A stretch of 64,000 nucleotides of DNA from Lachnospiraceae bacterium (GTDB lineage: Bacteria > Bacillota > Clostridia > Lachnospirales > Lachnospiraceae), in NCBI GenBank assembly GCA_015056945.1, contig SVFH01000011.1, positions 1 to 64,000 on the forward strand, in the 5' to 3' direction. The position numbers were made by a program, and so were the translations under genes. Below the pieces are notes generated by a model. It was not told where the DNA came from, made no database searches, and was given only the letters and a program-made list of their open reading frames with translations. Positions within the stretch are counted from its first letter, which is position 1; every line of letters starts with the position of its first letter. Positions 1-64,000 of the stretch are shown piece by piece.

Positions 1-130
<130 letters not shown>

Positions 131-551
131 AAATTTAATGAGTCAAGCACATCCGATTCATGCTTGCATGAATTCTGATGTATTTGACGAATGCCCACAT
201 GAGCAAGAGTGCTTGCACTCTGCGAAAATGTGGTAGCGTACGTAGTACGCGTTTCATTTGTTAAGTCAATCCGTTCAAAATCAACATCTAGCTAATTTCT
301 TCCGTTTTACTTTGTTTAGGTTTCTTTCTCTGAATAATTCTCTTGCAGTTGTTCGCAGTTGCAACTTAGTCACAGGGCGTTCGCCCTATCAATCCAAAAT
401 CCCCTCCGCAAATTTGTGCAAGCACAATTTGCGTCGCGTCTTTTGTCTTGGCACTGCTCACTGCTTACTTGAACTTTCAGGGTTGCATTGCTGTTTATTT
501 GTCAAGGTTGTGTGTCGCTTTTTGTCTTTATTTATCAGCGACAGCTTTGTT
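131..551 (-). promoter_or_regulatory. rRNA operon leader with processing hairpins
   Basis: This stretch between the rRNA promoter and the 16S gene has no convincing coding region. It holds several perfect or near-perfect inverted repeats: 150-180 (an 8-bp core ATTCATGC/GCATGAAT plus a CATC/GATG base), 195-233 (CCACAT/ATGTGG enclosing GAGTGC/GCACTC), 236-250 (GCGTAC/GTACGC), and further stems near 377-390 and 408-431. Such structures are typical of pre-16S leaders, where they form the RNase III processing stem and antitermination signals. I could not identify a boxA with confidence. Confidence 0.6.
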
Positions 552-625
552 ATAATATCATTCTATTCTTTGAATGTCAACATCTTTTTTAAAAAAATTT
601 TCAAATTTTTTCAAACAATTTAATG
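552..625 (-). promoter_or_regulatory. rRNA operon promoter with UP-like A/T tracts
   Basis: The minus strand has a perfect -35 box TTGACA (575-580), a 17-bp spacer and -10 TATTAT (552-557). Immediately upstream are phased A and T tracts (591-625) that resemble an UP element. The predicted start is near 545, about 415 nt before mature 16S. The promoter sits directly downstream of the queA stop codon, with no clear terminator between them, so some queA transcripts may read into the rRNA operon. Confidence 0.75.
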
Positions 626-628
626 AAT

Positions 629-1678
629 TCAATTTTTTACATTATTTCCAACATACATGGCATCGCCAAATGAGAAAAATCGATACTGCTCTCTTACCGC
701 TTCATTATATGCAGCCAGAACATTCTCTCTGCCCGCCAATGCAGACACCAACATAATAAGTGTTGATTCAGGCAAATGAAAATTTGTAATTAACGCATCC
801 AACACTTTAAATCGATATCCCGGATAAATAAATATCTCCGTATTATCACAACATGCTTTAAGTAAACCATTCTCATCCGCAGCACTTTCTACTGTTCTGC
901 AACTCGTCGTACCAACACAAATAACTCTTCCGCCATTTCTTTTACAGTTATTTATCATGCCTGCCGCTTCTTGAGTAATCTCATAATATTCCGAATGCAT
1001 ATGATGATTAAGAATATTCTCTTCTTTTACCGGGCGAAATGTACCAAGACCAACATGAAGTGTTACATATGCAATATTCACACCCAGTTTTTGTATTTCT
1101 TCCAATAATTCCGGTGTAAAATGAAGTCCGGCTGTAGGAGCCGCAGCAGAACCTGCAAACTTCGCATAGACAGTCTGATATCTGTTTTTATCTTCAAGCT
1201 TGTGTGTAATATAAGGTGGCAGAGGCATTTCTCCAAGTTCATCAAGTATTTCTTCCCATATCCCATCATACTCAAAATGAACCAGGCGCTTTCCTTCTTC
1301 GGCAACACCTGTGATTTCACACTTCAATCGACCTTCCCCGAAAGAGAAACGCATTCCGGGTCTCGCTTTCTTGCCCGGTTTAACCAATGTTTCCCATACA
1401 TCGCCTTCCATTCTTTTTAAAAGAAGGAATTCGACCACAGCACCTGTCTCCTCTTTTACGCCAAACAATCGAGCCGGTATTACTTTCGTATTATTTAACA
1501 CAAGACAATCTCCCGGATTCAAATATTGCGAAATATCTTTAAATGTACCATGTTTTATATTGCCGTTCTCTTTATTTAATGCAAGCAGCCTTGAAGAGCT
1601 TCTGTCAAGAAGCGGATCCTGCGCGATTAAATTTTCCGGTAATTCAAAGTAAAAATCAGATTTTCTCAGCTGAGTCAT
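629..1678 (-). CDS. queA: S-adenosylmethionine:tRNA ribosyltransferase-isomerase QueA
   Basis: QueA transfers and isomerises the ribosyl group of S-adenosylmethionine onto 7-aminomethyl-7-deazaguanine in tRNA to make epoxyqueuosine. The 349-residue length is normal. The N-terminus ([12 protein letters not shown]), the [13 protein letters not shown] segment near residue 60, the [12 protein letters not shown] block, the [17 protein letters not shown] motif and the C-terminal [10 protein letters not shown] are family signatures. An AAGGAA ribosome binding site precedes the ATG. It is separated from the upstream pheS-MBL operon by a terminator and is followed directly by the rRNA promoter. No other queuosine gene is visible here. 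Confidence 0.97.
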
Positions 1679-1756
1679 AAGCCATTCCTTTTCCTTAAAT
1701 TCTATCTGTCAAATAAACTTCGTCTTATTCTAGCATTGCAATTAACAAAAAACAAG

Positions 1757-1786
1757 CAAAAAAGAGACTTATCAAAAGTCTCTTTT
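1757..1786 (-). terminator. Rho-independent terminator downstream of the MBL gene
   Basis: The minus strand forms a hairpin with arms AAAAGAGACTT and AAGTCTCTTTT around a short loop, followed by TTTTTTGC and more T-rich sequence. It lies about 120 nt beyond the stop of the metallo-beta-lactamase-fold gene and separates that operon from queA. Confidence 0.85.
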
Positions 1787-1906
1787 CAATATATTAAGAT
1801 TCAAGTGTCAACAATATGATCATAAAAGCGGAACGTAAGTTCCTCAATATGCGATTATTGTGCAAAATTATGGCAGTGCAAAGCACGTAACAATCCGTAA
1901 TATATA

Positions 1907-2770
1907 TTAATTAATACATTCTCTTTTTATTAATTCTATCATAATATTAGAATTCAATTCCATTGCATCAACGGGATAAATTGTTTTTATATATCCTTTC
2001 CAGAAAAGCTCTTTCATTGCCTCAATTATCTCTGTATTTTCTTTTTTCTCACGTAACATAGTGCAGATAAACTCTTTAATTTCAACTGCCGCCTTTCGGG
2101 CAACTGACAAATATTGTTTTGCCTCTTCACCACAAAGAATTCCGTAATGCGGAACAAGAATTTTCTCGACATCAAGCTCCTGCGCTTTCGAAATTGATGC
2201 AAGCGACATCGCATATCCGACCAGATAAGCCGGCACCACACCGCCGGCGCCATCATAAACTCCTAATGTCTCCGTTCCAAGAAGCATTTTTTCTTTCGCA
2301 CAATAGAATCCGACCGAACACTTTGTATGTCCCGGCAAATCAACTGCACGAAAAATCATATCTCCGGCCACTATCTTATCACCGTCTTTTACAGGAATAT
2401 CTACCCGCAAATTATCAATTAAATCTTCGTACTCGTTTATACCACAAGTTTCCGCAAATTTACAATCCAAATCGCGCATTACCTTTTTTGCGGAATCCTT
2501 TGCAAAGATACCTGTAGCATAATCGCCTGCAACAATTTTTACCTGCGGATATCTTTTAGCCGCATACACAGAACCAAGTGCATGATCATAATGAGAATGT
2601 GTCAAAAAAATGTAATCGAGCGTTCTTTTCTTCAGTACTTTAGCAATATTATCAGCGACGGCATTGCCGGTAAAAGCAAACCCCGAATCATAAAGAATCG
2701 AGGTTTTGCCGTCATCAAGTAAAAAAGCACTGTCTCCGGGCAATGCCCGTACATCGGTAATCTGAATCAT
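1907..2770 (-). CDS. MBL-fold metallohydrolase
   Basis: This 287-residue protein has the metallo-beta-lactamase fold signature THSHYDH, with predicted zinc ligands H58, H60, D62 and H63. A further metal-binding His is in DLPGHTKCSVGF and another in LVPHYG. It lacks a signal peptide and is probably a cytoplasmic hydrolase of the broad glyoxalase II/RNase Z-like superfamily; the substrate cannot be read from sequence. It is the last gene of the T-box operon, 56 nt after the aminopeptidase gene, with an AGGAG ribosome binding site and a terminator downstream. Confidence 0.85.
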   Translation of the reverse strand: MIQITDVRALPGDSAFLLDDGKTSILYDSGFAFTGNAVADNIAKVLKKRTLDYIFLTHSHYDHALGSVYAAKRYPQVKIVAGDYATGIFAKDSAKKVMRDLDCKFAETCGINEYEDLIDNLRVDIPVKDGDKIVAGDMIFRAVDLPGHTKCSVGFYCAKEKMLLGTETLGVYDGAGGVVPAYLVGYAMSLASISKAQELDVEKILVPHYGILCGEEAKQYLSVARKAAVEIKEFICTMLREKKENTEIIEAMKELFWKGYIKTIYPVDAMELNSNIMIELIKRECIN

Positions 2771-2826
2771 TTTTTACCGTACTCCTTTACATTTTCACTT
2801 TCTTATTAAATAAATTCTCTGTTTTA

Positions 2827-4242
2827 TTACGCATTTTTGATAAAACTGATATATCCTCTGTAGGTTTCATAAATATCTGCCTTACTCGTCACCTCAAAAG
2901 GAGCATGCATATTAAGAACTGCCACGCCGCAATCAATAACATTCATTCCATATTTGGCAAGCATATACGCAATAGTACCGCCACCGCCAAGATCAACCTT
3001 ACCAAGTTCCGCTAACTGGAATGATACATCATCTTTATCAAAGATGCCGCGAAGCTTGCCTAAATACTCTGCATTTGCATCATTAGAACCGGATTTTCCT
3101 CTGGCTCCTGTAAATTTACAAAGAACCATTCCTTTGCCAAGATACGCAACATTCTTCTTGTCAAAGCTGGAGGCATAAGAAGGATCGAATGCAGAAGATA
3201 CGTCTGAGGATAACATAAAAGAATTTGCGAGCATTCTGCGAAGCTTCAAATCTGAATAGTCTCCCTCCAAAGCAATCAGTTCAGCCATGGTATTTTCGAA
3301 GAATCTTGACTGCATTCCGGTTGCGCCGACAGATCCGATTTCTTCTTTATCTGTTAAAATACAAACTGCGGTTCTGTCAACTTCGGCAACTGAGAGCATA
3401 GCCTTATAAGAAGGAAATGCACACACTCTGTCATCCTGTCCGTATCCCATAACCATGGATCTGTCAAGACCACATTCTCTTGCACGACCCGCAGGAACAA
3501 TCTCCAATTCTGCAGAAAGGAAATCCTCTTCTTCCATATCATAATACTCTTTTAAAAGAGCAAGAACAGACTTTTTCACTGCTTCCTTCTCTTCCAAAGC
3601 CTCTTTGTCGTCTTTGCCTTTTTTCTTGGCTGGTGCAAGGGGACGATTGCCGACAATAATGTCAAGTGCTTCGCCTTCTATTACCTTTGACGCCTTCTTC
3701 TCAAGCTGTTCTGCTGATAAATGAATCAGCAGGTCCGAAATAAAAAATACCGGATCGTCAGCTTCTTCACCAAGAGATACAATTATACTTGTACCATCCT
3801 TCTTTACCACAACGCCGTGCATTGCCAAAGGAATCGTCACCCACTGATACTTTTTGATTCCGCCGTAATAATGCGTATCAAGATAAGCAAGACCGCCATC
3901 TTCATATAACGGATTCTGTTTTACGTCAATTCTCGGAGAATCAATATGCGCTCCCAGGATATTAACACCTTCTTCAAGAGGCGCTTTACCCATATGAATC
4001 ATTACGACAGATTTGTTCATATTCACGGCATATAATTTATCTCCTGCCGAAACTTTTCTGCCGGATTTAATGAATGTATTTAAATTCACATAACCTGCTG
4101 CTTCAATTTGGGTTACAATTTCATCTACACATTCACGCTCTGTTTTACAATCAGAAATAAAATTAATATACTCTGCATTAAAAGCTTCCAGTTCTTTTAA
4201 CTGTGCTTTGGAATATTTATTCCAGATACATTTATTTTCCAT
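2827..4242 (-). CDS. M18 family aminopeptidase
   Basis: This 471-residue protein matches clostridial M18 metalloaminopeptidases, which remove N-terminal residues and act as dodecameric dizinc enzymes. Visible motifs are GAHIDSPRIDVKQNP (metal-binding His and Asp), LTDKEEIGSVGATG (catalytic and metal-binding Glu pair), and the C-terminal CGVAVLNMHAPFEVTSK with the last His ligand. It starts at an ATG with a CGGAG site, 20 nt after pheT, so it appears to be co-transcribed under the Phe T-box. Placing peptide turnover behind a phenylalanine sensor suggests an amino-acid salvage role, but this is inference. Confidence 0.95.
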   Translation of the reverse strand: MENKCIWNKYSKAQLKELEAFNAEYINFISDCKTERECVDEIVTQIEAAGYVNLNTFIKSGRKVSAGDKLYAVNMNKSVVMIHMGKAPLEEGVNILGAHIDSPRIDVKQNPLYEDGGLAYLDTHYYGGIKKYQWVTIPLAMHGVVVKKDGTSIIVSLGEEADDPVFFISDLLIHLSAEQLEKKASKVIEGEALDIIVGNRPLAPAKKKGKDDKEALEEKEAVKKSVLALLKEYYDMEEEDFLSAELEIVPAGRARECGLDRSMVMGYGQDDRVCAFPSYKAMLSVAEVDRTAVCILTDKEEIGSVGATGMQSRFFENTMAELIALEGDYSDLKLRRMLANSFMLSSDVSSAFDPSYASSFDKKNVAYLGKGMVLCKFTGARGKSGSNDANAEYLGKLRGIFDKDDVSFQLAELGKVDLGGGGTIAYMLAKYGMNVIDCGVAVLNMHAPFEVTSKADIYETYRGYISFIKNA

Positions 4243-4261
4243 ACTGCACTCCGTTTCTTTC

Positions 4262-6679
4262 TTAACTTCTCAAATCAATATCCAGGTGGAATTTTAAGTT
4301 TTTAAGAATCTTCTTTACAAAACGATCCACTGCGTCTGCTTCGAATGCTTCTTCGCCGGGAACAAACTTAACACTGAATGCCATACTCTTCTTATCAGCC
4401 GGAATCTGTCCTCCTTCATAGACATCGAACAGTTTAATATCCTGTACAAATTTGCAGGATGTAGAAATCACATTTTCCACCTGACCGCAAGTGATATTTT
4501 TGTCCATTACAAGTGCAAGATCTCTAATTTCTTCAGGGAACTTCGACAACGGTGAATAAGACGCTTTGGTATTTAAGTCATACAAATATTTTAACTCAAG
4601 TTCAAGAATATATGCATCCTCACGCAAATCAAGTTTTTCGGCAACTTCATAAGCTACTTTTCCAAGATAACCAATTACCTGATCTCCCAACTTAATTGAC
4701 GCACACTGGAACGGATGGAGATAACTCTTCTCATCTGTTTCATATTCAAATTTGGTAAAGAATGTTTCCGCAACTTTATTTGCCATTCCCTTTAATGAGA
4801 AGAAATCCTCACCTTGTCCCCAGATACCGATACAAAGAGTTGCTCTCTCTTCGGGATATTCCGTCAAAGGAAGAGCTTTGGGGATAAACTTATTTGCTAC
4901 TTCGTATAATCTTCCGGAAAGATTTCCTTTTTTCTGATTTCTGGAAATCGCATATAACATGGAAGAAGCCAATGTTGTTCTCATAATGGATAAATCTTCA
5001 TTAATCGGATTTAAAATACGGATTGCTTCTCTCTCTTTCGCATCTGCCGCAAGATTCATCATATCGAAATCAGAAGGTGAAATGAATGAATAATGAATGC
5101 ATTCATAAGCACCGATACTGCATAAATCCTTCTTTAACTTCAATTCTTTTTTCTGTAATTCACTCAAACCACCCATGGTTACCTTAGAATCCGGCATAAA
5201 TGTAGGAATCACATGTTCATAACCATACATACGGATTACTTCTTCCGCTACATCGGGATAAGAATCCATATCCTCACGATATGCGGGAATCTGTAACGTT
5301 AATTCATCGCCGTTCATTACCGGTGCAAAAGAAAGATTGGTGCAAATACGCAAGATTTCTTCGGTAGGTACTTCGATACCGAGTACATCATTGACACGTT
5401 TAACACTTACCTTCATCTCACGGGGTTCTACGGAATTACCTGTATTTACATCGATATGTGTAGAAGAAATTTTACCGCAACCAAGCTCTTCTACCAAATG
5501 AAGTGCTCTCTTCATTGCATTCACGGTTGAATATTCATCCACGCCCTTTTCGTATTTTGCACTTGCATCAGTACGCTTACCTAATGCACGAGAGGTTTTA
5601 CGGATATTATCTCTTGCAAACTTTGCAGACTCAAATAAAACTTCTGTTGTGGTTTCTCTGATTTCGGAATTCAAACCACCCATAACGCCTGCGATGGCAA
5701 CACCTTTCACACCGTCACAAATCAAAAGGTTATTTTCATTTAATTCATATTCAAGGGAATCCAAAGTCACAATCTGCTCTTTCTCTTTTGCACGACGCAC
5801 CTGAATCTGATTTCCCTCAAGATAATCATAATCAAATGCATGCATAGGCTGTCCCATTTCAAGCATTACATAGTTAGTTATGTCAACCATGTTGGAAATA
5901 GAAGTCTGTCCTACAAGAGCAAGTCTTCTCTTCATCCATAAAGGTGATTCTCCGATTTCAACATCATATACATAGTGACCGATGTAACGGGGGCACAAAT
6001 CAGGTGCATCCACCTTAACAGTGAATCCGTCTTTAGTAACTGCTGTCTCTGTATATTCCAAAGAGGGCATCTTAAATTCTTTGTTTAATACTGCAGCCAC
6101 TTCTCTTGCAATACCAATAATGCACTGACAATCCGGTCTGTTCGCTGTGATGGAAATATCAAAAATATAATCATCCAAACCTAAAATAGGTTTCACATCA
6201 GCACCAACTTCTGCGTCTTCCGGCAAAACAAGAAGTCCGTTATAGCCTGCACCGGGATACATATCTTCAGACACACCAAGTTCTACGCCTGAACAAAGCA
6301 TACCTTCTGACTCGTAACCGCGAAGTTTGCCTTTTTTGATGGTCATAACACCTTCAATAGTTTTATGATCTTTTGCAGTTGCATAAACAGTTGCTCCGTT
6401 TAATGCGACAGGGAACTTTCCGCCTGCTTTTACATTATCTGCACCGCAACAAATCTGGAATTCACCATGTACTCCGGCATCCACCTTACATACATGAAGA
6501 TGGGTTTCGGGAATTGGGTCACATTCTTTCACCAAACCAACCACAACGCCGGAAATATCTTTTCCTACTTCATTCAATTCTTCCACTTCAAAACCACAGG
6601 AAAAAAGTTTTTCTTCCAGTTCTGCAGGGGTAATGTCAACATCTACATATTCTTTTAACCAACTTAAAGGTAATAACAT
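4262..6679 (-). CDS. pheT: Phenylalanyl-tRNA synthetase beta subunit
   Basis: PheT is the beta chain of the alpha2-beta2 enzyme that charges tRNA-Phe; it carries the editing site and tRNA-binding domains. The 805-residue length is standard. The N-terminal MLLPLSWLKEYVD, the OMB-type tRNA-binding region (residues ~40-150), the B3/B4 editing region, the B5 domain and the C-terminal ferredoxin-like anticodon-binding domain with YSPLSKFPEEIRDLALV are all recognisable. A strong AGAGGAGGAG site precedes the ATG. Unusually it is separated from pheS by an unrelated gene. Confidence 0.98.
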   Translation of the reverse strand: MLLPLSWLKEYVDVDITPAELEEKLFSCGFEVEELNEVGKDISGVVVGLVKECDPIPETHLHVCKVDAGVHGEFQICCGADNVKAGGKFPVALNGATVYATAKDHKTIEGVMTIKKGKLRGYESEGMLCSGVELGVSEDMYPGAGYNGLLVLPEDAEVGADVKPILGLDDYIFDISITANRPDCQCIIGIAREVAAVLNKEFKMPSLEYTETAVTKDGFTVKVDAPDLCPRYIGHYVYDVEIGESPLWMKRRLALVGQTSISNMVDITNYVMLEMGQPMHAFDYDYLEGNQIQVRRAKEKEQIVTLDSLEYELNENNLLICDGVKGVAIAGVMGGLNSEIRETTTEVLFESAKFARDNIRKTSRALGKRTDASAKYEKGVDEYSTVNAMKRALHLVEELGCGKISSTHIDVNTGNSVEPREMKVSVKRVNDVLGIEVPTEEILRICTNLSFAPVMNGDELTLQIPAYREDMDSYPDVAEEVIRMYGYEHVIPTFMPDSKVTMGGLSELQKKELKLKKDLCSIGAYECIHYSFISPSDFDMMNLAADAKEREAIRILNPINEDLSIMRTTLASSMLYAISRNQKKGNLSGRLYEVANKFIPKALPLTEYPEERATLCIGIWGQGEDFFSLKGMANKVAETFFTKFEYETDEKSYLHPFQCASIKLGDQVIGYLGKVAYEVAEKLDLREDAYILELELKYLYDLNTKASYSPLSKFPEEIRDLALVMDKNITCGQVENVISTSCKFVQDIKLFDVYEGGQIPADKKSMAFSVKFVPGEEAFEADAVDRFVKKILKNLKFHLDIDLRS

Positions 6680-6693
6680 TATAATCTCCTCCT

Positions 6694-7173
6694 CTATTCA
6701 GGGATATATTCATCCATTAGGTCATAAAGCTCTTTACTACTGATAATAATCATTTCCTTTGCTCTTCCGGGATACTTTTCATACATACGATATCTTCGGC
6801 ATCCATACTCAAAATAAGATTTCAACTCAGGATCTGCGTGATAACTCACGGTCTTTTTGTTTTCAAAACCAAGTGTCACAATCCACTTCGAATCTCCGCC
6901 GAGAACATCATCCGGAAATCGGTCCACTTTCTCTAATTTCGCTTCTTTTACAGTGTCATAAATCCGTTTCATCTCTTCCTGTTCTTCAATGTTTATTTTT
7001 TCATAAACATTTGTTTCTTTATTAAAATAACGGATATTAACATATTCAAGTTCACTATAATCGTACTCTACAATCGGTGTGACATTTAACCATATCGCCA
7101 ATCCGCTGATAGCGCCTAAAAGAAGGAGTACAATAAATGCCGAAACAATAATGACAGTTCTTTTATTATCCAT
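6694..7173 (-). CDS. Unknown membrane-anchored protein between pheS and pheT
   Basis: I do not recognise this 159-residue protein. It has one N-terminal membrane segment (residues ~7-29, rich in I, V and L) after a short basic start, so the remaining ~130 residues are predicted to lie outside the membrane. That part is mixed alpha/beta in character, strongly charged, with a YFNKETNVYEKINIEEQEEM stretch and a Tyr/Arg-rich segment (YGCRRYRMYEKYPGR). It sits 11 nt after pheS and 14 nt before pheT with an AAGGTGAG site, so it should be translated from the same T-box mRNA. Nothing suggests a direct aminoacylation role. Confidence 0.75.
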   Translation of the reverse strand: MDNKRTVIIVSAFIVLLLLGAISGLAIWLNVTPIVEYDYSELEYVNIRYFNKETNVYEKINIEEQEEMKRIYDTVKEAKLEKVDRFPDDVLGGDSKWIVTLGFENKKTVSYHADPELKSYFEYGCRRYRMYEKYPGRAKEMIIISSKELYDLMDEYIPE

Positions 7174-7184
7174 ACACTCACCTT

Positions 7185-8216
7185 CTAGTTATCATCAATC
7201 TGTTTCAGAACCTTAATATCAGATTCAAACAAAAGCTTGATATTATTAATACCGTACTTTAACATTGCAGTTCTCTCAATACCGATGCCGAAAGCAAGTC
7301 CGCTGTATTTCTCGGAATCAATACCGCAATTCTCAAGTACCTTCTTATTCACAATTCCGGCACCAAGAATCTCAATCCAGCCTGTACCCTTGCAAAGCTT
7401 ACATCCCTTGCCTCCGCATTCAAAACAGCTGACATCCACTTCTACGGACGGCTCCGTGAACGGGAAGTACGACGGACGAAGACGTGTTGTTGCACCCTCC
7501 CCGTAAATCTTCTGTACAAACACATCCAACATACCCTTTAAATCACAGAGTGTAATCTTCTCATCCACAACAAGACCTTCCATCTGCGTAAACATCGGAG
7601 AATGTGTTGCATCATCATCAGAACGGAATACCTTTCCGGGTGATAAAATCTTAATGGGCGGTTTCTTATTCTCCATTACATGAATCTGTCCTGCAGAAGT
7701 CTGTGTACGAAGAAGAAATTCAGGTGATAAATAAAAGGTATCCTGCATATCTCTCGCGGGATGATCCTGCGGCGTATTTAATGCCGTAAAATTATAGTAA
7801 TCATTCTCAATTTCTGTTCCTTCAAAAATTTCAAATCCCATTCCGGCAAATACATCAATCAGCTGATTACGCATCTGTGTAATCGGATGAAGATTACCTG
7901 TCTGATACTCTTTGGCAGGCATTGTAACATCAATCTTTTCAGCTTCATACTTTGCCTTTAATTCCTTAGCTTTCATTTCTTCATCAAGCTTGGCAAAAAC
8001 ATCTGTTGCCCAAGCCTTTAACTCGTTTACTTCTTTACCGTAATTGGCACGTTCCTCGGGAGCAATATTCTTCATCTCCTTCATTAACTGACCAATGGTT
8101 CCGGTCTTAGAATCAAGGAATTGTTTTCTAAGTTCAAAAGCTGTTGCACGTGAAGTTGCTTTTGCTTCAATTCCGTCTAAAATTTCCTGTTTGATACTAG
8201 AAAGTTTCTCGTTCAT
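7185..8216 (-). CDS. pheS: Phenylalanyl-tRNA synthetase alpha subunit
   Basis: PheS carries the catalytic core for phenylalanyl-tRNA formation. The ATG at 8216 is chosen because GGAGG lies 7 nt upstream and the protein then begins [10 protein letters not shown], the usual coiled-coil N-terminus; a longer frame starting at 8285 would run through the T-box terminator. The resulting 343 residues are normal. Class II motifs are visible: [13 protein letters not shown] (motif 1/2 region), the [11 protein letters not shown] block, [22 protein letters not shown] with a Cys-rich insertion, and the C-terminal [14 protein letters not shown] (motif 3). Confidence 0.97.
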
Positions 8217-8239
8217 AACATACCTCCAATGTAAAAAAT

Positions 8240-8478
8240 TAAAAAATCCCATACAGAATGATTCATTCTGTATGGGACGTCTCAATCAAAAAACGCGGTA
8301 CCACCCAAATTCCCTTGTCATCATAACAAGGACTCTCATTCAAAGATTTAACGCATCTGACACGGATTTACCTACCACTTATGCTTCAGCAAACCTGCTC
8401 CGGTGGGAAATTCGCAACATTCTCTGAACGTAAGGAAGCTTGCAGCCGGTGACTTCCTCTCTCTATACGAAAAGAACA
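8240..8478 (-). promoter_or_regulatory. T-box leader (tRNA-Phe sensing) of the pheS operon
   Basis: The minus strand contains the conserved T-box GGGTGGTACCGCG at 8294-8306, a stem I region beginning AGAGAGAGGAAG near 8463, and a terminator just downstream. Uncharged tRNA pairs with the specifier and with the T-box, favouring the antiterminator. The putative specifier is TTC (8407-8409) in the context AATTTCCCACCGGAGC, consistent with Phe. The base after the specifier is C, whereas a purine is more usual, so the specifier call is moderately certain. Confidence 0.93.
8247..8277 (-). terminator. T-box-controlled terminator hairpin
   Basis: Perfect 15-bp arms (TCCCATACAGAATGA and TCATTCTGTATGGGA) are followed on the minus strand by TTTTTTAATTTTTT. 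This is the terminator that competes with the T-box antiterminator and lies 31 nt before the pheS start. Confidence 0.92.
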
Positions 8479-8559
8479 TTCTACTATACACCTTCATCGC
8501 ATTTCTAATATCTATTTTCACATTTTAATGAATGTTTTTGATTCTGTCAATAGCCATTC

Positions 8560-10092
8560 TTATTTTTCAATCATAATCATTTCAAGATTGGTATAAAAAA
8601 ATGACAAAATCTCTTTCCAGTTCATTCCTGATTGTGCCGCACATTTTGCACCGTTCTGAGACATTCCGACACCATGTCCGTAACCGCCTCCTGTTAATAC
8701 AATCGATTTCACATTCCCTTTGGAATCTTTCCGGGGATTAATTACAAAATATGCGCTGGGCAACAGTGCCATGGAAGACACTTTAGATTTATCGTTTCTT
8801 ATAACAGTTCCGCTTTCATCGGCAAGAACTTTTCTGATATAGTATTCACTTTTAATCAAATAAGTTGCTACATCCGTTTCAATCAACAATTCATCCGCTA
8901 CGCCTCCGGGTAATCGTTTTGCAACCGAAACGTTATAAATATGCTTAAAAGCCTTCGGTTCTTCTGCTTCAAATTCCCCGTCCTTCAGCAATCTGACAGC
9001 TTCCGGTTTTTCTGCATAAATATCGCTTATCTTTTCAAATAACTTCACCGGTTGCAGTTTCCCCTGATACTCCCAGCGATACCATTGTTCATTTGTTTCC
9101 AGATTCTCCGGATTTTTATTTGAAATAAAAGCAGAAAAAACTTCTTCTTTACATAAGTTTTGCGCAGAATATAAAGACTTACTATCTTCCATTGTCATGG
9201 CAGCTACCGTTTCTTCGCTATTTGCAAGAGAAACATGAACAGGAGAAAACATCACTTCATTTTCATTGTTCTTCAAACTCCAGACTTTCTCATTAGAAGT
9301 AATTCCGCAGGAAGTAGAGAAAAAATAAGTAGAAACCGGCATTCCGTCTTTTACCAAAATAACACCTTGTGTATTTCTTACAGCTTGCGTTGTATCATCG
9401 TTTTCTTCAATATTATTATAAACCTGATAAGACGTGCTGTCATCCATATGCGCTTCATATTGCGGATAACCGGGATTTGCAATAAATGAATACGCATAAC
9501 TTCTTGCGCATACGGCTTGTGCAGAAAGCGCATCCATTGGATAAGAAGAAGGCATTTCACTCGGTACAACGGTTAATAAATACTCCTCCAACGGCAGTTC
9601 GTTTACGATAATATAGCCGCCATCTTCTTTATAAATCTGTAACATTCCTCTGTAAAAAGGAACACCCTGTGAACGAGTCAGGGAATCAATTGAAAAACGC
9701 TCCTGTTCTTTTGATTTCAAAACCAGTGATTCACCGGTTTTCATTCTGAAAGAAGAAAATGAAATGGTATCTCCGGCATCATATTCTGCGTACAACTCCC
9801 CTTTAGGGCTTAGTAGCTCATACGGTTTAGATGACGTAACCAATACATCCTTGTGATACAATCCTTCAAAGGAAGCATTACGAATAACCACTCTAACATT
9901 CGGATTAAAAACCGGTTCAAAAACAGGTTTGCTTTCCTCTTCGGCCACTTCATTGTATTCTTCATCTGATTCATGCGCAATTGCATCTATAGCCGGAACT
10001 TCCTCTTTCGGATTGTCCTCTTTTTTCGCTACTGCAAAAAGAAATGCAAGACAGGAAAGAATCAAAGCAACTTTTGCAAATCTTTTCCACAT
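8560..10092 (-). CDS. SpoIID/LytB-domain protein
   Basis: This 510-residue protein begins with a short basic segment and a hydrophobic helix (residues ~5-22), a signal anchor that would place the body outside the membrane. The SpoIID domain is recognisable from LPLEEYLLTVVPSEMPSSYP, the AQAVCARSYAYSF motif near residue 190 and the C-terminal GGGYGHGVGMSQNGAK motif. SpoIID proteins are peptidoglycan lytic transglycosylases that drive engulfment in sporulation, and relatives act in vegetative wall remodelling. A GAGGTGAT site precedes the ATG. No other sporulation gene is nearby, so a sporulation role is not established. Confidence 0.9.
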   Translation of the reverse strand: MWKRFAKVALILSCLAFLFAVAKKEDNPKEEVPAIDAIAHESDEEYNEVAEEESKPVFEPVFNPNVRVVIRNASFEGLYHKDVLVTSSKPYELLSPKGELYAEYDAGDTISFSSFRMKTGESLVLKSKEQERFSIDSLTRSQGVPFYRGMLQIYKEDGGYIIVNELPLEEYLLTVVPSEMPSSYPMDALSAQAVCARSYAYSFIANPGYPQYEAHMDDSTSYQVYNNIEENDDTTQAVRNTQGVILVKDGMPVSTYFFSTSCGITSNEKVWSLKNNENEVMFSPVHVSLANSEETVAAMTMEDSKSLYSAQNLCKEEVFSAFISNKNPENLETNEQWYRWEYQGKLQPVKLFEKISDIYAEKPEAVRLLKDGEFEAEEPKAFKHIYNVSVAKRLPGGVADELLIETDVATYLIKSEYYIRKVLADESGTVIRNDKSKVSSMALLPSAYFVINPRKDSKGNVKSIVLTGGGYGHGVGMSQNGAKCAAQSGMNWKEILSFFYTNLEMIMIEK

Positions 10093-10188
10093 TTATCATC
10101 ACCTCATTATATATTATGATACTCCCTCCCAAATATAACCTGTTTTTTATCTTATTAAATTGTGGAAGTGTTTCCTATGAACTAAAAA

Positions 10189-10207
10189 ACAGCTCAATAT
10201 GAGCTGT
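10189..10207 (-). terminator. Terminator of the 6S RNA gene
   Basis: The minus strand shows ACAGCTC-ATATT-GAGCTGT followed by TTTTTAG. It directly follows the closing stem of the 6S RNA. Confidence 0.85.
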
Positions 10208-10396
10208 CTGATTATAAAACTCCCAAAATGCCGGTTCTCGTATTTTGACTCCTAGCTACAGCTAGGTGGGCGACCGCAACCTTGCTTCTGCCTTCCACTG
10301 ACTTAATGCGAGGCTTGACATCTACAAGACAATATAGGAATCCCGTTTAAAGAATTGTAGGTTCAAAATGACGAGAGTTGTCGCACATCTCAGGTT
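10208..10396 (-). ncRNA. ssrS: 6S RNA
   Basis: This intergenic transcript has the sequence and shape of bacterial 6S RNA, which binds the housekeeping RNA polymerase as an open-promoter mimic. Its 5' segment CCTGAGATG pairs in full (with G-U pairs) with CATTTTGGG near the 3' end, and TCTCGT pairs with ACGAGA to extend the closing stem. Internal hallmarks include the CACCTAGCTGTAGCTAGG hairpin, which is equivalent to the CACCTTGAACCAAGGGTTCAAGG arm of Escherichia coli 6S, and the CGGCATTTTGGGAG 3' block. It has its own promoter and terminator. Ends are approximate. Confidence 0.85.
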
Positions 10397-10402
10397 ATTA
10401 TT

Positions 10403-10431
10403 ATTATAACAAAAAAGTCATGAAAACGCAA
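10403..10431 (-). promoter_or_regulatory. Promoter of the 6S RNA gene
   Basis: The minus strand has -35 TTGCGT (10426-10431), a 17-bp spacer and a perfect -10 TATAAT (10403-10408). The predicted start is at about 10396, immediately before the AACCTGAG start of the RNA. Confidence 0.8.
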
Positions 10432-10471
10432 CTTAGAATCATCGCTTTTCATTTGCAAAAAGTGACAAAAA

Positions 10472-10501
10472 AGATGGCTTTCCGCTATGTGAAAGCCATC
10501 T
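10472..10501 (-). terminator. Terminator of pckA
   Basis: Perfect 11-bp arms AGATGGCTTTC and GAAAGCCATCT enclose an 8-nt loop. On the minus strand the hairpin is followed by TTTTTTGTC, 20 nt after the pckA stop. Confidence 0.92.
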
Positions 10502-10521
10502 CTCATATTTATTCTGATTAA

Positions 10522-12225
10522 TTACAGAGCATCAACCAATTTCTGAACAGCTGCAAGTGCTTCATCAGGAAGTTTATCATATCCTTCCTTCTTCTCAGCA
10601 AATCCCTTAACAGCGTTTACACGGTTCTGCATTGCATTCTTAAGAGCTGCAACATATTCTGCATCATTCATGTTAGGCTTGAAGTCAGCTGTCTTACCTG
10701 ACCAGTCATACATGATTTCAACATCATCAAAGTTGCCCCACTTCTCAAAGTTAGCTTTTCCTTCAACGATTGTTTCAAGAATACCTAATGTATCAGCAGG
10801 TTTAACCTTGGTTCCCATGAAGTCACCTGTATTAACGATGTAGCAGTCTACATTCTTCTCTTCTACTAACTTTTTGAACTTCTCGTAATCGTTTACAAGA
10901 GGATATGTTCTGAACGGGTTAGCATAAGGAACAATACGAAGAGCATTTAAGTCTGTTCCGGCTGCAACACGCTCTGCAGTAGAAGTCTTTGTAGCAAGTG
11001 TAGCACCCATAACTGATGCAAGTGCAGCACCTTTCAACTTAACTACAGGAGGAATGGTAGGATCTTTCATAATCCAGAAGATTGCATTAACAGGAGCTTC
11101 AATCTTATCTACACGGTTAGGAGACCATAATTTAGACTTAATCGCACGTCCGTTACCATTTCTGATATCTTCTGTTACCAGCTGAAGCTTTCCGTTCTCA
11201 TCAAGAGTTGCAGAACAGTTCTGAGCTGATAATAAGTACTCATTGTCAGGGCATCCTGTAGGGTAATCAGCTGTCTTATCAAAGTAAGTAGGCTCTAATG
11301 CTACAGATGCGCAAGTATCTGTGTTAATGATGAATGCATCATCATGTAATACAGTAATAGGATATTTACCACCATGCTTAGCATGTGTAAGTGTAGACTT
11401 ACCTGATCCTGATAATCCGTAAACAGATGCTACGAACTTAGAACCATCTGCAAGTGTGTACTCTTTCTGTCCGCCGTGGCAAGCTGCATAACCATTTCTG
11501 TTAGCAAGTGCCCAAGCCATTGTCAAAGTACCTTTCTTGTGCTCACCGAAGTATCTCATACCAAGGATTGCTGCGCAGTTCTGGTTTGTATCGAAATAGC
11601 AAAGTGTCAAAGGATCGCTTAAGCAGCTGTAATCAACGTCAGGTCTGTTGCCCGGTACCCACTGGGGATCTGAGAAAATGTAGATGTCCGGTTCATTTCC
11701 GTTACCAACAGGCTTGGAATTCTTGTACATCTTAACATATTCATCAGACATATACTGGAAGTTAATCATCCAGTTGTAAAGGATGTTTTCTTCTCCTTCA
11801 GGAATAAGAAGGTGTGCCTTAACCATGAATTCAGGATCAAGACCTACGAAACACTCTGCATGATACATTGTTTTCCAACGTGTTTCATAAACTGCATCCA
11901 TAACTACTTTATCAAGTTTCACTTCATCAACGCCAGGCTCACCTTTGATACGACGAGCTGCTGCGTAACGGCCTGTTACAGCACCATCATTGAAAAGTAA
12001 AACCTTAGCGTCTTTCTCAAGACCAAAAGTCTCACCATCTTTAATAGGCATATCGGTAACGATTGTTCCCGGTGAATTTTTAGCTAATTCATAAGCCTCT
12101 TTTAATGTGTTAACTTTTACTACGTTGTTTCCGTAGAAAGCTGCTTCGATAATAGAACGAGTCTTTGAAAAACCAACTTTACCGGCACCGATCTCGGAAA
12201 TAGGATAATACGCTTTTGTTGACAT
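10522..12225 (-). CDS. pckA: Phosphoenolpyruvate carboxykinase (ATP)
   Basis: This 567-residue enzyme interconverts oxaloacetate and phosphoenolpyruvate with ATP/ADP. The kinase-1a P-loop GLSGSGKST (residues ~270-278) identifies the ATP-type family. The second metal-binding motif TVLHDDAFI and the YFGEHKKGTLT block also fit. In anaerobic gut-type bacteria it usually runs in the carboxylating, ATP-forming direction, which is inference here. It is a single-gene unit with its own promoter, AAGGAGG site and terminator. Confidence 0.97.
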   Translation of the reverse strand: MSTKAYYPISEIGAGKVGFSKTRSIIEAAFYGNNVVKVNTLKEAYELAKNSPGTIVTDMPIKDGETFGLEKDAKVLLFNDGAVTGRYAAARRIKGEPGVDEVKLDKVVMDAVYETRWKTMYHAECFVGLDPEFMVKAHLLIPEGEENILYNWMINFQYMSDEYVKMYKNSKPVGNGNEPDIYIFSDPQWVPGNRPDVDYSCLSDPLTLCYFDTNQNCAAILGMRYFGEHKKGTLTMAWALANRNGYAACHGGQKEYTLADGSKFVASVYGLSGSGKSTLTHAKHGGKYPITVLHDDAFIINTDTCASVALEPTYFDKTADYPTGCPDNEYLLSAQNCSATLDENGKLQLVTEDIRNGNGRAIKSKLWSPNRVDKIEAPVNAIFWIMKDPTIPPVVKLKGAALASVMGATLATKTSTAERVAAGTDLNALRIVPYANPFRTYPLVNDYEKFKKLVEEKNVDCYIVNTGDFMGTKVKPADTLGILETIVEGKANFEKWGNFDDVEIMYDWSGKTADFKPNMNDAEYVAALKNAMQNRVNAVKGFAEKKEGYDKLPDEALAAVQKLVDAL

Positions 12226-12258
12226 ATTATTACGTCCTCCTTAATAAATTTTATTTCA

Positions 12259-12293
12259 ATCGTAATCATTCCTGCATTAAGAATCACTACGAT
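12259..12293 (-). promoter_or_regulatory. Leader hairpin in the pckA 5' untranslated region
   Basis: A 13-bp imperfect inverted repeat (ATCGTAGTGATTC / GAATGATTACGAT, one mismatch and one G-U) lies in the ~100-nt leader between the pckA promoter and its ribosome binding site. It has no T run, so it is not a terminator. It may stabilise the mRNA or bind a regulator; no known riboswitch class is recognised. Confidence 0.4.
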
Positions 12294-12330
12294 TTCGTAT
12301 CATACTTGTACTCCACAGTACAGCAATTTT

Positions 12331-12359
12331 ATTATCGCAAACCTCGAAAAAAAAGTCAA
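12331..12359 (-). promoter_or_regulatory. Promoter of pckA
   Basis: The minus strand has -35 TTGACT (12354-12359), a 17-bp spacer and -10 GATAAT (12331-12336). The predicted start is near 12324, giving a leader of about 100 nt. Confidence 0.78.
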
Positions 12360-12377
12360 TATATTTCTTTGTCCGAA

Positions 12378-14180
12378 TTATATTATTTTATTTTGTTTTT
12401 CAAGCCATTGATACTCTTGCGGGGATAAATACGCGCGCATATTTTCACATACGGCATTCTGGTATTCTTCGATTTGAAGTTTCTCTTTTTCCGAAAGTTC
12501 ATCCGCGCAAATGAGTTTCATATCAAGCGGCACAAATGTAAGCGGTTCAAATTTCATAAAAACCCCCTCTTCATTTCGACAAGCCTCAGAGCACAAAAGA
12601 ATATTCTCTACTCTGATTCCGTACTTCCCTTCTTTATATATTCCGGGTTCATCCGAAACGAGCATTCCTTCCGAAAAAGGGGTTTCTGAAGCAGGCAATG
12701 AAGCTTTGGTACGTATTGCCTGCGGTCCTTCATGTACGCCAAGCATAAAACCGATTCCGTGTCCGGTGCCGCAATTATAATTTAAATTTTTCTCCCATAT
12801 CGGTGCGCGCGCCAGAATATCAAGATTCATACCGGTGCAACCATACATAAAATATGCATTTTGCAGTGCCAGCATACCTTTTACAACAGCTGTATAATCA
12901 CTTTGAATTTCTTTTGACACAGTGCCGATGGAAACAGTACGTGTCACATCCGTTGTTCCTCCGTCATACTGACCTCCGGAATCAAGCAAAAACACATTCC
13001 CATCCTCAATAAAAACAGGCTTTTTTTCGTCCGGTTCATAATGCATCATTGCAGCATTTTTTCCGAAAGCAGCAATTGTCGAAAAAGACAAATCCTTAAA
13101 TTCTTTTATTTCTCTTCTGAGTTCATTCATTTTAGAAGCAGCCTGATATTCCGTAACGGTTCCGCTCTTTTGATTAGAGAGCCAGAACAGGAATTTACAC
13201 ACTGCTGCACTGTCTTTTCGATAGATTTCTTTCAGAAGCTTTATTTCTGCTTTGCTTTTCACCGCCTGTCGGAGTGAAAGACCGCAATCACTGTCAACCC
13301 ATGTGATGAAAGCATCCCGTGTTTGTTCTGTAATATATGCACTTAAGGAATCATACAAAGAAGCCACTTTACAATGAGCACAATGCTTAACCAATACCGA
13401 CAGCACCTCTGCATATCCCTTCAAATGAACGCCTTCCTGCTTAAAATACCCTTGCAGCTCATCGGTAATCCGCTCTTCATACAGAAAAAGATAAGACTCT
13501 TTTTCTGTAATCAGAATATAGGAAAATGCAAACGGATTATACGCGATATCATTTCCCCGAATTCCCATTAACCACATATTCGCATCCAGTTTGCCGGAGA
13601 AAAAAGCTTGCACATCATTAACTTTCATCTGCGATCTGATATCAGAAATGCGATCTGATATCGTATGATCCGTATAGGATGGCGGCAAAACAGAAATCGG
13701 CTGTGTAACCAATGCCTTATATCGGATTGTTTCAGGACTATCTTCCAAAAGTTCTCTCAGGCAGTTTTTCAAGATACGGATTTTGCTCTTTCCCTTTATC
13801 ATACCATCTAACATTAACCATGTTTTGTAGGATAAATAATCTGCATCAATACCTAAAGTCATCTCTTCTTCAGATAAAGAAGCAATAAACGCAGAAACAG
13901 AAGGCACGCCTTCCGCCCCCATTTTCATTAGTGTAACACCGCTTCCTTCCAATTCTTTTTGTGCCTGAATAAAATATCTTCCGTCTGTCCAAAGATATGC
14001 TGTTTTTCTTCCAACAAGCAATGTCCCGTTTGAACCGGTAAAACCGCAAAAAGCAGTACGCATCTTGAAATACTCACCGACATATTCAGAGGAATGTCCG
14101 TCTGCATCCGCAAACAAAAAATAATCTATTTTTTCCTTTTGTAAATACTCCCGTAATCGTTTCAGTCTGGTCTGATACAC
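12378..14180 (-). CDS. Xaa-Pro aminopeptidase (M24B family)
   Basis: This protein of about 600 residues removes N-terminal residues ahead of proline. The N-terminal creatinase-like domains begin YQTRLKRLREYL. The C-terminal pita-bread catalytic domain shows the metal ligands in LLDSGGQYDGGTTDVTRTV (two Asp), CGTGHGIGFMLGVHEGPQ (His), SDEPGIYKEGKYGIRVEN (both Glu). I prefer the GTG at 14180 because AGAGGTGG lies 4-11 nt upstream of it; an in-frame ATG five codons earlier (14195) has no site of its own. The large, three-domain form is usual in Firmicutes and eukaryotes. Confidence 0.93.
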   Translation of the reverse strand: MYQTRLKRLREYLQKEKIDYFLFADADGHSSEYVGEYFKMRTAFCGFTGSNGTLLVGRKTAYLWTDGRYFIQAQKELEGSGVTLMKMGAEGVPSVSAFIASLSEEEMTLGIDADYLSYKTWLMLDGMIKGKSKIRILKNCLRELLEDSPETIRYKALVTQPISVLPPSYTDHTISDRISDIRSQMKVNDVQAFFSGKLDANMWLMGIRGNDIAYNPFAFSYILITEKESYLFLYEERITDELQGYFKQEGVHLKGYAEVLSVLVKHCAHCKVASLYDSLSAYITEQTRDAFITWVDSDCGLSLRQAVKSKAEIKLLKEIYRKDSAAVCKFLFWLSNQKSGTVTEYQAASKMNELRREIKEFKDLSFSTIAAFGKNAAMMHYEPDEKKPVFIEDGNVFLLDSGGQYDGGTTDVTRTVSIGTVSKEIQSDYTAVVKGMLALQNAYFMYGCTGMNLDILARAPIWEKNLNYNCGTGHGIGFMLGVHEGPQAIRTKASLPASETPFSEGMLVSDEPGIYKEGKYGIRVENILLCSEACRNEEGVFMKFEPLTFVPLDMKLICADELSEKEKLQIEEYQNAVCENMRAYLSPQEYQWLEKQNKII

Positions 14181-14220
14181 CTGTCCACCTCTCATTCTTT
14201 TAAATTATCAATAATTCAAG

Positions 14221-14254
14221 AAAAAGACTGTACCAAAGAAATGTCAGTCTTTTT
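14221..14254 (-). terminator. Terminator of the esterase-like gene
   Basis: Arms AAAAAGACTG and CAGTCTTTTT enclose a 14-nt loop, followed on the minus strand by TTTTTC-type sequence, 13 nt after the stop codon of the upstream esterase-like gene. Confidence 0.82.
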
Positions 14255-14266
14255 CGTTCATTCTTA

Positions 14267-15922
14267 TCATTGCGTTTTAAACAAAGAAACAATATTCTCT
14301 ATTGCTCCGCCTTCAATTCGGCCGTCTGGCAAACGTCTGAATTGACTCAAATACTTCCATGCATTCAAAGAATTCAAATATCTCATCTCATGTTTTTGAT
14401 TAGAAGCGCTTCCAAAAACAGTATAACAACATCCGTTATTACTTTCAAACAAATGCATCGTAAGAACACTTCCTGTCACCGGATCTTTTGCTGTGCAAAT
14501 CACATCTCCGTCCACACCCATAATCGAATTACTCCACATCTCCTTATTCTCAAAAGAAATATCCGGTTGTATTTTCGCATCATTTACAGCTAAAACATAC
14601 TTCATTCGTTCAAGACACTTTTCTTCATGAAACGGCAATTCCGGTAATGGAGAATCTTCTCCTCCTACATAAAACACAGGAACTATTGTCTCTTCATTGA
14701 TATCTTCAACAGAATTTGCAAATACATTTACTCCAACCGGAAATGTTGCATCCATCGGTGCAACCCCTGCAAATAAATCCGGATATTCCTGGAATAAATC
14801 CCATGATTTACATCCACCCATGGAAAATCCTGTTGCATAAATTCTCTCTTCATCAATCATATATGTATCTTTTAAATGTTCAAGCAACGCTATCGCTTCA
14901 GTCGCAGTACTGTTCATATGATTCTCAACGCAAACAAGTAAAAAATCATTCTGATTCGCAACCTTATGCCAGTCAGAAAGCGCCGCCATACAGAAAGCCG
15001 AATCACCGCCACCATGGAAACACAGTACTAAAGGAACTTTTTTCAAAGTGCTCAAAATGGCCCGATTGTAAAATGCAACATACGCGATTAAATGTTCTTT
15101 CTTATCTTTATCATCGCCGCAATTATCTTCAGAAACAGGAACTACACAATATCCCGGTTCCGCTTCCATGCCAAGTTTCTCTAATTCCGGTTCTGTGTCT
15201 AACGTTCCAACCATACGACGGTATTTCCTGATAAAAAAATAAAAATCTTCCGGATACTCTGCACTGTCTTTTATCAAAACATCATGTAACCCCGCTTTAA
15301 GCGCCTGATTGATTTCATCCGAATTTCGAACGGACACAACAGGAATATCACTTCTTTCAAAAGAAGGCAACATACTTAATCGTTCCAATATACATACTGT
15401 CGGTGTAATATCACCATAACCAAACAAGCCTTCTCCCATTACGGTCTTCATACAATGCTTTGCAATATAATCCGCAGAAGTCCCAAATCCATACAAGCAG
15501 GTCCTTGCGCGCATGCCTCGAATTTTAACTTCTCCCCATTCAAGGGTAAAACGGTCACGCATAAGCGTTACACCGTCTTTGTAATACTGTCCGATTTTGG
15601 TTTCAGCAATCAGCTCGGTATATAATGTATCATCTGCCTCAGACCAACCACCTGCATTCGTCGGATATACAAATACAACACTACTACCATATTCTTTAGC
15701 AATTGTATCTATTCCATTCTCCTGCGCAAATTTCACAACCTGCTCCCTATCCGGTTTCTCTTCCATAAAGAAAAGCAGATACGGTGCAATAAAAGCATAA
15801 TTTATGACGTCAGTAATATAGTCGCTCATAGGAAGATATACAATCACTTTAAAAGTCTGAAAAGTATGCTCCCATACCCTGCTTCCGTCCGCCAATACAA
15901 TAATTTTAGGTATCTCTTTCAT
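14267..15922 (-). CDS. Esterase-like alpha/beta-hydrolase (PHB depolymerase/feruloyl esterase type), possibly duplicated
   Basis: This is a cytoplasmic protein of about 551 residues. The C-terminal half (residues ~285-480) has an alpha/beta-hydrolase core: LVLCFHGGG for the oxyanion region, ATGFSMGG with nucleophile S367, and APMDATFPVG after it. The substrate is unknown. The N-terminal half looks like a second, degenerate copy, with VVFVYPTNAGGWSE and LYGFGTSADY in equivalent places. The ATG at 15922 is chosen because AAAGGGGAC lies upstream and because the promoter -10 box is only a few bases before the alternative ATG at 15958. It stands alone between a promoter and a terminator. Confidence 0.75.
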   Translation of the reverse strand: MKEIPKIIVLADGSRVWEHTFQTFKVIVYLPMSDYITDVINYAFIAPYLLFFMEEKPDREQVVKFAQENGIDTIAKEYGSSVVFVYPTNAGGWSEADDTLYTELIAETKIGQYYKDGVTLMRDRFTLEWGEVKIRGMRARTCLYGFGTSADYIAKHCMKTVMGEGLFGYGDITPTVCILERLSMLPSFERSDIPVVSVRNSDEINQALKAGLHDVLIKDSAEYPEDFYFFIRKYRRMVGTLDTEPELEKLGMEAEPGYCVVPVSEDNCGDDKDKKEHLIAYVAFYNRAILSTLKKVPLVLCFHGGGDSAFCMAALSDWHKVANQNDFLLVCVENHMNSTATEAIALLEHLKDTYMIDEERIYATGFSMGGCKSWDLFQEYPDLFAGVAPMDATFPVGVNVFANSVEDINEETIVPVFYVGGEDSPLPELPFHEEKCLERMKYVLAVNDAKIQPDISFENKEMWSNSIMGVDGDVICTAKDPVTGSVLTMHLFESNNGCCYTVFGSASNQKHEMRYLNSLNAWKYLSQFRRLPDGRIEGGAIENIVSLFKTQ

Positions 15923-15966
15923 AGTCTCTTTGTCCCCTTTAAAGATAGTTTTTACCATACTTTAAT

Positions 15967-15975
15967 ATTATATCA
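15967..15975 (-). promoter_or_regulatory. Extended -10 promoter of the esterase-like gene
   Basis: The minus strand reads TGATATAAT, an extended -10 element with a perfect TATAAT box (15967-15972). No good -35 box is visible. The start would fall near 15960, which supports translation from 15922. Confidence 0.6.
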
Positions 15976-16074
15976 TGTCAGTATAAAAAAGAAAAGAAAA
16001 TATAAGGATATTGCACAGCAACAATATGCGTTTTCGAAGCATATTAGCCCGGACTTACTAAACGAAAAAAAAGC

Positions 16075-16096
16075 ATTGAAATCATATAATTTCAAT
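16075..16096 (-). terminator. Terminator of the tRNA-Glu gene
   Basis: Arms ATTGAAAT and ATTTCAAT around a 6-nt loop are followed on the minus strand by GCTTTTTTTTC. It lies about 40 nt beyond the tRNA 3' end. Confidence 0.85.
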
Positions 16097-16133
16097 ACTC
16101 TTCTCGGGTTGGGCTGTTATATAAAACAGTTAG

Positions 16134-16205
16134 CAGCTCGTAGGGGAATCGAACCCCTGTTTCCGCCGTGAGAGGGCGGCGTCTTAACCGCTTGACCAAC
16201 GAGCC
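16134..16205 (-). tRNA. tRNA-Glu (anticodon CUC)
   Basis: The minus strand folds as a complete tRNA: acceptor GGCTCGT/ACGAGCT, D arm with GGTCAAGCGGTTAAGAC, anticodon stem CCGCC/GGCGG with loop CTCTCAC, and T arm AGGGGTTCGATTCCCCT. The anticodon CUC reads GAG. The CCA tail is not encoded. It has its own promoter and terminator and is not part of a tRNA cluster in this window. Confidence 0.96.
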
Positions 16206-16238
16206 ATTTCACTTGTCTGTTTTTCACAGGCAAGTGTT

Positions 16239-16267
16239 AGTATATTATAAAGTATTTAAAATTGCAA
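16239..16267 (-). promoter_or_regulatory. Promoter of the tRNA-Glu gene
   Basis: The minus strand has -35 TTGCAA (16262-16267), a 17-bp spacer and -10 TATACT (16239-16244). A hairpin (CACTTG...CAAGTG, 16210-16237) follows in the precursor just before the tRNA. The promoter overlaps the end of the polC transcription unit. Confidence 0.8.
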
Positions 16268-16294
16268 GTACTTTTTTGTTATTTTTTGATTTTT

Positions 16295-19200
16295 TTAAAC
16301 AAAATCAAAAAGGCTTATCTGATTGCTTTCAGGTAAATCTCCAAGCAAACCGAGACGAGCAAGTGTTTCAGTTACGGTTTTGGTACATTTGGTTCTTTCA
16401 CGGAAATTATCCTGAGAAAGAAACGGTCCGTCTTTTACAGCTTCTACAATCCCTTCTGCTGCTTTTTCGGCAACACCGTCAACACTGATTAAGGACGGCA
16501 TGATTTTACCGTCGATAATCTGAAATGTACGAGCGTTTGCCCGGAAAATATCCAACGGTTCAAATTCAAAGCCACGGGCATACATTTCCTGTACAATACG
16601 CATATCTTTCATTGCATCAATCTCTTTGTTCGACAATTTGTCTTCACGACTTTTATATTCTTCATAAATTCGCACCAGATGTTCTTCACCCTGACACATT
16701 ATTTCATAAGAAAAAGCCGTAGCTCGAATACTGAAATATGCGGAATAATATGCCAGCGGATAGTTTACCTTACAATAAGCAATACGCCATGCCATCATAA
16801 CATATGCAGCTGCATGCGCTTTCGGGAACATATACTTAATCTTTTTGCAGGACCAAATGTACCATTCCGGCACATTATGGTCACGCATAGCCTGTTCCCA
16901 TTCAGCCTTCAATCCTTTTCCTTTACGCACACTTTCCATGATTGTAAAAGAAAGACTCGCTTCAACTCCCATACCGATTAAGTATGTCATAATATCATCT
17001 CGCGTACAAATTGCAGTCGAAATGGTCGCCTTTCCCTCTTCAATCAAGGTCTGCGCATTACCAAGCCAAACATCCGTACCGTGAGAAAGACCGGAAATAC
17101 GAACCAAATCAGAAAACCGTTGCGGTTTAGTATCCAGCAACATCTGCATCGCGAAATCTGTTCCAAACTCAGGGATTCCAAGAGACCCCAGTTTACATCC
17201 CATGATATCATTCGGTTCAATACCAAGCGCATGTGTATTCTGAAACAGACTCATAACATCTTTATCATCCAAAGGAATTGTCAAGGGATCTATACCCGTC
17301 AAATCCTGCAGCATACGAATCATCGTCGGATCGTCGTGTCCGAGAATATCAAGTTTCAAAAGATTATGATCAATCGAGTGATAATCAAAATGTGTTGTTA
17401 TAATATCCGTTGTCATATCATTGGCAGGACGCTGGATTGGAGTAAACTGATTAATGTCATATCCGATAGGCAACACAATTATTCCTCCCGGATGCTGACC
17501 TGTTGTACGTCTGACATCCACACACCCCTGCACAATACGATTGATTTCACTTTCGCGTTTCACAACGCCTCTTTCTTCAAAGTATTTCTTCACATAACCA
17601 AATGCCGTCTTCTCAGCAAGCGTACCAATTGTTCCGGCTCGGTATGTCTGTCCTGCACCAAAAATAACTTCCGTATACTTATGCGCTTTTGACTGATATT
17701 CTCCCGAAAAGTTCAAGTCAATATCAGGTTCTTTATCTCCTTTAAAGCCCAGGAATGTTTCAAACGGAATATCAAATCCGTCTTTTTTCAGCAAGGCTCC
17801 GCAATTAGGACAATTTTTATCAGGCATATCGCATCCGGCTTTTCCTGCAAATGGTTTGGTATCTTCTGACTCAAATTCAGAATAATGACATTCACTACAA
17901 TAATAATGCGGCACAAGCGGATTCACCTCTGTAATACCCGCCATGGTTGCCACAAAAGAGGAACCTACCGAACCTCTTGAACCTACCAGATAGCCGTCCT
18001 CATTTGATTTCCAAACCAATTTTTGGGCAATAATATACATAACGGCAAATCCATTTGTAATAATGGAATTCAATTCCCGTTGTAAGCGTGCTTCTACGAT
18101 TTCCGGCAAATTCTCACCATAAATCTCATGCGCTTTGTTATAACAGATATTCGTAAGTGTTTCATCACTGTTTTCAATCACCGGAGGACATTTATCCGGA
18201 TGAATCGGCGAAACGCGTTCACACAAATCTGCTATCATATTTGTATTGGTAATAACAACCTCTTCCGCCTTTTTACTTCCGAGGTACTCAAACTCCGCAA
18301 GCATTTCTTCCGTTGTACGCAAGAAAAGCGGCGCCTGTTCATCTGCATCCTGAAATCCTTTGCCGGCCATAATAATCCGTCGATATATCTCATCTTCCGG
18401 ATCCATGAAATGTACATCGCAAGTTGCGCAAACAGGTTTATTATAGATTTCACCAAGTTCAACAATTTTTCGATTATATGCAATCAAATCCTCATCTGTT
18501 CTGATATGCGGATATTTCTCATCGCGAATCATAAACCTATTATTTCCGATAGGTTGTATTTCCAAATAATCATAAAACTGAACTATATTAGCAAGCTGTT
18601 CATCGGTACGTTCTTCCAGCAATGCCCGGAAAAGTTCTCCGGCTTCACAAGCAGAACCGATGATCAGATTTTCACGTAAAGAAGCCAAAAGGCTCTTTGG
18701 AATACGCGGTCTTCTGTAATAATAATTCACGTGTGACTCCGAAACCAGTTTATACAATGCTCTTCTTCCCATCTCATTTTTAGCAAGAATAATAACATGG
18801 TAAGAAGGCAATTTACGGATTGCTTCAATGCTTGATGCTGTCATATCATTTAAAGCAGCCAATGTAGCAATCTGTTGTTTTTGCAAATGAAAAACAAACC
18901 GTCTGAATGCCTCTGCGATAAGATTCACTCGCTCTGTAACACTACTTTCATTCTCAAAAGTAATGCCGTATTCTTTGGCAATAGATTTCAAATCATGTTT
19001 CGCCCGTTCCGTAAGAATTGCTCTGGCAACTGACATACTGTCAACACAGGTAAAATCATATGAAATACCGATTTCTTCTGCTTTTGCCTGCAAAAAAGCC
19101 CTTTCCGTAGTCGCATTATGCGATACAAGAACACTATCTTTCGCAAAAGCAAAAAATTCTGATAATGCCCCTTCTATGTATGGTGCCTTGGCAACCATTT

Positions 19201-20749
19201 CATCTTTAATGCCCGTTACACGCTCAATTTGAAACGGAATCGGACGTTTCGGGTTTACATAACTATGATAAGATTCTTTTATTTCGTTATTGATAAGCTT
19301 TACGGCACCTATTTCAATAATTTGCTCTTTCAACGGCGACAAACCGGTTGTGGTAAGAGAAAACACAACATAAGGACCTTCTATGCTTTGTCCTTTTTCA
19401 TTCGAAACAGTTTCATCAAGGTCATCTACAAGATAACCTTCTACACCATATAACACTTTAAAAGAATCATTCTTTTCAACTGTATGAAATGCTTCCGGGA
19501 AAGCCTGTACAACACCATGATCCGTAATTGCTATGGATGACATTCCCCAGGAAATAGCGCGATTAATTAAATCTTTGGCATACGATACACCGTCACTGTC
19601 ACTCATTTTAGTATGGCAATGTAATTCCACACGCTTTTTGAAAGCATTATCCTTTCTGGGCGTTGTGAAATCCTGAATCAAACGTATACCAAGAATTGAA
19701 GTAATCGTCACTTCATGTGCAAAATCATCATACTTGGCAATTCCTTGTAATTTGACAAAATTGCCTTTTTTCAAAGAAGGTTCAATCTCTTCTTTTTGTT
19801 CCGGCCAGCAAAATATTTTAGCAACAATAGTATCCGTAAAATCTGTTACAGCAAAGGAAATTACGTACTTACCGCTTCTTAATTCATGCCCGTCAAGCTC
19901 AATAATCTTACCTCGAATGGTAACATCTCCGATTCCCTCCTGAATGTCACAAATGGAAATTGCTTCATTCTCCACATCTTTTCCAAAAATAACATCAGGA
20001 ATATCACATCGCTTCAGTGACTTATGCTTAACTTCTTCTTTCTCTTTCTTTGCGTTTCCTTTCTTTATGTCTTTATCCTTATTTGCAGCAGGCTCTGATG
20101 CGTTTTTCGCATTTTTATCATCTGTATATTCAAGAAATTCTGCTCCTGCGTCCGTATTTCCTTTCTTATTAATACGGTCAGAAATGGACTTAACCATCAT
20201 ATTAATCTTATAGGCATCTTCTTCTTTATATTTATTAAATTCAGGTTCTTTAAACGCAATTTCAATACGCGCATCGATTCCGCACCGACGATTGAAAATA
20301 TCATTTAATTCTTTTACCAATTGTACTTGCCTGTCTCGCGAAACAACCGTATCCTGTATTGTAAAAATTACTTTATTTCCGTTTTCAAAAGACACATCTG
20401 CCGAAGCAATAATATGATAATCCAGCTTACCGATTTCCATCATATCTTCTAAAATACTCTCTCGATATGCTTGATAAACAGACTCTGCAGTATAATATTC
20501 AGACAATGCAAACGTCTCACAAATCTCAACACGTAAACTCGAAGTCCCCCGGAAGATTTGCTTGTGAATTTCATACTCCAATGCATGAATGTCTTTTCTG
20601 GCAATTAGTCTTTTACTTTGAAGATGTACCTTTAATTTTTTATTTTCCGGTATTGCAACAAGCTTTTCAATCACAATTTCTTCTGCCAAGTCCGAAAGAT
20701 GGGCGGGTAATTCTATTTTTTCAAATACCTCATAAAATGTCTTTTGCAT
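16295..20749 (-). CDS. polC: DNA polymerase III PolC-type alpha subunit with a degenerate exonuclease domain
   Basis: PolC is the leading replicase of low-GC Gram-positive bacteria. The 1,484-residue protein has the normal order: N-terminal domain, OB fold (VTIRGKIIELDGHE, ~270), PHP domain (VELHCHTKMSDSDG, ~375; ITDHGVVQAFPEA), an inserted exonuclease-like domain (~458-620), a second PHP part, zinc-binding Cys motif (YCSECHYSEF...NCPNCG), and the polymerase core with PDIDLNFSGEYQ. The polymerase residues look intact. The exonuclease domain does not: motif I reads SLTT (S464, T466) instead of the usual DLET, motif II has TE (548-549) instead of FD, and motif III lacks the His and Asp. Proofreading by this domain is predicted to be lost. 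It starts with AAGGATT before the ATG, 34 nt after ispG. Confidence 0.97.
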   Translation of the reverse strand: MQKTFYEVFEKIELPAHLSDLAEEIVIEKLVAIPENKKLKVHLQSKRLIARKDIHALEYEIHKQIFRGTSSLRVEICETFALSEYYTAESVYQAYRESILEDMMEIGKLDYHIIASADVSFENGNKVIFTIQDTVVSRDRQVQLVKELNDIFNRRCGIDARIEIAFKEPEFNKYKEEDAYKINMMVKSISDRINKKGNTDAGAEFLEYTDDKNAKNASEPAANKDKDIKKGNAKKEKEEVKHKSLKRCDIPDVIFGKDVENEAISICDIQEGIGDVTIRGKIIELDGHELRSGKYVISFAVTDFTDTIVAKIFCWPEQKEEIEPSLKKGNFVKLQGIAKYDDFAHEVTITSILGIRLIQDFTTPRKDNAFKKRVELHCHTKMSDSDGVSYAKDLINRAISWGMSSIAITDHGVVQAFPEAFHTVEKNDSFKVLYGVEGYLVDDLDETVSNEKGQSIEGPYVVFSLTTTGLSPLKEQIIEIGAVKLINNEIKESYHSYVNPKRPIPFQIERVTGIKDEMVAKAPYIEGALSEFFAFAKDSVLVSHNATTERAFLQAKAEEIGISYDFTCVDSMSVARAILTERAKHDLKSIAKEYGITFENESSVTERVNLIAEAFRRFVFHLQKQQIATLAALNDMTASSIEAIRKLPSYHVIILAKNEMGRRALYKLVSESHVNYYYRRPRIPKSLLASLRENLIIGSACEAGELFRALLEERTDEQLANIVQFYDYLEIQPIGNNRFMIRDEKYPHIRTDEDLIAYNRKIVELGEIYNKPVCATCDVHFMDPEDEIYRRIIMAGKGFQDADEQAPLFLRTTEEMLAEFEYLGSKKAEEVVITNTNMIADLCERVSPIHPDKCPPVIENSDETLTNICYNKAHEIYGENLPEIVEARLQRELNSIITNGFAVMYIIAQKLVWKSNEDGYLVGSRGSVGSSFVATMAGITEVNPLVPHYYCSECHYSEFESEDTKPFAGKAGCDMPDKNCPNCGALLKKDGFDIPFETFLGFKGDKEPDIDLNFSGEYQSKAHKYTEVIFGAGQTYRAGTIGTLAEKTAFGYVKKYFEERGVVKRESEINRIVQGCVDVRRTTGQHPGGIIVLPIGYDINQFTPIQRPANDMTTDIITTHFDYHSIDHNLLKLDILGHDDPTMIRMLQDLTGIDPLTIPLDDKDVMSLFQNTHALGIEPNDIMGCKLGSLGIPEFGTDFAMQMLLDTKPQRFSDLVRISGLSHGTDVWLGNAQTLIEEGKATISTAICTRDDIMTYLIGMGVEASLSFTIMESVRKGKGLKAEWEQAMRDHNVPEWYIWSCKKIKYMFPKAHAAAYVMMAWRIAYCKVNYPLAYYSAYFSIRATAFSYEIMCQGEEHLVRIYEEYKSREDKLSNKEIDAMKDMRIVQEMYARGFEFEPLDIFRANARTFQIIDGKIMPSLISVDGVAEKAAEGIVEAVKDGPFLSQDNFRERTKCTKTVTETLARLGLLGDLPESNQISLFDFV

Positions 20750-20783
20750 TTATAATCCTTTCCCCGGCAGAATAAATTCAGCT

Positions 20784-21839
20784 TTATGAATTCCAATGCG
20801 TCAACTCATAGCGAAGAGCTTCAAGCAATTGTTCTTCCGGTACTTTTTTAATAATTTTTCCTTTTTTGATAAGAAGGCCTTCTCCAATGCCACCGGCGAT
20901 GCCGATATCCGCTTCTTTTGCCTCCCCCGGTCCGTTTACCACGCACCCCATAACCGCCACTTTAATATCGAGCGGAAATTCTTCTACCATGGTCTCAACC
21001 TGATTTGCAAGTCCGATTAAATCAATCTTTGTTCTGCCGCAGGTAGGACAACTAACTACTTCAATGCCGCCTTTGCGCAGTCCCAATGTACGAAGTATCA
21101 ATTTCGCAGTTTTAATTTCCTCGACCGGATTTCCTGTCAAAGATACACGAATGGTATCACCGATTCCCTGATTTAAAATCAATCCAAGTCCCACAGAACT
21201 CTTCACATTACCGGAAAACAAAGTTCCTGCTTCCGTAATCCCGACATGCAACGGATAATTCGTTTGCTGCGAAATCAATTCATGCGCTTTCACGCACATC
21301 AATACATCTGAAGACTTGATTGAAATCACCAGATTGTCATAACCGCATTCTTCAATCATACGAACTTTATCAAGCGCACTTTCAACAATACCTTCTGCTG
21401 TCACACCACCATACTTTTCTACCAATTCTTTTTCTAATGAACCACTGTTTACACCGACACGAATTGGTATTTTATGTTCTTTTGCTACTTTTACAACTGC
21501 TTCAAGGCAATCTCTCCCTCCAATATTTCCCGGATTGATGCGAATCTTATCCGCACCGTTTTCAATCGCAAGAATAGCCATCTTATAATCAAAATGAATA
21601 TCCGCCACCAACGGAATATGAATCTTATTTTTAATTGCACCGATGGCTTCTGCCGCTTCCTTCGTAGGTACCGTACAACGGATAATCTCGCACCCTGCTC
21701 TTTCCAGTTCCAGAATTTGAGCAACCGTAGCCTCCACATCCTCTGTTTTCGTATTTGTCATCGACTGTATTAATATCGGATTACCGCCACCAATTACCCG
21801 ATTACCTATCCTAATTTCTTTTGTTTGATTTCTTTTCAT
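20784..21839 (-). CDS. ispG: 4-hydroxy-3-methylbut-2-en-1-yl diphosphate synthase IspG (GcpE)
   Basis: IspG is the iron-sulfur enzyme that converts methylerythritol cyclodiphosphate to HMBPP in the MEP isoprenoid pathway. The 351-residue length is typical. The N-terminal TIM-barrel part shows IQSMTNT and LVADIHFDY; the [4Fe-4S] ligands are in VSCPTCGRT and MGCVVNGPGEA, with a Glu downstream. Its start overlaps the stop of the upstream HPt-like gene by 4 nt (ATGA). dxr of the same pathway lies about 3.4 kb upstream in the same array. Confidence 0.98.
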   Translation of the reverse strand: MKRNQTKEIRIGNRVIGGGNPILIQSMTNTKTEDVEATVAQILELERAGCEIIRCTVPTKEAAEAIGAIKNKIHIPLVADIHFDYKMAILAIENGADKIRINPGNIGGRDCLEAVVKVAKEHKIPIRVGVNSGSLEKELVEKYGGVTAEGIVESALDKVRMIEECGYDNLVISIKSSDVLMCVKAHELISQQTNYPLHVGITEAGTLFSGNVKSSVGLGLILNQGIGDTIRVSLTGNPVEEIKTAKLILRTLGLRKGGIEVVSCPTCGRTKIDLIGLANQVETMVEEFPLDIKVAVMGCVVNGPGEAKEADIGIAGGIGEGLLIKKGKIIKKVPEEQLLEALRYELTHWNS

Positions 21840-22198
21840 TTCTCATCCCTCTTTATATTCTGAAAATATGTTAATATCTTAACTCTTTTTTGAATCACAT
21901 TGGCCAAAAGCCCCAGCACTTCTTCTTTATTCTTCGCGTTGATATTCATCCTGATGCCTCTCATCTGCCTTTCAATCGCAAAAATACCAAGGTCATTCGC
22001 TTTGTCGGATATTTTTCTTGCCTGCATGGCAGCCGCCTGCCATTGTTGCCGGTTCACGGATTGCCCCAAACGCATAAAATCCTTTGAATTAAAAAAATTA
22101 CAAACAGCCGAAAGATACTCTTCTTTTTCAGCAAAAGCACCTCCGCTCTTGTCAAAATCTATTCCAAAAGCCTTTAATTGTGTGATAATCTCATCCAT
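21836..22198 (-). CDS. Small helical protein resembling an HPt domain without the phospho-His
   Basis: This 120-residue protein is not firmly assigned. The ATG at 22198 is chosen for its GGAGG site 6 nt upstream; the frame is open further, but that part is the leader. The body is helical, and the segment QARKISDKANDLG near residues 59-71 lines up with the AHxLKGxxxxLG core of histidine phosphotransfer domains, with R61 where the phosphorylated His would be. If this fold is right, it cannot act as a His phosphotransfer protein. It is translationally coupled to ispG and preceded by its own promoter. Confidence 0.6.
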   Translation of the reverse strand: MDEIITQLKAFGIDFDKSGGAFAEKEEYLSAVCNFFNSKDFMRLGQSVNRQQWQAAAMQARKISDKANDLGIFAIERQMRGIRMNINAKNKEEVLGLLANVIQKRVKILTYFQNIKRDEK

Positions 22199-22268
22199 GA
22201 AATTCCTCCGTACAATACGCGATCTTTTTGCAAACAGACGTAAGCTGTTTTTTATTTGCATATTATCA

Positions 22269-22297
22269 AGTATACCTTCCCTTCACATACTTTTCAA
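22269..22297 (-). promoter_or_regulatory. Promoter for the HPt-like/ispG/polC genes
   Basis: The minus strand has -35 TTGAAA (22292-22297), a 17-bp spacer and -10 TATACT (22269-22274). The predicted start is near 22262. A small hairpin (AACAG/CTGTT) follows in the leader. It gives the replication/isoprenoid end of the array an independent start. Confidence 0.75.
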
Positions 22298-22338
22298 TTC
22301 TGTTTTTTTATTTTTTATTTCAATTTTTTATCTCATTT

Positions 22339-23292
22339 TCACCTAAAAATATGTACACTGTATTCACATGCCAGTATTTTGACAGCAGACTCCTTTTCTG
22401 CTTTGCGGACTAAAAATCCAACTGCTGCAATTGTGTTGCCTGCAACAATAAGTAACTGTGCTTCATACAATGCATTACCCAAAGCAAACAGAAAGCCCGA
22501 AAAAATAAAAAGTAATGCAAGAACAAACCAAATTTTAGTATATTTCTGTCTTTCTTTCTTCGACATATTTTCATTTTCATACAATGCTTCTTTCAAATGA
22601 TTTATAGATACAAAACGTTTTTCCGGTTCCGGATTCGTTGCGCAGACAATAACCTTAGCCACATTTTCCTCTATATGAAAATATTCCGCTATTTCTTCCG
22701 TTTTGTATGTACTTAAATAAGATGGTTCACATCCGGTAATCATATATTGCATGATTCTGCCAACAGAATAAATATCATTTTGAACATGAACCTCACCCTT
22801 CTTTCGTTCCGGCGCCAGATATCCTTTGGTACCACAGAGCATAGAAGGCATCTCTCCTAAATAAGACGCACCGCCCAAATCCAGCAATGCAATCTTATCA
22901 TTCTCTAAAAGAATGATATTTTCCGGTTTCAAATCACCATGAATGACCGGTACATTCTGTGAATGTAAAACAGACAACAGCTCTGCTAATTCAAATATTA
23001 TTTTTCTACACCGTTTTGTATCAATTACACCGTTTTTCTTTACCACTTCTTTTAGTGTGTCACCCTCCATATTTTCCATAACTATCATTGTTGTATGCCC
23101 ATCCCTTACAACGTCATGAAGTCTGGGCACACCCGGATGCGCAAGAGCTTTCAGCCATGCAATTTCTGTTTCTGCAATCACATCATCCGCAATTTCTTTG
23201 GCCACAAAAATAGTTCCGATATTTCTATCTTTCACCTTATAAACCTTTGAAAAACCGCCGGCTCCGATTTCTTCTAGTATTTCATATCGCAT
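22339..23292 (-). CDS. Membrane-anchored Hanks-type serine/threonine protein kinase
   Basis: This protein of about 317 residues has a complete kinase domain at the N-terminus. In numbering from the upstream GTG (23295) these are the glycine loop GAGGFSKVY, K33 in VAKE, catalytic loop HGDLKPEN (H119-N126), DLG (139-141) in place of DFG, and APER. The HGD motif makes it a non-RD kinase. The C-terminus has two hydrophobic segments (~255-275 and ~280-300) but no PASTA repeats. The ATG at 23292 has GGAGG 7 nt upstream. It follows the PP2C-like gene by about 12 nt, suggesting a functional pair. Confidence 0.9.
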   Translation of the reverse strand: MRYEILEEIGAGGFSKVYKVKDRNIGTIFVAKEIADDVIAETEIAWLKALAHPGVPRLHDVVRDGHTTMIVMENMEGDTLKEVVKKNGVIDTKRCRKIIFELAELLSVLHSQNVPVIHGDLKPENIILLENDKIALLDLGGASYLGEMPSMLCGTKGYLAPERKKGEVHVQNDIYSVGRIMQYMITGCEPSYLSTYKTEEIAEYFHIEENVAKVIVCATNPEPEKRFVSINHLKEALYENENMSKKERQKYTKIWFVLALLFIFSGFLFALGNALYEAQLLIVAGNTIAAVGFLVRKAEKESAVKILACEYSVHIFR

Positions 23293-23304
23293 CACTTTTC
23301 CTCC

Positions 23305-24003
23305 TTATTCTTCTGTTCGCACGCAAATACAGGCATATGCATAATCGTCATACCGTTCCCTGTTTCTGTCCATCAACTCTTTCAGTACTTTATTTACAGA
23401 CTCCTCTTTTCGCGCAGAATAAACAAAGGAACATAAGTGCTTCTTGGAAAAGTGACTTGCGCATGCTTTAGAAAATAATAAATAAAGTGTATCCTTTTGA
23501 TTTTTTCCACTTACTCTCTCTATTTCCAATCTTTCTTCTTCACCGAGAAAATGTATCTTTTTTTCTTTTTCCTTCTGTAAAAGCTTATACTTTTTCCCTT
23601 TGCACTTCATCCAATTTCCGTCTCCGACTCTGCAACCGAGATAACCGCTCTCAGTAATTATCAGAACCTGAAGAGAATATTTGCACTTAAATCTGTGTTC
23701 CGCTGAATGTAATAAAAGTTTTTGATGCAACATAAAAAACTCTCTCTTTAAACTTCTGTAAAGACTGTTTTTAGAGTTACTTTTACAAAAAGCAGGGATT
23801 CCGGTTTCATAAAACCATTGCGTAATCTCCTGTAAAACCATTGCAATGATTGTTTCATCCTTCTCTTCCTGCTTCACACCTTCTGCCATAGCACAAAAAC
23901 AAATCCGTCCTCTGTTTGTCAAAACACATTGAACGGAAATCCCCAGATTGTTTCTGTTACAAAGCCCTTCTCTTTCGTACAAATAAAAAGGCTTACAATT
24001 CAT
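23305..24003 (-). CDS. Divergent PP2C-like protein, probably lacking phosphatase activity
   Basis: The 232-residue sequence has the layout of a short PP2C/PPM phosphatase: GLCNRNNLGISV where active enzymes have an R-NED motif, ICFCAMAEGVKQ where they have VADGMGG, YLGCRVGDGNWM equivalent to the VGDSR strand, and a final YDDYAYACICVR equivalent to DNITVIVVR. The metal-binding Asp residues of the first two motifs are absent or changed to other residues. It may be a pseudophosphatase or regulatory partner of the kinase that follows. The assignment rests on motif order, so a different fold is possible. Confidence 0.6.
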   Translation of the reverse strand: MNCKPFYLYEREGLCNRNNLGISVQCVLTNRGRICFCAMAEGVKQEEKDETIIAMVLQEITQWFYETGIPAFCKSNSKNSLYRSLKREFFMLHQKLLLHSAEHRFKCKYSLQVLIITESGYLGCRVGDGNWMKCKGKKYKLLQKEKEKKIHFLGEEERLEIERVSGKNQKDTLYLLFSKACASHFSKKHLCSFVYSARKEESVNKVLKELMDRNRERYDDYAYACICVRTEE

Positions 24004-24069
24004 AAATTTCTCCTATGCTATTTAAAAAAATAAAAATGGGGGTGATAAAAAAGATTTATCAGACTGACC

Positions 24070-24095
24070 GTTTCGCTCCGGATGCGGAGCGAAAC
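24070..24095. other. Inverted repeat between rseP and the PP2C-like gene
   Basis: A perfect 10-bp inverted repeat (GTTTCGCTCC / GGAGCGAAAC, 6-nt loop) lies 12 nt after the rseP stop. On the minus strand it is not followed by a direct T run, although a second weak hairpin ending in T-rich sequence (24042-24058) comes next. It may act as an attenuating or mRNA-stabilising stem within the long array. Confidence 0.55.
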
Positions 24096-24106
24096 AGCCG
24101 ATAGAA

Positions 24107-25213
24107 TTATTTTACAAACAAATTAAGAACATCATTAAAAAGAACAAAAGCCATAAGACCAAACAAAAGTATAATACCGGTCATCTGGATGGCAATTTCA
24201 AGTTTCTGCGGCAAAGGCCGTCTGATAATTGCTTCAACCAAAAGAAGAATAAAACGTCCTCCGTCAAGTGCAGGTACCGGAAGCAGATTCATTACACCGA
24301 GATTCACGCTCAAAAGAAGCGCAATGTTTACCATATTGGAAAAAACGGTAAAGAATCCTTCATCCTTTGTTTCCACAATGGTATTATTGATAATCTCAGC
24401 AACGCCGACAGGACCTTTCATATCATCTTTTGTTAATTTACCCTGTACAAGCATTTCTAAACTTTTAATCGTTGTCTTCAACCAAAAACGTACTTCATAG
24501 GCACTGTATTTTAGCACTGAAAAGCCCTCAGGCTGATAATACTCCTTCGCACTTATACCAATAGCATAACCGCCGTCTGATTGTTGCGGTGTAAGCGATG
24601 TCGTATAACGTTCCCCATCGCGTTCGTACTCAATTTCCCATTCGCGGTTGCCTTCTGCCATGGTATGAAGAGAAATCTCTTTAAAAAGATATATTCTCTC
24701 GCCGTTGATTTTGGTAATAATATCGTCATTCTGCAAACCCGCCGCCTGAGCAGGCATATCGGCAATCACTTCACCTATCTGCGGTGTAATCGTAGGCCAA
24801 AATGCCATTATAAACATTGCAAGAAAAAAACCTAAAATAATATTAAAAATCGGTCCGGCAAGCACTACCATAATCCGCACCCATACGGGCGCATTACGAA
24901 AGGAACCTTTTGTAGCCGCTGTCTCACTTTCAAGCGGATTCTCTTCCTTTTGTTTTTTGGTTTCTTCATCCTCTTCTTCAAGCGCATCCTCGCCTTCAAA
25001 AATACAGGCGCCTCCGATTGGAAGCAGGCGAATTGCATAAGTAGTATCTCCCTTTGTGAACTTAAAAATCTTCGGGCCCATACCGATTGCAAATTCAAGT
25101 ACCTTTATTCCATGCATTTTAGCAAAAATAAAATGACCAAATTCATGTACCACAACTACAACAGTGAAAATAATAACAAATGCAATCACTGAATATAAAA
25201 AATCAATTTTCAA
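24107..25213 (-). CDS. rseP: Site-2 intramembrane zinc protease RseP (RasP)
   Basis: RseP/RasP cleaves transmembrane segments of anti-sigma factors and remnant signal peptides. The 368-residue protein has HEFGH (23-27) in the first membrane helix, a PDZ domain in the middle (VIADMPAQAAGLQNDDIITKI), and the second metal motif NLLPVPALDGG near residue 312. An acidic insertion (EGEDALEEEDEETKKQKEEN) follows the first loop. Translation starts at TTG (25213), supported by AAAGGAG 8 nt upstream and by alignment of the first helix. It is 13 nt after dxr, a common gene pair. Confidence 0.96.
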   Translation of the reverse strand: MKIDFLYSVIAFVIIFTVVVVVHEFGHFIFAKMHGIKVLEFAIGMGPKIFKFTKGDTTYAIRLLPIGGACIFEGEDALEEEDEETKKQKEENPLESETAATKGSFRNAPVWVRIMVVLAGPIFNIILGFFLAMFIMAFWPTITPQIGEVIADMPAQAAGLQNDDIITKINGERIYLFKEISLHTMAEGNREWEIEYERDGERYTTSLTPQQSDGGYAIGISAKEYYQPEGFSVLKYSAYEVRFWLKTTIKSLEMLVQGKLTKDDMKGPVGVAEIINNTIVETKDEGFFTVFSNMVNIALLLSVNLGVMNLLPVPALDGGRFILLLVEAIIRRPLPQKLEIAIQMTGIILLFGLMAFVLFNDVLNLFVK

Positions 25214-25226
25214 CAGAGTTTCTCCT

Positions 25227-26372
25227 TTAATTAAATCTACTCTTTATATATTCATATGTCTGCGCTTCCGCAAAAAGAATTTCATCTACATTCGGATTTG
25301 CGATAACGCGATGCTCCTGCATGGAAGACTCAATCAATTCTGCAATTTCTAAGAATGAAATCTGCTCTTTCAGAAAATATTGAACAGCCAGTTCGTTTGC
25401 AGCATTGTACACTGTCGGCATACTTCCTCCAACCTTAGCAGCCTCGTAAGCAAGACGCAACCCCGGAAAATTATCTGTATCCGGTTTTTCAAATGTCATC
25501 CGTCCAAGTTCAAAAAAATTTACTCTTTTCCCTCCAAGAGGTTTTCTTTCCGGATAAAAAAGCGCATACTGAATCGGTAATTTCATATCCGGCATACCAA
25601 GCTGTGCCATAATGGCACCATCTTCATATTCTACTGCAGAATGTATAATGCTCTGCGGATGCACAAGCACCTCAATCCTGTCAAGATCCGTTCCGAATAA
25701 CCATTTAGCTTCCATTACCTCAAGCCCTTTATTTACAAGAGTTGAAGAATCAATCGTAATTTTCTTTCCCATCGCCCAGTTCGGATGTTTCAGCGCATCT
25801 GACGGCTTCATATTCGTCAACTGCTCTTTTTTCATACCACGGAAGGGACCTCCGGATGCTGTAAGCCAAATCTTAGAAATACGATTCTTTTCATTGCCCT
25901 GCAAGGATTGAAAAATCGCACTATGTTCACTATCTACCGGGAGAATAGAAACATTCTTTGATTCTGCAAGCGGCATAATAATATGGCCTGCCGTTACGAG
26001 GGTTTCCTTATTTGCAAGTGCAATTGTTTTACCGGCTTCGATCGCTGCAATAGTCGGACGAATCCCAATCATCCCAACAATAGCCGTTACAATAATCTGT
26101 GCCTGCGGTAATGTTGATATTTCTATCAATCCATCCATCCCTTGCAACACCTCTACAGAAAGATCCGCAACCCTCAATTTTAATTCTTGGGCCGCCTCTT
26201 CTGACCACATAACAACTTTACCCGGATGAAACTCACGAATCTGACGTTCTATTAACTCTACATTATTTCCTGCAGCAAGCGCAAGAACATTCAACTCTTT
26301 CGTTTCACGAACAATTTCAAGCGTCTGTGTACCTATGGAACCGGTAGATCCAAGCACAACTATATTTTTCAT
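25227..26372 (-). CDS. dxr: 1-deoxy-D-xylulose 5-phosphate reductoisomerase
   Basis: Dxr makes methylerythritol 4-phosphate with NADPH, the first committed MEP step. The NADPH-binding loop VVLGSTGSIGTQTL is at the N-terminus; LPVDSEHSAIFQ and the LTASGGPF motif give the metal-binding acids and substrate site. The ATG at 26372 (MKNIVVLG) is preferred, with TTTGGAG upstream; the frame could begin at a TTG 15 nt earlier, but that codon overlaps the ribosome binding site. The 381 residues are standard. Confidence 0.97.
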   Translation of the reverse strand: MKNIVVLGSTGSIGTQTLEIVRETKELNVLALAAGNNVELIERQIREFHPGKVVMWSEEAAQELKLRVADLSVEVLQGMDGLIEISTLPQAQIIVTAIVGMIGIRPTIAAIEAGKTIALANKETLVTAGHIIMPLAESKNVSILPVDSEHSAIFQSLQGNEKNRISKIWLTASGGPFRGMKKEQLTNMKPSDALKHPNWAMGKKITIDSSTLVNKGLEVMEAKWLFGTDLDRIEVLVHPQSIIHSAVEYEDGAIMAQLGMPDMKLPIQYALFYPERKPLGGKRVNFFELGRMTFEKPDTDNFPGLRLAYEAAKVGGSMPTVYNAANELAVQYFLKEQISFLEIAELIESSMQEHRVIANPNVDEILFAEAQTYEYIKSRFN

Positions 26373-26399
26373 GTTAATCGTCTCCAAATAAATATCCTT

Positions 26400-27290
26400 T
26401 TATACAAAATCCAGCAATAATACTACAAGAAAATATACCATCGGTGCCGTAAAAATAACACTGTCAAAACGATCAAGCACGCCTCCATGCCCCGGAATTA
26501 ACTTACCAAAATCTTTAATATTACCATTTCTTTTGATTGCCGAAGCAGTCAAATCACCACACATAGATACGATGGAACCTATCATGCAAATAACTGCAAA
26601 AAGAGGAATTACCAATATTTCGCAATCTATGCATGCATAAAAAAGCCACCCCATTAAGCCGCCGGCAATTGTTGCGCCAAGCATTCCGCCAACCGCTCCT
26701 TCAATCGTCTTCTTCGGACTCAGCTTCGGTGTAAGCTTATGCCTTCCGAACAGACTTCCCGCAAAATATGCACAGGTATCACAAACCAATGCACTGATAT
26801 ATGCGAGCCAGACAAGAAAAATACCATGAGGAAGCTCTCTGATCAAATACAAAAACGACAATGTAAGCGCCACATAAATCAAACCAAATACAGCCGGTGT
26901 CATTTGCCGGATTGTATGTTTAGGGAATGTAAAAATATATATTCCAAACATAACAACAACTGCTACGATAAAAAGCAACAATACCAAAATCGTAAAACGG
27001 TTAAACACTCCCATTTCCGAATGGAGCCAGCCAATAATATTCTGATGAAACGGCATGCAATCATCCGTTATTAACAATAGAACATAATATAAAATGATCG
27101 AAACAATTCCGACCTTTTCATATCCGCTGATTTTATTCTCATGTAATCTTACATCTACTGCCTTGGTAAACTCCAAATAACCAATGCATGATAAAACTGC
27201 AAGAAAAACCGCCTGCGCAGGTCCTCCAAGCAAGCCAAACCCCAGAATAATAACCAATACCACAGCACCGCTAATGATACGTGTAACCAT
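26400..27290 (-). CDS. cdsA: Phosphatidate cytidylyltransferase
   Basis: CdsA makes CDP-diacylglycerol from phosphatidate and CTP at the membrane. The 296-residue protein is highly hydrophobic with about eight membrane segments. The signature near the C-terminus is intact: SAIKRNGNIKDFGKLIPGHGGVLDRFDS. The segment SPKKTIEGAVGG is also family-specific. AGGAGG precedes the ATG. It lies between uppS and dxr, the usual Firmicutes order. Confidence 0.97.
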   Translation of the reverse strand: MVTRIISGAVVLVIILGFGLLGGPAQAVFLAVLSCIGYLEFTKAVDVRLHENKISGYEKVGIVSIILYYVLLLITDDCMPFHQNIIGWLHSEMGVFNRFTILVLLLFIVAVVVMFGIYIFTFPKHTIRQMTPAVFGLIYVALTLSFLYLIRELPHGIFLVWLAYISALVCDTCAYFAGSLFGRHKLTPKLSPKKTIEGAVGGMLGATIAGGLMGWLFYACIDCEILVIPLFAVICMIGSIVSMCGDLTASAIKRNGNIKDFGKLIPGHGGVLDRFDSVIFTAPMVYFLVVLLLDFV

Positions 27291-27301
27291 CCCAATACCT
27301 C

Positions 27302-28003
27302 CTATTTCGCATTTCCAAAACGTCGGTCGCGCTTGTTATAAGCTTCAATCGCAAGAAGTAATTCCTCACGATCAAACTCGGGCCAATGTTTATTTGTGAA
27401 ATAAAACTCCGTATAAGCCAATTGCCATAATAAAAAGTTAGAAATTCTTTGCTCTCCGCTGGTTCTGATTAATAAATCCGGGTCCGGAATACCTGCTGTA
27501 TCAAGATGATTCGAAACATATTCCGTTGTCACGTCATCTTCTGTTAATTCTCCGTCACTTGCTTTACGCACCATTTGTTTCATCATACGTAAGAGCTCAT
27601 CACGTCCTCCATAATTAATGGCAATCTGAAATTGTAAGCCTGTATTATTCGCAGAATCTGCTTCTAATTCAGCAATCGCTTTCTGAATATCGGGTGCCAG
27701 ATATGTTTTATCTCCAATAATACGAATACGGACATTATTTTTTGCCGCTTTCTTAAAACCTGATAAAAGGTAGCTGCGCAACAAACTCATTAACGCAGCA
27801 ACCTCATCTTCGCTTCTCTTCCAATTTTCAGTCGAAAAAGCATATACGGTAAAATACTTAATGCCCAGCTCATCTGCAACATAAAGCATATCCTCTACAT
27901 TTTTTCCGCCCTGGACATGCCCCATTTTACGAGGAAGTCCTTTACTTTTTGCCCAACGGCCGTTTCCGTCAAGAATTACGGCAACATGATTCGGAACATT
28001 CAT
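27302..28003 (-). CDS. uppS: Undecaprenyl diphosphate synthase (isoprenyl transferase)
   Basis: UppS condenses isopentenyl units onto farnesyl diphosphate in cis to form the C55 carrier lipid used for peptidoglycan and teichoic acids. Signatures are HVAVILDGNGRWAK with the catalytic Asp, KRSEDEVAALM, and the C-terminal DLLIRTSGEQRISNFLLWQLAYTE arginine/serine region. The 233 residues are a full-length enzyme. CGGAGG lies before the ATG. Confidence 0.97.
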   Translation of the reverse strand: MNVPNHVAVILDGNGRWAKSKGLPRKMGHVQGGKNVEDMLYVADELGIKYFTVYAFSTENWKRSEDEVAALMSLLRSYLLSGFKKAAKNNVRIRIIGDKTYLAPDIQKAIAELEADSANNTGLQFQIAINYGGRDELLRMMKQMVRKASDGELTEDDVTTEYVSNHLDTAGIPDPDLLIRTSGEQRISNFLLWQLAYTEFYFTNKHWPEFDREELLLAIEAYNKRDRRFGNAK

Positions 28004-28018
28004 AAAAAACCTCCGATA

Positions 28019-28570
28019 CTAAACAGTAAGTACTTCTTTGGATTTGTCTTCTACCATATCACTGATTTCTTTCACATACTTATCAGTAAGTTTCTGAAGT
28101 TCTTCTTCCATGCTCTTAATCTCATCTTCTGAAATTTCAGTTTTTGCAAGCTTCTTCAAAGCATCATTTCCGTCACGACGTACATTACGGACAGCAACCT
28201 TCGCATCTTCACCCTTCTTGCGGACATCCTTTACAATTTCTTTTCTTCTTTCTTCCGTAAGTTCAGGGAAAACAAGACGGATAACCGTACCGTCATTGCT
28301 CGGTGTAATACCGATATCAGAAGCCATAATCGCTTTCTCAATCGCTTTAATTAAGCTCTTTTCCCAAGGAGCAATCTGAATCATTCTAGCTTCAGGAACA
28401 GTAATGTTACCAACCTGCTGAAGCGGAGTCATTGTTCCGTAATAATCAACTGCAATTTTATCCAAGATATGTGGATTTGCTCTTCCTGCACGGATTGTTG
28501 TAAATTCTGCATTTAAATGTTCACATGTTTTTGCCATTTTCTCTGCGTATGGTTTAATTGTTTCGTTCAT
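28019..28570 (-). CDS. frr: Ribosome recycling factor
   Basis: RRF, with EF-G, splits post-termination ribosomes. The 183-residue protein shows the family's three-helix/beta pattern with TIRAGRANPHILDKIAVDYYG near residue 25 and IRLVFPELTEERRKEIVKD near residue 100. It follows pyrH by 36 nt in the conserved pyrH-frr-uppS order. Confidence 0.98.
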   Translation of the reverse strand: MNETIKPYAEKMAKTCEHLNAEFTTIRAGRANPHILDKIAVDYYGTMTPLQQVGNITVPEARMIQIAPWEKSLIKAIEKAIMASDIGITPSNDGTVIRLVFPELTEERRKEIVKDVRKKGEDAKVAVRNVRRDGNDALKKLAKTEISEDEIKSMEEELQKLTDKYVKEISDMVEDKSKEVLTV

Positions 28571-28606
28571 TATTTTTTCCTCATTCTTTCTTATTATTTG
28601 TATTTG

Positions 28607-29305
28607 TTATGAAACTGTAACTTTCGTTCCTTTGAAATTACCTTTTACCGTATTAACAATACTGTTTTCTTCATTTAAGCCAAATACCCACATCGGCATT
28701 TTATTATCACGGGCAAGAATGGAAGCAGTCATATCAACCACTTGAAGATTCTTCGCAATCACTTCATCAATGGATACCGTGTCATATTTCTTTGCCTCCG
28801 GATTCTTACGGGGATCATCATCATATACTCCGTCAATCGCCTTTGCGAGTAAAATCACTTCAGCGTCCACTTCAATTGCTCTTAAAACAACTCCTGTATC
28901 CGTACTGAAATAGGGATGTCCCGTTCCTCCTGCGAAAAAGACTACCATACCTTTTTCAAAATACTTATTTGCACGGTCTTTTGAAAAAAGCTTTGTAAAA
29001 GAGCCACACTCAAAAGGGGTTAAAATATTTGTCATCATGCCTACCGAACGAAAAATTTCAGAAACATAAATGCAATTCATAATCGTTGCAAGCATTCCAA
29101 TCTGATCAGCCTTCGTTCTGTCAATATTTTCACTGGTACGTCCTCTCCAGAAATTCCCTCCGCCAATTACAATACCAACCTGAATATTGCTGTCAACAAG
29201 CTCTTTAACCTGAAGCGCAACCTTGCGGACTGTTTCCTCATCAAAACCGGTCTTCTTATCTCCTGCAAGTGCTTCACCGCTTAACTTTAGTAATATTCTC
29301 TTCAT
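28607..29305 (-). CDS. pyrH: UMP kinase
   Basis: PyrH phosphorylates UMP to UDP. The 232-residue amino-acid-kinase-fold protein begins MKRILLKLSGEALAGD and shows VIGGGNFWRGR, the glycine-rich FFAGGTGHPYFSTDT and the KAIDGVYDDDPRKNP motifs. GGAGATAG precedes the ATG. In many Firmicutes rpsB and tsf come directly before pyrH; here they are about 3.3 kb upstream and separated by bactofilin, deacetylase and tspO. Confidence 0.98.
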   Translation of the reverse strand: MKRILLKLSGEALAGDKKTGFDEETVRKVALQVKELVDSNIQVGIVIGGGNFWRGRTSENIDRTKADQIGMLATIMNCIYVSEIFRSVGMMTNILTPFECGSFTKLFSKDRANKYFEKGMVVFFAGGTGHPYFSTDTGVVLRAIEVDAEVILLAKAIDGVYDDDPRKNPEAKKYDTVSIDEVIAKNLQVVDMTASILARDNKMPMWVFGLNEENSIVNTVKGNFKGTKVTVS

Positions 29306-29310
29306 ATTTT

Positions 29311-29985
29311 CTATCTCCTTTCCTGATTCATTCCGTCAAAAAATGTTCTCGGACTCACGCCGGCATAACACTGCGATATCATTCCCTCAATGACAGCACC
29401 ACTATTCATCTGGACCGAGTTCGCTTTCATATTACCCTGAATAATTGCCGTAGACTCCAATACAACCGGACCATCCACATCCACATCTCCTTTTAATGCA
29501 CCTGCAATAACCGCACCTGTGCCGATAATATTGCCAATCACCATACTTGCATGATCCATTTCAATACTTTTACTGCAAATAATATCTCCATCCACTTTCG
29601 CACTGCGCAAAATCACTTCTTCTGCCTGAATGTTTCCATGCATTTCTCCGCAAAGAGTCACTCTGCCCGGAATAATAAGATTACCGAATATTGTTCCTGC
29701 AATCTCGAGACTTCCGTTTTCAATCACACCTTCCGACTGTCCTGTCGGCGTTGTTTCCATGTTCGGCATGGAAAAAGTGGCATCGTTTACAGCTACTTCT
29801 TCATTTATCTCTTCCAATTCTTCCACTTCTTCAAGAATCGAAAACAAATCAGAATTTTCTTCTGCTTCAGAAAGTTCTTTTTTTAACCGTTCTTCTTCCG
29901 CAAGCATCTCCTCTTTTGCCTTCTCATCTGTCATTTCAGTTACTGCTTGTGCTAAATCATTCTTTAAATCACTGAAAAAGCCCAT
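29311..29985 (-). CDS. Bactofilin (polymer-forming cytoskeletal protein)
   Basis: The 224-residue protein has the bactofilin core (residues ~90-200), a right-handed beta-helix built from short repeats such as IAGTIFGNLIIPGRVTLCGEM, GNIQAEEVILRSAKVDGDI and GDVDVDGPVVLES. Bactofilins polymerise without nucleotide and localise wall or polarity enzymes. The N-terminus is an acidic coiled-coil-like segment (AEEERLKKELSEAEENSD) instead of a membrane helix. It lies 15 nt after the polysaccharide deacetylase gene, suggesting joint work on the cell wall. Confidence 0.93.
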   Translation of the reverse strand: MGFFSDLKNDLAQAVTEMTDEKAKEEMLAEEERLKKELSEAEENSDLFSILEEVEELEEINEEVAVNDATFSMPNMETTPTGQSEGVIENGSLEIAGTIFGNLIIPGRVTLCGEMHGNIQAEEVILRSAKVDGDIICSKSIEMDHASMVIGNIIGTGAVIAGALKGDVDVDGPVVLESTAIIQGNMKANSVQMNSGAVIEGMISQCYAGVSPRTFFDGMNQERR

Positions 29986-30000
29986 CTTTTCCCTCCTGTT

Positions 30001-30954
30001 TTATTCATATGAACTAACAACGTGACGAACCGGTTGTGTTCCTTCCGTAATCGGCAGAAGCACATAGGTATCATCAGAAGTAAGTTCTTCAAGAATCAGC
30101 GGAAGCGCCTCCACTGTAGTATGCTTGTCAGCTGCATCATGCATCAGTACTATACCGTTTTCCTTCTCACTTACACCTGAAATAACGTTCTGATATATTT
30201 TCTGTGGTGAAAGCTTAACACTACCGGCATCCTGACTCGTTACATTCCAGTCAAAATAAGACAATCCTTCTTCACGTAAGATTGCAAAAAGCTCTTCTTT
30301 GTCAAAATCAACCAATGTATTAGAACTTCCTCCGGGAAATCTGTAAATAACACTCTTTTGCCCGGTTCTGTCTTTGACATAATCCTGAATCAGTCTGACA
30401 TCTTCCCTGAACAACGTCGGTGTTGCATATATTTTACTGTATTTATGAGAGTAAGAATGCAACGCAAGTGTATGTCCCTCTTCTACAATTCGTTTGTATT
30501 CTTCATCGAAACCATCTTTAGCAAGCACAAAAAAAGTCGCTTTCACATCATACTCTGCAAGAACATCGAGAATCTCATTTGTATATTTACTCGGGCCGTC
30601 ATCAAAAGTCAGATATACTTTCTTTTGGTCGGGATATAATTCATTATCACTAATGACATATTCTTCTTCCGGTTCTGAAACAATTATTTCCTCTGCCGAA
30701 TCGTTCGAAAAAGATTTCTCATCAAGATATGTCTGTTCCGAATCCTCGGAAATCATCTGATAAATGGCATCAATCTTTTTATTCATGTGAAAATTTTGAA
30801 CCAGGAGATAAACACAGGTTACATTTGGGAACAACAAAAGAACACACAAGGCGAATGTCAAAAAACGTTTCAAACGTTGAATTCGTCTTCTGCGGTGATT
30901 GATTTGTTCAATTTGCACTTGTTGTTCTGTTTTATTATCAGTTACAGGTTCCAT
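30001..30954 (-). CDS. Membrane-anchored polysaccharide deacetylase
   Basis: The 317-residue protein has a basic cytoplasmic start, one membrane helix (~28-52) and an extracellular NodB domain. Motif 1 is VYLTFDDGPSKYT with the catalytic Asp and metal Asp; motif 2 is LALHSYSHKY; motif 3 includes YRFPGGSSN; and the last motif is GIVLMHD. It probably deacetylates peptidoglycan or another wall sugar. A glutamate/serine-rich linker (~60-105) joins helix and domain. It is the first gene after the divergent promoter region. Confidence 0.93.
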   Translation of the reverse strand: MEPVTDNKTEQQVQIEQINHRRRRIQRLKRFLTFALCVLLLFPNVTCVYLLVQNFHMNKKIDAIYQMISEDSEQTYLDEKSFSNDSAEEIIVSEPEEEYVISDNELYPDQKKVYLTFDDGPSKYTNEILDVLAEYDVKATFFVLAKDGFDEEYKRIVEEGHTLALHSYSHKYSKIYATPTLFREDVRLIQDYVKDRTGQKSVIYRFPGGSSNTLVDFDKEELFAILREEGLSYFDWNVTSQDAGSVKLSPQKIYQNVISGVSEKENGIVLMHDAADKHTTVEALPLILEELTSDDTYVLLPITEGTQPVRHVVSSYE

Positions 30955-30999
30955 ATCATTACCACTTTAATTTCAACACTTTTTCATATAGTCCCATAT

Positions 31000-31027
31000 A
31001 TTTTACCACAACATACGTGATTTGCAA
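31000..31027 (-). promoter_or_regulatory. Promoter for the deacetylase-bactofilin-pyrH array
   Basis: The minus strand has -35 TTGCAA (31022-31027), a 16-bp spacer and -10 TAAAAT (31000-31005) preceded by TGG, an extended -10. The predicted start is near 30993, giving a leader of about 40 nt. Confidence 0.7.
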
Positions 31028-31058
31028 ATTCTTATTTTACATGTTTTTCTGAGTTTTT

Positions 31059-31089
31059 TTGTTATAAAATCGCAAATAACGAATATACT
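31059..31089 (+). promoter_or_regulatory. Possible tspO promoter
   Basis: On the plus strand a good -10 TATACT (31084-31089) is paired with a TTGTTA at 31059-31064, a spacer of 19 bp, longer than optimal. The region is very A/T-rich, so the -35 is uncertain. Confidence 0.4.
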
Positions 31090-31127
31090 ATATGCAGAAA
31101 CTTATAAAAATTAAAAGGAGTAAAAAA

Positions 31128-31604
31128 ATGTGGAACAAATATAAACCTTATATTATCTCAATCCTGATTTCACTTGGTGTGGGAGGTGCATCAGCTCTGC
31201 TTGTACGCAATCAATTTGCAATGTATGACCAAATCAATATGCCTCCCCTTTCGCCTCCCGCCATTCTCTTTCCGATTATGTGGACGATTCTTTATGTACT
31301 GATGGGAATCAGTTGCGCGATGATTTATACAACAGAAACCGCACCCGAATCTGACAAAAAAACTGCAATCTGGTTATTTGCTGTTCAATTATTTTTTAAC
31401 TTTTGCTGGAGTCCTGCCTTTTTCGGATTAAACCTCTATTTATTTGCCTTTATCTGGCTTATGATTATGTGGGTTCTAATCATTGTTATGATTGCCAAAT
31501 TCTTTACAATCAATAAAACTGCGGCATATTTACAGATTCCTTACCTGCTATGGACCACGTTTGCGGCATATTTGAATTTAGGTGTATATTTATTAAACAG
31601 ATAA
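31128..31604 (+). CDS. tspO: TspO/MBR family membrane protein
   Basis: This 158-residue protein has five membrane segments and TspO signatures: NMPPLSPPAILFPIMWTIL, the aromatic WxPxFF-like SPAFFGLNLY region and a C-terminal LWTTFAAYLNLGVY. TspO proteins bind tetrapyrroles and have been linked to porphyrin or sterol handling and stress. The ATG at 31128 is chosen for the AGGAG 8 nt upstream; the frame also opens 36 nt earlier. It is the only plus-strand gene in the window and stands alone. Confidence 0.95.
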   Translation: MWNKYKPYIISILISLGVGGASALLVRNQFAMYDQINMPPLSPPAILFPIMWTILYVLMGISCAMIYTTETAPESDKKTAIWLFAVQLFFNFCWSPAFFGLNLYLFAFIWLMIMWVLIIVMIAKFFTINKTAAYLQIPYLLWTTFAAYLNLGVYLLNR

Positions 31605-31632
31605 TGTAATGTCAAAGAGAATCCTGCAAAGT

Positions 31633-31673
31633 AAAAATGCCAAACCAACATTTCTGGTCGGTTTGGCATTTTT
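31633..31673. terminator. Bidirectional terminator between tspO and the 74-residue gene
   Basis: Perfect 14-nt arms AAAAATGCCAAACC and GGTTTGGCATTTTT enclose a 13-nt loop. A-tracts on one side and T-tracts on the other make it work in both directions, closing the convergent tspO and 31,700 gene units. Confidence 0.92.
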
Positions 31674-31699
31674 AGGCCTGAAAACATTTTCACACCTTA

Positions 31700-31924
31700 T
31701 TATTTATTAAATAACCCCTTTAATTTATCCGCTGCATCTGCAATGTTTTCTGCTGTTAATTTCGCTTTTACCCCATCGATGATTTTTTCAACAATATCAT
31801 CCGGCAAATCAACTCCAATTAACTTTTCAATCACCTTAACAGGTTCTTTTTCAAAATCTTCCTTAAGATTGGGATTCTTTTTAATCTGTTCAACAATATC
31901 TGAAATTTTTTCTTTAATATCCAT
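31700..31924 (-). CDS. Small helical protein of unknown function
   Basis: I do not recognise this 74-residue, lysine- and glutamate-rich protein. It looks all-helical and amphipathic, with a central VEKLIGVDLPDDIVEKIIDG segment, no membrane helix and no cysteines. GGAGG overlaps the end of the preceding DUF1508 gene, which stops 2 nt upstream, so the two are translated from one mRNA. Confidence 0.7.
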   Translation of the reverse strand: MDIKEKISDIVEQIKKNPNLKEDFEKEPVKVIEKLIGVDLPDDIVEKIIDGVKAKLTAENIADAADKLKGLFNK

Positions 31925-31926
31925 CT

Positions 31927-32295
31927 TTATTCCTCCACAATTTCCGCTTCAGGAGCATTCTTTTTAACAGATTCAATGCCCTTTACACAATTTGCATGTG
32001 TTTTATAACCCTCACCGGTTGCAACAATCTGTCCGTTTGTTGCTTTCAGGCGGAAACGGAATTCACCGGCCTTATCGGCATATAACTCAAATTTCGGATT
32101 TTTCAATGTAGCGAACCCTTCAACAGTCTGATCTTCAATTTCAGCAACAGGTGCATTTTTCTGAACAGAAGCAATTCCGTTTTTGCAGGTAGCATCAGAC
32201 TTATATACCTGAGAAGATGCAACCACTTGACCATTTGTAGCTTTCAAATCGAATTTTACGCCGGTGTTTGTTTTTTTAATTACAAATTTACCCAT
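31927..32295 (-). CDS. YegP-like protein with two DUF1508 repeats
   Basis: The 122-residue protein is an internal duplication. Each half has the DUF1508 pattern: KFDLKATNGQVVASSQVYKS with NGIASVQKNAP, then FRFRLKATNGQIVATGEGYKT with KGIESVKKNAP. This small beta-sheet family is common in bacteria, and its role is unknown. CGGAGG lies before the ATG. A sigma-D-like promoter precedes it, hinting at co-regulation with motility. Confidence 0.93.
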   Translation of the reverse strand: MGKFVIKKTNTGVKFDLKATNGQVVASSQVYKSDATCKNGIASVQKNAPVAEIEDQTVEGFATLKNPKFELYADKAGEFRFRLKATNGQIVATGEGYKTHANCVKGIESVKKNAPEAEIVEE

Positions 32296-32339
32296 AATAC
32301 TAATCCTCCGTATAATAATATATTGTCACATCATAATAT

Positions 32340-32366
32340 ATATCGGATTTTAAAAAACGGAATTTA
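32340..32366 (-). promoter_or_regulatory. Sigma-D (sigma-28)-like promoter of the DUF1508 gene
   Basis: The minus strand reads TAAA (32363-32366), 16 bp, then CCGATAT (32340-32346), close to the TAAA-N15-GCCGATAT consensus of flagellar sigma factors. The start would be near 32333, about 40 nt before the ATG. No competing sigma-A promoter of better quality is visible. Confidence 0.55.
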
Positions 32367-32454
32367 CTTCAAATTTTTTACACGCCACAACGAAGTGTCG
32401 AAACCTTCTCATCTCCTTGGAGAGTTTTTACTTCGTAGGAAAAACCCATGAAAT

Positions 32455-32512
32455 AATAAAGAATGTGCATTGCACATTCTCCGCGCGTGAGCGGTGTTGC
32501 TTGACAACAAAA
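32455..32512. repeat. 58-bp dispersed repeat, copy 1
   Basis: This segment matches 43,729-43,786 at 54 of 58 positions in the same orientation. It contains a near-perfect palindrome (GAATGTGCA-T-TGCACATTC) and a conserved GCGCGTGAGCGGTGTTGC block. It lies directly beyond the tsf terminators, in the gap before the DUF1508 promoter, which otherwise holds nothing else recognisable. Confidence 0.85.
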
Positions 32513-32549
32513 TTCCTTGCCGCGAACTGCGCATCCTTAGCAGGGCTTT

Positions 32550-32580
32550 TTTATTGCATAGGAAATTCCTATGCAATAAA
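32550..32580 (-). terminator. Second hairpin after tsf
   Basis: Perfect 15-nt arms TTTATTGCATAGGAA and TTCCTATGCAATAAA with a single-base loop (in practice a 3-5 nt loop). It follows the main tsf terminator by a few bases and may serve as a backup terminator. Confidence 0.7.
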
Positions 32581-32583
32581 AAA

Positions 32584-32613
32584 GCCCGAACGAGAATAAA
32601 TTCTCGTTCGAGC
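32584..32613 (-). terminator. Terminator of rpsB-tsf
   Basis: The minus strand forms a strong hairpin (CGAACGAGAA / TTCTCGTTCG, extended by GC and GC on either side) followed by TTTTTTATTG, about 33 nt after the tsf stop. Confidence 0.92.
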
Positions 32614-32645
32614 AATTATACTTATATATAGCTTATAACTGATTA

Positions 32646-33737
32646 TTAGTTTCCAGCCATCTGTTTTGCAACTTCTGCTGCAAAGTCTTCTTCTTTCTTT
32701 TCCATACCTTCACCGGTTTCGAAACGAACGAACTTAACTACCTTCAAATCAGCAGATACTGATTTCAAGTACTGTGCTACAGTCACCTTTCCGTCTTCAG
32801 CCTTAACATAAATCTGATCCATCAGGCAAATATCCTTAATCTGCTTGGAAATACGTCCCTCAACAAGACCGCTGAAAATCTTATCTGTAATATAATCAGC
32901 CTTACCTGCCATAGCAAGCTGAGCCAATGTAGCAATTGCTTCTTTGGAAAGGAAGTTAAATAAGAAGTTCATATTGCTCTTCTTCTCTTCGTAAATAGCC
33001 TTATCTTCAGCACTCCAAAGATTATCTGTCAATGCTTTTTCAATTAACTTATTTAAAATGGGCTTAGGAAGTGATGCGGGATCATTCAAAGCGCTGTCAA
33101 TTGTGATTTCTTTCATCTTTGCCAATTCGTCTGCAGAAATTTCATCTCTGCTTGCGTACTGGGGATTCATAGCTGCAATCTGCATTGCAATGTTTGTAAG
33201 TGCTTCTTCTGTTGCGTCAGACTTTGCACCTTCTGCACCAACGATAACACCAATACGTCCGCCACCATGAAGGTAACCAACAACGATAGGAGCTTCTACC
33301 TTTTCAAATCTTCTGATGCTTAATTTTTCACCGATTGTAGCAACCTTTTCAACCAATGCATCATTTACAGTCTTTGTTGTATCATCCATCCATGTAGAAG
33401 CAAGAAGTGCATCTACATCTGCAACATCAGTTGAAACAACCTGATCAGCAATCTTCTCAACAAATGTCTGGAAGATTTCGTTCTTAGCAACGAAGTCTGT
33501 TTCAGAGTTTACTTCCACAACAACTGCCTTGCCTTCTTTCTTAGCAATACGGCAAATACCTTCTGCTGCAATACGGCTTGCTTTCTTTTCAGCCTTCATT
33601 GCGCCGCTCTTACGTAATGCTTCAACAGCTGCATCCATATTACCGTCGCACTCTGTAAGTGCTTTTTTACAATCCATCATACCTGCGCCTGAAATTTCAC
33701 GCAATTCTTTTACCATAGCCGCTGTAATAGTTGCCAT
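32646..33737 (-). CDS. tsf: Elongation factor Ts with an unusual C-terminal-domain insertion
   Basis: EF-Ts recharges EF-Tu with GTP. The N-terminal UBA-like domain (LREISGAGMMDCKKAL) and the core motif VEVNSETDFVAKN (~75-87) are typical. The protein is 363 residues, compared with the usual ~200-310. The extra length is an insertion at residues ~216-285 after the MNPQYASRDEI block, containing LPKPILNKLIEKAL and LFNFLSKEAIATLAQL; the usual VEGRISKQIKDICLMDQ then resumes. There is no frameshift. GGAGG precedes the ATG. It follows rpsB by 32 nt. Confidence 0.97.
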   Translation of the reverse strand: MATITAAMVKELREISGAGMMDCKKALTECDGNMDAAVEALRKSGAMKAEKKASRIAAEGICRIAKKEGKAVVVEVNSETDFVAKNEIFQTFVEKIADQVVSTDVADVDALLASTWMDDTTKTVNDALVEKVATIGEKLSIRRFEKVEAPIVVGYLHGGGRIGVIVGAEGAKSDATEEALTNIAMQIAAMNPQYASRDEISADELAKMKEITIDSALNDPASLPKPILNKLIEKALTDNLWSAEDKAIYEEKKSNMNFLFNFLSKEAIATLAQLAMAGKADYITDKIFSGLVEGRISKQIKDICLMDQIYVKAEDGKVTVAQYLKSVSADLKVVKFVRFETGEGMEKKEEDFAAEVAKQMAGN

Positions 33738-33769
33738 TTTAATATCCTCCTTCTCGAATCTGATTATAA

Positions 33770-34513
33770 TTATTCTGCATCTGCTGCAACTTCTTCTTCT
33801 GTTACTTCTTCAACTGCATCTGCAACAACTTCACCCTGGTTTGCTTCGATAATAGCATCTGCCATCTTAGCAACGATTAATTTAACCGCTCTGATCGCAT
33901 CATCATTACCGGGGATTACATAATCAAGTTCTTCAGGGTCACAGTTTGTATCTGCGATACCAAGTAATGTAATACCTAAGTTATGAGCTTCCTGAACACA
34001 GATTTTTTCTTTCTTAGGGTCTACAACAAAGATAGCGTCGGGAATTCTTGTCATGTTCTTAATACCGCCAAGATTCTTCTCGAGTTTATCCCATTCTTTC
34101 TTTAAGTTAACAACTTCTTTCTTGGGAAGTACATCGAATGTACCATCCTCTGCCATTCTTTCGATTTGTTTTAATCTTTCGATTCTGGAACGAATGGTCT
34201 TGAAGTTTGTAAGCATACCGCCTAACCATCTTTCGTTAACATAGTACATACCGCAACGTTCAGCTTCTGTCTTAACTGCATCCTGTGCCTGTTTCTTTGT
34301 ACCTACGAACAATACGGTACCGCCAGCGCTTGCGATTTCAGAAATAGCATTGTATGCTTCATCTACCTTACCTACAGACTTCTGTAAGTCGATAATATAA
34401 ATACCATTTCTCTCTGTGAAGATGTAAGGAGCCATCTTAGGGTTCCATCTTCTTGTCTGATGTCCGAAATGAACACCTGCTTCAAGTAACTGTTTCATTG
34501 AAATTACGCTCAT
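33770..34513 (-). CDS. rpsB: 30S ribosomal protein S2
   Basis: The 247-residue protein begins [19 protein letters not shown] and shows [23 protein letters not shown] and the [12 protein letters not shown] motif of S2. The ATG at 34513 is chosen for the CGGAGG 9 nt upstream; the frame extends 78 nt further into the leader. The C-terminus has a short acidic tail ([14 protein letters not shown]). It forms the usual pair with tsf. Confidence 0.98.
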
Positions 34514-34614
34514 TTTAAAATCCTCCGTTTTTTGGTTTTTTTGCCTCCGCATCCCTCTTCTTGACAACCAACTTCTCGCGTATAGAAGCACCGATTGACA
34601 ATCAGAATGCGTGT

Positions 34615-34623
34615 GTTATAGCA
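34615..34623 (-). promoter_or_regulatory. Possible extended -10 promoter of rpsB-tsf
   Basis: The minus strand has TGCTATAAC, an extended -10 (box 34615-34620). No good -35 box is seen. The leader to rpsB would be about 95 nt, long enough for the S2-type autoregulation known in other bacteria, but I recognise no specific RNA motif. Confidence 0.45.
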
Positions 34624-34646
34624 CAACGCATTGATTTTAACATAAA

Positions 34647-34671
34647 AGAAACCCCTATGCAAGAGGTTTCT
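34647..34671 (-). terminator. Terminator at the end of the motility supercluster
   Basis: On the minus strand arms AGAAACC and GGTTTCT around an 11-nt loop are followed by TTTATG. It lies 23 nt after the stop of the MltG-like gene and separates the motility genes from rpsB. The stem is modest, so some read-through is likely. Confidence 0.65.
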
Positions 34672-34693
34672 AAGCTTTTTTCATATTTTTATT

Positions 34694-35254
34694 TCATCCA
34701 TTCGTTAATTCTTCTGCAATTTCCTTCATTGAGGCTCCGGCCTTTATCTCATGTTGACCGACACTTAATCTTCTGTCATACCCGTTTGCACAAAGAAAAC
34801 GGTCAAATTCAAGTGCACTTTCCACAAGTCCTGCTTCAAATACTTTTTGACTGACAGAAACAGAACTGTCGCCGCTTACAATTGCAATAACAACATACTC
34901 TTCAATCACCTCTTCCGATTCCTCGGTTTCGGAAATTACTTCAGAAGCAGGTTCGCTCACATCTTCAGATGTTTCTTCCAAAGAAGACTCTGCTTCCTCT
35001 TCTACAGATTCAGACTCGCTCTCTTGTGACATGTTTTCCGAAATCTCTTCGTCTGAATCAACTTCTTCCTTGCTTGCCTCTTCTGTCGATGACGGTTCCC
35101 TTAATACAGTTTTTTCAACCAAACCAAGTTCTTTGGCACGCGCGATAATTTCTGTATCAGACATCTGATTTGACCTTGAAGCGCCTATGATGAAAAGAAG
35201 CGCCGTCACTATCATTCCGATTCCGATTCCACGCAAATAATATTTCAATTTCAT
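34694..35254 (-). CDS. Membrane-anchored MltG/YceG-like LysM-type domain protein without the catalytic domain
   Basis: The 186-residue protein has an N-terminal membrane helix (~8-26), a long Glu/Ser-rich linker (~52-120), and a C-terminal segment (~125-186) with FDRFLCANGYDRRLSVGQHEI and KAGASMKEIAEELTNG, which resembles the LysM-like subdomain found before the catalytic domain in MltG (YceG) endolytic transglycosylases. The catalytic domain is missing, so a lytic role is unlikely; peptidoglycan or septum binding is plausible. It is the last gene of the motility supercluster. Confidence 0.75.
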   Translation of the reverse strand: MKLKYYLRGIGIGMIVTALLFIIGASRSNQMSDTEIIARAKELGLVEKTVLREPSSTEEASKEEVDSDEEISENMSQESESESVEEEAESSLEETSEDVSEPASEVISETEESEEVIEEYVVIAIVSGDSSVSVSQKVFEAGLVESALEFDRFLCANGYDRRLSVGQHEIKAGASMKEIAEELTNG

Positions 35255-35268
35255 GTTTGTTTCGTCCC

Positions 35269-36087
35269 CTAACTTTGACGGTATAAATCAATAATCAATT
35301 TCACTTCACCGACACCAAGTCCCAATTCTTTAGCAATGGCAACATTCGATTTCCCTTCTGCATGAAGTTTCAATACTGCCTCATTACGATTTCCGTTTGC
35401 ATCGCGCGACTGGATTTCAGGCATTTCTTTCGTCGTCTTTTTCAATCTGGTCTTTTTATTATCATTATTCTTTTTGGCAGAAGTTCTTTCTCTTTTAACC
35501 GGTTCCTGGGAAAACTCTTCAAGAGCCTGAACCAGTTCTTCAATGGTATGTTCATCATCTGCTTTATCCGGCACAGAATCACTGGACATCTCCGGCTTTT
35601 CTATATTATCTTCTGTTTCCTGAATCTGTTTATATTGTGTCCGCAACAACTCATCCGTAGCATTCCGAAGCATCACCATCTCATTCAGAGAACTTTGCAC
35701 GCTTTTAGTTGTCTGTTCCATTCCGGCAACCGTATCTTTTAACTGATTATGTTTATCATCGAGCATGGAATAAAGAAACATAACTTCTTCATGGTTTTTG
35801 TGAATATCAGACAATACCGTATCCGAATACTCATTTACCGCCATAATTTTGTCATTAGAAATTCGTTCCAAGCTTCTGGTTGTACGTTCGAGTGAATCTT
35901 CAATCTTTTCATCCATTCCCGTTTCTAAACGGTTTAATGCACTTTTAACTTCTTCATCAATTAGTTTTTCTACTTCTTCCTTTGTCTCTTTACGGTCAAA
36001 TCTTTCTCCAACCTTTTCCGGAATAATGAAACTCAAAACAAAAATAACTATTCCTAATATCAATATAATAATCTGAAACCAAATCAT
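35269..36087 (-). CDS. DUF6115-type membrane-anchored coiled-coil protein
   Basis: The 272-residue protein has an N-terminal membrane helix (~3-22), a long coiled coil (~30-155), a Lys-rich linker and a C-terminal helix-turn-helix-like motif, EAVLKLHAEGKSNVAIAKELGLGVGEVKLIIDLY. This matches the DUF6115 arrangement often seen next to fapA/flagellar genes in Clostridia. Its function is unknown; the C-terminal motif may mediate protein rather than DNA binding, because it is tied to the membrane. The start has only a weak ribosome binding site. Confidence 0.8.
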   Translation of the reverse strand: MIWFQIIILILGIVIFVLSFIIPEKVGERFDRKETKEEVEKLIDEEVKSALNRLETGMDEKIEDSLERTTRSLERISNDKIMAVNEYSDTVLSDIHKNHEEVMFLYSMLDDKHNQLKDTVAGMEQTTKSVQSSLNEMVMLRNATDELLRTQYKQIQETEDNIEKPEMSSDSVPDKADDEHTIEELVQALEEFSQEPVKRERTSAKKNNDNKKTRLKKTTKEMPEIQSRDANGNRNEAVLKLHAEGKSNVAIAKELGLGVGEVKLIIDLYRQS

Positions 36088-36121
36088 TATCTATGTTCTC
36101 CCATCAGTCCTGTCTAACGCA

Positions 36122-36436
36122 TCAGACACGCATATCAAACCCTTTTGGTTTTTTCACAACGACCGTTCCGTCTTCACGCGTTTCCTTTTTCTTTTTCTGC
36201 TTTTGTCCTTCAGGATACGATCCGTTTCCCTTCTCTTTTGCATCATAACGATATTCATTATACTCTGTTTTTTCCGAATTCACAACCTGCTCGTGCTTTT
36301 CCTGTGCCTTTTTTACTACTGCATTTGCCACATTCCCTTGTTGCAAAACAGCTCTTGCATCTTCATTCTGTTTCAAAACAGATAAATCCTGCGAACGGGA
36401 TACCATACCATTCATTTCAATTGGATTAATAGCCAT
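36122..36436 (-). CDS. Small conserved-type protein of the motility cluster, unknown function
   Basis: I do not recognise a named family for this 104-residue protein. The N-terminal half (MAINPIEMNGMVSRSQDLS ...) is helical, with AQEKHEQVVNSEK near residue 43; the second half is highly charged and probably disordered, with KQKKKKE and KKPKGFDMRV at the end. It is soluble and lacks cysteine. AGAGGATAA precedes the ATG. It sits between fapA and the DUF6115 gene with short gaps. Confidence 0.75.
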   Translation of the reverse strand: MAINPIEMNGMVSRSQDLSVLKQNEDARAVLQQGNVANAVVKKAQEKHEQVVNSEKTEYNEYRYDAKEKGNGSYPEGQKQKKKKETREDGTVVVKKPKGFDMRV

Positions 36437-36456
36437 AATTTATCCTCTCAAACAAA

Positions 36457-38043
36457 TCAAAGTGAAGAATATCTGACATCTCCGCCCTCATAATAGAAGC
36501 GTACATATCTGACATCACTTTTTAATATAGTAGAAACATCCGAAATAGCGATTTTGGTTCCGGCATAAGCAATATCTTTTACTTTTACCGTTGCCGTCAG
36601 ATTCGAATTAATGATATCTTCCAATTCTTCGTACTCACGCACCAGTTTTTCCATCTCTTCCCTAAGCTGTCTGTATGAAATCGCCGCATTTTGAATAAAC
36701 TGCAATCTGTCAGGTGGCAATTTTTGCCCCTGGCTCATTTTCTGATTTGCTGCCAAAAGAACCGGTTCAATCTGTTTGATTTTTTTCTTAATTGCATCTA
36801 CCTCGCCCATAATACTCTGAAAACGAAGCTTTCTTGCCGGATCAATTCCAAGTTCAAGAATGGTATCAGAACCCATTTGTGATCCAAGCACTTTAACGGT
36901 AATAGAATTTGTTGCCGCGACGGTAGAGCCGGAAATCATTCCTTTACGCCCTTCTACATGGATATCTCCATTTGCCATTACTTTTGAATGTAATATAGCG
37001 TCTGTCTCAATATATCCGCCTGCGCTTGCAGTTGCGTTTTCGATAAATTTAGCAATAATATTACCGCCGGCCTTCAAGTTTCCCTTTCCCATGCCGTTTA
37101 CACCACGCACAATGATGATATCTCCGTCTGCTTCCAGTGTCGCACCTTCTACCACACCCATAACTTCAATATTTCCTTTTGCCCGTACGGAGAAATTGGT
37201 ACAAACATTTCCGGCAACATGCACACTTCCGTCATAATCAATATTTCCGGTTGCATTGTCTACATTTTGCACCTGATAAACATCCGAAACAAACATCTTA
37301 TCGTCAACAAGCATTACATGACCGTCCACCTCTGCGAAGGCTTCCAGTCTGTCTTCGGAAATCCTGATATTACGTCCGCCTTTTAAAACCAGCTTTTTAA
37401 CAGTTCTCGGTTTCACATATTCTTTTGTTACAGTAATACCTTTTTCTCCGGGATCTTCCGGCGTAAGTCGCGCAAGCAACTGACCGTTTTTAATATGATT
37501 CATGGTATTCAAATTAAAAAAGTCAACGCTACCGTCCTCATTCAAAGTAGGACGTGCTTTCAAATCAGTATTGAAAAAATATGTGATTTCAGCATCAGTC
37601 CCGTGACGGACAGGTAATCCCTTTGCAATCAGAATGTCTGTACAGTATTGTTTCTTTTCTAAATAGGCTGAAATAACTTCTCTGTCAACACCGTAAACAA
37701 CACCTGCATTTTGCAAATCGCCAAGAATCGCATCTGCGCCGGATTCAATCCCGCCCACAGAAGCCGGATAAAAACGCGCATAGGCAGACATTTTGTCTGC
37801 CGAAATTGTTACCTTCATCATTTCACGTTCCGGATATCGTTTCACATTATCTAATTTAATAATGCCCTTATCCAGAATTGCTGTTATCTTACGGTTCAAA
37901 TCAGTAATTTCATACGAAATACCTTTTTTTTGCAGATAATCCGCCACTTCAACAGCCTTTAACGGTTCGCCTCCATCCGTTTCTGCATATATCCACAAAT
38001 AAGTGCCATCCTCACGGCAATCCAATTGAAAATATCCGTTCAT
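36457..38043 (-). CDS. FapA family (DUF342) polymer-type protein
   Basis: The protein is about 528 residues. The N-terminal half carries the flagellar-assembly/DUF342 region (KGLPVRHGTDAEITYFF, GSVDFFNLNTMNHIKNGQLLA). The middle is a bactofilin-like beta-helix (VAGNVCTNFSVRAKGNIEVMG, GGYIETDAILHSKVMANGDIHV). The C-terminus has a coiled coil (~400-480). The ATG at 38043 has GAGGGG 7 nt upstream and is preferred to the ATG at 38058. FapA-type proteins affect polar localisation and cell-shape processes in some bacteria; the role here is inferred only from its place next to sigma-D. Confidence 0.88.
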   Translation of the reverse strand: MNGYFQLDCREDGTYLWIYAETDGGEPLKAVEVADYLQKKGISYEITDLNRKITAILDKGIIKLDNVKRYPEREMMKVTISADKMSAYARFYPASVGGIESGADAILGDLQNAGVVYGVDREVISAYLEKKQYCTDILIAKGLPVRHGTDAEITYFFNTDLKARPTLNEDGSVDFFNLNTMNHIKNGQLLARLTPEDPGEKGITVTKEYVKPRTVKKLVLKGGRNIRISEDRLEAFAEVDGHVMLVDDKMFVSDVYQVQNVDNATGNIDYDGSVHVAGNVCTNFSVRAKGNIEVMGVVEGATLEADGDIIIVRGVNGMGKGNLKAGGNIIAKFIENATASAGGYIETDAILHSKVMANGDIHVEGRKGMISGSTVAATNSITVKVLGSQMGSDTILELGIDPARKLRFQSIMGEVDAIKKKIKQIEPVLLAANQKMSQGQKLPPDRLQFIQNAAISYRQLREEMEKLVREYEELEDIINSNLTATVKVKDIAYAGTKIAISDVSTILKSDVRYVRFYYEGGDVRYSSL

Positions 38044-38067
38044 CGCCATTCCCCTCATAAAAATTTA

Positions 38068-38838
38068 CTACATTGCATTCAAAATTCCAACATATTTGCC
38101 TAATTTGGCTTTCATCTTTTGTAAACTTTTCGTGTGAAGCTGGGACACTCTGGACTCCGTTACTTCTAATAATTCACTGATTTCTTTTAACGTCAACTCT
38201 TCGTAATAATATAATACAATTACTTTTCTTTCCTTTTCAGTGAGAAGTTCAAGCGCTTCAACGAGCATTTCTTTTAACTCCTCCTGTTCTGCCACCTTTT
38301 CAGGTGCATCAAAATGTCTTGAAACATTTCCGACTTCATTGGAAATCTCTGTTCCCATTTCAAGATACTCATTTAAGGATACAACATTGGTAACCTTCAT
38401 TTGAGACTGCCATTCTAAGTATTCATCTTCTTTGATTCCCAACGCCTGCGCAATTTCTTCGTCCCTTGCCGGTCTTCCTGTAGTCGCTTCGATTTCCTTG
38501 GTTGCAGCATCAATTTGTTTCTGACGTTGACGCACCGTTCTCGGAATCCAGTCCATTTTGCGAATCTGATCTAAAATAGCCCCACGAATTCTAAGACTTG
38601 CATAGGTTTCAAACTTAACTTCTTTCTTAAAATCATACTTATCAATCGCATCAATCAGGCCAAAAACACCATATCCGACAAGATCATCATATTCTACATT
38701 ATATCCAAGATACATGCTAAGACGTCCTGCCACAACTTTAACAAGAGGAGCATATTCTATAATAATCTGCTCTCTAATCTGCGGACTTTTGCTTTTTGCA
38801 TATTCATCCCATAATTTTTTTCTGCTCATCTCGTCCAT
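38068..38838 (-). CDS. sigD: Flagellar sigma factor (sigma-28, SigD/FliA/WhiG type)
   Basis: The 256-residue sigma factor directs transcription of late motility genes. Region 2 is intact (IIEYAPLVKVVAGRL, YDDLVGYGVFGLIDAIDKYD, KFETYASLRIRGAILDQIRKMDW), followed by region 3 (RQRQKQIDAATKEI) and region 4 (LTLKEISELLEVTESRVSQL). GGAGG lies before the ATG. Two CCGATAT-type sites in this window (near 32,340 and 61,636) are candidate targets. Its position at the tail of the che genes matches Bacillus and Clostridia. Confidence 0.97.
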   Translation of the reverse strand: MDEMSRKKLWDEYAKSKSPQIREQIIIEYAPLVKVVAGRLSMYLGYNVEYDDLVGYGVFGLIDAIDKYDFKKEVKFETYASLRIRGAILDQIRKMDWIPRTVRQRQKQIDAATKEIEATTGRPARDEEIAQALGIKEDEYLEWQSQMKVTNVVSLNEYLEMGTEISNEVGNVSRHFDAPEKVAEQEELKEMLVEALELLTEKERKVIVLYYYEELTLKEISELLEVTESRVSQLHTKSLQKMKAKLGKYVGILNAM

Positions 38839-38861
38839 TTAATATCCTCCAGCAATTCCGA

Positions 38862-39122
38862 TTATCCTTTTACTTCCTCTGATGTTTCTTTAGCATCAAC
38901 ATCCGTTTCTTCCGATGTTTCTATCGTTTCTGCTTTTTCATCCGGTCTGCAATCCATTAAAATTTTCATTGCTATGACTCCGATAACATAAAAAACCACC
39001 AAAACAATCAATAAAACAAGTAACATCCATAACAAATCTATTTGGAACAGGTATAACAAAACACTGGCCACAGCACCGGCTCCAAATGTAACAATAGGTG
39101 GTAACAGTCTGAGTTTATTCAT
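38862..39122 (-). CDS. Small two-helix membrane protein of the motility cluster
   Basis: This 86-residue protein has two membrane segments (about residues 6-25 and 30-52) and an acidic Thr/Glu-rich tail (ETIETSEETDVDAKETSEE). The ATG at 39122 is preferred because AGGATG lies 7-12 nt upstream; an ATG nine bases earlier has no site. I do not recognise a family. Small membrane proteins at this position, between cheD and sigD, occur in Clostridia. Confidence 0.75.
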   Translation of the reverse strand: MNKLRLLPPIVTFGAGAVASVLLYLFQIDLLWMLLVLLIVLVVFYVIGVIAMKILMDCRPDEKAETIETSEETDVDAKETSEEVKG

Positions 39123-39132
39123 ATTGCACATC

Positions 39133-39618
39133 CTAAATAATTTTTTCCGGTTTTCCGACAGCGCGAACTAACAACTCTCCGTTCTCAGGATTAAACACAA
39201 TAGTACGTCCGTAATTTAATCCGGTATCTGAAGATAAAACCGGTATTTTCAATTCTCTCAATCTTTTTTTACACGCCTCTACATTTTGATCCCCAATCCG
39301 AACCAGGTCCGGAGCCCCCTGAACATTAAACATCTGCGCACCACCTGCAACCTTAGCCACTAATCGCTCAGGCGAGGCCCCAAGTGCAACCACTTGACGA
39401 ACAAGCTCGTCAATTCCGGTGTCCGCAAATTTACACTTATTTAAATTATTTTTAATATGACGACTATCCGGCAACATAACATGCAACAATCCACCAACTT
39501 TTGTCACAGGGTCACGAACAGCAACACCGACACAGGACCCCAATCCTAATGTCGTCAAACCATCCGGTGCTCTGCACACCTTCAGATCCGCCATACCGAC
39601 TTTGTAGATTTCCCTCAT
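39133..39618 (-). CDS. cheD: Chemoreceptor glutamine deamidase CheD
   Basis: CheD deamidates receptor glutamines and binds CheC. The 161-residue protein shows the catalytic LGLGSCVGVAVRD with Cys, the LLHVMLPDS motif with His, and AKVAGGAQMF. The ATG at 39618 (MREIYKVGMAD) has GGAGGAG upstream; a TTG 18 nt earlier is within the site and is discounted. It overlaps neither neighbour and follows cheC by 21 nt. Confidence 0.97.
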   Translation of the reverse strand: MREIYKVGMADLKVCRAPDGLTTLGLGSCVGVAVRDPVTKVGGLLHVMLPDSRHIKNNLNKCKFADTGIDELVRQVVALGASPERLVAKVAGGAQMFNVQGAPDLVRIGDQNVEACKKRLRELKIPVLSSDTGLNYGRTIVFNPENGELLVRAVGKPEKII

Positions 39619-39639
39619 ATTACTCCTCCAAAACAATTT

Positions 39640-40245
39640 TTACATTCCAAGAGAAGACAGAATCTTTTCATAAGATTCCAAATCAGGAGCAAGAATGAAG
39701 TAGCCATTCAAGCCATCAAAGAACTGAGTCTGAATCATCAGAAGTTTATCAGCCATTGTTCCGTACACAATTGCAGGTACACTTAAAATAGCCCCAGCCA
39801 TATCAACGCTTAAAGCAGGTACCGTCGGGTAAATTGACAATCCGGTCAAGGTAGAAAGAGAATTCAAATAAGATGCAGAGATAATATTTCCAATCTCCTT
39901 CAAAGCAGACTCTTCCATTTCCGACAAGTGACCATTATCAGAATCACAGCCCAGCAAAAGCTGAATAAGTTTTTGCGCTGAGCTAATTTCCAACATAAAC
40001 AGAATACTTCCGGAAATCTCTCCCTGTACACCCAAATATATTCCAACCATCAGAAGTTCCTCACCACCGATTACATTGCCAACCTCTGAAAATTCCAATA
40101 ATTTAACTTGCGGAACATACATATCAACCTTACAATCCAGCATCTTTGCTAATGCCGTTGTCGCATTTCCGGTACCAATGTTGCCAATTTCCCGCAAAAC
40201 ATCAAAATATTCCTGATTCAAATGATCGAGATCTATTTTCGCCAT
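39640..40245 (-). CDS. cheC: CheY-P phosphatase CheC
   Basis: CheC removes phosphate from CheY and is stimulated by CheD. The 201-residue protein carries both active-site copies: REIGNIGTGNATTALA near residue 18 and KEIGNIISASYLNSL near residue 115, each with the E-x3-N pattern. GGAGAG precedes the ATG. It lies between cheW and cheD. Confidence 0.97.
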   Translation of the reverse strand: MAKIDLDHLNQEYFDVLREIGNIGTGNATTALAKMLDCKVDMYVPQVKLLEFSEVGNVIGGEELLMVGIYLGVQGEISGSILFMLEISSAQKLIQLLLGCDSDNGHLSEMEESALKEIGNIISASYLNSLSTLTGLSIYPTVPALSVDMAGAILSVPAIVYGTMADKLLMIQTQFFDGLNGYFILAPDLESYEKILSSLGM

Positions 40246-40275
40246 CTTTGCTCTCCATTCTTTTCAAAAAACGGT

Positions 40276-40725
40276 TTAACCTTTATCTGCAAGAATCTCA
40301 TTAATATCTAACAATGAAATCAATCGGTCTCCGTCTTTTCCGATTCCACTTAATAGATTTTGCATTGAATCCGAAGAATCATGATACGGCTTTTCAATCA
40401 GGTCATTCTCCAATAGTACAACTTCACGTACTTCATCAACAATAATACCAACCATATCACCTTCTACTTTCAATATGATAATTCGAAACGTTTTTGTTTC
40501 TTCTATTTCTTCCAGTCCCATTTTAATACGGAGACTAAAAACAGGGATTACTTCACCACGAAGATTAATTACCCCTTTAATATATGGCGGCACATTCGGA
40601 ACACGGGTAATATGCTGCATTCTTACAATATTATCAACATACTTAATATCAATACCGAACATTTCTCCTGCCATATAAATTGAAATATATTGTGTAGTTT
40701 CATTCATAACAATAAGTTCATCCAT
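40276..40725 (-). CDS. cheW: Chemotaxis coupling protein CheW
   Basis: CheW links receptors to CheA. The 149-residue SH3-like protein shows FGIDIKYVDNIVRM, ITRVPNVPPYIKGVINLRGEVIPV and VEGDMVGIIVDEVREV, all standard. It is 36 nt after cheA with an AAAGG site. Confidence 0.97.
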   Translation of the reverse strand: MDELIVMNETTQYISIYMAGEMFGIDIKYVDNIVRMQHITRVPNVPPYIKGVINLRGEVIPVFSLRIKMGLEEIEETKTFRIIILKVEGDMVGIIVDEVREVVLLENDLIEKPYHDSSDSMQNLLSGIGKDGDRLISLLDINEILADKG

Positions 40726-40761
40726 ATTTGCAACCTTTCTGTCGCCTTAAGCAACTATGTA

Positions 40762-42879
40762 TTAAATAAGCGCATTAGCATCCAAAATCAAAGCAACTTC
40801 GCCATCACCTAAAATCGTAGCACCGCTAATCAACTTGCATTTGCCGACAAATTTACCCATGGACTTAATAACAATTTCCATCTGACCGATTAATTCATCA
40901 ACCACAAGACCGGCAAGTCTGTCGCCCTTCTTTGCAATTAACACAACCAAATCCTCATCCGGTTTACTTGTACTTTCCACATCAAGAATTGTGTTCAGGC
41001 GAATCAAAGGAATTACAACGCCTCTTAAATGAATCACTTCCTTACCCTGTACTGTTTTAATTTCAGATACGGGAATATTTTCAATCGTCTGAATAGAACC
41101 TAATGAAATTGCATATTTTTCATTTCCTACAACAACCATAAGTGCCTGAATAATCGCAAGAGTCAACGGAAGACGTATAATAAATGTACTTCCCTTTCCA
41201 AGTGTTGTTCTGGTTTCGATTTCACCGCTTAATGCTTCGATTTTACTCTTTACAACATCAAGTCCGACGCCACGACCGGAAACGTCTGATACCTTTTTCG
41301 CCGTCGAAAAGCTTGGCAGGAATAACAAATCGATAATTTCTTTATCCGTCATATTCTCAGACTGTTCGGAAGAAATAATACCCCTTTCGACAGCCTTCGC
41401 TTTTACCGCTTCAACATCAATACCATTACCGTCATCACTTACTTCAATTACAACATTATTTCCGTCCTGATAAGCATCAAGGAAAATAGATCCAACTTCG
41501 GGTTTTCCTCTCTGTAAACGAACCTCTGCAGTTTCCAAACCATGATCTGCAGAATTACGTAACAAGTGCATAAGCGGATCGCCGATTTCATCCACCACAG
41601 TACGATCAAGTTCTGTTTCTTCACCGGACATATATAATTCCATCTTCTTGTCGAGTGTTTTAGACAAATCTCGAATCATTCTGGGGAATTTACTTACAAC
41701 ACTTTCAATCGGAACCATTCGTACCTTCATAACGGATTCATGCAGGTTCGTCGTTACACTTTCAAGATATTCAATCTGTTCATTAAAAGCGAGGTTAATT
41801 GCACCGACTTCACTTGCGGCAGCACTCACGAGAGAGTTCTTTGAAATAATAAGCTCACTTACAAGATTCATAAGAACATCAAGTTTTTCAATATCTACAC
41901 GAACGGTTCTGTTAACAACCGGCTTACCCGCCTGTTTCTTTCCCTGATTTCTTGCAGGTGTGGAAACATTATCCTTAGCAGTTTCTGCTGAAGTCTGTAC
42001 AGGAGTGTTCTGAATAACCGGAGTCGTGATACTCTCCGCTTCTTCCACTTCCTGTTCTATATCGATTTCATCCTCATCTTTAGCAACTTCAACATTTTCG
42101 AGATCAATTTTACCGCCAATTGCATCAGCTATTTCCGATACATTCTTAATTGCTTCAATAATTTTTTCCAGCGGATGTTCTGACAAAAAAATCAAACTGA
42201 ATTCAAACTCAAACTGCTCATCTTCGATTGCCTGTGCACTCGGGGCAGAAATAAGAATTTCACCAAGCTCTTCCAATGTTTTAAAAACAAGGAATGCCCT
42301 GGCTGCTTTCAAAATACAGGTTTCCTGTACGAAAACAGTAATTCCGTATGCAATAATATTCTGACTGGAAGCTTCTGCAATCAGTGAACATTCCTGTTCA
42401 TTTAAAGGTATCTCTCTCCATTTTTCGGCAAAAGAAGTATCTGGCGTGGAAACAGAAGGCTGAACTTCTTCTATAACCGGTTCCACAATTCCGTCTTTTG
42501 AAGAGAGAATATCATTCAATGCTTTAATCAGGGGCGCATTATCATCTGTACCTTCATCAGCAGTTTCCTGAATATAAATCAAATAATCTTCTAATGCATC
42601 GATACACTGAAAAATAACATCGATAATCTCAGCCGTCACGCGGATATTGTTATTTCTTACCTCTGAGAATACATTTTCCATATCATGTGTTAATGTTTGC
42701 ATTCTCTTATATCCCATGGTTCCGGCCATACCTTTTAACGAATGTGCAGCACGGAAAATTTCGTTAATGGTATCCATATTATCCGGTTCTTGTTCAAGAA
42801 TGAGAATCTGTGTATTCAGATTTTGAATATGTTCTCTGGTTTCATCAATGAAAATGTCTAAATATTGGCTTACATCCAT
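40762..42879 (-). CDS. cheA: Chemotaxis histidine kinase CheA
   Basis: CheA is the receptor-controlled kinase that phosphorylates CheY and CheB. The 705-residue protein has the P1 HPt domain with H46 in AAHSLKGMAGTMG, a P2-type domain (~155-265), a long acidic linker, P3 dimerisation helices (~325-395), the P4 ATPase (LLRNSADHG, DDGNGID, GRGVGLDVV, GKGSTFIIRLPL) and the P5 CheW-like domain. GGGGG lies before the ATG. It is the main kinase of the system. Confidence 0.97.
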   Translation of the reverse strand: MDVSQYLDIFIDETREHIQNLNTQILILEQEPDNMDTINEIFRAAHSLKGMAGTMGYKRMQTLTHDMENVFSEVRNNNIRVTAEIIDVIFQCIDALEDYLIYIQETADEGTDDNAPLIKALNDILSSKDGIVEPVIEEVQPSVSTPDTSFAEKWREIPLNEQECSLIAEASSQNIIAYGITVFVQETCILKAARAFLVFKTLEELGEILISAPSAQAIEDEQFEFEFSLIFLSEHPLEKIIEAIKNVSEIADAIGGKIDLENVEVAKDEDEIDIEQEVEEAESITTPVIQNTPVQTSAETAKDNVSTPARNQGKKQAGKPVVNRTVRVDIEKLDVLMNLVSELIISKNSLVSAAASEVGAINLAFNEQIEYLESVTTNLHESVMKVRMVPIESVVSKFPRMIRDLSKTLDKKMELYMSGEETELDRTVVDEIGDPLMHLLRNSADHGLETAEVRLQRGKPEVGSIFLDAYQDGNNVVIEVSDDGNGIDVEAVKAKAVERGIISSEQSENMTDKEIIDLLFLPSFSTAKKVSDVSGRGVGLDVVKSKIEALSGEIETRTTLGKGSTFIIRLPLTLAIIQALMVVVGNEKYAISLGSIQTIENIPVSEIKTVQGKEVIHLRGVVIPLIRLNTILDVESTSKPDEDLVVLIAKKGDRLAGLVVDELIGQMEIVIKSMGKFVGKCKLISGATILGDGEVALILDANALI

Positions 42880-42891
42880 ACATTTAACCCC

Positions 42892-43506
42892 CTAGATATT
42901 TTTTATCTTTTCCACCATCTGTTTCAAAGACAGCGTTTCATGTTTTAATTTAGATTTTGCAATACTTCCCGGCATTCCGTATACAACGCATGATTCCTTA
43001 TCCTGAATCCATATTTCGGTTTCTTTAAATTCCGAAAGATAAGTAATACCTTCAGTACCATCACATCCCATGCCGGTTAATACAATGCAATACACTTTAC
43101 TGTAACCGCTTCCTGCAAGCGATTCATATGTATAGTTCGCACAAGGTTTCACTCCTTCACGAAAAGGTTCGTCCGTAAGTAGAATCAAATGCGATGCCGG
43201 CGTTTTATATACTCTCATGTGTTTTCCGCCCTTTGCGAGATACACGTGACCGGGTAAAATACAATCTCCCGTTTCCGCTTCTTTTACACTTAGTTCGCAT
43301 TTATCGTTTAATCTTCCGGCAAATAATGCAGTATATTTTTCAGGCATGTGTTGAACCACAAGAATCGGTATTTTCAAATCTCCCGGGACTTCCGAAAGAA
43401 GATTTGTAAGCGTTGATGGTCCGCCAGTCGAAGAAGCAATTACAATAATTGAATTATGATTATCCGACAAATTCTGTTCTATGGCCCTTCCACCTTCTTT
43501 TTTCAT
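42892..43506 (-). CDS. cheB: CheB-type methylesterase without a receiver domain
   Basis: CheB demethylates or deamidates receptor glutamates. This 204-residue protein is the catalytic domain alone: the Ser in IASSTGGPS, His in VVQHMPEK and Asp in LTGMGCDGTEG are all present, with KPCANYTYESLA in between. The N-terminal REC domain of normal CheB (~120-140 residues) is absent, and no remnant is seen in the 320 nt upstream. The ATG lacks a clear ribosome binding site and lies ~5 nt after the predicted transcription start of the nearer promoter, so the start is uncertain. No cheR is seen. Confidence 0.9.
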   Translation of the reverse strand: MKKEGGRAIEQNLSDNHNSIIVIASSTGGPSTLTNLLSEVPGDLKIPILVVQHMPEKYTALFAGRLNDKCELSVKEAETGDCILPGHVYLAKGGKHMRVYKTPASHLILLTDEPFREGVKPCANYTYESLAGSGYSKVYCIVLTGMGCDGTEGITYLSEFKETEIWIQDKESCVVYGMPGSIAKSKLKHETLSLKQMVEKIKNI

Positions 43507-43517
43507 ATTATGTTTGT

Positions 43518-43526
43518 ATTATACCA
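43518..43526 (-). promoter_or_regulatory. Extended -10 promoter upstream of cheB
   Basis: The minus strand reads TGGTATAAT (box 43518-43523), an extended -10. A second TATAAT (about 43550-43555) lies 30 nt upstream with only a poor -35. The rest of the gap from 43,507 to 43,827 is A/T-rich and otherwise holds just the 58-bp repeat and the ycgR-type terminator. Confidence 0.55.
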
Positions 43527-43728
43527 TACAACCAACTACTCATGCGTGCATTATAATGTTTTTGTTGATATTTTTTCATTATTTTTACTTATTATTTTCT
43601 GTTTTCGTTTCATTTTTTGTAAACTTTGTACCAATCACACCTTTTATTCCGTAAAATCATCTCTTTATTTGCTTCACAAACTCTCCTTCGTCTCGAAATC
43701 ATTTACAGCATCGAGTTTTCCACAACAA

Positions 43729-43786
43729 AATAAAGAATGTGCATAGCACATTCTTCGCGCGTGAGCGGTGTTGCTCGGCAACAAAA
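43729..43786. repeat. 58-bp dispersed repeat, copy 2
   Basis: It matches 32,455-32,512 with four substitutions and no gaps. It contains the GAATGTGC-ATA-GCACATTC palindrome and the same GCGCGTGAGCGGTGTTGC block. Like copy 1 it lies immediately beyond a terminator. Confidence 0.85.
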
Positions 43787-43787
43787 A

Positions 43788-43821
43788 AACGTTGCAATTC
43801 AAACATTTGAATTGCAACGTT
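43788..43821 (-). terminator. Terminator after the PilZ-domain gene
   Basis: Perfect 16-nt arms AACGTTGCAATTCAAA and TTTGAATTGCAACGTT are followed on the minus strand by TTTTTTGTTGCC. It splits the fliI-to-PilZ unit from the cheB-to-MltG-like unit. Confidence 0.93.
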
Positions 43822-43827
43822 AATACG

Positions 43828-44565
43828 CTACTTATAATTCTGTCTTCGTTTTCGTTCTTCTTCAAAAATATAGCGGATAATCTCTTCGCGATCATTATTA
43901 TTTATAAATGAAAATTTAACGCGAAGTTCATACATTGTATTGTTTTTTTCCATTCGCTTGCAGGCAAGAACCATTGCAATCTGATAGTATGTTCTTTTTG
44001 CACCGTTTCGAGACAGCTCATATCTGCAGACAATCCCCTCTCCTGTTTCAAACGGAATGGAAGAAATAAATCGAATCCCGCCTCCGCTGATATCAATGGT
44101 CGTTGCTTTAGAATACGGCAAATCATCCGGTTCAAAATTCGTCTGACGCGCAAACAATCTCGTTTCTTCCTCGTTCAATTCACGTACTCCGATTTCCATA
44201 CTACAGGTAAAACGATAATATTCTCTTCGCTGATATTTCTGAATATTGCTCACCAGCTCAAGCTCTAAAAGGTAAAGCTGTTCGTTTTTATATCTTTTAT
44301 TCACCCGCGCAAGACACTGAAACAGCCCCTTTGCAGTAATGAAATGAAGTTCATATTCTGCATCCTGCTGCAATAATACCAGCTTATTCTTCTCAATCGG
44401 CATCATTATCTCGATATGCTCTTCATCAATCAAATCCATGATAACTGTATGATATTTTTTGCGTCCGAATGTTCCGTCATCAAGCATGACGCCATCCATT
44501 GCAAGAACTTCGACTTTTGTTCCGATTTCTATATAATTGCTTAATAACAATTCATTTCCACTCAT
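43828..44565 (-). CDS. ycgR: YcgR-type flagellar brake protein with PilZ domain
   Basis: The 245-residue protein has an N-terminal YcgR domain (~10-105) and a C-terminal PilZ domain (~110-240). The c-di-GMP contacts are visible: QRREYYR (RxxxR) and TIDISGGGIRF (DxSxxG). YcgR proteins, when bound to c-di-GMP, slow or bias the flagellar motor at the MotA/FliG interface. Its start overlaps the flhG stop (ATGA), showing translational coupling, and a terminator follows. Confidence 0.93.
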   Translation of the reverse strand: MSGNELLLSNYIEIGTKVEVLAMDGVMLDDGTFGRKKYHTVIMDLIDEEHIEIMMPIEKNKLVLLQQDAEYELHFITAKGLFQCLARVNKRYKNEQLYLLELELVSNIQKYQRREYYRFTCSMEIGVRELNEEETRLFARQTNFEPDDLPYSKATTIDISGGGIRFISSIPFETGEGIVCRYELSRNGAKRTYYQIAMVLACKRMEKNNTMYELRVKFSFINNNDREEIIRYIFEEERKRRQNYK

Positions 44566-45440
44566 ACACTTTTCTTTCCGGCTACTATATGAGAGAAAAA
44601 GGCTGCCATTCCGCGTTTCGGAACAGTTTGATGAATTTCTTTATTCATCAGAATTGCAGCAATTTCTTCATATGCCTTAGTTGATATTGCTTTCGGTGAG
44701 TTAATTGATACCGGCATCTGTTGCATTACGGATCTCGCCAGTTCCTGATCCTGCGGAACTGCTCCCAAATACTCGATTGGAAGTTTCAAATACCTTGAAA
44801 CAACAGCATTCAACTTCGCAAACAACGTCTTGCCTTCCTCTAACGTATCAACTCTGTTTGACAGAACTTTAATCTTGGTTGTTTCGGCCGAAAATCTCTC
44901 GTGTCGTCCCAATGCTTTCAACAAAGTATAAACGTCTGTGATAGAAGTCGGTTCCGGTGTTGTGACCAAAATAATCTCACCACTTGCTACAAGAAACTCT
45001 AATACTGCATCAGAAATACCGGCTCCGGTATCTACGACAATGATGTCTGCCATTGCATCAAGTTCTGCCAGATTCTGAATAATATATGTCAGATAGTCAC
45101 GACTTAAATTTGACATACCGACAATACCGGATCCTCCGCTGACGAAACCGATTTCTTCCGGGCCCCATGTAATGATGTCACGCATACTCATCCCTTTATA
45201 TATTAAATCATACAAATTGTGTTTAGGGACTGCTCCAAACATGATTTCAATGTTCGCAAGGCCAAAGTCTGCGTCGAGAATAATCACTCTCTGCCCCATT
45301 CGCCTGAACTGTATGGCAAGATTAATTGCTGTATTAGATTTACCTACACCGCCCTTGCCACTTGTAACCGTAATAACTCTTGCTACCGGCCGTTGCTGAT
45401 TAGCTTTAATGATATTCCTTAAATTTTGTGCCTGATCCAT
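44562..45440 (-). CDS. flhG: Flagellar number regulator FlhG (MinD-like ATPase)
   Basis: FlhG is a MinD/ParA-type ATPase controlling flagellar number and placement with FlhF. The 292-residue protein has a deviant Walker A, VTSGKGGVGKSNTAIN, plus ILDADFGLANIEIMFG (Walker A'), VVDTGAGIS (Walker B), and the C-terminal amphipathic helix. The ATG at 45440 has AGGAGAATAACC before it; the frame opens 81 nt earlier, into the end of flhF. Confidence 0.96.
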   Translation of the reverse strand: MDQAQNLRNIIKANQQRPVARVITVTSGKGGVGKSNTAINLAIQFRRMGQRVIILDADFGLANIEIMFGAVPKHNLYDLIYKGMSMRDIITWGPEEIGFVSGGSGIVGMSNLSRDYLTYIIQNLAELDAMADIIVVDTGAGISDAVLEFLVASGEIILVTTPEPTSITDVYTLLKALGRHERFSAETTKIKVLSNRVDTLEEGKTLFAKLNAVVSRYLKLPIEYLGAVPQDQELARSVMQQMPVSINSPKAISTKAYEEIAAILMNKEIHQTVPKRGMAAFFSHIVAGKKSV

Positions 45441-45453
45441 GGTTATTCTCCTA

Positions 45454-46647
45454 CTATTTGCCGCCAAGAAGTTTCTTGACAATACTCTGCGCATCAAAAG
45501 AGGCGATATCATCAGGTACATTCTGTCCGCATGTAATGTAAGACATCTCTGCGCCGGTGTATAATTTTAAATTCAGCAGATTGCCATAAGTATCCGTTTC
45601 ATCCATCTTGGTAAAAATAAGCTTATACTCTGTCATTTTCTTATACGAGTCTGCAATAGATAACATATCTTTGTATTTTGTATTAGCTGCAAGAACGAGA
45701 AACACTTCTGTCTCTGCTTTCGCTCTGATGGATTCAACGTATTCTGTCATTGTTTCTCTTTGAGTATCATTATACTGTGAATGCCCCGCAGTATCAACTA
45801 AAATATAATCAAATTCTTTAAAATTTTCGACCGCTTCTATAATTTCTTCTGTTGTATAGATGACGCGGAAAGGTATCTCAAGTATATTAGCATACGTTCG
45901 AAGCTGCTCTGCAGCTGCAATTCGAAATGTATCCGCAGTCAACAATGCCACCTTCTTTTTATCTTCTACCACAAACTGCGAAGCAATTTTAGCAATTGTG
46001 GTTGTTTTTCCGACACCGGTTGTTCCTACAAAAAAGAGTATCTTCACACCTTCTTTAGCAGGAACAATCTTTTCGGCCTTACCGAAACGTAAAATCATCC
46101 TCTGATAGATATTTGACAGAATCTGTTCCATCAAAGCATCTTCTTTCAGACCTTTTTTCACTTCATCAAGAATGGAAGAAATATATTGCTCATCCACTTC
46201 ATTTTCTTTCAACATGGACGTAACCATTGCAAAAGTGTTGGACAGTTCTGTAGACGATTCTTCTTTTCCTGCCTCTTTTTCTTTCGCAACAGCATCTGCC
46301 TTAGATTCTTCATTAGCCTTTTCGGACTTACTCATCTGTTTTTCAAGCATTACTTCAAGAGAACTTAATCGTTCTTCTATTTTTTTCTCCTCCATCAGAA
46401 AAGTCGCCTTTTCTTTGGTATCCTCTTTCGGAGATTCTTCTTTCTTTTTCTCGTAAGAGCGTTCCGAAACCGAATTTTCTTCCTCTTTTGCAACTGTCAC
46501 TTCAAAATAGGAACTTTTAAACAATCTCATAAGCCCCTTTTGTTTTATCTCTTTCGAGTTCATTAAAACAACACAGTCCCCTAATTCTTTTTGGGCAAGT
46601 GAAAGCGCATCTGATTCAGTTTTTCCGTGATATTTTTTAATGATCAT
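45454..46647 (-). CDS. flhF: Flagellar SRP-like GTPase FlhF
   Basis: FlhF helps place and assemble flagella. The 397-residue protein has a lysine/glutamate-rich N-terminal basic-type region (~60-150), an N domain (~150-205) and an SRP-type NG GTPase with FVGTTGVGKTTTIAKIA (G1), LLTADTFRIAAAEQLRTY (G2), VDTAGHSQ (G3), and the TKMDET motif (G4). Its start overlaps the flhA stop by 4 nt. Confidence 0.96.
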   Translation of the reverse strand: MIIKKYHGKTESDALSLAQKELGDCVVLMNSKEIKQKGLMRLFKSSYFEVTVAKEEENSVSERSYEKKKEESPKEDTKEKATFLMEEKKIEERLSSLEVMLEKQMSKSEKANEESKADAVAKEKEAGKEESSTELSNTFAMVTSMLKENEVDEQYISSILDEVKKGLKEDALMEQILSNIYQRMILRFGKAEKIVPAKEGVKILFFVGTTGVGKTTTIAKIASQFVVEDKKKVALLTADTFRIAAAEQLRTYANILEIPFRVIYTTEEIIEAVENFKEFDYILVDTAGHSQYNDTQRETMTEYVESIRAKAETEVFLVLAANTKYKDMLSIADSYKKMTEYKLIFTKMDETDTYGNLLNLKLYTGAEMSYITCGQNVPDDIASFDAQSIVKKLLGGK

Positions 46648-48680
46648 GCTATAGTCACCATCCCTACAGATTGTAATTCAACATCAGACTCTATCTCATT
46701 ATAAGAAACGACAATCAAGTCTTTAAAATAATCTTCTGAAAGACGTTTAAAGTACATACGAACAATCGGCGAAGTTAGTACAATAGGATTCTTGCCGAGA
46801 CGTTCAAGTTTCTCTGTTTCTGTTTCCACACTTTTCATGATTTTTTTGGTTGTTTCGGGGTCAAGCGTCAAATATGCCCCCTGTTCCGTCTGTTTCACGC
46901 TTCCCATAATCTCCTGTTCCAATTTAGGATCAAGAGTAACAACACTTGTGGTTTCATTCGGCGGGAAAAATTTGCCTGAAATTGCACGTTTTAATCCCTG
47001 ACGTACGTATTCAGTCAAAATATCCGTATCCCTTGTTGTCGTTGCATGATCCGCAAGTGTTTCAAAAATCGAAAGCAAATCCCTGATAGAAATACCTTCC
47101 TTAAGAAGATTCTGCAACACCTTCTGCACTTCGCCAAGTCCTAAAAGTTTCGGCACCAGTTCATCCACAAGAACAGGATTTGATTCTTTCAGATTGTCGA
47201 CGAGACGCTGTACATCCTGTCTCGTTAAAAGTTCTGCGAGATGATGTCTGATAATTTCCGTTAAGTGTGTTGCAATAATAGAGGGCGGATCAACAACTGT
47301 GTATCCGGCAGCCTCTGCGCGTTCTCTCTGTCCTTCGGTTACCCATAAAGCCGGCAAATGAAAGGATGGTTCGAAAGTAGGAATACCTGCTATTTCTTCC
47401 GTTACAAAACCGGGATTCATTGCCATATAGTGATCAAAAAGAATTTCCCCTTCACTCACCTGAATTCCTTTGATTTTGATGATATACTGATTCGGGTTAA
47501 GCTGAATATTATCTCGCAAACGAATAATCGGCACTACCGTACCAAGTTCAAGTGCAATCTGACGTCTGATCATTACCACACGATCAAGCAAATCACCGCC
47601 CTGATTTACATCCGCAAGGGGAATAATTCCATAACCAAACTCAAGTTCAATCGGGTCAACCTGCAAAAGTGAATTCACATTCTCAGGTTGTCTTGCCTCA
47701 GTAGCCGCAATTTCTTCTTTCGAAACTTCTCCTTCAATCTTATGTTCTTCCAGACTGTTCTGCATCAGTCTTCCACAGATAATAAACACTGCACCAAATC
47801 CTACATATAAGACAAGATTCAGCGGTGTCAGAATTCCAAGCGCGGCAACCGTCGCTCCTACGAAATACATAACCTTCGGTACACCAAATAATTGTTTCAA
47901 TATTTCACTTCCGAATTCTGCATCTTTAGAACCCTTCGTTACAAGAATACCGGTCGATAATGAAATCAGCAACGAGGGAATCTGGCTTACAAGACCATCA
48001 CCGATTGTAAGGATAACATATTTTTCAAGTGCGTCCACAATATCCATCTTTTGCATCAGAACGCCCATTGCGATACCACCAATGACATTAACGGCAGTAA
48101 TAATAAGTCCGGCAGTTGCATCTCCTTTCACATACTTAACCGCACCATCCATGGAACCAAAGAAATTCGCTTCATATTGAATCTTTTCTCTGCGAATTTT
48201 CGCTTCTTCATCCGTAATCGCACCTGTATTCAAATCAGCGTCGATTGCCATCTGTTTACCGGGCATTGCATCAAGTGTAAATCGCGCCGTTACTTCAGCA
48301 ACACGCTCAGAACCTTTGTTGATTACAACAAACTGAACAATAATCAATATGATAAAAATAATAATACCTACTATCAAATTTCCGCTGCCGACAAAGGAAC
48401 CGAAAGTCTCGACAACATTTCCGGGTTGTCCGGTTGTCAGAATCAATTTCGTGGATGAAACATTTAATGCAATTCTAAAAATTGTTGTAAACAAAAGGAT
48501 TGTCGGGAAATACGACATATCCAGAACTTCCTTTGCAAACATACATGCAAAAAGAATCACAAACGAAATACTAATATTCAGAGTGAGAAAAATATCAAGA
48601 ACAAAACTCGGAATCGGTACAATCAACATGACAAAAGCGGCCAAAATATATAACGCAATACCAATATCTGCTTTTTTCAC
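46644..48680 (-). CDS. flhA: Flagellar type III export protein FlhA
   Basis: FlhA forms the nonameric export-gate ring. The N-terminal half has about eight membrane helices with the FHIPEP-family block (MPGKQMAIDADLNTGAITDEEAKIRR), and the C-terminal cytoplasmic domain shows HLTEIIRHHLAELLTRQDVQRLVDNL. The GTG at 48680 is chosen: AAAGGAGGTG lies 7 nt upstream. The frame also opens at an ATG 24 nt earlier, but that would place the ribosome binding site inside the gene. This gives 678 residues. Confidence 0.95.
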   Translation of the reverse strand: MKKADIGIALYILAAFVMLIVPIPSFVLDIFLTLNISISFVILFACMFAKEVLDMSYFPTILLFTTIFRIALNVSSTKLILTTGQPGNVVETFGSFVGSGNLIVGIIIFIILIIVQFVVINKGSERVAEVTARFTLDAMPGKQMAIDADLNTGAITDEEAKIRREKIQYEANFFGSMDGAVKYVKGDATAGLIITAVNVIGGIAMGVLMQKMDIVDALEKYVILTIGDGLVSQIPSLLISLSTGILVTKGSKDAEFGSEILKQLFGVPKVMYFVGATVAALGILTPLNLVLYVGFGAVFIICGRLMQNSLEEHKIEGEVSKEEIAATEARQPENVNSLLQVDPIELEFGYGIIPLADVNQGGDLLDRVVMIRRQIALELGTVVPIIRLRDNIQLNPNQYIIKIKGIQVSEGEILFDHYMAMNPGFVTEEIAGIPTFEPSFHLPALWVTEGQRERAEAAGYTVVDPPSIIATHLTEIIRHHLAELLTRQDVQRLVDNLKESNPVLVDELVPKLLGLGEVQKVLQNLLKEGISIRDLLSIFETLADHATTTRDTDILTEYVRQGLKRAISGKFFPPNETTSVVTLDPKLEQEIMGSVKQTEQGAYLTLDPETTKKIMKSVETETEKLERLGKNPIVLTSPIVRMYFKRLSEDYFKDLIVVSYNEIESDVELQSVGMVTIA

Positions 48681-48732
48681 ATCGAGCACCTCCTTTTTTG
48701 TCATATTTTTCTAATGAATCTAATCATTCAGA

Positions 48733-49839
48733 TTAAATCTTTCCTTGTGCTTTATAAACCATTACCAGAATATCTGCCACGGCTTTATACAATTCAGGCG
48801 GAATCACAGCTCCCAATTCAACATTATGATAAAGCATTCTCGCCAGTGGTTTATTCTCTACAATCTCAACATGATGTTCTTTGGCAACCTCTTTTATCTT
48901 CGCAGCAAGATGGTCACAGCCTTTCGCCACCACATAGGGTGCATCATACAATTTATCATCATATTTGATTGCAACTGCAAAGTGTGTAGGATTTGTGATA
49001 ACAACATCAGCCTTAGGCAAATCCTGCATCATTCTTCTTTGTGAAGCCTGCATCATTCGTTGTCTGATTTTTCCTTTTATCTTAGGATCACCTTCAGACT
49101 GCTTAAACTCATCCTTGATTTCCTGTTTGGTCATCATCATATCTTTGTTAAACTTCCACTTCTGATAGATGAAATCTGCAAAAGCTAACACAGCATAAAT
49201 CAGGGATATTTTCAATCCCAGATTAATTGTCAATTCGCCGACCAGGGCAATTGCCTGTTCAACCGGCATATCAAGAAGAACAAAAAGCGAACGCCACTCA
49301 TTCTTAAGCGTGGTATAAACAACAATCGAAATCAATAATATTTTAAAAATAGCTTTGATTAATTCCACCAGTGAATTCAGCGAAATAATTTTTTTAAAAC
49401 CTTTTATCGGATCTAATTTGCTGAATTTCGGCGCTAAAGGTTTCGTGGTCGGCTCCCATTTAACCTGCATAATTTCAACGACAATTCCGCCGATTAAAGC
49501 AACAGCCAAAAAAGGTAACATATACAAAAGCATCCGTAAGGACACTTCTCTTAACAGATAAGCATGGTCCCAGACCGAAACCTCGCCCGCAACAAGTTTG
49601 GTAAACTCCGGAATTCTGTTATAAACAAGGGAAAAAGTTTCCATAAACTGTGTCCCTATTACACCTACCCAAACTTTTAAAAGGACAAAAAGTGCCAGAA
49701 TACCTACACACAACCCCAATTCACGGCTTCTTGCCACCTGACCTTCTTTTCTTGCATCACGCAATTTTTTAGGAGTGGCCTGTTCCGTTTTTTCACCACC
49801 GGGGCCATCCGCAAATAACTGCAAATCAAGAGCAAGCAT
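48733..49839 (-). CDS. flhB: Flagellar export switch protein FlhB
   Basis: FlhB switches export from rod/hook to filament substrates after autocleavage. The 368-residue protein begins LQLFADGPGGEKTEQATPKKLRDARKEGQVARS, has four membrane helices and the cleavage site NPTH at 283-286. Its ATG follows the fliR stop with no gap; GGGAGGG inside the fliR end serves as the ribosome binding site. Confidence 0.97.
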   Translation of the reverse strand: MLALDLQLFADGPGGEKTEQATPKKLRDARKEGQVARSRELGLCVGILALFVLLKVWVGVIGTQFMETFSLVYNRIPEFTKLVAGEVSVWDHAYLLREVSLRMLLYMLPFLAVALIGGIVVEIMQVKWEPTTKPLAPKFSKLDPIKGFKKIISLNSLVELIKAIFKILLISIVVYTTLKNEWRSLFVLLDMPVEQAIALVGELTINLGLKISLIYAVLAFADFIYQKWKFNKDMMMTKQEIKDEFKQSEGDPKIKGKIRQRMMQASQRRMMQDLPKADVVITNPTHFAVAIKYDDKLYDAPYVVAKGCDHLAAKIKEVAKEHHVEIVENKPLARMLYHNVELGAVIPPELYKAVADILVMVYKAQGKI

Positions 49840-50622
49840 TTACATCATCCCTCCCACAAATGAAACCATTACTCTTTTCATCTGTTCAAAAATCAAATCG
49901 GAAACTCGCGGCAACAACCCTATTGTCAAAAATAAAACGGACAATCCCGTAAATACTTTCAACTGAATTCCGACCGCAAACATATTCATCTGTGGTGCAA
50001 CTTTAGCCAATATTCCCAATACTGCATTTAACAACATGATCGTACAATATACAGGTAATGCAATTCTCATTCCGAGCAACATGAATTCACCCAGATATGT
50101 AATCATGGTCTGCAGCAAATGGTCCAGATGAAAGATTACCTCTCCAACCGGAATCAACTGAAATGTTTCCGTTAATGCACTGACAAAATACCGATACATA
50201 CCGGAAATAATCAGAAGCAACATAAGCATATTGTGATACAACATACCGGTAATCGTTGTATTCTCTTTTGTTATTGGGTCAAACTGATTTGCCATCGCAA
50301 GTCCCATTTCCATATCAACCACATGACCGGAAAACATTACAATTCTGCCACACATATCGGTAGCAAAGCCAAGAAGTAATCCAACAGATGCTTCTTTCAA
50401 AATCAACGTGGCCATCTCTAAAAATGTGGCATATGCAGGATAATTATGCGGCATAGTCGCATAATAAATCAAAAGACTTATAAAAAATCCCATTCCAATT
50501 TTAACTCTTGCCGGTACATTTCCTATACTAAAGAAAGGCGCAACCATAATAAAACAAGTGATACGCGTCATAATAAGCAGGAAATATTCCAGCTCCTCTA
50601 TCGGAAAAGACAAATGAATCAT
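49840..50622 (-). CDS. fliR: Flagellar export protein FliR
   Basis: The 260-residue hydrophobic protein is a core export-gate subunit. The N-terminus and the RITCFIMVAPFFSIGNVPARVKIG segment near residue 20 are the family signature, with six or so membrane helices. AGGGGAAAT precedes the ATG. The order fliO-P-Q-R-flhB-A is intact. Confidence 0.97.
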   Translation of the reverse strand: MIHLSFPIEELEYFLLIMTRITCFIMVAPFFSIGNVPARVKIGMGFFISLLIYYATMPHNYPAYATFLEMATLILKEASVGLLLGFATDMCGRIVMFSGHVVDMEMGLAMANQFDPITKENTTITGMLYHNMLMLLLIISGMYRYFVSALTETFQLIPVGEVIFHLDHLLQTMITYLGEFMLLGMRIALPVYCTIMLLNAVLGILAKVAPQMNMFAVGIQLKVFTGLSVLFLTIGLLPRVSDLIFEQMKRVMVSFVGGMM

Positions 50623-50638
50623 TGTATTTCCCCTTTAA

Positions 50639-50908
50639 CTAACGAATATATACACTAAAGTTCGACCACAAATCCGTCATAAAACCGGCCATAGTATCAA
50701 GCATCCAATGTCCCAAAAGCATTAACGCAATAAAAATCCCAAGTATCTTCGGAACAAAAGTCATTGTTTGCTCCTGGATAGAGGTGACAGTCTGAAAAAT
50801 ACTGATTATCAGACCTATAACCAAAGAAACCAACAAAACAGGGGCTGACACAATGATGATATTAAACAATGCATCTCTTGCTATGGTTACAACATCTGAG
50901 ACTGACAT
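50639..50908 (-). CDS. fliQ: Flagellar export protein FliQ
   Basis: This 89-residue protein has two membrane helices and the signature VSLVIGLIISIFQTVTSIQEQTMTFVPKI. AAGGAG precedes the ATG. It forms the export gate with FliP and FliR. Confidence 0.97.
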   Translation of the reverse strand: MSVSDVVTIARDALFNIIIVSAPVLLVSLVIGLIISIFQTVTSIQEQTMTFVPKILGIFIALMLLGHWMLDTMAGFMTDLWSNFSVYIR

Positions 50909-50937
50909 CCTCTTTCTCCTTTCTTTGCAAATATCTT

Positions 50938-51777
50938 TTAATAAAAGGTTTTGACCAGATTAACAATCACCAAATTCCATCCGTCCGCCAATACAAACAA
51001 AAGGATTTTAAACGGCATGGAAATTGTTGTCGGCGGTAACATCATCATACCCATACTCATAAGCACGGAAGAAACCACCATATCAATTACAATAAACGGA
51101 ATATAAATCAAAAATCCGATAATAAATGCAGTTCTTAATTCGCTTAATATAAAACTCGGAATCAGAACCGAAGTCGGAACTCCCTCCGGAGTACCATCCC
51201 ATTCCTGTCCGGAAATCTCCATGAATACGGAAACATCTTTACTTTGTGTCTGCGCATACATAAACTCCCTCAACGGCTCTATTGCACGTTCAAGTGCAAC
51301 TTCCTGGGTTATTTCTCCCTTATCAAACGGTTTAATTGCTTCCTCATTAATCTGTGTAAAAACAGGTGCCATAATGAAAAAGGTGAGAAAAACAGAAATT
51401 CCGATCAGCACCTGATTCGGTGGCGCAGACTGCGTACCAAGTGCAGACCGCGTAAAGTGCATAACGATAATAATCCTGGTAAAAGAAGTTACCATAATCA
51501 ACATCGCAGGTGCAAATGCAATCAAGGTAATTAATATCAGGATTCTTAACGCACCATTTACCTGACCATTTCCGTCATTATATGTAATTTGTAACGTATT
51601 CCCTGCATCCGCACCTTCTGTCGTCGCATCAGGAGCTGTAGAAGACTCCTGTATTTGCGGTGCTTGCGGTACTTCTGTGGCAAAAGCTTCCAAAGGTATG
51701 CAAATACAGAATATGCCCACCATGAATAGTAGGCATATACAGGACACGATTTGTTTTTTGAATCTAATACTCTTCAT
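50938..51777 (-). CDS. fliP: Flagellar export protein FliP
   Basis: The 279-residue protein begins with a cleavable signal peptide (hydrophobic ~12-30, AFATEVPQ), then a Pro/Gln/Thr-rich segment, then the FliP core with MVTSFTRIIIVMHFTRSALGTQSAPPNQVLIGISVFLTFF, and the C-terminal MGMMMLPPTTISMPFKILLFVLADGW. It is a standard gate subunit. Confidence 0.97.
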   Translation of the reverse strand: MKSIRFKKQIVSCICLLFMVGIFCICIPLEAFATEVPQAPQIQESSTAPDATTEGADAGNTLQITYNDGNGQVNGALRILILITLIAFAPAMLIMVTSFTRIIIVMHFTRSALGTQSAPPNQVLIGISVFLTFFIMAPVFTQINEEAIKPFDKGEITQEVALERAIEPLREFMYAQTQSKDVSVFMEISGQEWDGTPEGVPTSVLIPSFILSELRTAFIIGFLIYIPFIVIDMVVSSVLMSMGMMMLPPTTISMPFKILLFVLADGWNLVIVNLVKTFY

Positions 51778-51788
51778 ATTGAAATCGC

Positions 51789-52160
51789 CTATTTCTTAAA
51801 TTTAAAATTTTTCGCATTTTCAAGAATCTTTTTAAAATCCTCACCGGGTGTAGTTTGCATAACCTCCTGTAAAGTCAATTCATCTTCCTTGAGTTCTCCA
51901 AGCAAAGTGATTTCATCCTTTCCAATGGCAATCGCAAACAGACGCTCACCAATGCGAACTATCTGAATATACTTATTTGCTGTAATCTTAAAAGTTTCAA
52001 CAACGGAAATATTTGACGAATACATCTTCCCCTTCTGATAAGACGCAATCCATCTGGTCGAAAAATATGTCAAAAGCAATACGCCGATAAAAATCAGCAA
52101 CACAGTAAAAAATTGCGCAATTCCATTCATTCCCGTCGTAGAGTTCAAAGCTAAAAGCAT
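51789..52160 (-). CDS. fliO: Flagellar biosynthetic protein FliO
   Basis: The protein is 123 residues when started at the ATG (52160), one base after the cheY stop. A TTG at 52172 is a possible alternative that would overlap cheY. It has an N-terminal membrane helix (VLLIFIGVLLLTYF) and a cytoplasmic domain with VETFKITANKYIQIVRIGERLFAIAIGKDEITLL, as in FliO/FliZ. FliO helps assemble the FliP ring. Confidence 0.9.
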   Translation of the reverse strand: MLLALNSTTGMNGIAQFFTVLLIFIGVLLLTYFSTRWIASYQKGKMYSSNISVVETFKITANKYIQIVRIGERLFAIAIGKDEITLLGELKEDELTLQEVMQTTPGEDFKKILENAKNFKFKK

Positions 52161-52161
52161 A

Positions 52162-52524
52162 CTATCCAACAACCTTCTTTACTGCCTCAATAACACGGTC
52201 TGCCTGAAAAGGTTTCACGATGAAATCTTTCGCACCTGCCTGAATGGATTCAATAACCATTGCCTGCTGTCCCATTGCAGAACACATGATAACCTGTGCC
52301 TTAGGATCAATTGCCTTAATTTCCTTTAATGCCTGAATACCATCCTTCTCCGGCATAGTAATATCCATCAATACCAAATCCGGCTTAACTTCATTGTACT
52401 TTTCAATTGCTTTTACACCATTCTCAGCTTCTCCGGCAACAGTATAACCATTTTTCGAAAGAATGTCTTTGATCATCATTCGCATAAAAGCAGCGTCATC
52501 AACGATTAAAATATTTTTACCCAT
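52162..52524 (-). CDS. cheY: Chemotaxis response regulator CheY
   Basis: The 120-residue single-domain receiver has the acidic pocket D9 and D10, the phospho-acceptor D54, S82 and K104. CheY-P binds the switch to change rotation. GGAGA precedes the ATG. It lies between fliY and fliO, the usual Gram-positive place, apart from the other che genes. Confidence 0.97.
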   Translation of the reverse strand: MGKNILIVDDAAFMRMMIKDILSKNGYTVAGEAENGVKAIEKYNEVKPDLVLMDITMPEKDGIQALKEIKAIDPKAQVIMCSAMGQQAMVIESIQAGAKDFIVKPFQADRVIEAVKKVVG

Positions 52525-52544
52525 ACTCTGTTCTCCATTTCAGA

Positions 52545-53690
52545 TTATTTAATAATTTCCGTTACACGGACACCAAAGCTTTCTTCAATAACTACAACTT
52601 CACCTTTGGCAACAAATTTACCATTTACAAGTACATCAATCGGTTCTCCTGCAATCTTATCGAGTTCGATGATTGTTCCAGGTGCAAAATCAAGAATACT
52701 TGAAATAGATTTTTTTGTTCTGCCAAGTTCAACTGTTACTTCCAGCGGTACATCCATAATCAGCCCCATATTTTCCTGTGCTGCCTGAGGCATGGAATAG
52801 CTTGTAAACGTTTGGAACTGTGCCGGCTGAACATTTACATTTTGCATAGGCGCCATTGTCATCTGGGGCGGTGCCTGATACATCGGCTGCGGTACCGGTT
52901 GTGGTATCGGCTGCGGTGTGGGTTGCGGCATCGGCTGTGGTACCGGTTGTGGTGCCGGTTGCGGTGCAACCGGTTCTGCCGGAACACGCTCCGCAGATTT
53001 GGATCCAACAAAAGTATCATAAATTGTTTTCGCAAATTCAATCGGATACAGCTGTAAAATCGTACTGTCAACCAAATCATCTATTTGCATTCTGAATGCT
53101 ATTTTCACAAACTTTCCGCTTAAAAAGGTTGCTATATTCTCACCACTTTCAAGAGAATGCAAATCAATATGGCTGGCCTGTGGCGGGCTGATGTCAATCA
53201 TAACCCCTAACATCGTAGAAAGAGAAGTTGCTGATGAACCCATCATCTGATTCATTGCTTCGGATATCGCTGAAAGTTGAAGTTCTCCAAGTTCAACATC
53301 CGTATTACTTCCGTCACCACCCATCATAAGGTCTGTAATAACCTTAACATCATGTTCTTTCAAAATAAGGATATTAGAACCATCAAGTCCTGAAGTATAC
53401 TTAATCTGAATAAATACACACGGTTTTTCATAGTCCTCTATTACTGTGTTCCAATCAACCAATGATACAACAGGTGTTGTAATATTCACCTTGCGATTCA
53501 CAAGAGAATACAGTGTGGTTGCAGAAGTACCCATACTAATATTAGCTACTTCACCAATCGCATCTTTCTCAACATCTGATAAAAGCTCGTCATCCGAAAC
53601 ATCAGCTTCCTGTATAGGTTCAGACGAATCCGGCAGGTCGATTCCATTTAATAACGCATTGATTTCATCTTGAGACAGAATTCCATCCAC
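52545..53690 (-). CDS. fliY: Flagellar switch protein FliY (FliN with CheC-like domain)
   Basis: The 381-residue protein begins with a FliM-type CheY-binding peptide (GILSQDEINALLNG), then a CheC-like phosphatase part with two E-x3-N sites (AIGEVANISMGTSAT near 40; AISEAMNQMMGSSAT near 135), a Pro/Gln repeat linker (~240-280), and the C-terminal FliN/SpoA domain (MDVPLEVTVELGRTKKS). It both forms the switch ring and dephosphorylates CheY-P. It starts 3 nt after fliM. Confidence 0.97.
   Translation of the reverse strand: MDGILSQDEINALLNGIDLPDSSEPIQEADVSDDELLSDVEKDAIGEVANISMGTSATTLYSLVNRKVNITTPVVSLVDWNTVIEDYEKPCVFIQIKYTSGLDGSNILILKEHDVKVITDLMMGGDGSNTDVELGELQLSAISEAMNQMMGSSATSLSTMLGVMIDISPPQASHIDLHSLESGENIATFLSGKFVKIAFRMQIDDLVDSTILQLYPIEFAKTIYDTFVGSKSAERVPAEPVAPQPAPQPVPQPMPQPTPQPIPQPVPQPMYQAPPQMTMAPMQNVNVQPAQFQTFTSYSMPQAAQENMGLIMDVPLEVTVELGRTKKSISSILDFAPGTIIELDKIAGEPIDVLVNGKFVAKGEVVVIEESFGVRVTEIIK
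52865..52980 (-). repeat. Tandem Pro/Gln-coding repeat within fliY
   Basis: About nine degenerate 12-bp units encode an xPQP linker between the CheC-like and FliN domains. The units share a CCGGTTGTGGTR-type plus-strand core. Slippage in such a tract could change linker length without shifting the frame. Confidence 0.85.
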
Positions 53691-53693
53691 CGT

Positions 53694-54677
53694 TTACTCC
53701 TCCTCTCTGATTACCGATGTAACTTTCAGGGCATAATGTGAATTGCTCTCTCCGGCTACAGCAGTAAATTTCTTTATATTTCCAACATAAACATCAAGAG
53801 AACTGTCTACATCCGTATCCAGTCGGATGATATCACCAACCTGCAAGCCGGCGAAATCGTTTACCGTAACATAGCTGCGACCTAAAAGCGCCTTTACAGG
53901 CACATCTACACGCTTTAACATGCTCTCCAGATATTCGTTGTAAACTTCATCCGAATAGTGTGTCATTGTAGAGAACCAGAACTTGGTATTCAAATTATCT
54001 ACAATCGGTTCTAACGTAATATAGGGAAGTGAAATATTCATAAATCCTTCCACATCACCAATTTTTACACTTAGTGTAACAATCGCAATCATTTCATTTG
54101 GTGCAATAATCTGTGCAAACTGTGGATTTGTTTCAATTCTCTCCAACATTGGATTAATCTCAACAACATTCTTCCACGGTTCACGCAACAGCTGCATACA
54201 AATAACAATCACTTTATCTAAAATAGACAATTCAATTTCTGAAAAATCCCTGACTTTATCAAGAGTTGTTCCCTTCCCCCCAAGCATTCTGTCAACAATT
54301 GCATAACCGAGATTTTCGGTCATTTCAATAATAATATCGCCTGAAAGAGGTCTGAAATTGACAATCGCAAGAATAACGGGATTGGACAACGCATTCGAAA
54401 ACTCCGAAAAAGTAACCGTTTCCGAACTCGCAACATTTACCTGAACGTTTTTTCTCAAGTAAACCGGAAGATTTGTTGATAACAATCTTCCGTAGTGTTC
54501 AAAAATAAGCTCCAATGTTCTGAGGTGCTCTTTGGAAAACTTTGCCGGACGTTTGAAATCATAATTCTTCACCTGGACTTCATTCGATTGTTCTTTGATT
54601 TCTTCAACATCTATCTCGCCACTGTTTAATGCCTTCAATAGGTTGTCTATCTCATTTTGTGATAGTACTTCGCCCAC
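53694..54677 (-). CDS. fliM: Flagellar switch protein FliM
   Basis: The 327-residue protein starts at GTG (54677), set by AGGAGGTG 7 nt upstream and by the CheY-binding peptide GEVLSQNEIDNLLKALNSGEID that should begin the protein. The frame is open for 36 codons further, through the fliL end, but without support. The middle domain (FEHYGRLLSTNLPVYLRKNVQV) and C-terminal SpoA-type domain are standard. Confidence 0.96.
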   Translation of the reverse strand: MGEVLSQNEIDNLLKALNSGEIDVEEIKEQSNEVQVKNYDFKRPAKFSKEHLRTLELIFEHYGRLLSTNLPVYLRKNVQVNVASSETVTFSEFSNALSNPVILAIVNFRPLSGDIIIEMTENLGYAIVDRMLGGKGTTLDKVRDFSEIELSILDKVIVICMQLLREPWKNVVEINPMLERIETNPQFAQIIAPNEMIAIVTLSVKIGDVEGFMNISLPYITLEPIVDNLNTKFWFSTMTHYSDEVYNEYLESMLKRVDVPVKALLGRSYVTVNDFAGLQVGDIIRLDTDVDSSLDVYVGNIKKFTAVAGESNSHYALKVTSVIREEE

Positions 54678-54693
54678 GAAGTTCACCTCCTGC

Positions 54694-55209
54694 TTACTGG
54701 AATTTAATATCGCTGAACGATACTTCAAAAATAAAATCCGATCCCTGATACTTATCCTGTACTCTGGCAAGAATGTCATTGGCAATTTCTTCCTGACTTG
54801 CTCTTGCCTCGGTAATCGTATATTCGCGGAATACTTCTACAATAATACTGCGGAAAATCAATTCATTGGTTCCGATAGTCTCACCATATTTTTTGTAATC
54901 TTTATGCTTCGTGTCCATTGAAAAACAAACAGAAACCATACAAAAATGTGAAGTGCCGTCCGCATCACTTTTTAATTCGACAGTCATGCTTTCGGGAATA
55001 GAGTACATCGCAATCTCTTCAATCGGAATCTCTTTATGCTCGGAATCACCTGCCGCATCGAGCTTAACTGCAAGAATATCTGCAACACTACCGATAATTT
55101 TACCGGTTTCCCGATTCGTCGTCACTACGCTGAACATGGTTACAGCACTTAAAACAATATTAATCAATGTACATCCCAAAATCAAAATCGATAAAAAATT
55201 CTTTTTCAT
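54694..55209 (-). CDS. fliL: Flagellar basal-body-associated protein FliL
   Basis: This 171-residue protein has a basic start, one membrane helix (~5-28) and a periplasm-side domain typical of FliL, which supports the stator. The ATG at 55209 has GGAGGGGCAA upstream. It is divergent from the best-known FliL sequences, so the call leans on its place between motB and fliM. Confidence 0.85.
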   Translation of the reverse strand: MKKNFLSILILGCTLINIVLSAVTMFSVVTTNRETGKIIGSVADILAVKLDAAGDSEHKEIPIEEIAMYSIPESMTVELKSDADGTSHFCMVSVCFSMDTKHKDYKKYGETIGTNELIFRSIIVEVFREYTITEARASQEEIANDILARVQDKYQGSDFIFEVSFSDIKFQ

Positions 55210-55233
55210 TTGCCCCTCCAATCACTCTGCCCA

Positions 55234-56034
55234 TTATTTATATGTGCTCAGGGTATTATAAATTTTTATTTCAACACGACGATTCAGTGCTCTTCCTTCC
55301 GGGGTGGAATTATCTGCAATCGGAACATATTCGCCGCGTCCTGAATGTTTAATCATGACAGGATCAATTGTTGTATGTTCCATAAGATAACGAAATACAG
55401 AAATCGCACGTGCACTGCTCAACTCATCATTATCGGAATATTTATATCCGTTCATCGGAACATTATCGGTATGGCCTTCCACTTCAATAATACCTTCTGC
55501 ATATCGCTCCAGAACCCTTGCAATCTGTTCCATCATCACATTGGAATCATCTTTCAAATCAGCATCTCCGGAATCAAATAGCAACGCACCGTTCATGGTA
55601 AGCTGTACATACTGGGAGTTGAAATTCACACCGATAAGTTCTTGCATTCCGCTCTCCTGTAAGGCTTCTTCAATCTTCTCTGCAAGTTCTTCGGATTCTG
55701 CAAGTTTCTGTTCTTCAAACTCCTTCAATGCATCAGGAACAATATCTTCGCTCTCAGCATCTTTACCTGTACTATTTATATAATTATCCAATTCGTTCAA
55801 CTGGCTGACACCATTGCTAATCATCATGTCATCACCAATTGCTTTTCCTCCTGATGAAAAAATACTAAACGTCTCCGAAAAAGATGCGGCAATCAACTCA
55901 AATTTCTGTGCATCCACCGTCGACATGGAAAACAAAAGTACGAAAAAGCAAAGTAACAAGTTCATAAGATCACTAAACGTTGCCATCCATGCCGGTGCAC
56001 CCGGTTTCGGAGCCTCCGGTTTTCTTTTTGCCAT
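55234..56034 (-). CDS. motB: Flagellar motor stator protein MotB
   Basis: The 266-residue protein has the single membrane helix with proton-path Asp D22 in WMATFSDLMNLLLCFF, a plug/linker region and a C-terminal OmpA-like peptidoglycan-binding domain (EVEGHTDNVP, SSARAISVFRYL, NRRVEIKI). The ATG at 56034 has TGGAGGAG upstream. The start is 1 nt after the motA stop. Confidence 0.97.
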   Translation of the reverse strand: MAKRKPEAPKPGAPAWMATFSDLMNLLLCFFVLLFSMSTVDAQKFELIAASFSETFSIFSSGGKAIGDDMMISNGVSQLNELDNYINSTGKDAESEDIVPDALKEFEEQKLAESEELAEKIEEALQESGMQELIGVNFNSQYVQLTMNGALLFDSGDADLKDDSNVMMEQIARVLERYAEGIIEVEGHTDNVPMNGYKYSDNDELSSARAISVFRYLMEHTTIDPVMIKHSGRGEYVPIADNSTPEGRALNRRVEIKIYNTLSTYK

Positions 56035-56035
56035 T

Positions 56036-56827
56036 TTACTCTCCTCCATCTTGAGGTGCTGCAACAACTCTATCAACAGGTGAAAGGAATGATTTCAGTT
56101 TTTCTTCAATAACACGCGGATTTTCACCTGCCTGAATGGAAAGAAGTCCCTCAATCATAATTTCCTTCATCATAATCTCACTTTGGCTGTTTGCAGTCAG
56201 TTTACCTGCCGTAGGAGCACAAATCCAATTGGCAAGAACCGAACCATATAAAGTTGTAATCAAGGCAACACTCATTGCCGGCCCGATGGCAGAAGCATCA
56301 GCCATATTCTGTAACATAAGAATAAGACCTATCAAGGTACCAATCATACCCCATGCAGGTCCCATAGACCCCAAATCCTGCCAAAAAGTTATTTTTGTCT
56401 TATGTCTTGCTTCCGTACTAATCAATTCTGTTTCCATGATAGCACGCACAAGCTCCGGATCTGTTCCGTCAACTATTAATAAAATACCTTTTTTCAAAAA
56501 ATCATCATCCAGTTCACTGGCCACTTCTTCAAGCGCAAGCAACCCTTCTTTACGGGCAACATTAGATAATTCAATAATCTTTCCAATCATTCCCGGAACA
56601 TCAAGACTGGGAACTTTGAATATCAAAAAGAAGCTCTTTACCCCTGCAAAAAAATCTTTCATGGAATAAGAAGCCAATGTTGAAAATATTGCGCCACCAA
56701 AAGTAATCAATACAGATTTAAAGTCCCAAAAGAACCTGATTCCGGCAATACCGTCATCACCTGTAACGATACCCATAACCATCATTGCAAAAGCAACCAA
56801 AAGACCGATAATTGAAGCAAAATCCAC
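56036..56827 (-). CDS. motA: Flagellar motor stator protein MotA
   Basis: The 263-residue protein has four membrane helices and a cytoplasmic loop. Signatures are FGGAIFSTLASY, the GLLALEE segment, MGPAWGMIGTLIGLILMLQNM and MSVALITTLYGSVLANW. It starts at GTG (56827) with GGTGA upstream. With MotB it forms the ion-driven stator; the ion is not certain from sequence. Confidence 0.97.
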   Translation of the reverse strand: MDFASIIGLLVAFAMMVMGIVTGDDGIAGIRFFWDFKSVLITFGGAIFSTLASYSMKDFFAGVKSFFLIFKVPSLDVPGMIGKIIELSNVARKEGLLALEEVASELDDDFLKKGILLIVDGTDPELVRAIMETELISTEARHKTKITFWQDLGSMGPAWGMIGTLIGLILMLQNMADASAIGPAMSVALITTLYGSVLANWICAPTAGKLTANSQSEIMMKEIMIEGLLSIQAGENPRVIEEKLKSFLSPVDRVVAAPQDGGE

Positions 56828-56850
56828 TGTTGTTCACCACTCTTTTCGCA

Positions 56851-57036
56851 TTATTTTGCAAAAATATCCTTTCTATAAGATTTTACTAAATTTTTCACCT
56901 CTTGTCTACCTTCTTTTACAATAATCTTCTTTCCCGAATTCATTGTAATTACAGTATCAGGAGTTTCCTCAACTGTCTCAATCCAGTCGCTATTCAGCAA
57001 AACAATTTCCCCGTTCAAACGTGTCACTTCAATCAT
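56851..57036 (-). CDS. flbD: FlbD family protein
   Basis: The 61-residue protein has the FlbD pattern: MIEVTRLNGEIVLLNSDWIE, DTVITMNSGKKIIVKE. It is a short conserved protein in flagellar operons of many bacteria; its function is unclear. GAGGTG precedes the ATG. Confidence 0.95.
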   Translation of the reverse strand: MIEVTRLNGEIVLLNSDWIETVEETPDTVITMNSGKKIIVKEGRQEVKNLVKSYRKDIFAK

Positions 57037-57080
57037 AATTCACCTCAGATTTTACCCATCTTCATTATCTCTAATTGAAC

Positions 57081-57112
57081 AAAAAGGGACCGTTTTTTAT
57101 CAGTCCCTTTTT
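57081..57112 (-). terminator. Terminator-like hairpin between flgE and flbD
   Basis: Arms AAAAAGGGAC and GTCCCTTTTT (12-nt loop) are followed on the minus strand by TTTTTGTTC-type sequence. It lies 36 nt after the flgE stop and would lower transcription of flbD and the motor genes relative to the hook genes. Confidence 0.8.
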
Positions 57113-57147
57113 ATTCATCTATCCCCTTATACCAATCCCCTCAAAAA

Positions 57148-59109
57148 TTATCTCTTTAAGTTAACCAATTCTTCCAGCAACGTATCGGAAACAGTAATAA
57201 TACGGCTGTTTGCCTGGAAACCACGCTGTGTAGTAATCATTTCCGTAAACTCTGCAGAAAGATCTACGTTACTCATTTCGAGAACACCGGTCGACATATA
57301 TCCGCCGCCTGACGTAACATCTACACCAACACCATCAAACTCACCCGAGTTTAAGGTTGCGCTGTATAGATTATCGCCTTCCTTCTGCAAACCGGATGCA
57401 TTTGAGAAAGATGCAACTGCAATCTGTCCGAGAAGTCTAGTCTGTCCATTATCATATGAAGCATAAATCATACCATTATTCTGAATGGATACACCGGACA
57501 ACTCGCCAAGCTTACGACCGGAGCCCAAACCTTCTTTATCACCGGAAACCATTGTAATGGTTGATGTTTTATTGTTGTTATACATGGAAGATGCGGTAAA
57601 ATCAATGCTTACATCTTCAAAATGTGTAAGATCAACCGCATTACCAAGCAAATCTGTTGCTCTTTCAGCAAAATCAAGTGTAACGGCATCCGCTCCATCA
57701 ATTGATTTGAATTCGCCTGTTGCAGTATCATATATCAAAGTGTTACCTGATAAAATCGTCGTTGACGTAACCTGTGCCTGTCCATCCGGTGCTACCATAA
57801 ATGTATATGTGGTATTCGGATTGGAAGTATCCACGCCGTACGCTTCTTCCTGTGTGATTTCCTTCGTGAAATTCACTCCGTCATACTGTGTTGCTGCCTC
57901 ACAGGTAAAGGTCTGTTCAAACGTAAATGTCACATTTCCGTCCGGATCCATTGTTGCATCAAAATTGGTAAGACCTGTTTTATTTAACACAGTTGCCCAG
58001 TCAGCATCCGTATCGGATGTCAATTCATACTGTGTTGTTCCGTCTGTATAGTAGTAATAATTTCCCTTATTCGGGTCCGTTACATAAATCAGTCCGAATG
58101 CTTCTTCCAAGTCATCTCGGTCAATGGTTCCCGTACCTTCAGTAAGCACTGTACTTCCTGCCGCAAAATCCTGAGGACCTACACTTTCATGCACCCGATA
58201 TGTAATACCGCTTACGCGATTTGCGTCATAATCGGAGAAAGTTTCCGAAAGACTGGATTTTCTATAATATTTCTGTGTTGACTGATCATAGGTCACATCA
58301 TCAAGCAACTGTGCTAAAAAAGTTTCCTCCATAACACGCTCTGTACCAAATGTCGCAATATCATTGATGGAACCAACATTATATACATCCTTTAATGATT
58401 CATTATTTGCATTCAAAATATCTGTCATCTCAACATTATACTGTCCCTCTGTATCAGATGCTTTGATTGCAAACTTAACAGTATATGCATATCCCAAACC
58501 ATCATAAATACTTACACTGATAACTCTACCTGAGGATGAAGCTGCATTCGTATCATTTTTATCAAGGATACCGGACACATACGCCTTTGTTGTTGCCTCA
58601 GGAGGATATGTAAGATTTTCCGGGCTCATAATTCGAAGCGGTTCTACTATATCCTGTTTGATTTTCATGGTCTCAGGGTCAACACCCCAGCCCATTACGT
58701 TATATCCGTTTGCAGTCATGGCAAGGTTACCTGCTGCATCTACATAAAAGGAACCGTCTCTTGTAAAAAAGTTATTTGCTCCGTCACTAACGATAAAGAA
58801 CGAATCGCCCGTAATTCTGATATCAAAAGGGTTTCCTGTTGTCTGTGTTGCGCCTTCGGTTGTAATTGCTGTTGAAATCGCACCGCTTGTCACACCGAGA
58901 CCAATCTGTTTCGCATTTACACCGGCTGTTCCTGTTGTCGGGTTCGGTCCTGACGCACTCTGCGTTGTCTGGTACATCAATTCACCAAAAGTAATTGACT
59001 GTGATTTGTAAGCGGTCGTATTTACGTTCGCAATATTGTTACCTATTACATCCATCTTAATCTGATGTGTTTTCAGACCTGCCACACCAGAATACAATGC
59101 TCTCATCAT
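57148..59109 (-). CDS. flgE: Flagellar hook protein FlgE
   Basis: The 653-residue protein starts MRALYSGVAGLKTHQIKMDVIGNNIANVNTTAYK, the rod/hook signature, and ends NVDLSAEFTEMITTQRGFQANSRIITVSDTLLEELVNL, the C-terminal coiled coil. The length exceeds that of enterobacterial FlgE (~400) because of a large variable middle, as in several Gram-positive genera. GGAGGTC precedes the first of two adjacent ATG codons. Confidence 0.96.
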   Translation of the reverse strand: MMRALYSGVAGLKTHQIKMDVIGNNIANVNTTAYKSQSITFGELMYQTTQSASGPNPTTGTAGVNAKQIGLGVTSGAISTAITTEGATQTTGNPFDIRITGDSFFIVSDGANNFFTRDGSFYVDAAGNLAMTANGYNVMGWGVDPETMKIKQDIVEPLRIMSPENLTYPPEATTKAYVSGILDKNDTNAASSSGRVISVSIYDGLGYAYTVKFAIKASDTEGQYNVEMTDILNANNESLKDVYNVGSINDIATFGTERVMEETFLAQLLDDVTYDQSTQKYYRKSSLSETFSDYDANRVSGITYRVHESVGPQDFAAGSTVLTEGTGTIDRDDLEEAFGLIYVTDPNKGNYYYYTDGTTQYELTSDTDADWATVLNKTGLTNFDATMDPDGNVTFTFEQTFTCEAATQYDGVNFTKEITQEEAYGVDTSNPNTTYTFMVAPDGQAQVTSTTILSGNTLIYDTATGEFKSIDGADAVTLDFAERATDLLGNAVDLTHFEDVSIDFTASSMYNNNKTSTITMVSGDKEGLGSGRKLGELSGVSIQNNGMIYASYDNGQTRLLGQIAVASFSNASGLQKEGDNLYSATLNSGEFDGVGVDVTSGGGYMSTGVLEMSNVDLSAEFTEMITTQRGFQANSRIITVSDTLLEELVNLKR

Positions 59110-59131
59110 AATATTTGACCTCCTATTTTCC

Positions 59132-59163
59132 TGACGGCCATTTCTTCTGTCATTCAGAAATGC
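59132..59163. other. Hairpin upstream of flgE
   Basis: An inverted repeat GGCCATTTCT / AGAAATGCC (one base bulged) lies in the 75-nt gap between the TIGR02530-type gene and flgE. It has no T run and may protect the flgE mRNA 5' end. Confidence 0.4.
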
Positions 59164-59184
59164 CAGCTTCCTGTCAAGGTCCAG

Positions 59185-59580
59185 CTATGCGATTACCGCG
59201 CCGTCAATATTTGTAAAAACATTTTCTCTTGCTTCTGCCTGGTCCATTGCCGTTACTACCGTATTGTTCGGTACATTCACAATGAATGCCAATTGGTCTA
59301 CAATTACCAGAGAATCCTTAATTCCTTTCTCACTTGCCTTCTGCGTTCCTTCGCTCAAACGTTCCAGCTGTTGTACCGAAAGAGAAATATTTCTGTCCGA
59401 AAGCCTTACGGTCGCATGTTTGGAAAATTTCAATGCTTCCGTCCCGAAATCGGCTTCTTTATGAAGAATATCCTTAAACGATACGTCATCTGTACGTTTC
59501 TGCCCCGGAAGTTCTCTAATACTTGTCTGTTTTTCATTTATCTGCAAGGTAGAAAGGAATTGACTGTTTTGAATTTTCAT
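59185..59580 (-). CDS. Flagellar operon protein (TIGR02530 type)
   Basis: This 131-residue protein matches the short protein found between flgD and flgE in Firmicutes: FSKHATVRLSDRNISLSVQQLERLSEGTQKASEKG and SLVIVDQLAFIVNVPNNTVVTAMD. Its function is unknown. The ATG at 59580 has AAGGAGGG upstream; a TTG one codon earlier is discounted. Confidence 0.93.
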   Translation of the reverse strand: MKIQNSQFLSTLQINEKQTSIRELPGQKRTDDVSFKDILHKEADFGTEALKFSKHATVRLSDRNISLSVQQLERLSEGTQKASEKGIKDSLVIVDQLAFIVNVPNNTVVTAMDQAEARENVFTNIDGAVIA

Positions 59581-59624
59581 CAAAATCCCTCCTTGTCATC
59601 TAAAATGAATTCTGCCGTAAACCC

Positions 59625-60290
59625 TTAAACGGTTTCTGTTTTTGGTTCTTCAGACTGACTGTTTTCTACCAGCTCGTTCATCTTCGAAATATATTTCTGA
59701 ATCTGTTCTTCGAGTTCTTTGCTCATCATGGATGCCTGATAATCACTCATTCCTGCGCAAAGATTATAAACAGTAAGTACATCTGCAAGATCACTCATTG
59801 TAAGTTCTTCCACCGGAGGAAGCTTATCAACGATTTTTTGAATTTCTTCAATTGTTTTGGTACCTTTTGAAAACTCATCATCAATCACAAGTTTCAAATC
59901 ATCCATAGAGTATAACGCTCCGTCAATGGATAAGTATGCTTTGTTCGACTGATATACGACCTTTTCAACCTTACCCTGTACCTGCGTCACTTTGCCGGAT
60001 TCTGATTCAGACTCAACCAAAACTTCTTTGCCCACAAGTTCGGATGCTCTTGACAATGTCATACTCGAACTCATATTCTGCATCTGCTCCAATTCGGAAA
60101 AAGTAGCATACTGGGAAATATATTCCGTATTTGATGTCGGTTGCAAAGGGTCCTGATATTTCATCTGTGCTACCAGCAATTGTAAAAAAGCCTCTTTGTC
60201 AACGGAATTTCCAGCCTTAGGTTCTTCTGATTTCATTGAAGCATTTCCCATTTCAAGCTTTCCGTCTACATATGGTGCCGATATACCCAT
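59625..60290 (-). CDS. flgD: Flagellar hook-capping protein FlgD, with a non-standard C-terminus
   Basis: FlgD caps the growing hook. The 221-residue protein has the N-terminal domain with FLQLLVAQMKYQDPLQPTSNTEYISQYATFSELEQMQNM. After a short beta region (~90-130) the C-terminal part (~130-221) is helical and acidic and lacks the usual FlgD Ig/Tudor-type domain. AAGGAGG precedes the ATG. Confidence 0.93.
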   Translation of the reverse strand: MGISAPYVDGKLEMGNASMKSEEPKAGNSVDKEAFLQLLVAQMKYQDPLQPTSNTEYISQYATFSELEQMQNMSSSMTLSRASELVGKEVLVESESESGKVTQVQGKVEKVVYQSNKAYLSIDGALYSMDDLKLVIDDEFSKGTKTIEEIQKIVDKLPPVEELTMSDLADVLTVYNLCAGMSDYQASMMSKELEEQIQKYISKMNELVENSQSEEPKTETV

Positions 60291-60303
60291 CGCTTTTACC
60301 TCC

Positions 60304-61590
60304 TTATGCCATAAAATCTACCGTATTACCGTTTGCCGTCATCATTTCGACAGCAATCTGTTCGTCCTGTGTCAATTCTTCATCTTCCGCAATTTCATTT
60401 AAATGAATACGTCTGATGACTGTCTTTCGTGCTTCTTTCGCTGTTCCCGCATGTTCTCCCGTATCACGATTCAATCCCTGATCAAAAGAATATCCCGCGA
60501 CGGTTACTTCGACAGCATCAACTTTAACGCCCTGTTGTTCAAACTGTTCTTTCAACTGAATCAACTGCGTTTCCAAAACACCTTTCACCACTTCATTCTG
60601 TGTAACAAACTGAGCGCTCACCACACCATCTTTAGCAGACAATCGAATCTGTAATCTTCCGAGGTTTTCGGGATTCAACTGCATCTCTACCTCCGAAACA
60701 TCACCATTTACATTGCTTCTCATATACTCAGATATCTGATCGTATATTTCTTGCGGTGATACCTCTTGTGCGCCTGACAGTTCATTTACTGCCTCGCTTA
60801 CGAAAGCATTATTTGCATTCTGTACAAATTGATTTCCCTGCATATTCTGCTGTGTCATCGCATTGTCTTCAGAATGGCTCTGTGTCATGTTCTGTTTGTC
60901 TGAAACGTGTTCTGTTTCCGTTACTTCCGTAAAAGAAGTAACTTCCTGTGTTCCGTCAACATCCGTACCTTCATCGGTATTTTTCAAAAGAATCGTTTCC
61001 TCCTGCATGGGTTCTTCCTGTAATTGATCGAAAATCAGTTTCAAATCATCTTCAGAAATCTGAAAATCAACTTCCATACGATTCAGAATTCCTTCCGCAA
61101 ATTCCGTCAAGTCTGTAATCATACCATAAGCTTCTTCATTCGTCAGAAGTTCCACCGCATTCTCAACACCGGTAAATCCCATCACCAGAGCCGATAACCC
61201 TTCTTTTGTAAAAAGTTCCGCGCCGGTAATTCCAAGCATTTCCATCATGTCTTCAAGTTCTTCTTTGGAAACAGAAAGTGTTTTCATGATTTCTTCTTTC
61301 AGCTCATCAAGAGACTTCTGCATTTCCTGTGTTGCTTCGTCAGTCAAAACTTTACTCTCCTGTGAAACCTCATCTGTCTTCACATCAACAGGCTGTTTCC
61401 CTTTTTGGTCTACATGAAGTCCGACACCTGATGCTTTTTCTTCCGTCTTGATTCCCTTAGCTTCTTCTGAACCTTCGGATAAATCCCGGAACACTTCTTT
61501 GAAATCACCTTTCGTAATTTCACTGCTTGCCGGACCATTCACCACCGGAAACGGCAGTTGCCCGGACTGTGTAATTATTGCACCGGTCAT
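60304..61590 (-). CDS. fliK: Flagellar hook-length control protein FliK
   Basis: The 428-residue protein is low in complexity and Glu/Gln-rich at the N-terminus, as expected for the molecular ruler. The conserved C-terminal domain is intact: VSEVEMQLNPENLGRLQIRLSAKDG and KEQFEQQGVKVDAVEVTV. AAGGAGGTA precedes the ATG. A sigma-D-like promoter lies upstream. Confidence 0.95.
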   Translation of the reverse strand: MTGAIITQSGQLPFPVVNGPASSEITKGDFKEVFRDLSEGSEEAKGIKTEEKASGVGLHVDQKGKQPVDVKTDEVSQESKVLTDEATQEMQKSLDELKEEIMKTLSVSKEELEDMMEMLGITGAELFTKEGLSALVMGFTGVENAVELLTNEEAYGMITDLTEFAEGILNRMEVDFQISEDDLKLIFDQLQEEPMQEETILLKNTDEGTDVDGTQEVTSFTEVTETEHVSDKQNMTQSHSEDNAMTQQNMQGNQFVQNANNAFVSEAVNELSGAQEVSPQEIYDQISEYMRSNVNGDVSEVEMQLNPENLGRLQIRLSAKDGVVSAQFVTQNEVVKGVLETQLIQLKEQFEQQGVKVDAVEVTVAGYSFDQGLNRDTGEHAGTAKEARKTVIRRIHLNEIAEDEELTQDEQIAVEMMTANGNTVDFMA

Positions 61591-61635
61591 CTAAGTACCT
61601 CCTTTCATATGATATTTTCAAGGTTCACATTTTAT

Positions 61636-61661
61636 ATATCGGCAAAATGCCCTTATTTCTA
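61636..61661 (-). promoter_or_regulatory. Sigma-D-like promoter upstream of fliK
   Basis: The minus strand reads TAGA (61658-61661), 14 bp, then GCCGATAT (61636-61643). The -10 box is a perfect sigma-28-type match; the -35 differs from TAAA at one position. It sits in the 95-nt gap after the MotE-like gene and would start transcription about 40 nt before fliK. Confidence 0.55.
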
Positions 61662-61685
61662 AAGCATTTTTAGAAATTATATACA

Positions 61686-62555
61686 CTATTTTTCAGGTTC
61701 CATCAATTTAGTAATGCGCGCTGCCACAGAAGGATCCATAGCCCCTAAAATATCCCCTCTCTCATCGGGTTGCATCGCGGATAAGATTTTTGCCGCAAGA
61801 GGAAGATTGTCCGTCATCGCTTCAAAAATTCCGGCCGCTGCCTTGGGTTTCATTTCAGAATAGGCCTGCGCATACTCTTTGATTTCCTGCGAATACTCTT
61901 CTTCCACAATCACCTGACGATAAATGTTTTCCGCCGTCTCAGGATCCATGGTTTCATAATAATCAATAAAAGCCTCTATCCCGGGACCCTTTTCAGAGTA
62001 AACCACCTCTTCATAAAATTCGGTCTTAACACGTTGAAATTCCACCTGATTTGCTTCAAATGTTTTCAAACGTTCAATCTCACCCGCCAGTGCATCAATC
62101 TTCTCCCGGTTAGATTCATTTGTTTCCGTCTGCTTTTTCAATGCATCCTCAAGATACCTGATTCTGTCCACCGCATCAGAAAGACTGCTGTATCCATAAT
62201 AACTTTCTGTATCTTCACTCTCTGTAATGCTGTCCTTCGGAAGTATCTTTTGCAATACAGGCACATCTTTGAGTATTGGTGCAAAAAAGTTTGTTCCGAT
62301 TCCGCCCACATCAAGTTTAATCAATAGAATCGTTATTCCAATCCAAATAATAATCAAAAGAAGTGTCACAAAAAACACAGCAACGGAACTTCCGGGCGCA
62401 TCATAATCCAATTCTGCTTCCTGATTTGCAAGTTCTTTTGCACGTTTCTTTGCTTCTTTCTTTTGATTTTTCTGCTCATTCTGCAGTTTTTTTCGTTCCG
62501 CTTTAATACGGGCCATTTCCGCTTTTGCTTTTTTCTGTTCTTCCTGCATTGCCAT
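61686..62555 (-). CDS. MotE-like (YlxF/MgtE N-domain) flagellar protein
   Basis: The 289-residue protein has a long charged N-terminal coiled coil (~1-45), one membrane helix (~55-78), a second coiled coil (~125-175), and a C-terminal MgtE-N-like helical domain (KAAAGIFEAMTDNLPLAAKILSAM, MDPSVAARITKLM). This is the layout of YlxF/MotE, which in other bacteria stabilises the stator protein MotB. AGGAAG precedes the ATG. Confidence 0.88.
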   Translation of the reverse strand: MAMQEEQKKAKAEMARIKAERKKLQNEQKNQKKEAKKRAKELANQEAELDYDAPGSSVAVFFVTLLLIIIWIGITILLIKLDVGGIGTNFFAPILKDVPVLQKILPKDSITESEDTESYYGYSSLSDAVDRIRYLEDALKKQTETNESNREKIDALAGEIERLKTFEANQVEFQRVKTEFYEEVVYSEKGPGIEAFIDYYETMDPETAENIYRQVIVEEEYSQEIKEYAQAYSEMKPKAAAGIFEAMTDNLPLAAKILSAMQPDERGDILGAMDPSVAARITKLMEPEK

Positions 62556-62579
62556 AATGCATCTTCCTTTCCGGACATG

Positions 62580-63020
62580 CTATCTGTTTTTATATCGATA
62601 GCTGTTTAATTCATCAATCTCTTTACTTTCTTTCTTTGCTTCTTCCGCAAGAAAATTTTCAAATGCTTTTTCACGTAGTTTAACGTATGTCTTTGTCTGA
62701 ACACGTGCATCCATCATTTTCTTTGTGGCTGCATCAACTTTTTTGGCTGCAACATTAACATTTACCTTTTGTTGTTCAATCAATCCGTCTGTATGTTCAA
62801 TTGCCTTTTTATTATCTAAAATATCCTGTACACGAATTGCTGAAGAACGAAGTTCAACTCCTTGTGCCAGATAGGACTCTTTTCTTACGTACAGCTCCTG
62901 CAAGGCTTCTTCTTCATCAGCCAGTTCCTTTTGCGCCTTCGCAAAATCATTTTTTGCCTGTTCTTCAAGCTTCGCCTTCATATCCAGGATATTTTGCATT
63001 CGAAATCGAAATACTGCCAC
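62580..63020 (-). CDS. fliJ: Flagellar export chaperone FliJ
   Basis: The 146-residue protein is almost entirely coiled coil, starting MAVFRFRMQNILDMKAKLEEQAKNDFAKAQKEL, as in FliJ, which fits into the FliI ring and stimulates export. It starts at GTG (63020); GGAGGAA at the end of fliI is the ribosome binding site. The gap to fliI is 4 nt. Confidence 0.95.
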   Translation of the reverse strand: MAVFRFRMQNILDMKAKLEEQAKNDFAKAQKELADEEEALQELYVRKESYLAQGVELRSSAIRVQDILDNKKAIEHTDGLIEQQKVNVNVAAKKVDAATKKMMDARVQTKTYVKLREKAFENFLAEEAKKESKEIDELNSYRYKNR

Positions 63021-63024
63021 GGTT

Positions 63025-64000
63025 CTATAATTCCTCCATCAACCTGACGGTTTCTTCAAAAGTAAATTTTTCATCTGTTGACTGCCTTAAAAATTCATTT
63101 ACTTTATCAATTTTTGCAATTGCATCATCAATTGAACTGTTACTTCCCTTTTTATATGCACCGATATTAATCAAGTCCTCTGCATCTGCATAAACAGCGA
63201 GAATTGTTTTAATTTTTGCAACATTTCTCTTTTGCCCGTAGCCCACAATGGATGACATACATCGGGAGATAGACTGCAACACGTCAATCGCAGGATAGTG
63301 ATTCTTATGAGCCAGTTTACGATTCAACATAATATGACCGTCAAGAATACTTCTTGCGGTATCCGTAATCGGTTCATTGAAATCATCTCCATCCACAAGT
63401 ACCGTATACAAACCGGTAATAGACCCTTTTTCAGAGCGACCGGCTCTTTCAAGAAGCTTGGGCATTTCTGCATATACGCTCGGCGGATATCCTCTTGTAA
63501 CGGGTGGTTCGCCACTTGCAAGACCAATCTCACGCTGCGCCATGGAAAAACGAGTCAGGGAATCCATCATAAGCAAAACATCTTTGCCGCGATCCCTGAA
63601 ATATTCAGCAATAGCCGTTGCTGTCTTTGCTGCCTTATTACGTTCAAGCGCAGGCTTATCAGAAGTAGCAACAACCACAACCGAACGGCGCATACCTTCT
63701 TCGCCCAAATCGCGTTCGATAAATTCACGCACCTCTCGTCCACGCTCTCCAATAAGTGCAATCACATTGATGTCTGCTTTGGTATTTCTGGCAAACATAC
63801 CCATCAAAGTTGATTTACCAACACCTGAACCCGCAAAAATACCGATTCGCTGTCCTTTACCGAGTGTAATCAGTCCATCCACAGCTTTCACACCAAGAGG
63901 CAACACCTCATCAATAATTTCACGCGCCATAGGATCCGGCGGCGGCGCTTCTACACTGTAGGACATACCACCGGTAAATGTTTTTCCATCCATCGGACGT
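63025..64000 (-). CDS. fliI: Flagellum-specific ATPase FliI (partial, 5' end outside the window)
   Basis: About 325 C-terminal residues are present; the reading frame is open to the right edge (RPMDGKTFTGG), so the start lies beyond it. The catalytic core is intact: Walker A in FAGSGVGKSTL, ALIGERGREVREF with catalytic Glu, LLMMDSLTRFSMAQREIGLASGEPP with Walker B, and the C-terminal SNSSIDDAI segment. It is the first motility gene seen; upstream genes such as fliF, fliG and fliH probably lie to the right. Confidence 0.97.
   Translation of the reverse strand, partial: RPMDGKTFTGGMSYSVEAPPPDPMAREIIDEVLPLGVKAVDGLITLGKGQRIGIFAGSGVGKSTLMGMFARNTKADINVIALIGERGREVREFIERDLGEEGMRRSVVVVATSDKPALERNKAAKTATAIAEYFRDRGKDVLLMMDSLTRFSMAQREIGLASGEPPVTRGYPPSVYAEMPKLLERAGRSEKGSITGLYTVLVDGDDFNEPITDTARSILDGHIMLNRKLAHKNHYPAIDVLQSISRCMSSIVGYGQKRNVAKIKTILAVYADAEDLINIGAYKKGSNSSIDDAIAKIDKVNEFLRQSTDEKFTFEETVRLMEEL

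Follow-up and report, generated by a model that had tools for sequence, protein, structure and literature searches.

The PolC-type DNA polymerase III encoded in the stretch of Lachnospiraceae DNA analysed here (the window, 64,000 nucleotides) carries an inserted exonuclease (Exo) domain that, judging from its residues and from fold prediction, is folded but catalytically dead. Replicase proofreading is usually regarded as indispensable. We propose, with a probability of roughly 0.57, that proofreading would now depend on the zinc PHP sites of PolC and of DnaE1, to which a stand-alone exonuclease may add.

The exonuclease domain of PolC

The polC gene lies on the reverse strand at 16295..20749 as an open frame of 1484 amino acids. 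Two curated NCBIfam models identify the product as full-length PolC, NF001688 with 1654.7 bits (cut-off 873) and TIGR01405 with 1548.3 bits (cut-off 1043), and the Exo domain sits inserted inside the PHP domain, as in PolC-type enzymes. This DEDDh-fold domain covers about residues 456-632 (18854..19384, reverse strand, as are all positions below); the interval given by the first-pass annotation, 18880..19385, corresponds to about residues 455-624. We read the catalytic positions by alignment to 2p1j (the exonuclease of T. maritima PolC), 9qpc (E. faecium PolC) and 134 other PolCs. Motif I, expected to be D-x-E, reads S464-L-T466 (19352..19360), motif II has T548-E549 in place of F-D (19103..19108), and motif III extends from S602, where His is expected, to R607, where Asp is expected (18929..18946). 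The residue set of an active DEDDh enzyme (D-x-E, D, H, D) is absent, and S464, T466, E549, S602 and R607 occupy the five positions, E549 being a conservative D-to-E change and one of the four changed metal-binding acids. A misaligned motif concealing an intact one was ruled out by both the sequence alignment and the fold alignment. Because the four acids and the His have all changed, the domain is presumably unable to proofread.

The gene itself is not degraded. The absence of a stop in 1484 codons rules out a pseudogene, and D1009, D1011 and D1134 (17348..17725), which we take from their motif to be the polymerase catalytic aspartates, are intact. An assembly error was also ruled out: a sister species (G030; the genome of this DNA is G000, and the G-numbers denote compared genomes) has the same loss with other residues in place, and these different replacements, together with the stop-free frame, argue against a sequencing error. 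The first-pass annotation had described a recognisable exonuclease fold stripped of its catalytic residues at all three motifs, in an unbroken frame whose polymerase and PHP sites looked intact; these points hold, and its further claim that the domain provides no 3'-5' proofreading is what the changed residues imply.

PF00929 recognises the Exo domain, so that this PolC is not exo-less, the DEDDh fold is confidently predicted, and 26 of 43 highly conserved positions are kept. Change is concentrated at the catalytic positions, in this PolC alone (5/5 against 12/38 others, P 0.006) as well as over five exo-dead sequences, where 24/25 catalytic cells but 62/190 other conserved cells have changed (Fisher P 5e-10), a comparison that is partly circular since rows were classed as dead through altered motif I or II acids. 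The five were G000, G030, G013, G017 and the pair G012/G022 counted once, G000 and G030 possibly representing one event, and the comparison cells came from 38 other positions at which ≥95% of 129 intact sequences agree. In motif III, which was not used for the dead call, the His has changed in 5/5 and the Asp in 4/5 of these sequences.

The domain might be neutral debris heading for deletion, with no present role. Indeed, it is under weaker constraint than the polymerase core: mean Exo identity between dead domains and intact relatives falls 13 to 24 points below the intact-pair line, and in the sister pair G012/G022 the Exo dN is 3.4 times the core dN (0.98 to 8.3 times in nine intact pairs). 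Eroded and excised forms also exist, as described below. However, in the same pair, which belongs to other species than the one studied here, the dead domain has accumulated 6 nonsynonymous and 20 synonymous changes (w 0.067, compared with 0.012 to 0.098 in the nine intact pairs and 0.012 to 0.072 in the six with dS <1.3), and the neutral expectation was rejected (P 2e-7 to 2e-9). This one pair suggests that a dead Exo domain can remain under purifying selection, and the retained positions and predicted fold of the present PolC also speak against debris, which we consider unlikely. Purifying selection on a non-catalytic domain in this single pair, together with the (partly circular) preference for catalytic positions, would also suit a domain that has taken on a new role, such as binding to single-stranded DNA, to the clamp or to a further subunit, with the catalytic loss itself selected. 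Yet by eye no new motif is common to all dead lineages and the replacement residues differ, and we find repurposing rather improbable. We favour a scenario in which the Exo domain was first disarmed and may persist for a while within the PHP domain as a structural insert that is still under constraint.

Recurrent loss in the genus and family

The first-pass annotation had suggested surveying close relatives, and this survey revealed a loss that is repeated within the genus rather than unique; the alignment of 134 other PolCs rules out a restriction to one species. From the 31 genomes of the genus set, G003 and G016 gave no PolC and locus L059 (G018) was dropped, its contig being without the exo region. 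Six of 28 genus PolCs are exo-dead (G000, G030, G013, G017, G012 and G022) and 22 are exo-intact, and sister species that retain the site occur beside exo-dead ones. A tree of the PolC core, built with 64 of the 132 rows remaining after L043, L044 and L081 were left out for coverage, requires 4 changes, that is, about four losses within one genus, and in a DnaE1 tree of 37 rows (without G030) the losses fall at the same four places. Exo loss as the cause of the long stems leading to G012/G022 and to the G010 clade is not supported, since most of that clade is exo-intact and DnaE1 gives long stems as well. The 80 named contigs in the comparison, mostly from Lachnospiraceae and with at most 76% PolC-core identity to genus members, were the best 80 by similarity among the named loci, and may under-represent exo-lost PolCs.

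We extended the survey to 200 genomes of the family (199 genera, counting this one). Among the 198 other genera, 37 were judged on the PolC sequence (G031-G036, then 10, then 21), of which G223 and G118 had no PolC match and G234 and G099 were truncated at contig ends. For the other 161, an intact domain was assumed from a profile E-value of 3e-100 or better alone, so the count of 10 exo-lost genomes in other genera is a lower bound; the degenerate PolC of G211 scored 1.5e-96. The Exo domain is eroded in G093, an ambiguous protein, and excised or reduced to a linker in G242, G098, G222, G107, G187 and G199, while in G151 the halves of PolC lie in two ORFs with undetermined bases at the break. 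At E 1e-3, the exo-lost genomes G242 (given as 100% complete) and G098 (90%) yielded no RNase_T match, and with the threshold relaxed to E 10 nothing scored better than E 0.17. In other genera, the domain would have eroded and been excised. We give about even odds to the broader idea that the Lachnospiraceae replicase repeatedly gave up DEDDh proofreading and fell back on the zinc PHP site, the dead domain being a selected structural stage. If so, the family displays the whole series from active domain to pseudo-enzyme, eroded stub and clean excision, and includes some near-complete genomes without any convincing DEDDh exonuclease.

Possible remaining proofreading sites

The first-pass annotation had named the PHP domain or a separate DnaQ-like protein as possible back-ups, and candidates for both are present. 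In PolC, the nine PHP ligands are intact, H377, H379, D386, H411 and E437 before the insert (19439..19621) and H651, C701, D778 and H780 after it (18410..18799), and their order HHDHEHCDH is the expected HHDHEH(C/H)DH. They are likewise intact in 28/28 PolCs of the genus, the 6 exo-dead ones included, in 9/9 exo-lost PolCs of other genera read whole, and in G151. DnaE1, which likewise keeps nine of nine PHP ligands, was matched in 28/31 genus genomes, and the alignment of 22 full-length proteins from the genus shows no variation in the nine PHP columns. The 135 aligned PolCs comprise 6 exo-dead proteins with an intact PHP site, 2 PHP-altered ones with an intact exonuclease and no double loss, which is no proof of compensation since PHP-altered PolCs are so rare (2/135); the ligands could be retained for structural reasons. 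A nine-ligand PHP site proofreads in DnaE1 (PMC5636811), and according to the same source G. kaustophilus PolC, in which one ligand is changed, shows no PHP exonuclease. PHP exonuclease activity of a PolC was not found reported in the literature examined. With this second, zinc-type site intact, PolC probably relies on it for proofreading. We propose that the PHP sites of PolC and DnaE1 both contribute, as in the DEDDh-independent mycobacterial DnaE1, and that the DEDDh site can be lost because Clostridia begin with several proofreading sites.

A search for dnaQ-like genes, also suggested by the first-pass annotation, found a stand-alone DEDDh protein with a topoisomerase-type zinc ribbon and an intact active site on another contig of the genome (G000:C15). 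It may contribute proofreading in trans, and might even have taken over entirely, the PHP sites having no main part. Intact-site homologues occur in five of the six exo-dead genomes of the genus (G000, G012, G022, G013, G017), the sixth, G030, being only 70% complete, and the nearest exo-intact relatives G001, G006, G019 and G027 (74 to 97% complete) have no such match. However, 23/31 genus genomes have such a match (ORF no longer than 305 aa, score above 100 bits). Of the 22 exo-intact genomes, 15 are among them, so that presence is not tied to exo loss and a linked gain of stand-alone DnaQ is unsupported. Moreover, only G106 and G187 reach >100 bits among 10 exo-lost genomes of other genera, and G242 and G098 lack a convincing RNase_T match. 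A complete takeover in trans seems improbable to us, and zinc PHP proofreading remains our preferred reading.

Alternatively, PolC proofreading may be weak or absent and a higher mutation rate tolerated, with mismatch repair as safeguard; mutS was found in G000. Mutation in B. subtilis rises about 6000-fold when a PolC allele deficient in proofreading is combined with dominant-negative MutL (PMC11890065). We ran 16 relative-rate tests on RpoB, MutS, DnaE1 and the PolC core (uncorrected P). Exo-dead G000 was faster than G027 (202:150, P 0.006; 205:162, P 0.025 with another outgroup) and G006 (218:161, P 0.003), exo-dead G013 was faster than G027 (234:187, P 0.02), and exo-dead G012 was faster than exo-intact G010 (541:446, P 0.003) and G024 (738:281). 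In none of the tests did an exo-dead lineage prove significantly slower than its exo-intact counterpart. On the other hand, rates did not differ for G000 and G019 (220:197), G030 and both G027 and G019, G013 and G019, and G017 and four exo-intact relatives. Since G010, although exo-intact, also evolves much faster than G024 (669:253), exo loss need not account for most of the excess in G012. These mixed results, several of them a modest excess in exo-dead lineages, concern protein rates of four genes, not mutation rate, and do not show a strong mutator; we hold this alternative to be unlikely, and continue to favour the PHP sites.

Relation to known polymerases

The protein shares domain order, family scores, polymerase and PHP sites and a DnaE1 partner with canonical clostridial PolC (PMC3919608; PMC12926913), but its DEDDh active site is destroyed. 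Exo-less PolCs, 6% of PolCs and with one exception from Clostridia and Negativicutes, were reported in 2013, and their PHP site was described as conserved (PMC3919608). Like them, the present PolC would provide no DEDDh proofreading, whereas its Exo domain is still present and predicted folded; it looks like a stage preceding excision, and suggests a possible origin for these proteins. It also resembles the E. faecium PolC of 9qpc, made exo-null by design (D431A+E433A, the motif I D and E) and still able to polymerise (PMC12592400), in that both motif I acids are replaced and the fold is kept, except that here the loss is natural and affects five of five catalytic positions. PolA2/APEX and PolB2 retain an inactivated 3'-5' exonuclease domain as well, but they belong to families A and B, with proposed roles in error-prone repair or translesion synthesis, and are not Pol III alpha (PMC12926913). 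Mycobacterial DnaE1 has the same nine PHP ligands and is a proposed proofreader, but it lacks the inserted exonuclease domain, and the activity shown there is deduced here (PMC5636811). According to the most recent survey found (PMC12926913), it is the PHP domain of Pol III alpha subunits that is inactivated, not the DnaQ-type proofreader; here we see the reverse, several times within one genus. Repeated loss beside sister species that kept the site constitutes a natural experiment on PHP proofreading by PolC, on the resulting mutation rate and on the reason for keeping a dead domain. Finally, exo loss warns against recognising PolC by whether RNase_T hits its PHP domain, the definition used in one study (PMC11963600).

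The PolC exonuclease domain of the window

The polC gene (16295-20749, minus strand), recognised as an open reading frame with profile matches, encodes a 1484-residue PolC. Its inserted DEDDh exonuclease domain matches Pfam RNase_T with 82 bits and aligns to T. maritima 2p1j (E 1e-25). Within this fold, S464 and T466 replace the D-x-E of motif I, T548-E549 stands where F-D is expected in motif II, and S602 and R607 replace the His and the Asp of motif III. The first-pass annotation had described loss at all three motifs in a recognisable fold, together with polymerase and PHP sites that look intact, and our alignments bear out this description at the position it gave: the polymerase aspartates are in place and all nine PHP ligands are intact (HHDHEHCDH). 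As read from the sequence, the catalytic residues have certainly been lost in this species, and the domain is very likely inactive.

PolCs devoid of the insertion were already described in 2013 (PMC3919608). A Pol III alpha retaining an inactivated DEDDh domain, as is very likely the case here, is at odds with the wording of a 2026 survey (PMC12926913); in the open-licence PMC literature, we found no paper on such a domain by title or abstract start.

Regarding the gene neighbourhood, a 563-aa ORF without a Pfam match at E 1e-5 adjoins polC (14267-15958, minus strand). Upstream, with ispG on one side and a gene for an M50 protease on the other, lie a protein kinase gene (PF00069; 22339-23295, minus strand) and, beside it, an ORF without a Pfam match (23305-24003, minus strand).

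Extent of the loss in the genus and the family

We obtained PolC from 56 of the 61 genomes searched, 55 being readable across the exonuclease domain, and 80 named PolCs brought the set to 135. The acids of motifs I and II were absent from six, every one in the genus of the window (31 genomes, 28 readable PolCs). The loss thus extends beyond the window species, a point for which the first-pass annotation had looked to close relatives. The five catalytic positions (motif I D and E, motif II D, motif III His and Asp) read STESR in the window genome G000, EKAEA in G030, NVESR in G013, NIEKD in G017, where the motif III Asp is kept, and NKAEL in both G012 and G022. G000 and G030 have no catalytic replacement in common; because both carry F548T, S495H, A543S, T571S and A608V in the domain, the simplest reading is one ancestral loss followed by drift, separate losses being possible.

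With the exonuclease domain removed, the PolC core gave a maximum-likelihood tree (64 rows) that required four changes, and in a DnaE1 tree (37 rows, without G030) the remaining dead species fell in the same four places; adding the species of other genera with degenerate, eroded or deleted domains raised the number to nine. Four losses in the genus is an estimate, since both trees come from rapid searches, contain long branches and leave some forks open. Two parts of the genus have very long stems, namely L029 with L034 (1.36 for the PolC core, 0.72 for DnaE1) and the clade L025, L026, L033 and L035-L042 (1.1 and 0.53), the latter being mostly exonuclease-intact. Either fast evolution or a genus too broadly drawn would account for these stems.

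The dead domain of G030 (L005) has E466K, A546L and a DGEVKESFH stretch in common with those of G012 (L034) and G022 (L029), which belong to a different clade, and is 40-41% identical to them, against 28% for G000; this likeness may reflect convergence or exchange. The exonuclease-intact PolCs of G009 (L037) and G011 (L042) are 92% identical in the core and 73% in the domain, possibly as a result of a domain swap between lineages.

In a family survey, 200 genomes were searched with the profile and PolC, and low-scoring cases were read individually; 161 genera that scored well against the profile were judged by score alone, and four cases received no call. The domain was degenerate in three further genomes (G211, G151, G106), eroded in G093, and deleted or reduced to a linker in six (G199, G242, G098, G222, G107, G187). 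The PolCs of the family form a series running from an active domain to one that has been excised.

Constraint on the dead domain and mutation rate

Purifying selection was tested on the sister pair G012/G022, rather than on the window species. Their dead domains differ by 6 nonsynonymous and 20 synonymous changes (w 0.067; core 0.030), the domain w of nine intact pairs ranging from 0.012 to 0.098 (0.012 to 0.072 in the six with dS under 1.3). Because the nonsynonymous share is far under the neutral 72 to 79% (P 2e-7 to 2e-9), the dead domain is under constraint in this pair. Relative to the core, the dead domains have nonetheless diverged further: dead-versus-intact domain identity lies on average 13 to 24 points under the exonuclease/core line fitted to 210 non-independent intact pairs, whose residuals have an sd of 5.3 and reach no lower than -13.9, and G000 and G030 are 50% identical in the domain and 82% in the core. 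The simplest joint reading is that constraint on the dead domains is relaxed, yet present, and lifted most at the active site.

Relative rates were compared in sixteen tests, each covering four proteins at most, with mixed results. A modest excess appeared in exonuclease-dead species (G000 versus G027 and G006, G013 versus G027, G012 versus G010) and was absent for G000 and G013 versus G019, for G030 (two tests) and for G017 (four tests). A strong mutator is not indicated; a weak one is compatible with these results.

Candidate alternative proofreaders

A stand-alone DEDDh protein could be necessary where the PolC exonuclease is lost. A search of the window genome for dnaQ-like genes, as envisaged in the first-pass annotation, yielded an intact-site DEDDh exonuclease with a topoisomerase-type zinc ribbon (PF01396; L001:1417-2124, plus strand, contig G000:C15) and a more distant 327-aa RNase_T protein. 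Proteins like the former occur in 23 of the 31 genus genomes (5/6 dead, 15/22 intact) and were not found in four species near that of the window (G001, G006, G019, G027). As 15 of 22 exonuclease-intact genomes carry one too, this protein is available but unlinked to the loss.

The other genera argue against such a necessity: among ten genomes with a lost domain, only G106 and G187 have, apart from PolC itself, an RNase_T match above 100 bits. In G242 (100% complete) and G098 (90%), no match is stronger than E 0.17, nor is there one in G199, a 68% complete genome. In draft genomes such an absence is never final. With a lost domain and no convincing RNase_T-family match, G242 (L264) and G098 (L266) are candidates for bacteria that lack a DEDDh proofreader altogether. 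G093 (L263; 100% complete, no match at E 1e-3) resembles them, apart from an ambiguous 390-aa frame whose 25.1 bits, slightly above the cut-off of 24, sum two weak pieces; frames matching as weakly occur in other genomes.

Proofreading by the PHP site, the zinc-type site of PolC and DnaE1, is the best-supported explanation; it would replace the exonuclease in the dead PolCs. Its nine ligands are intact in 28/28 genus PolCs, as well as in nine whole PolCs with a lost domain from other genera and in that of G151, split over two ORFs; the nine columns are also kept in the 22 full-length genus DnaE1 proteins aligned. An altered PHP site with an intact exonuclease was found in 2 of the 135 PolCs (G034, G057), and loss of both in none. 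The dead PolCs offer a useful natural experiment on whether the PolC PHP site proofreads. The ligand positions read HHEFDSSDK in L032 (G034) and HHDTTQGNK in L050 (G057), one of the two belonging to the same family.
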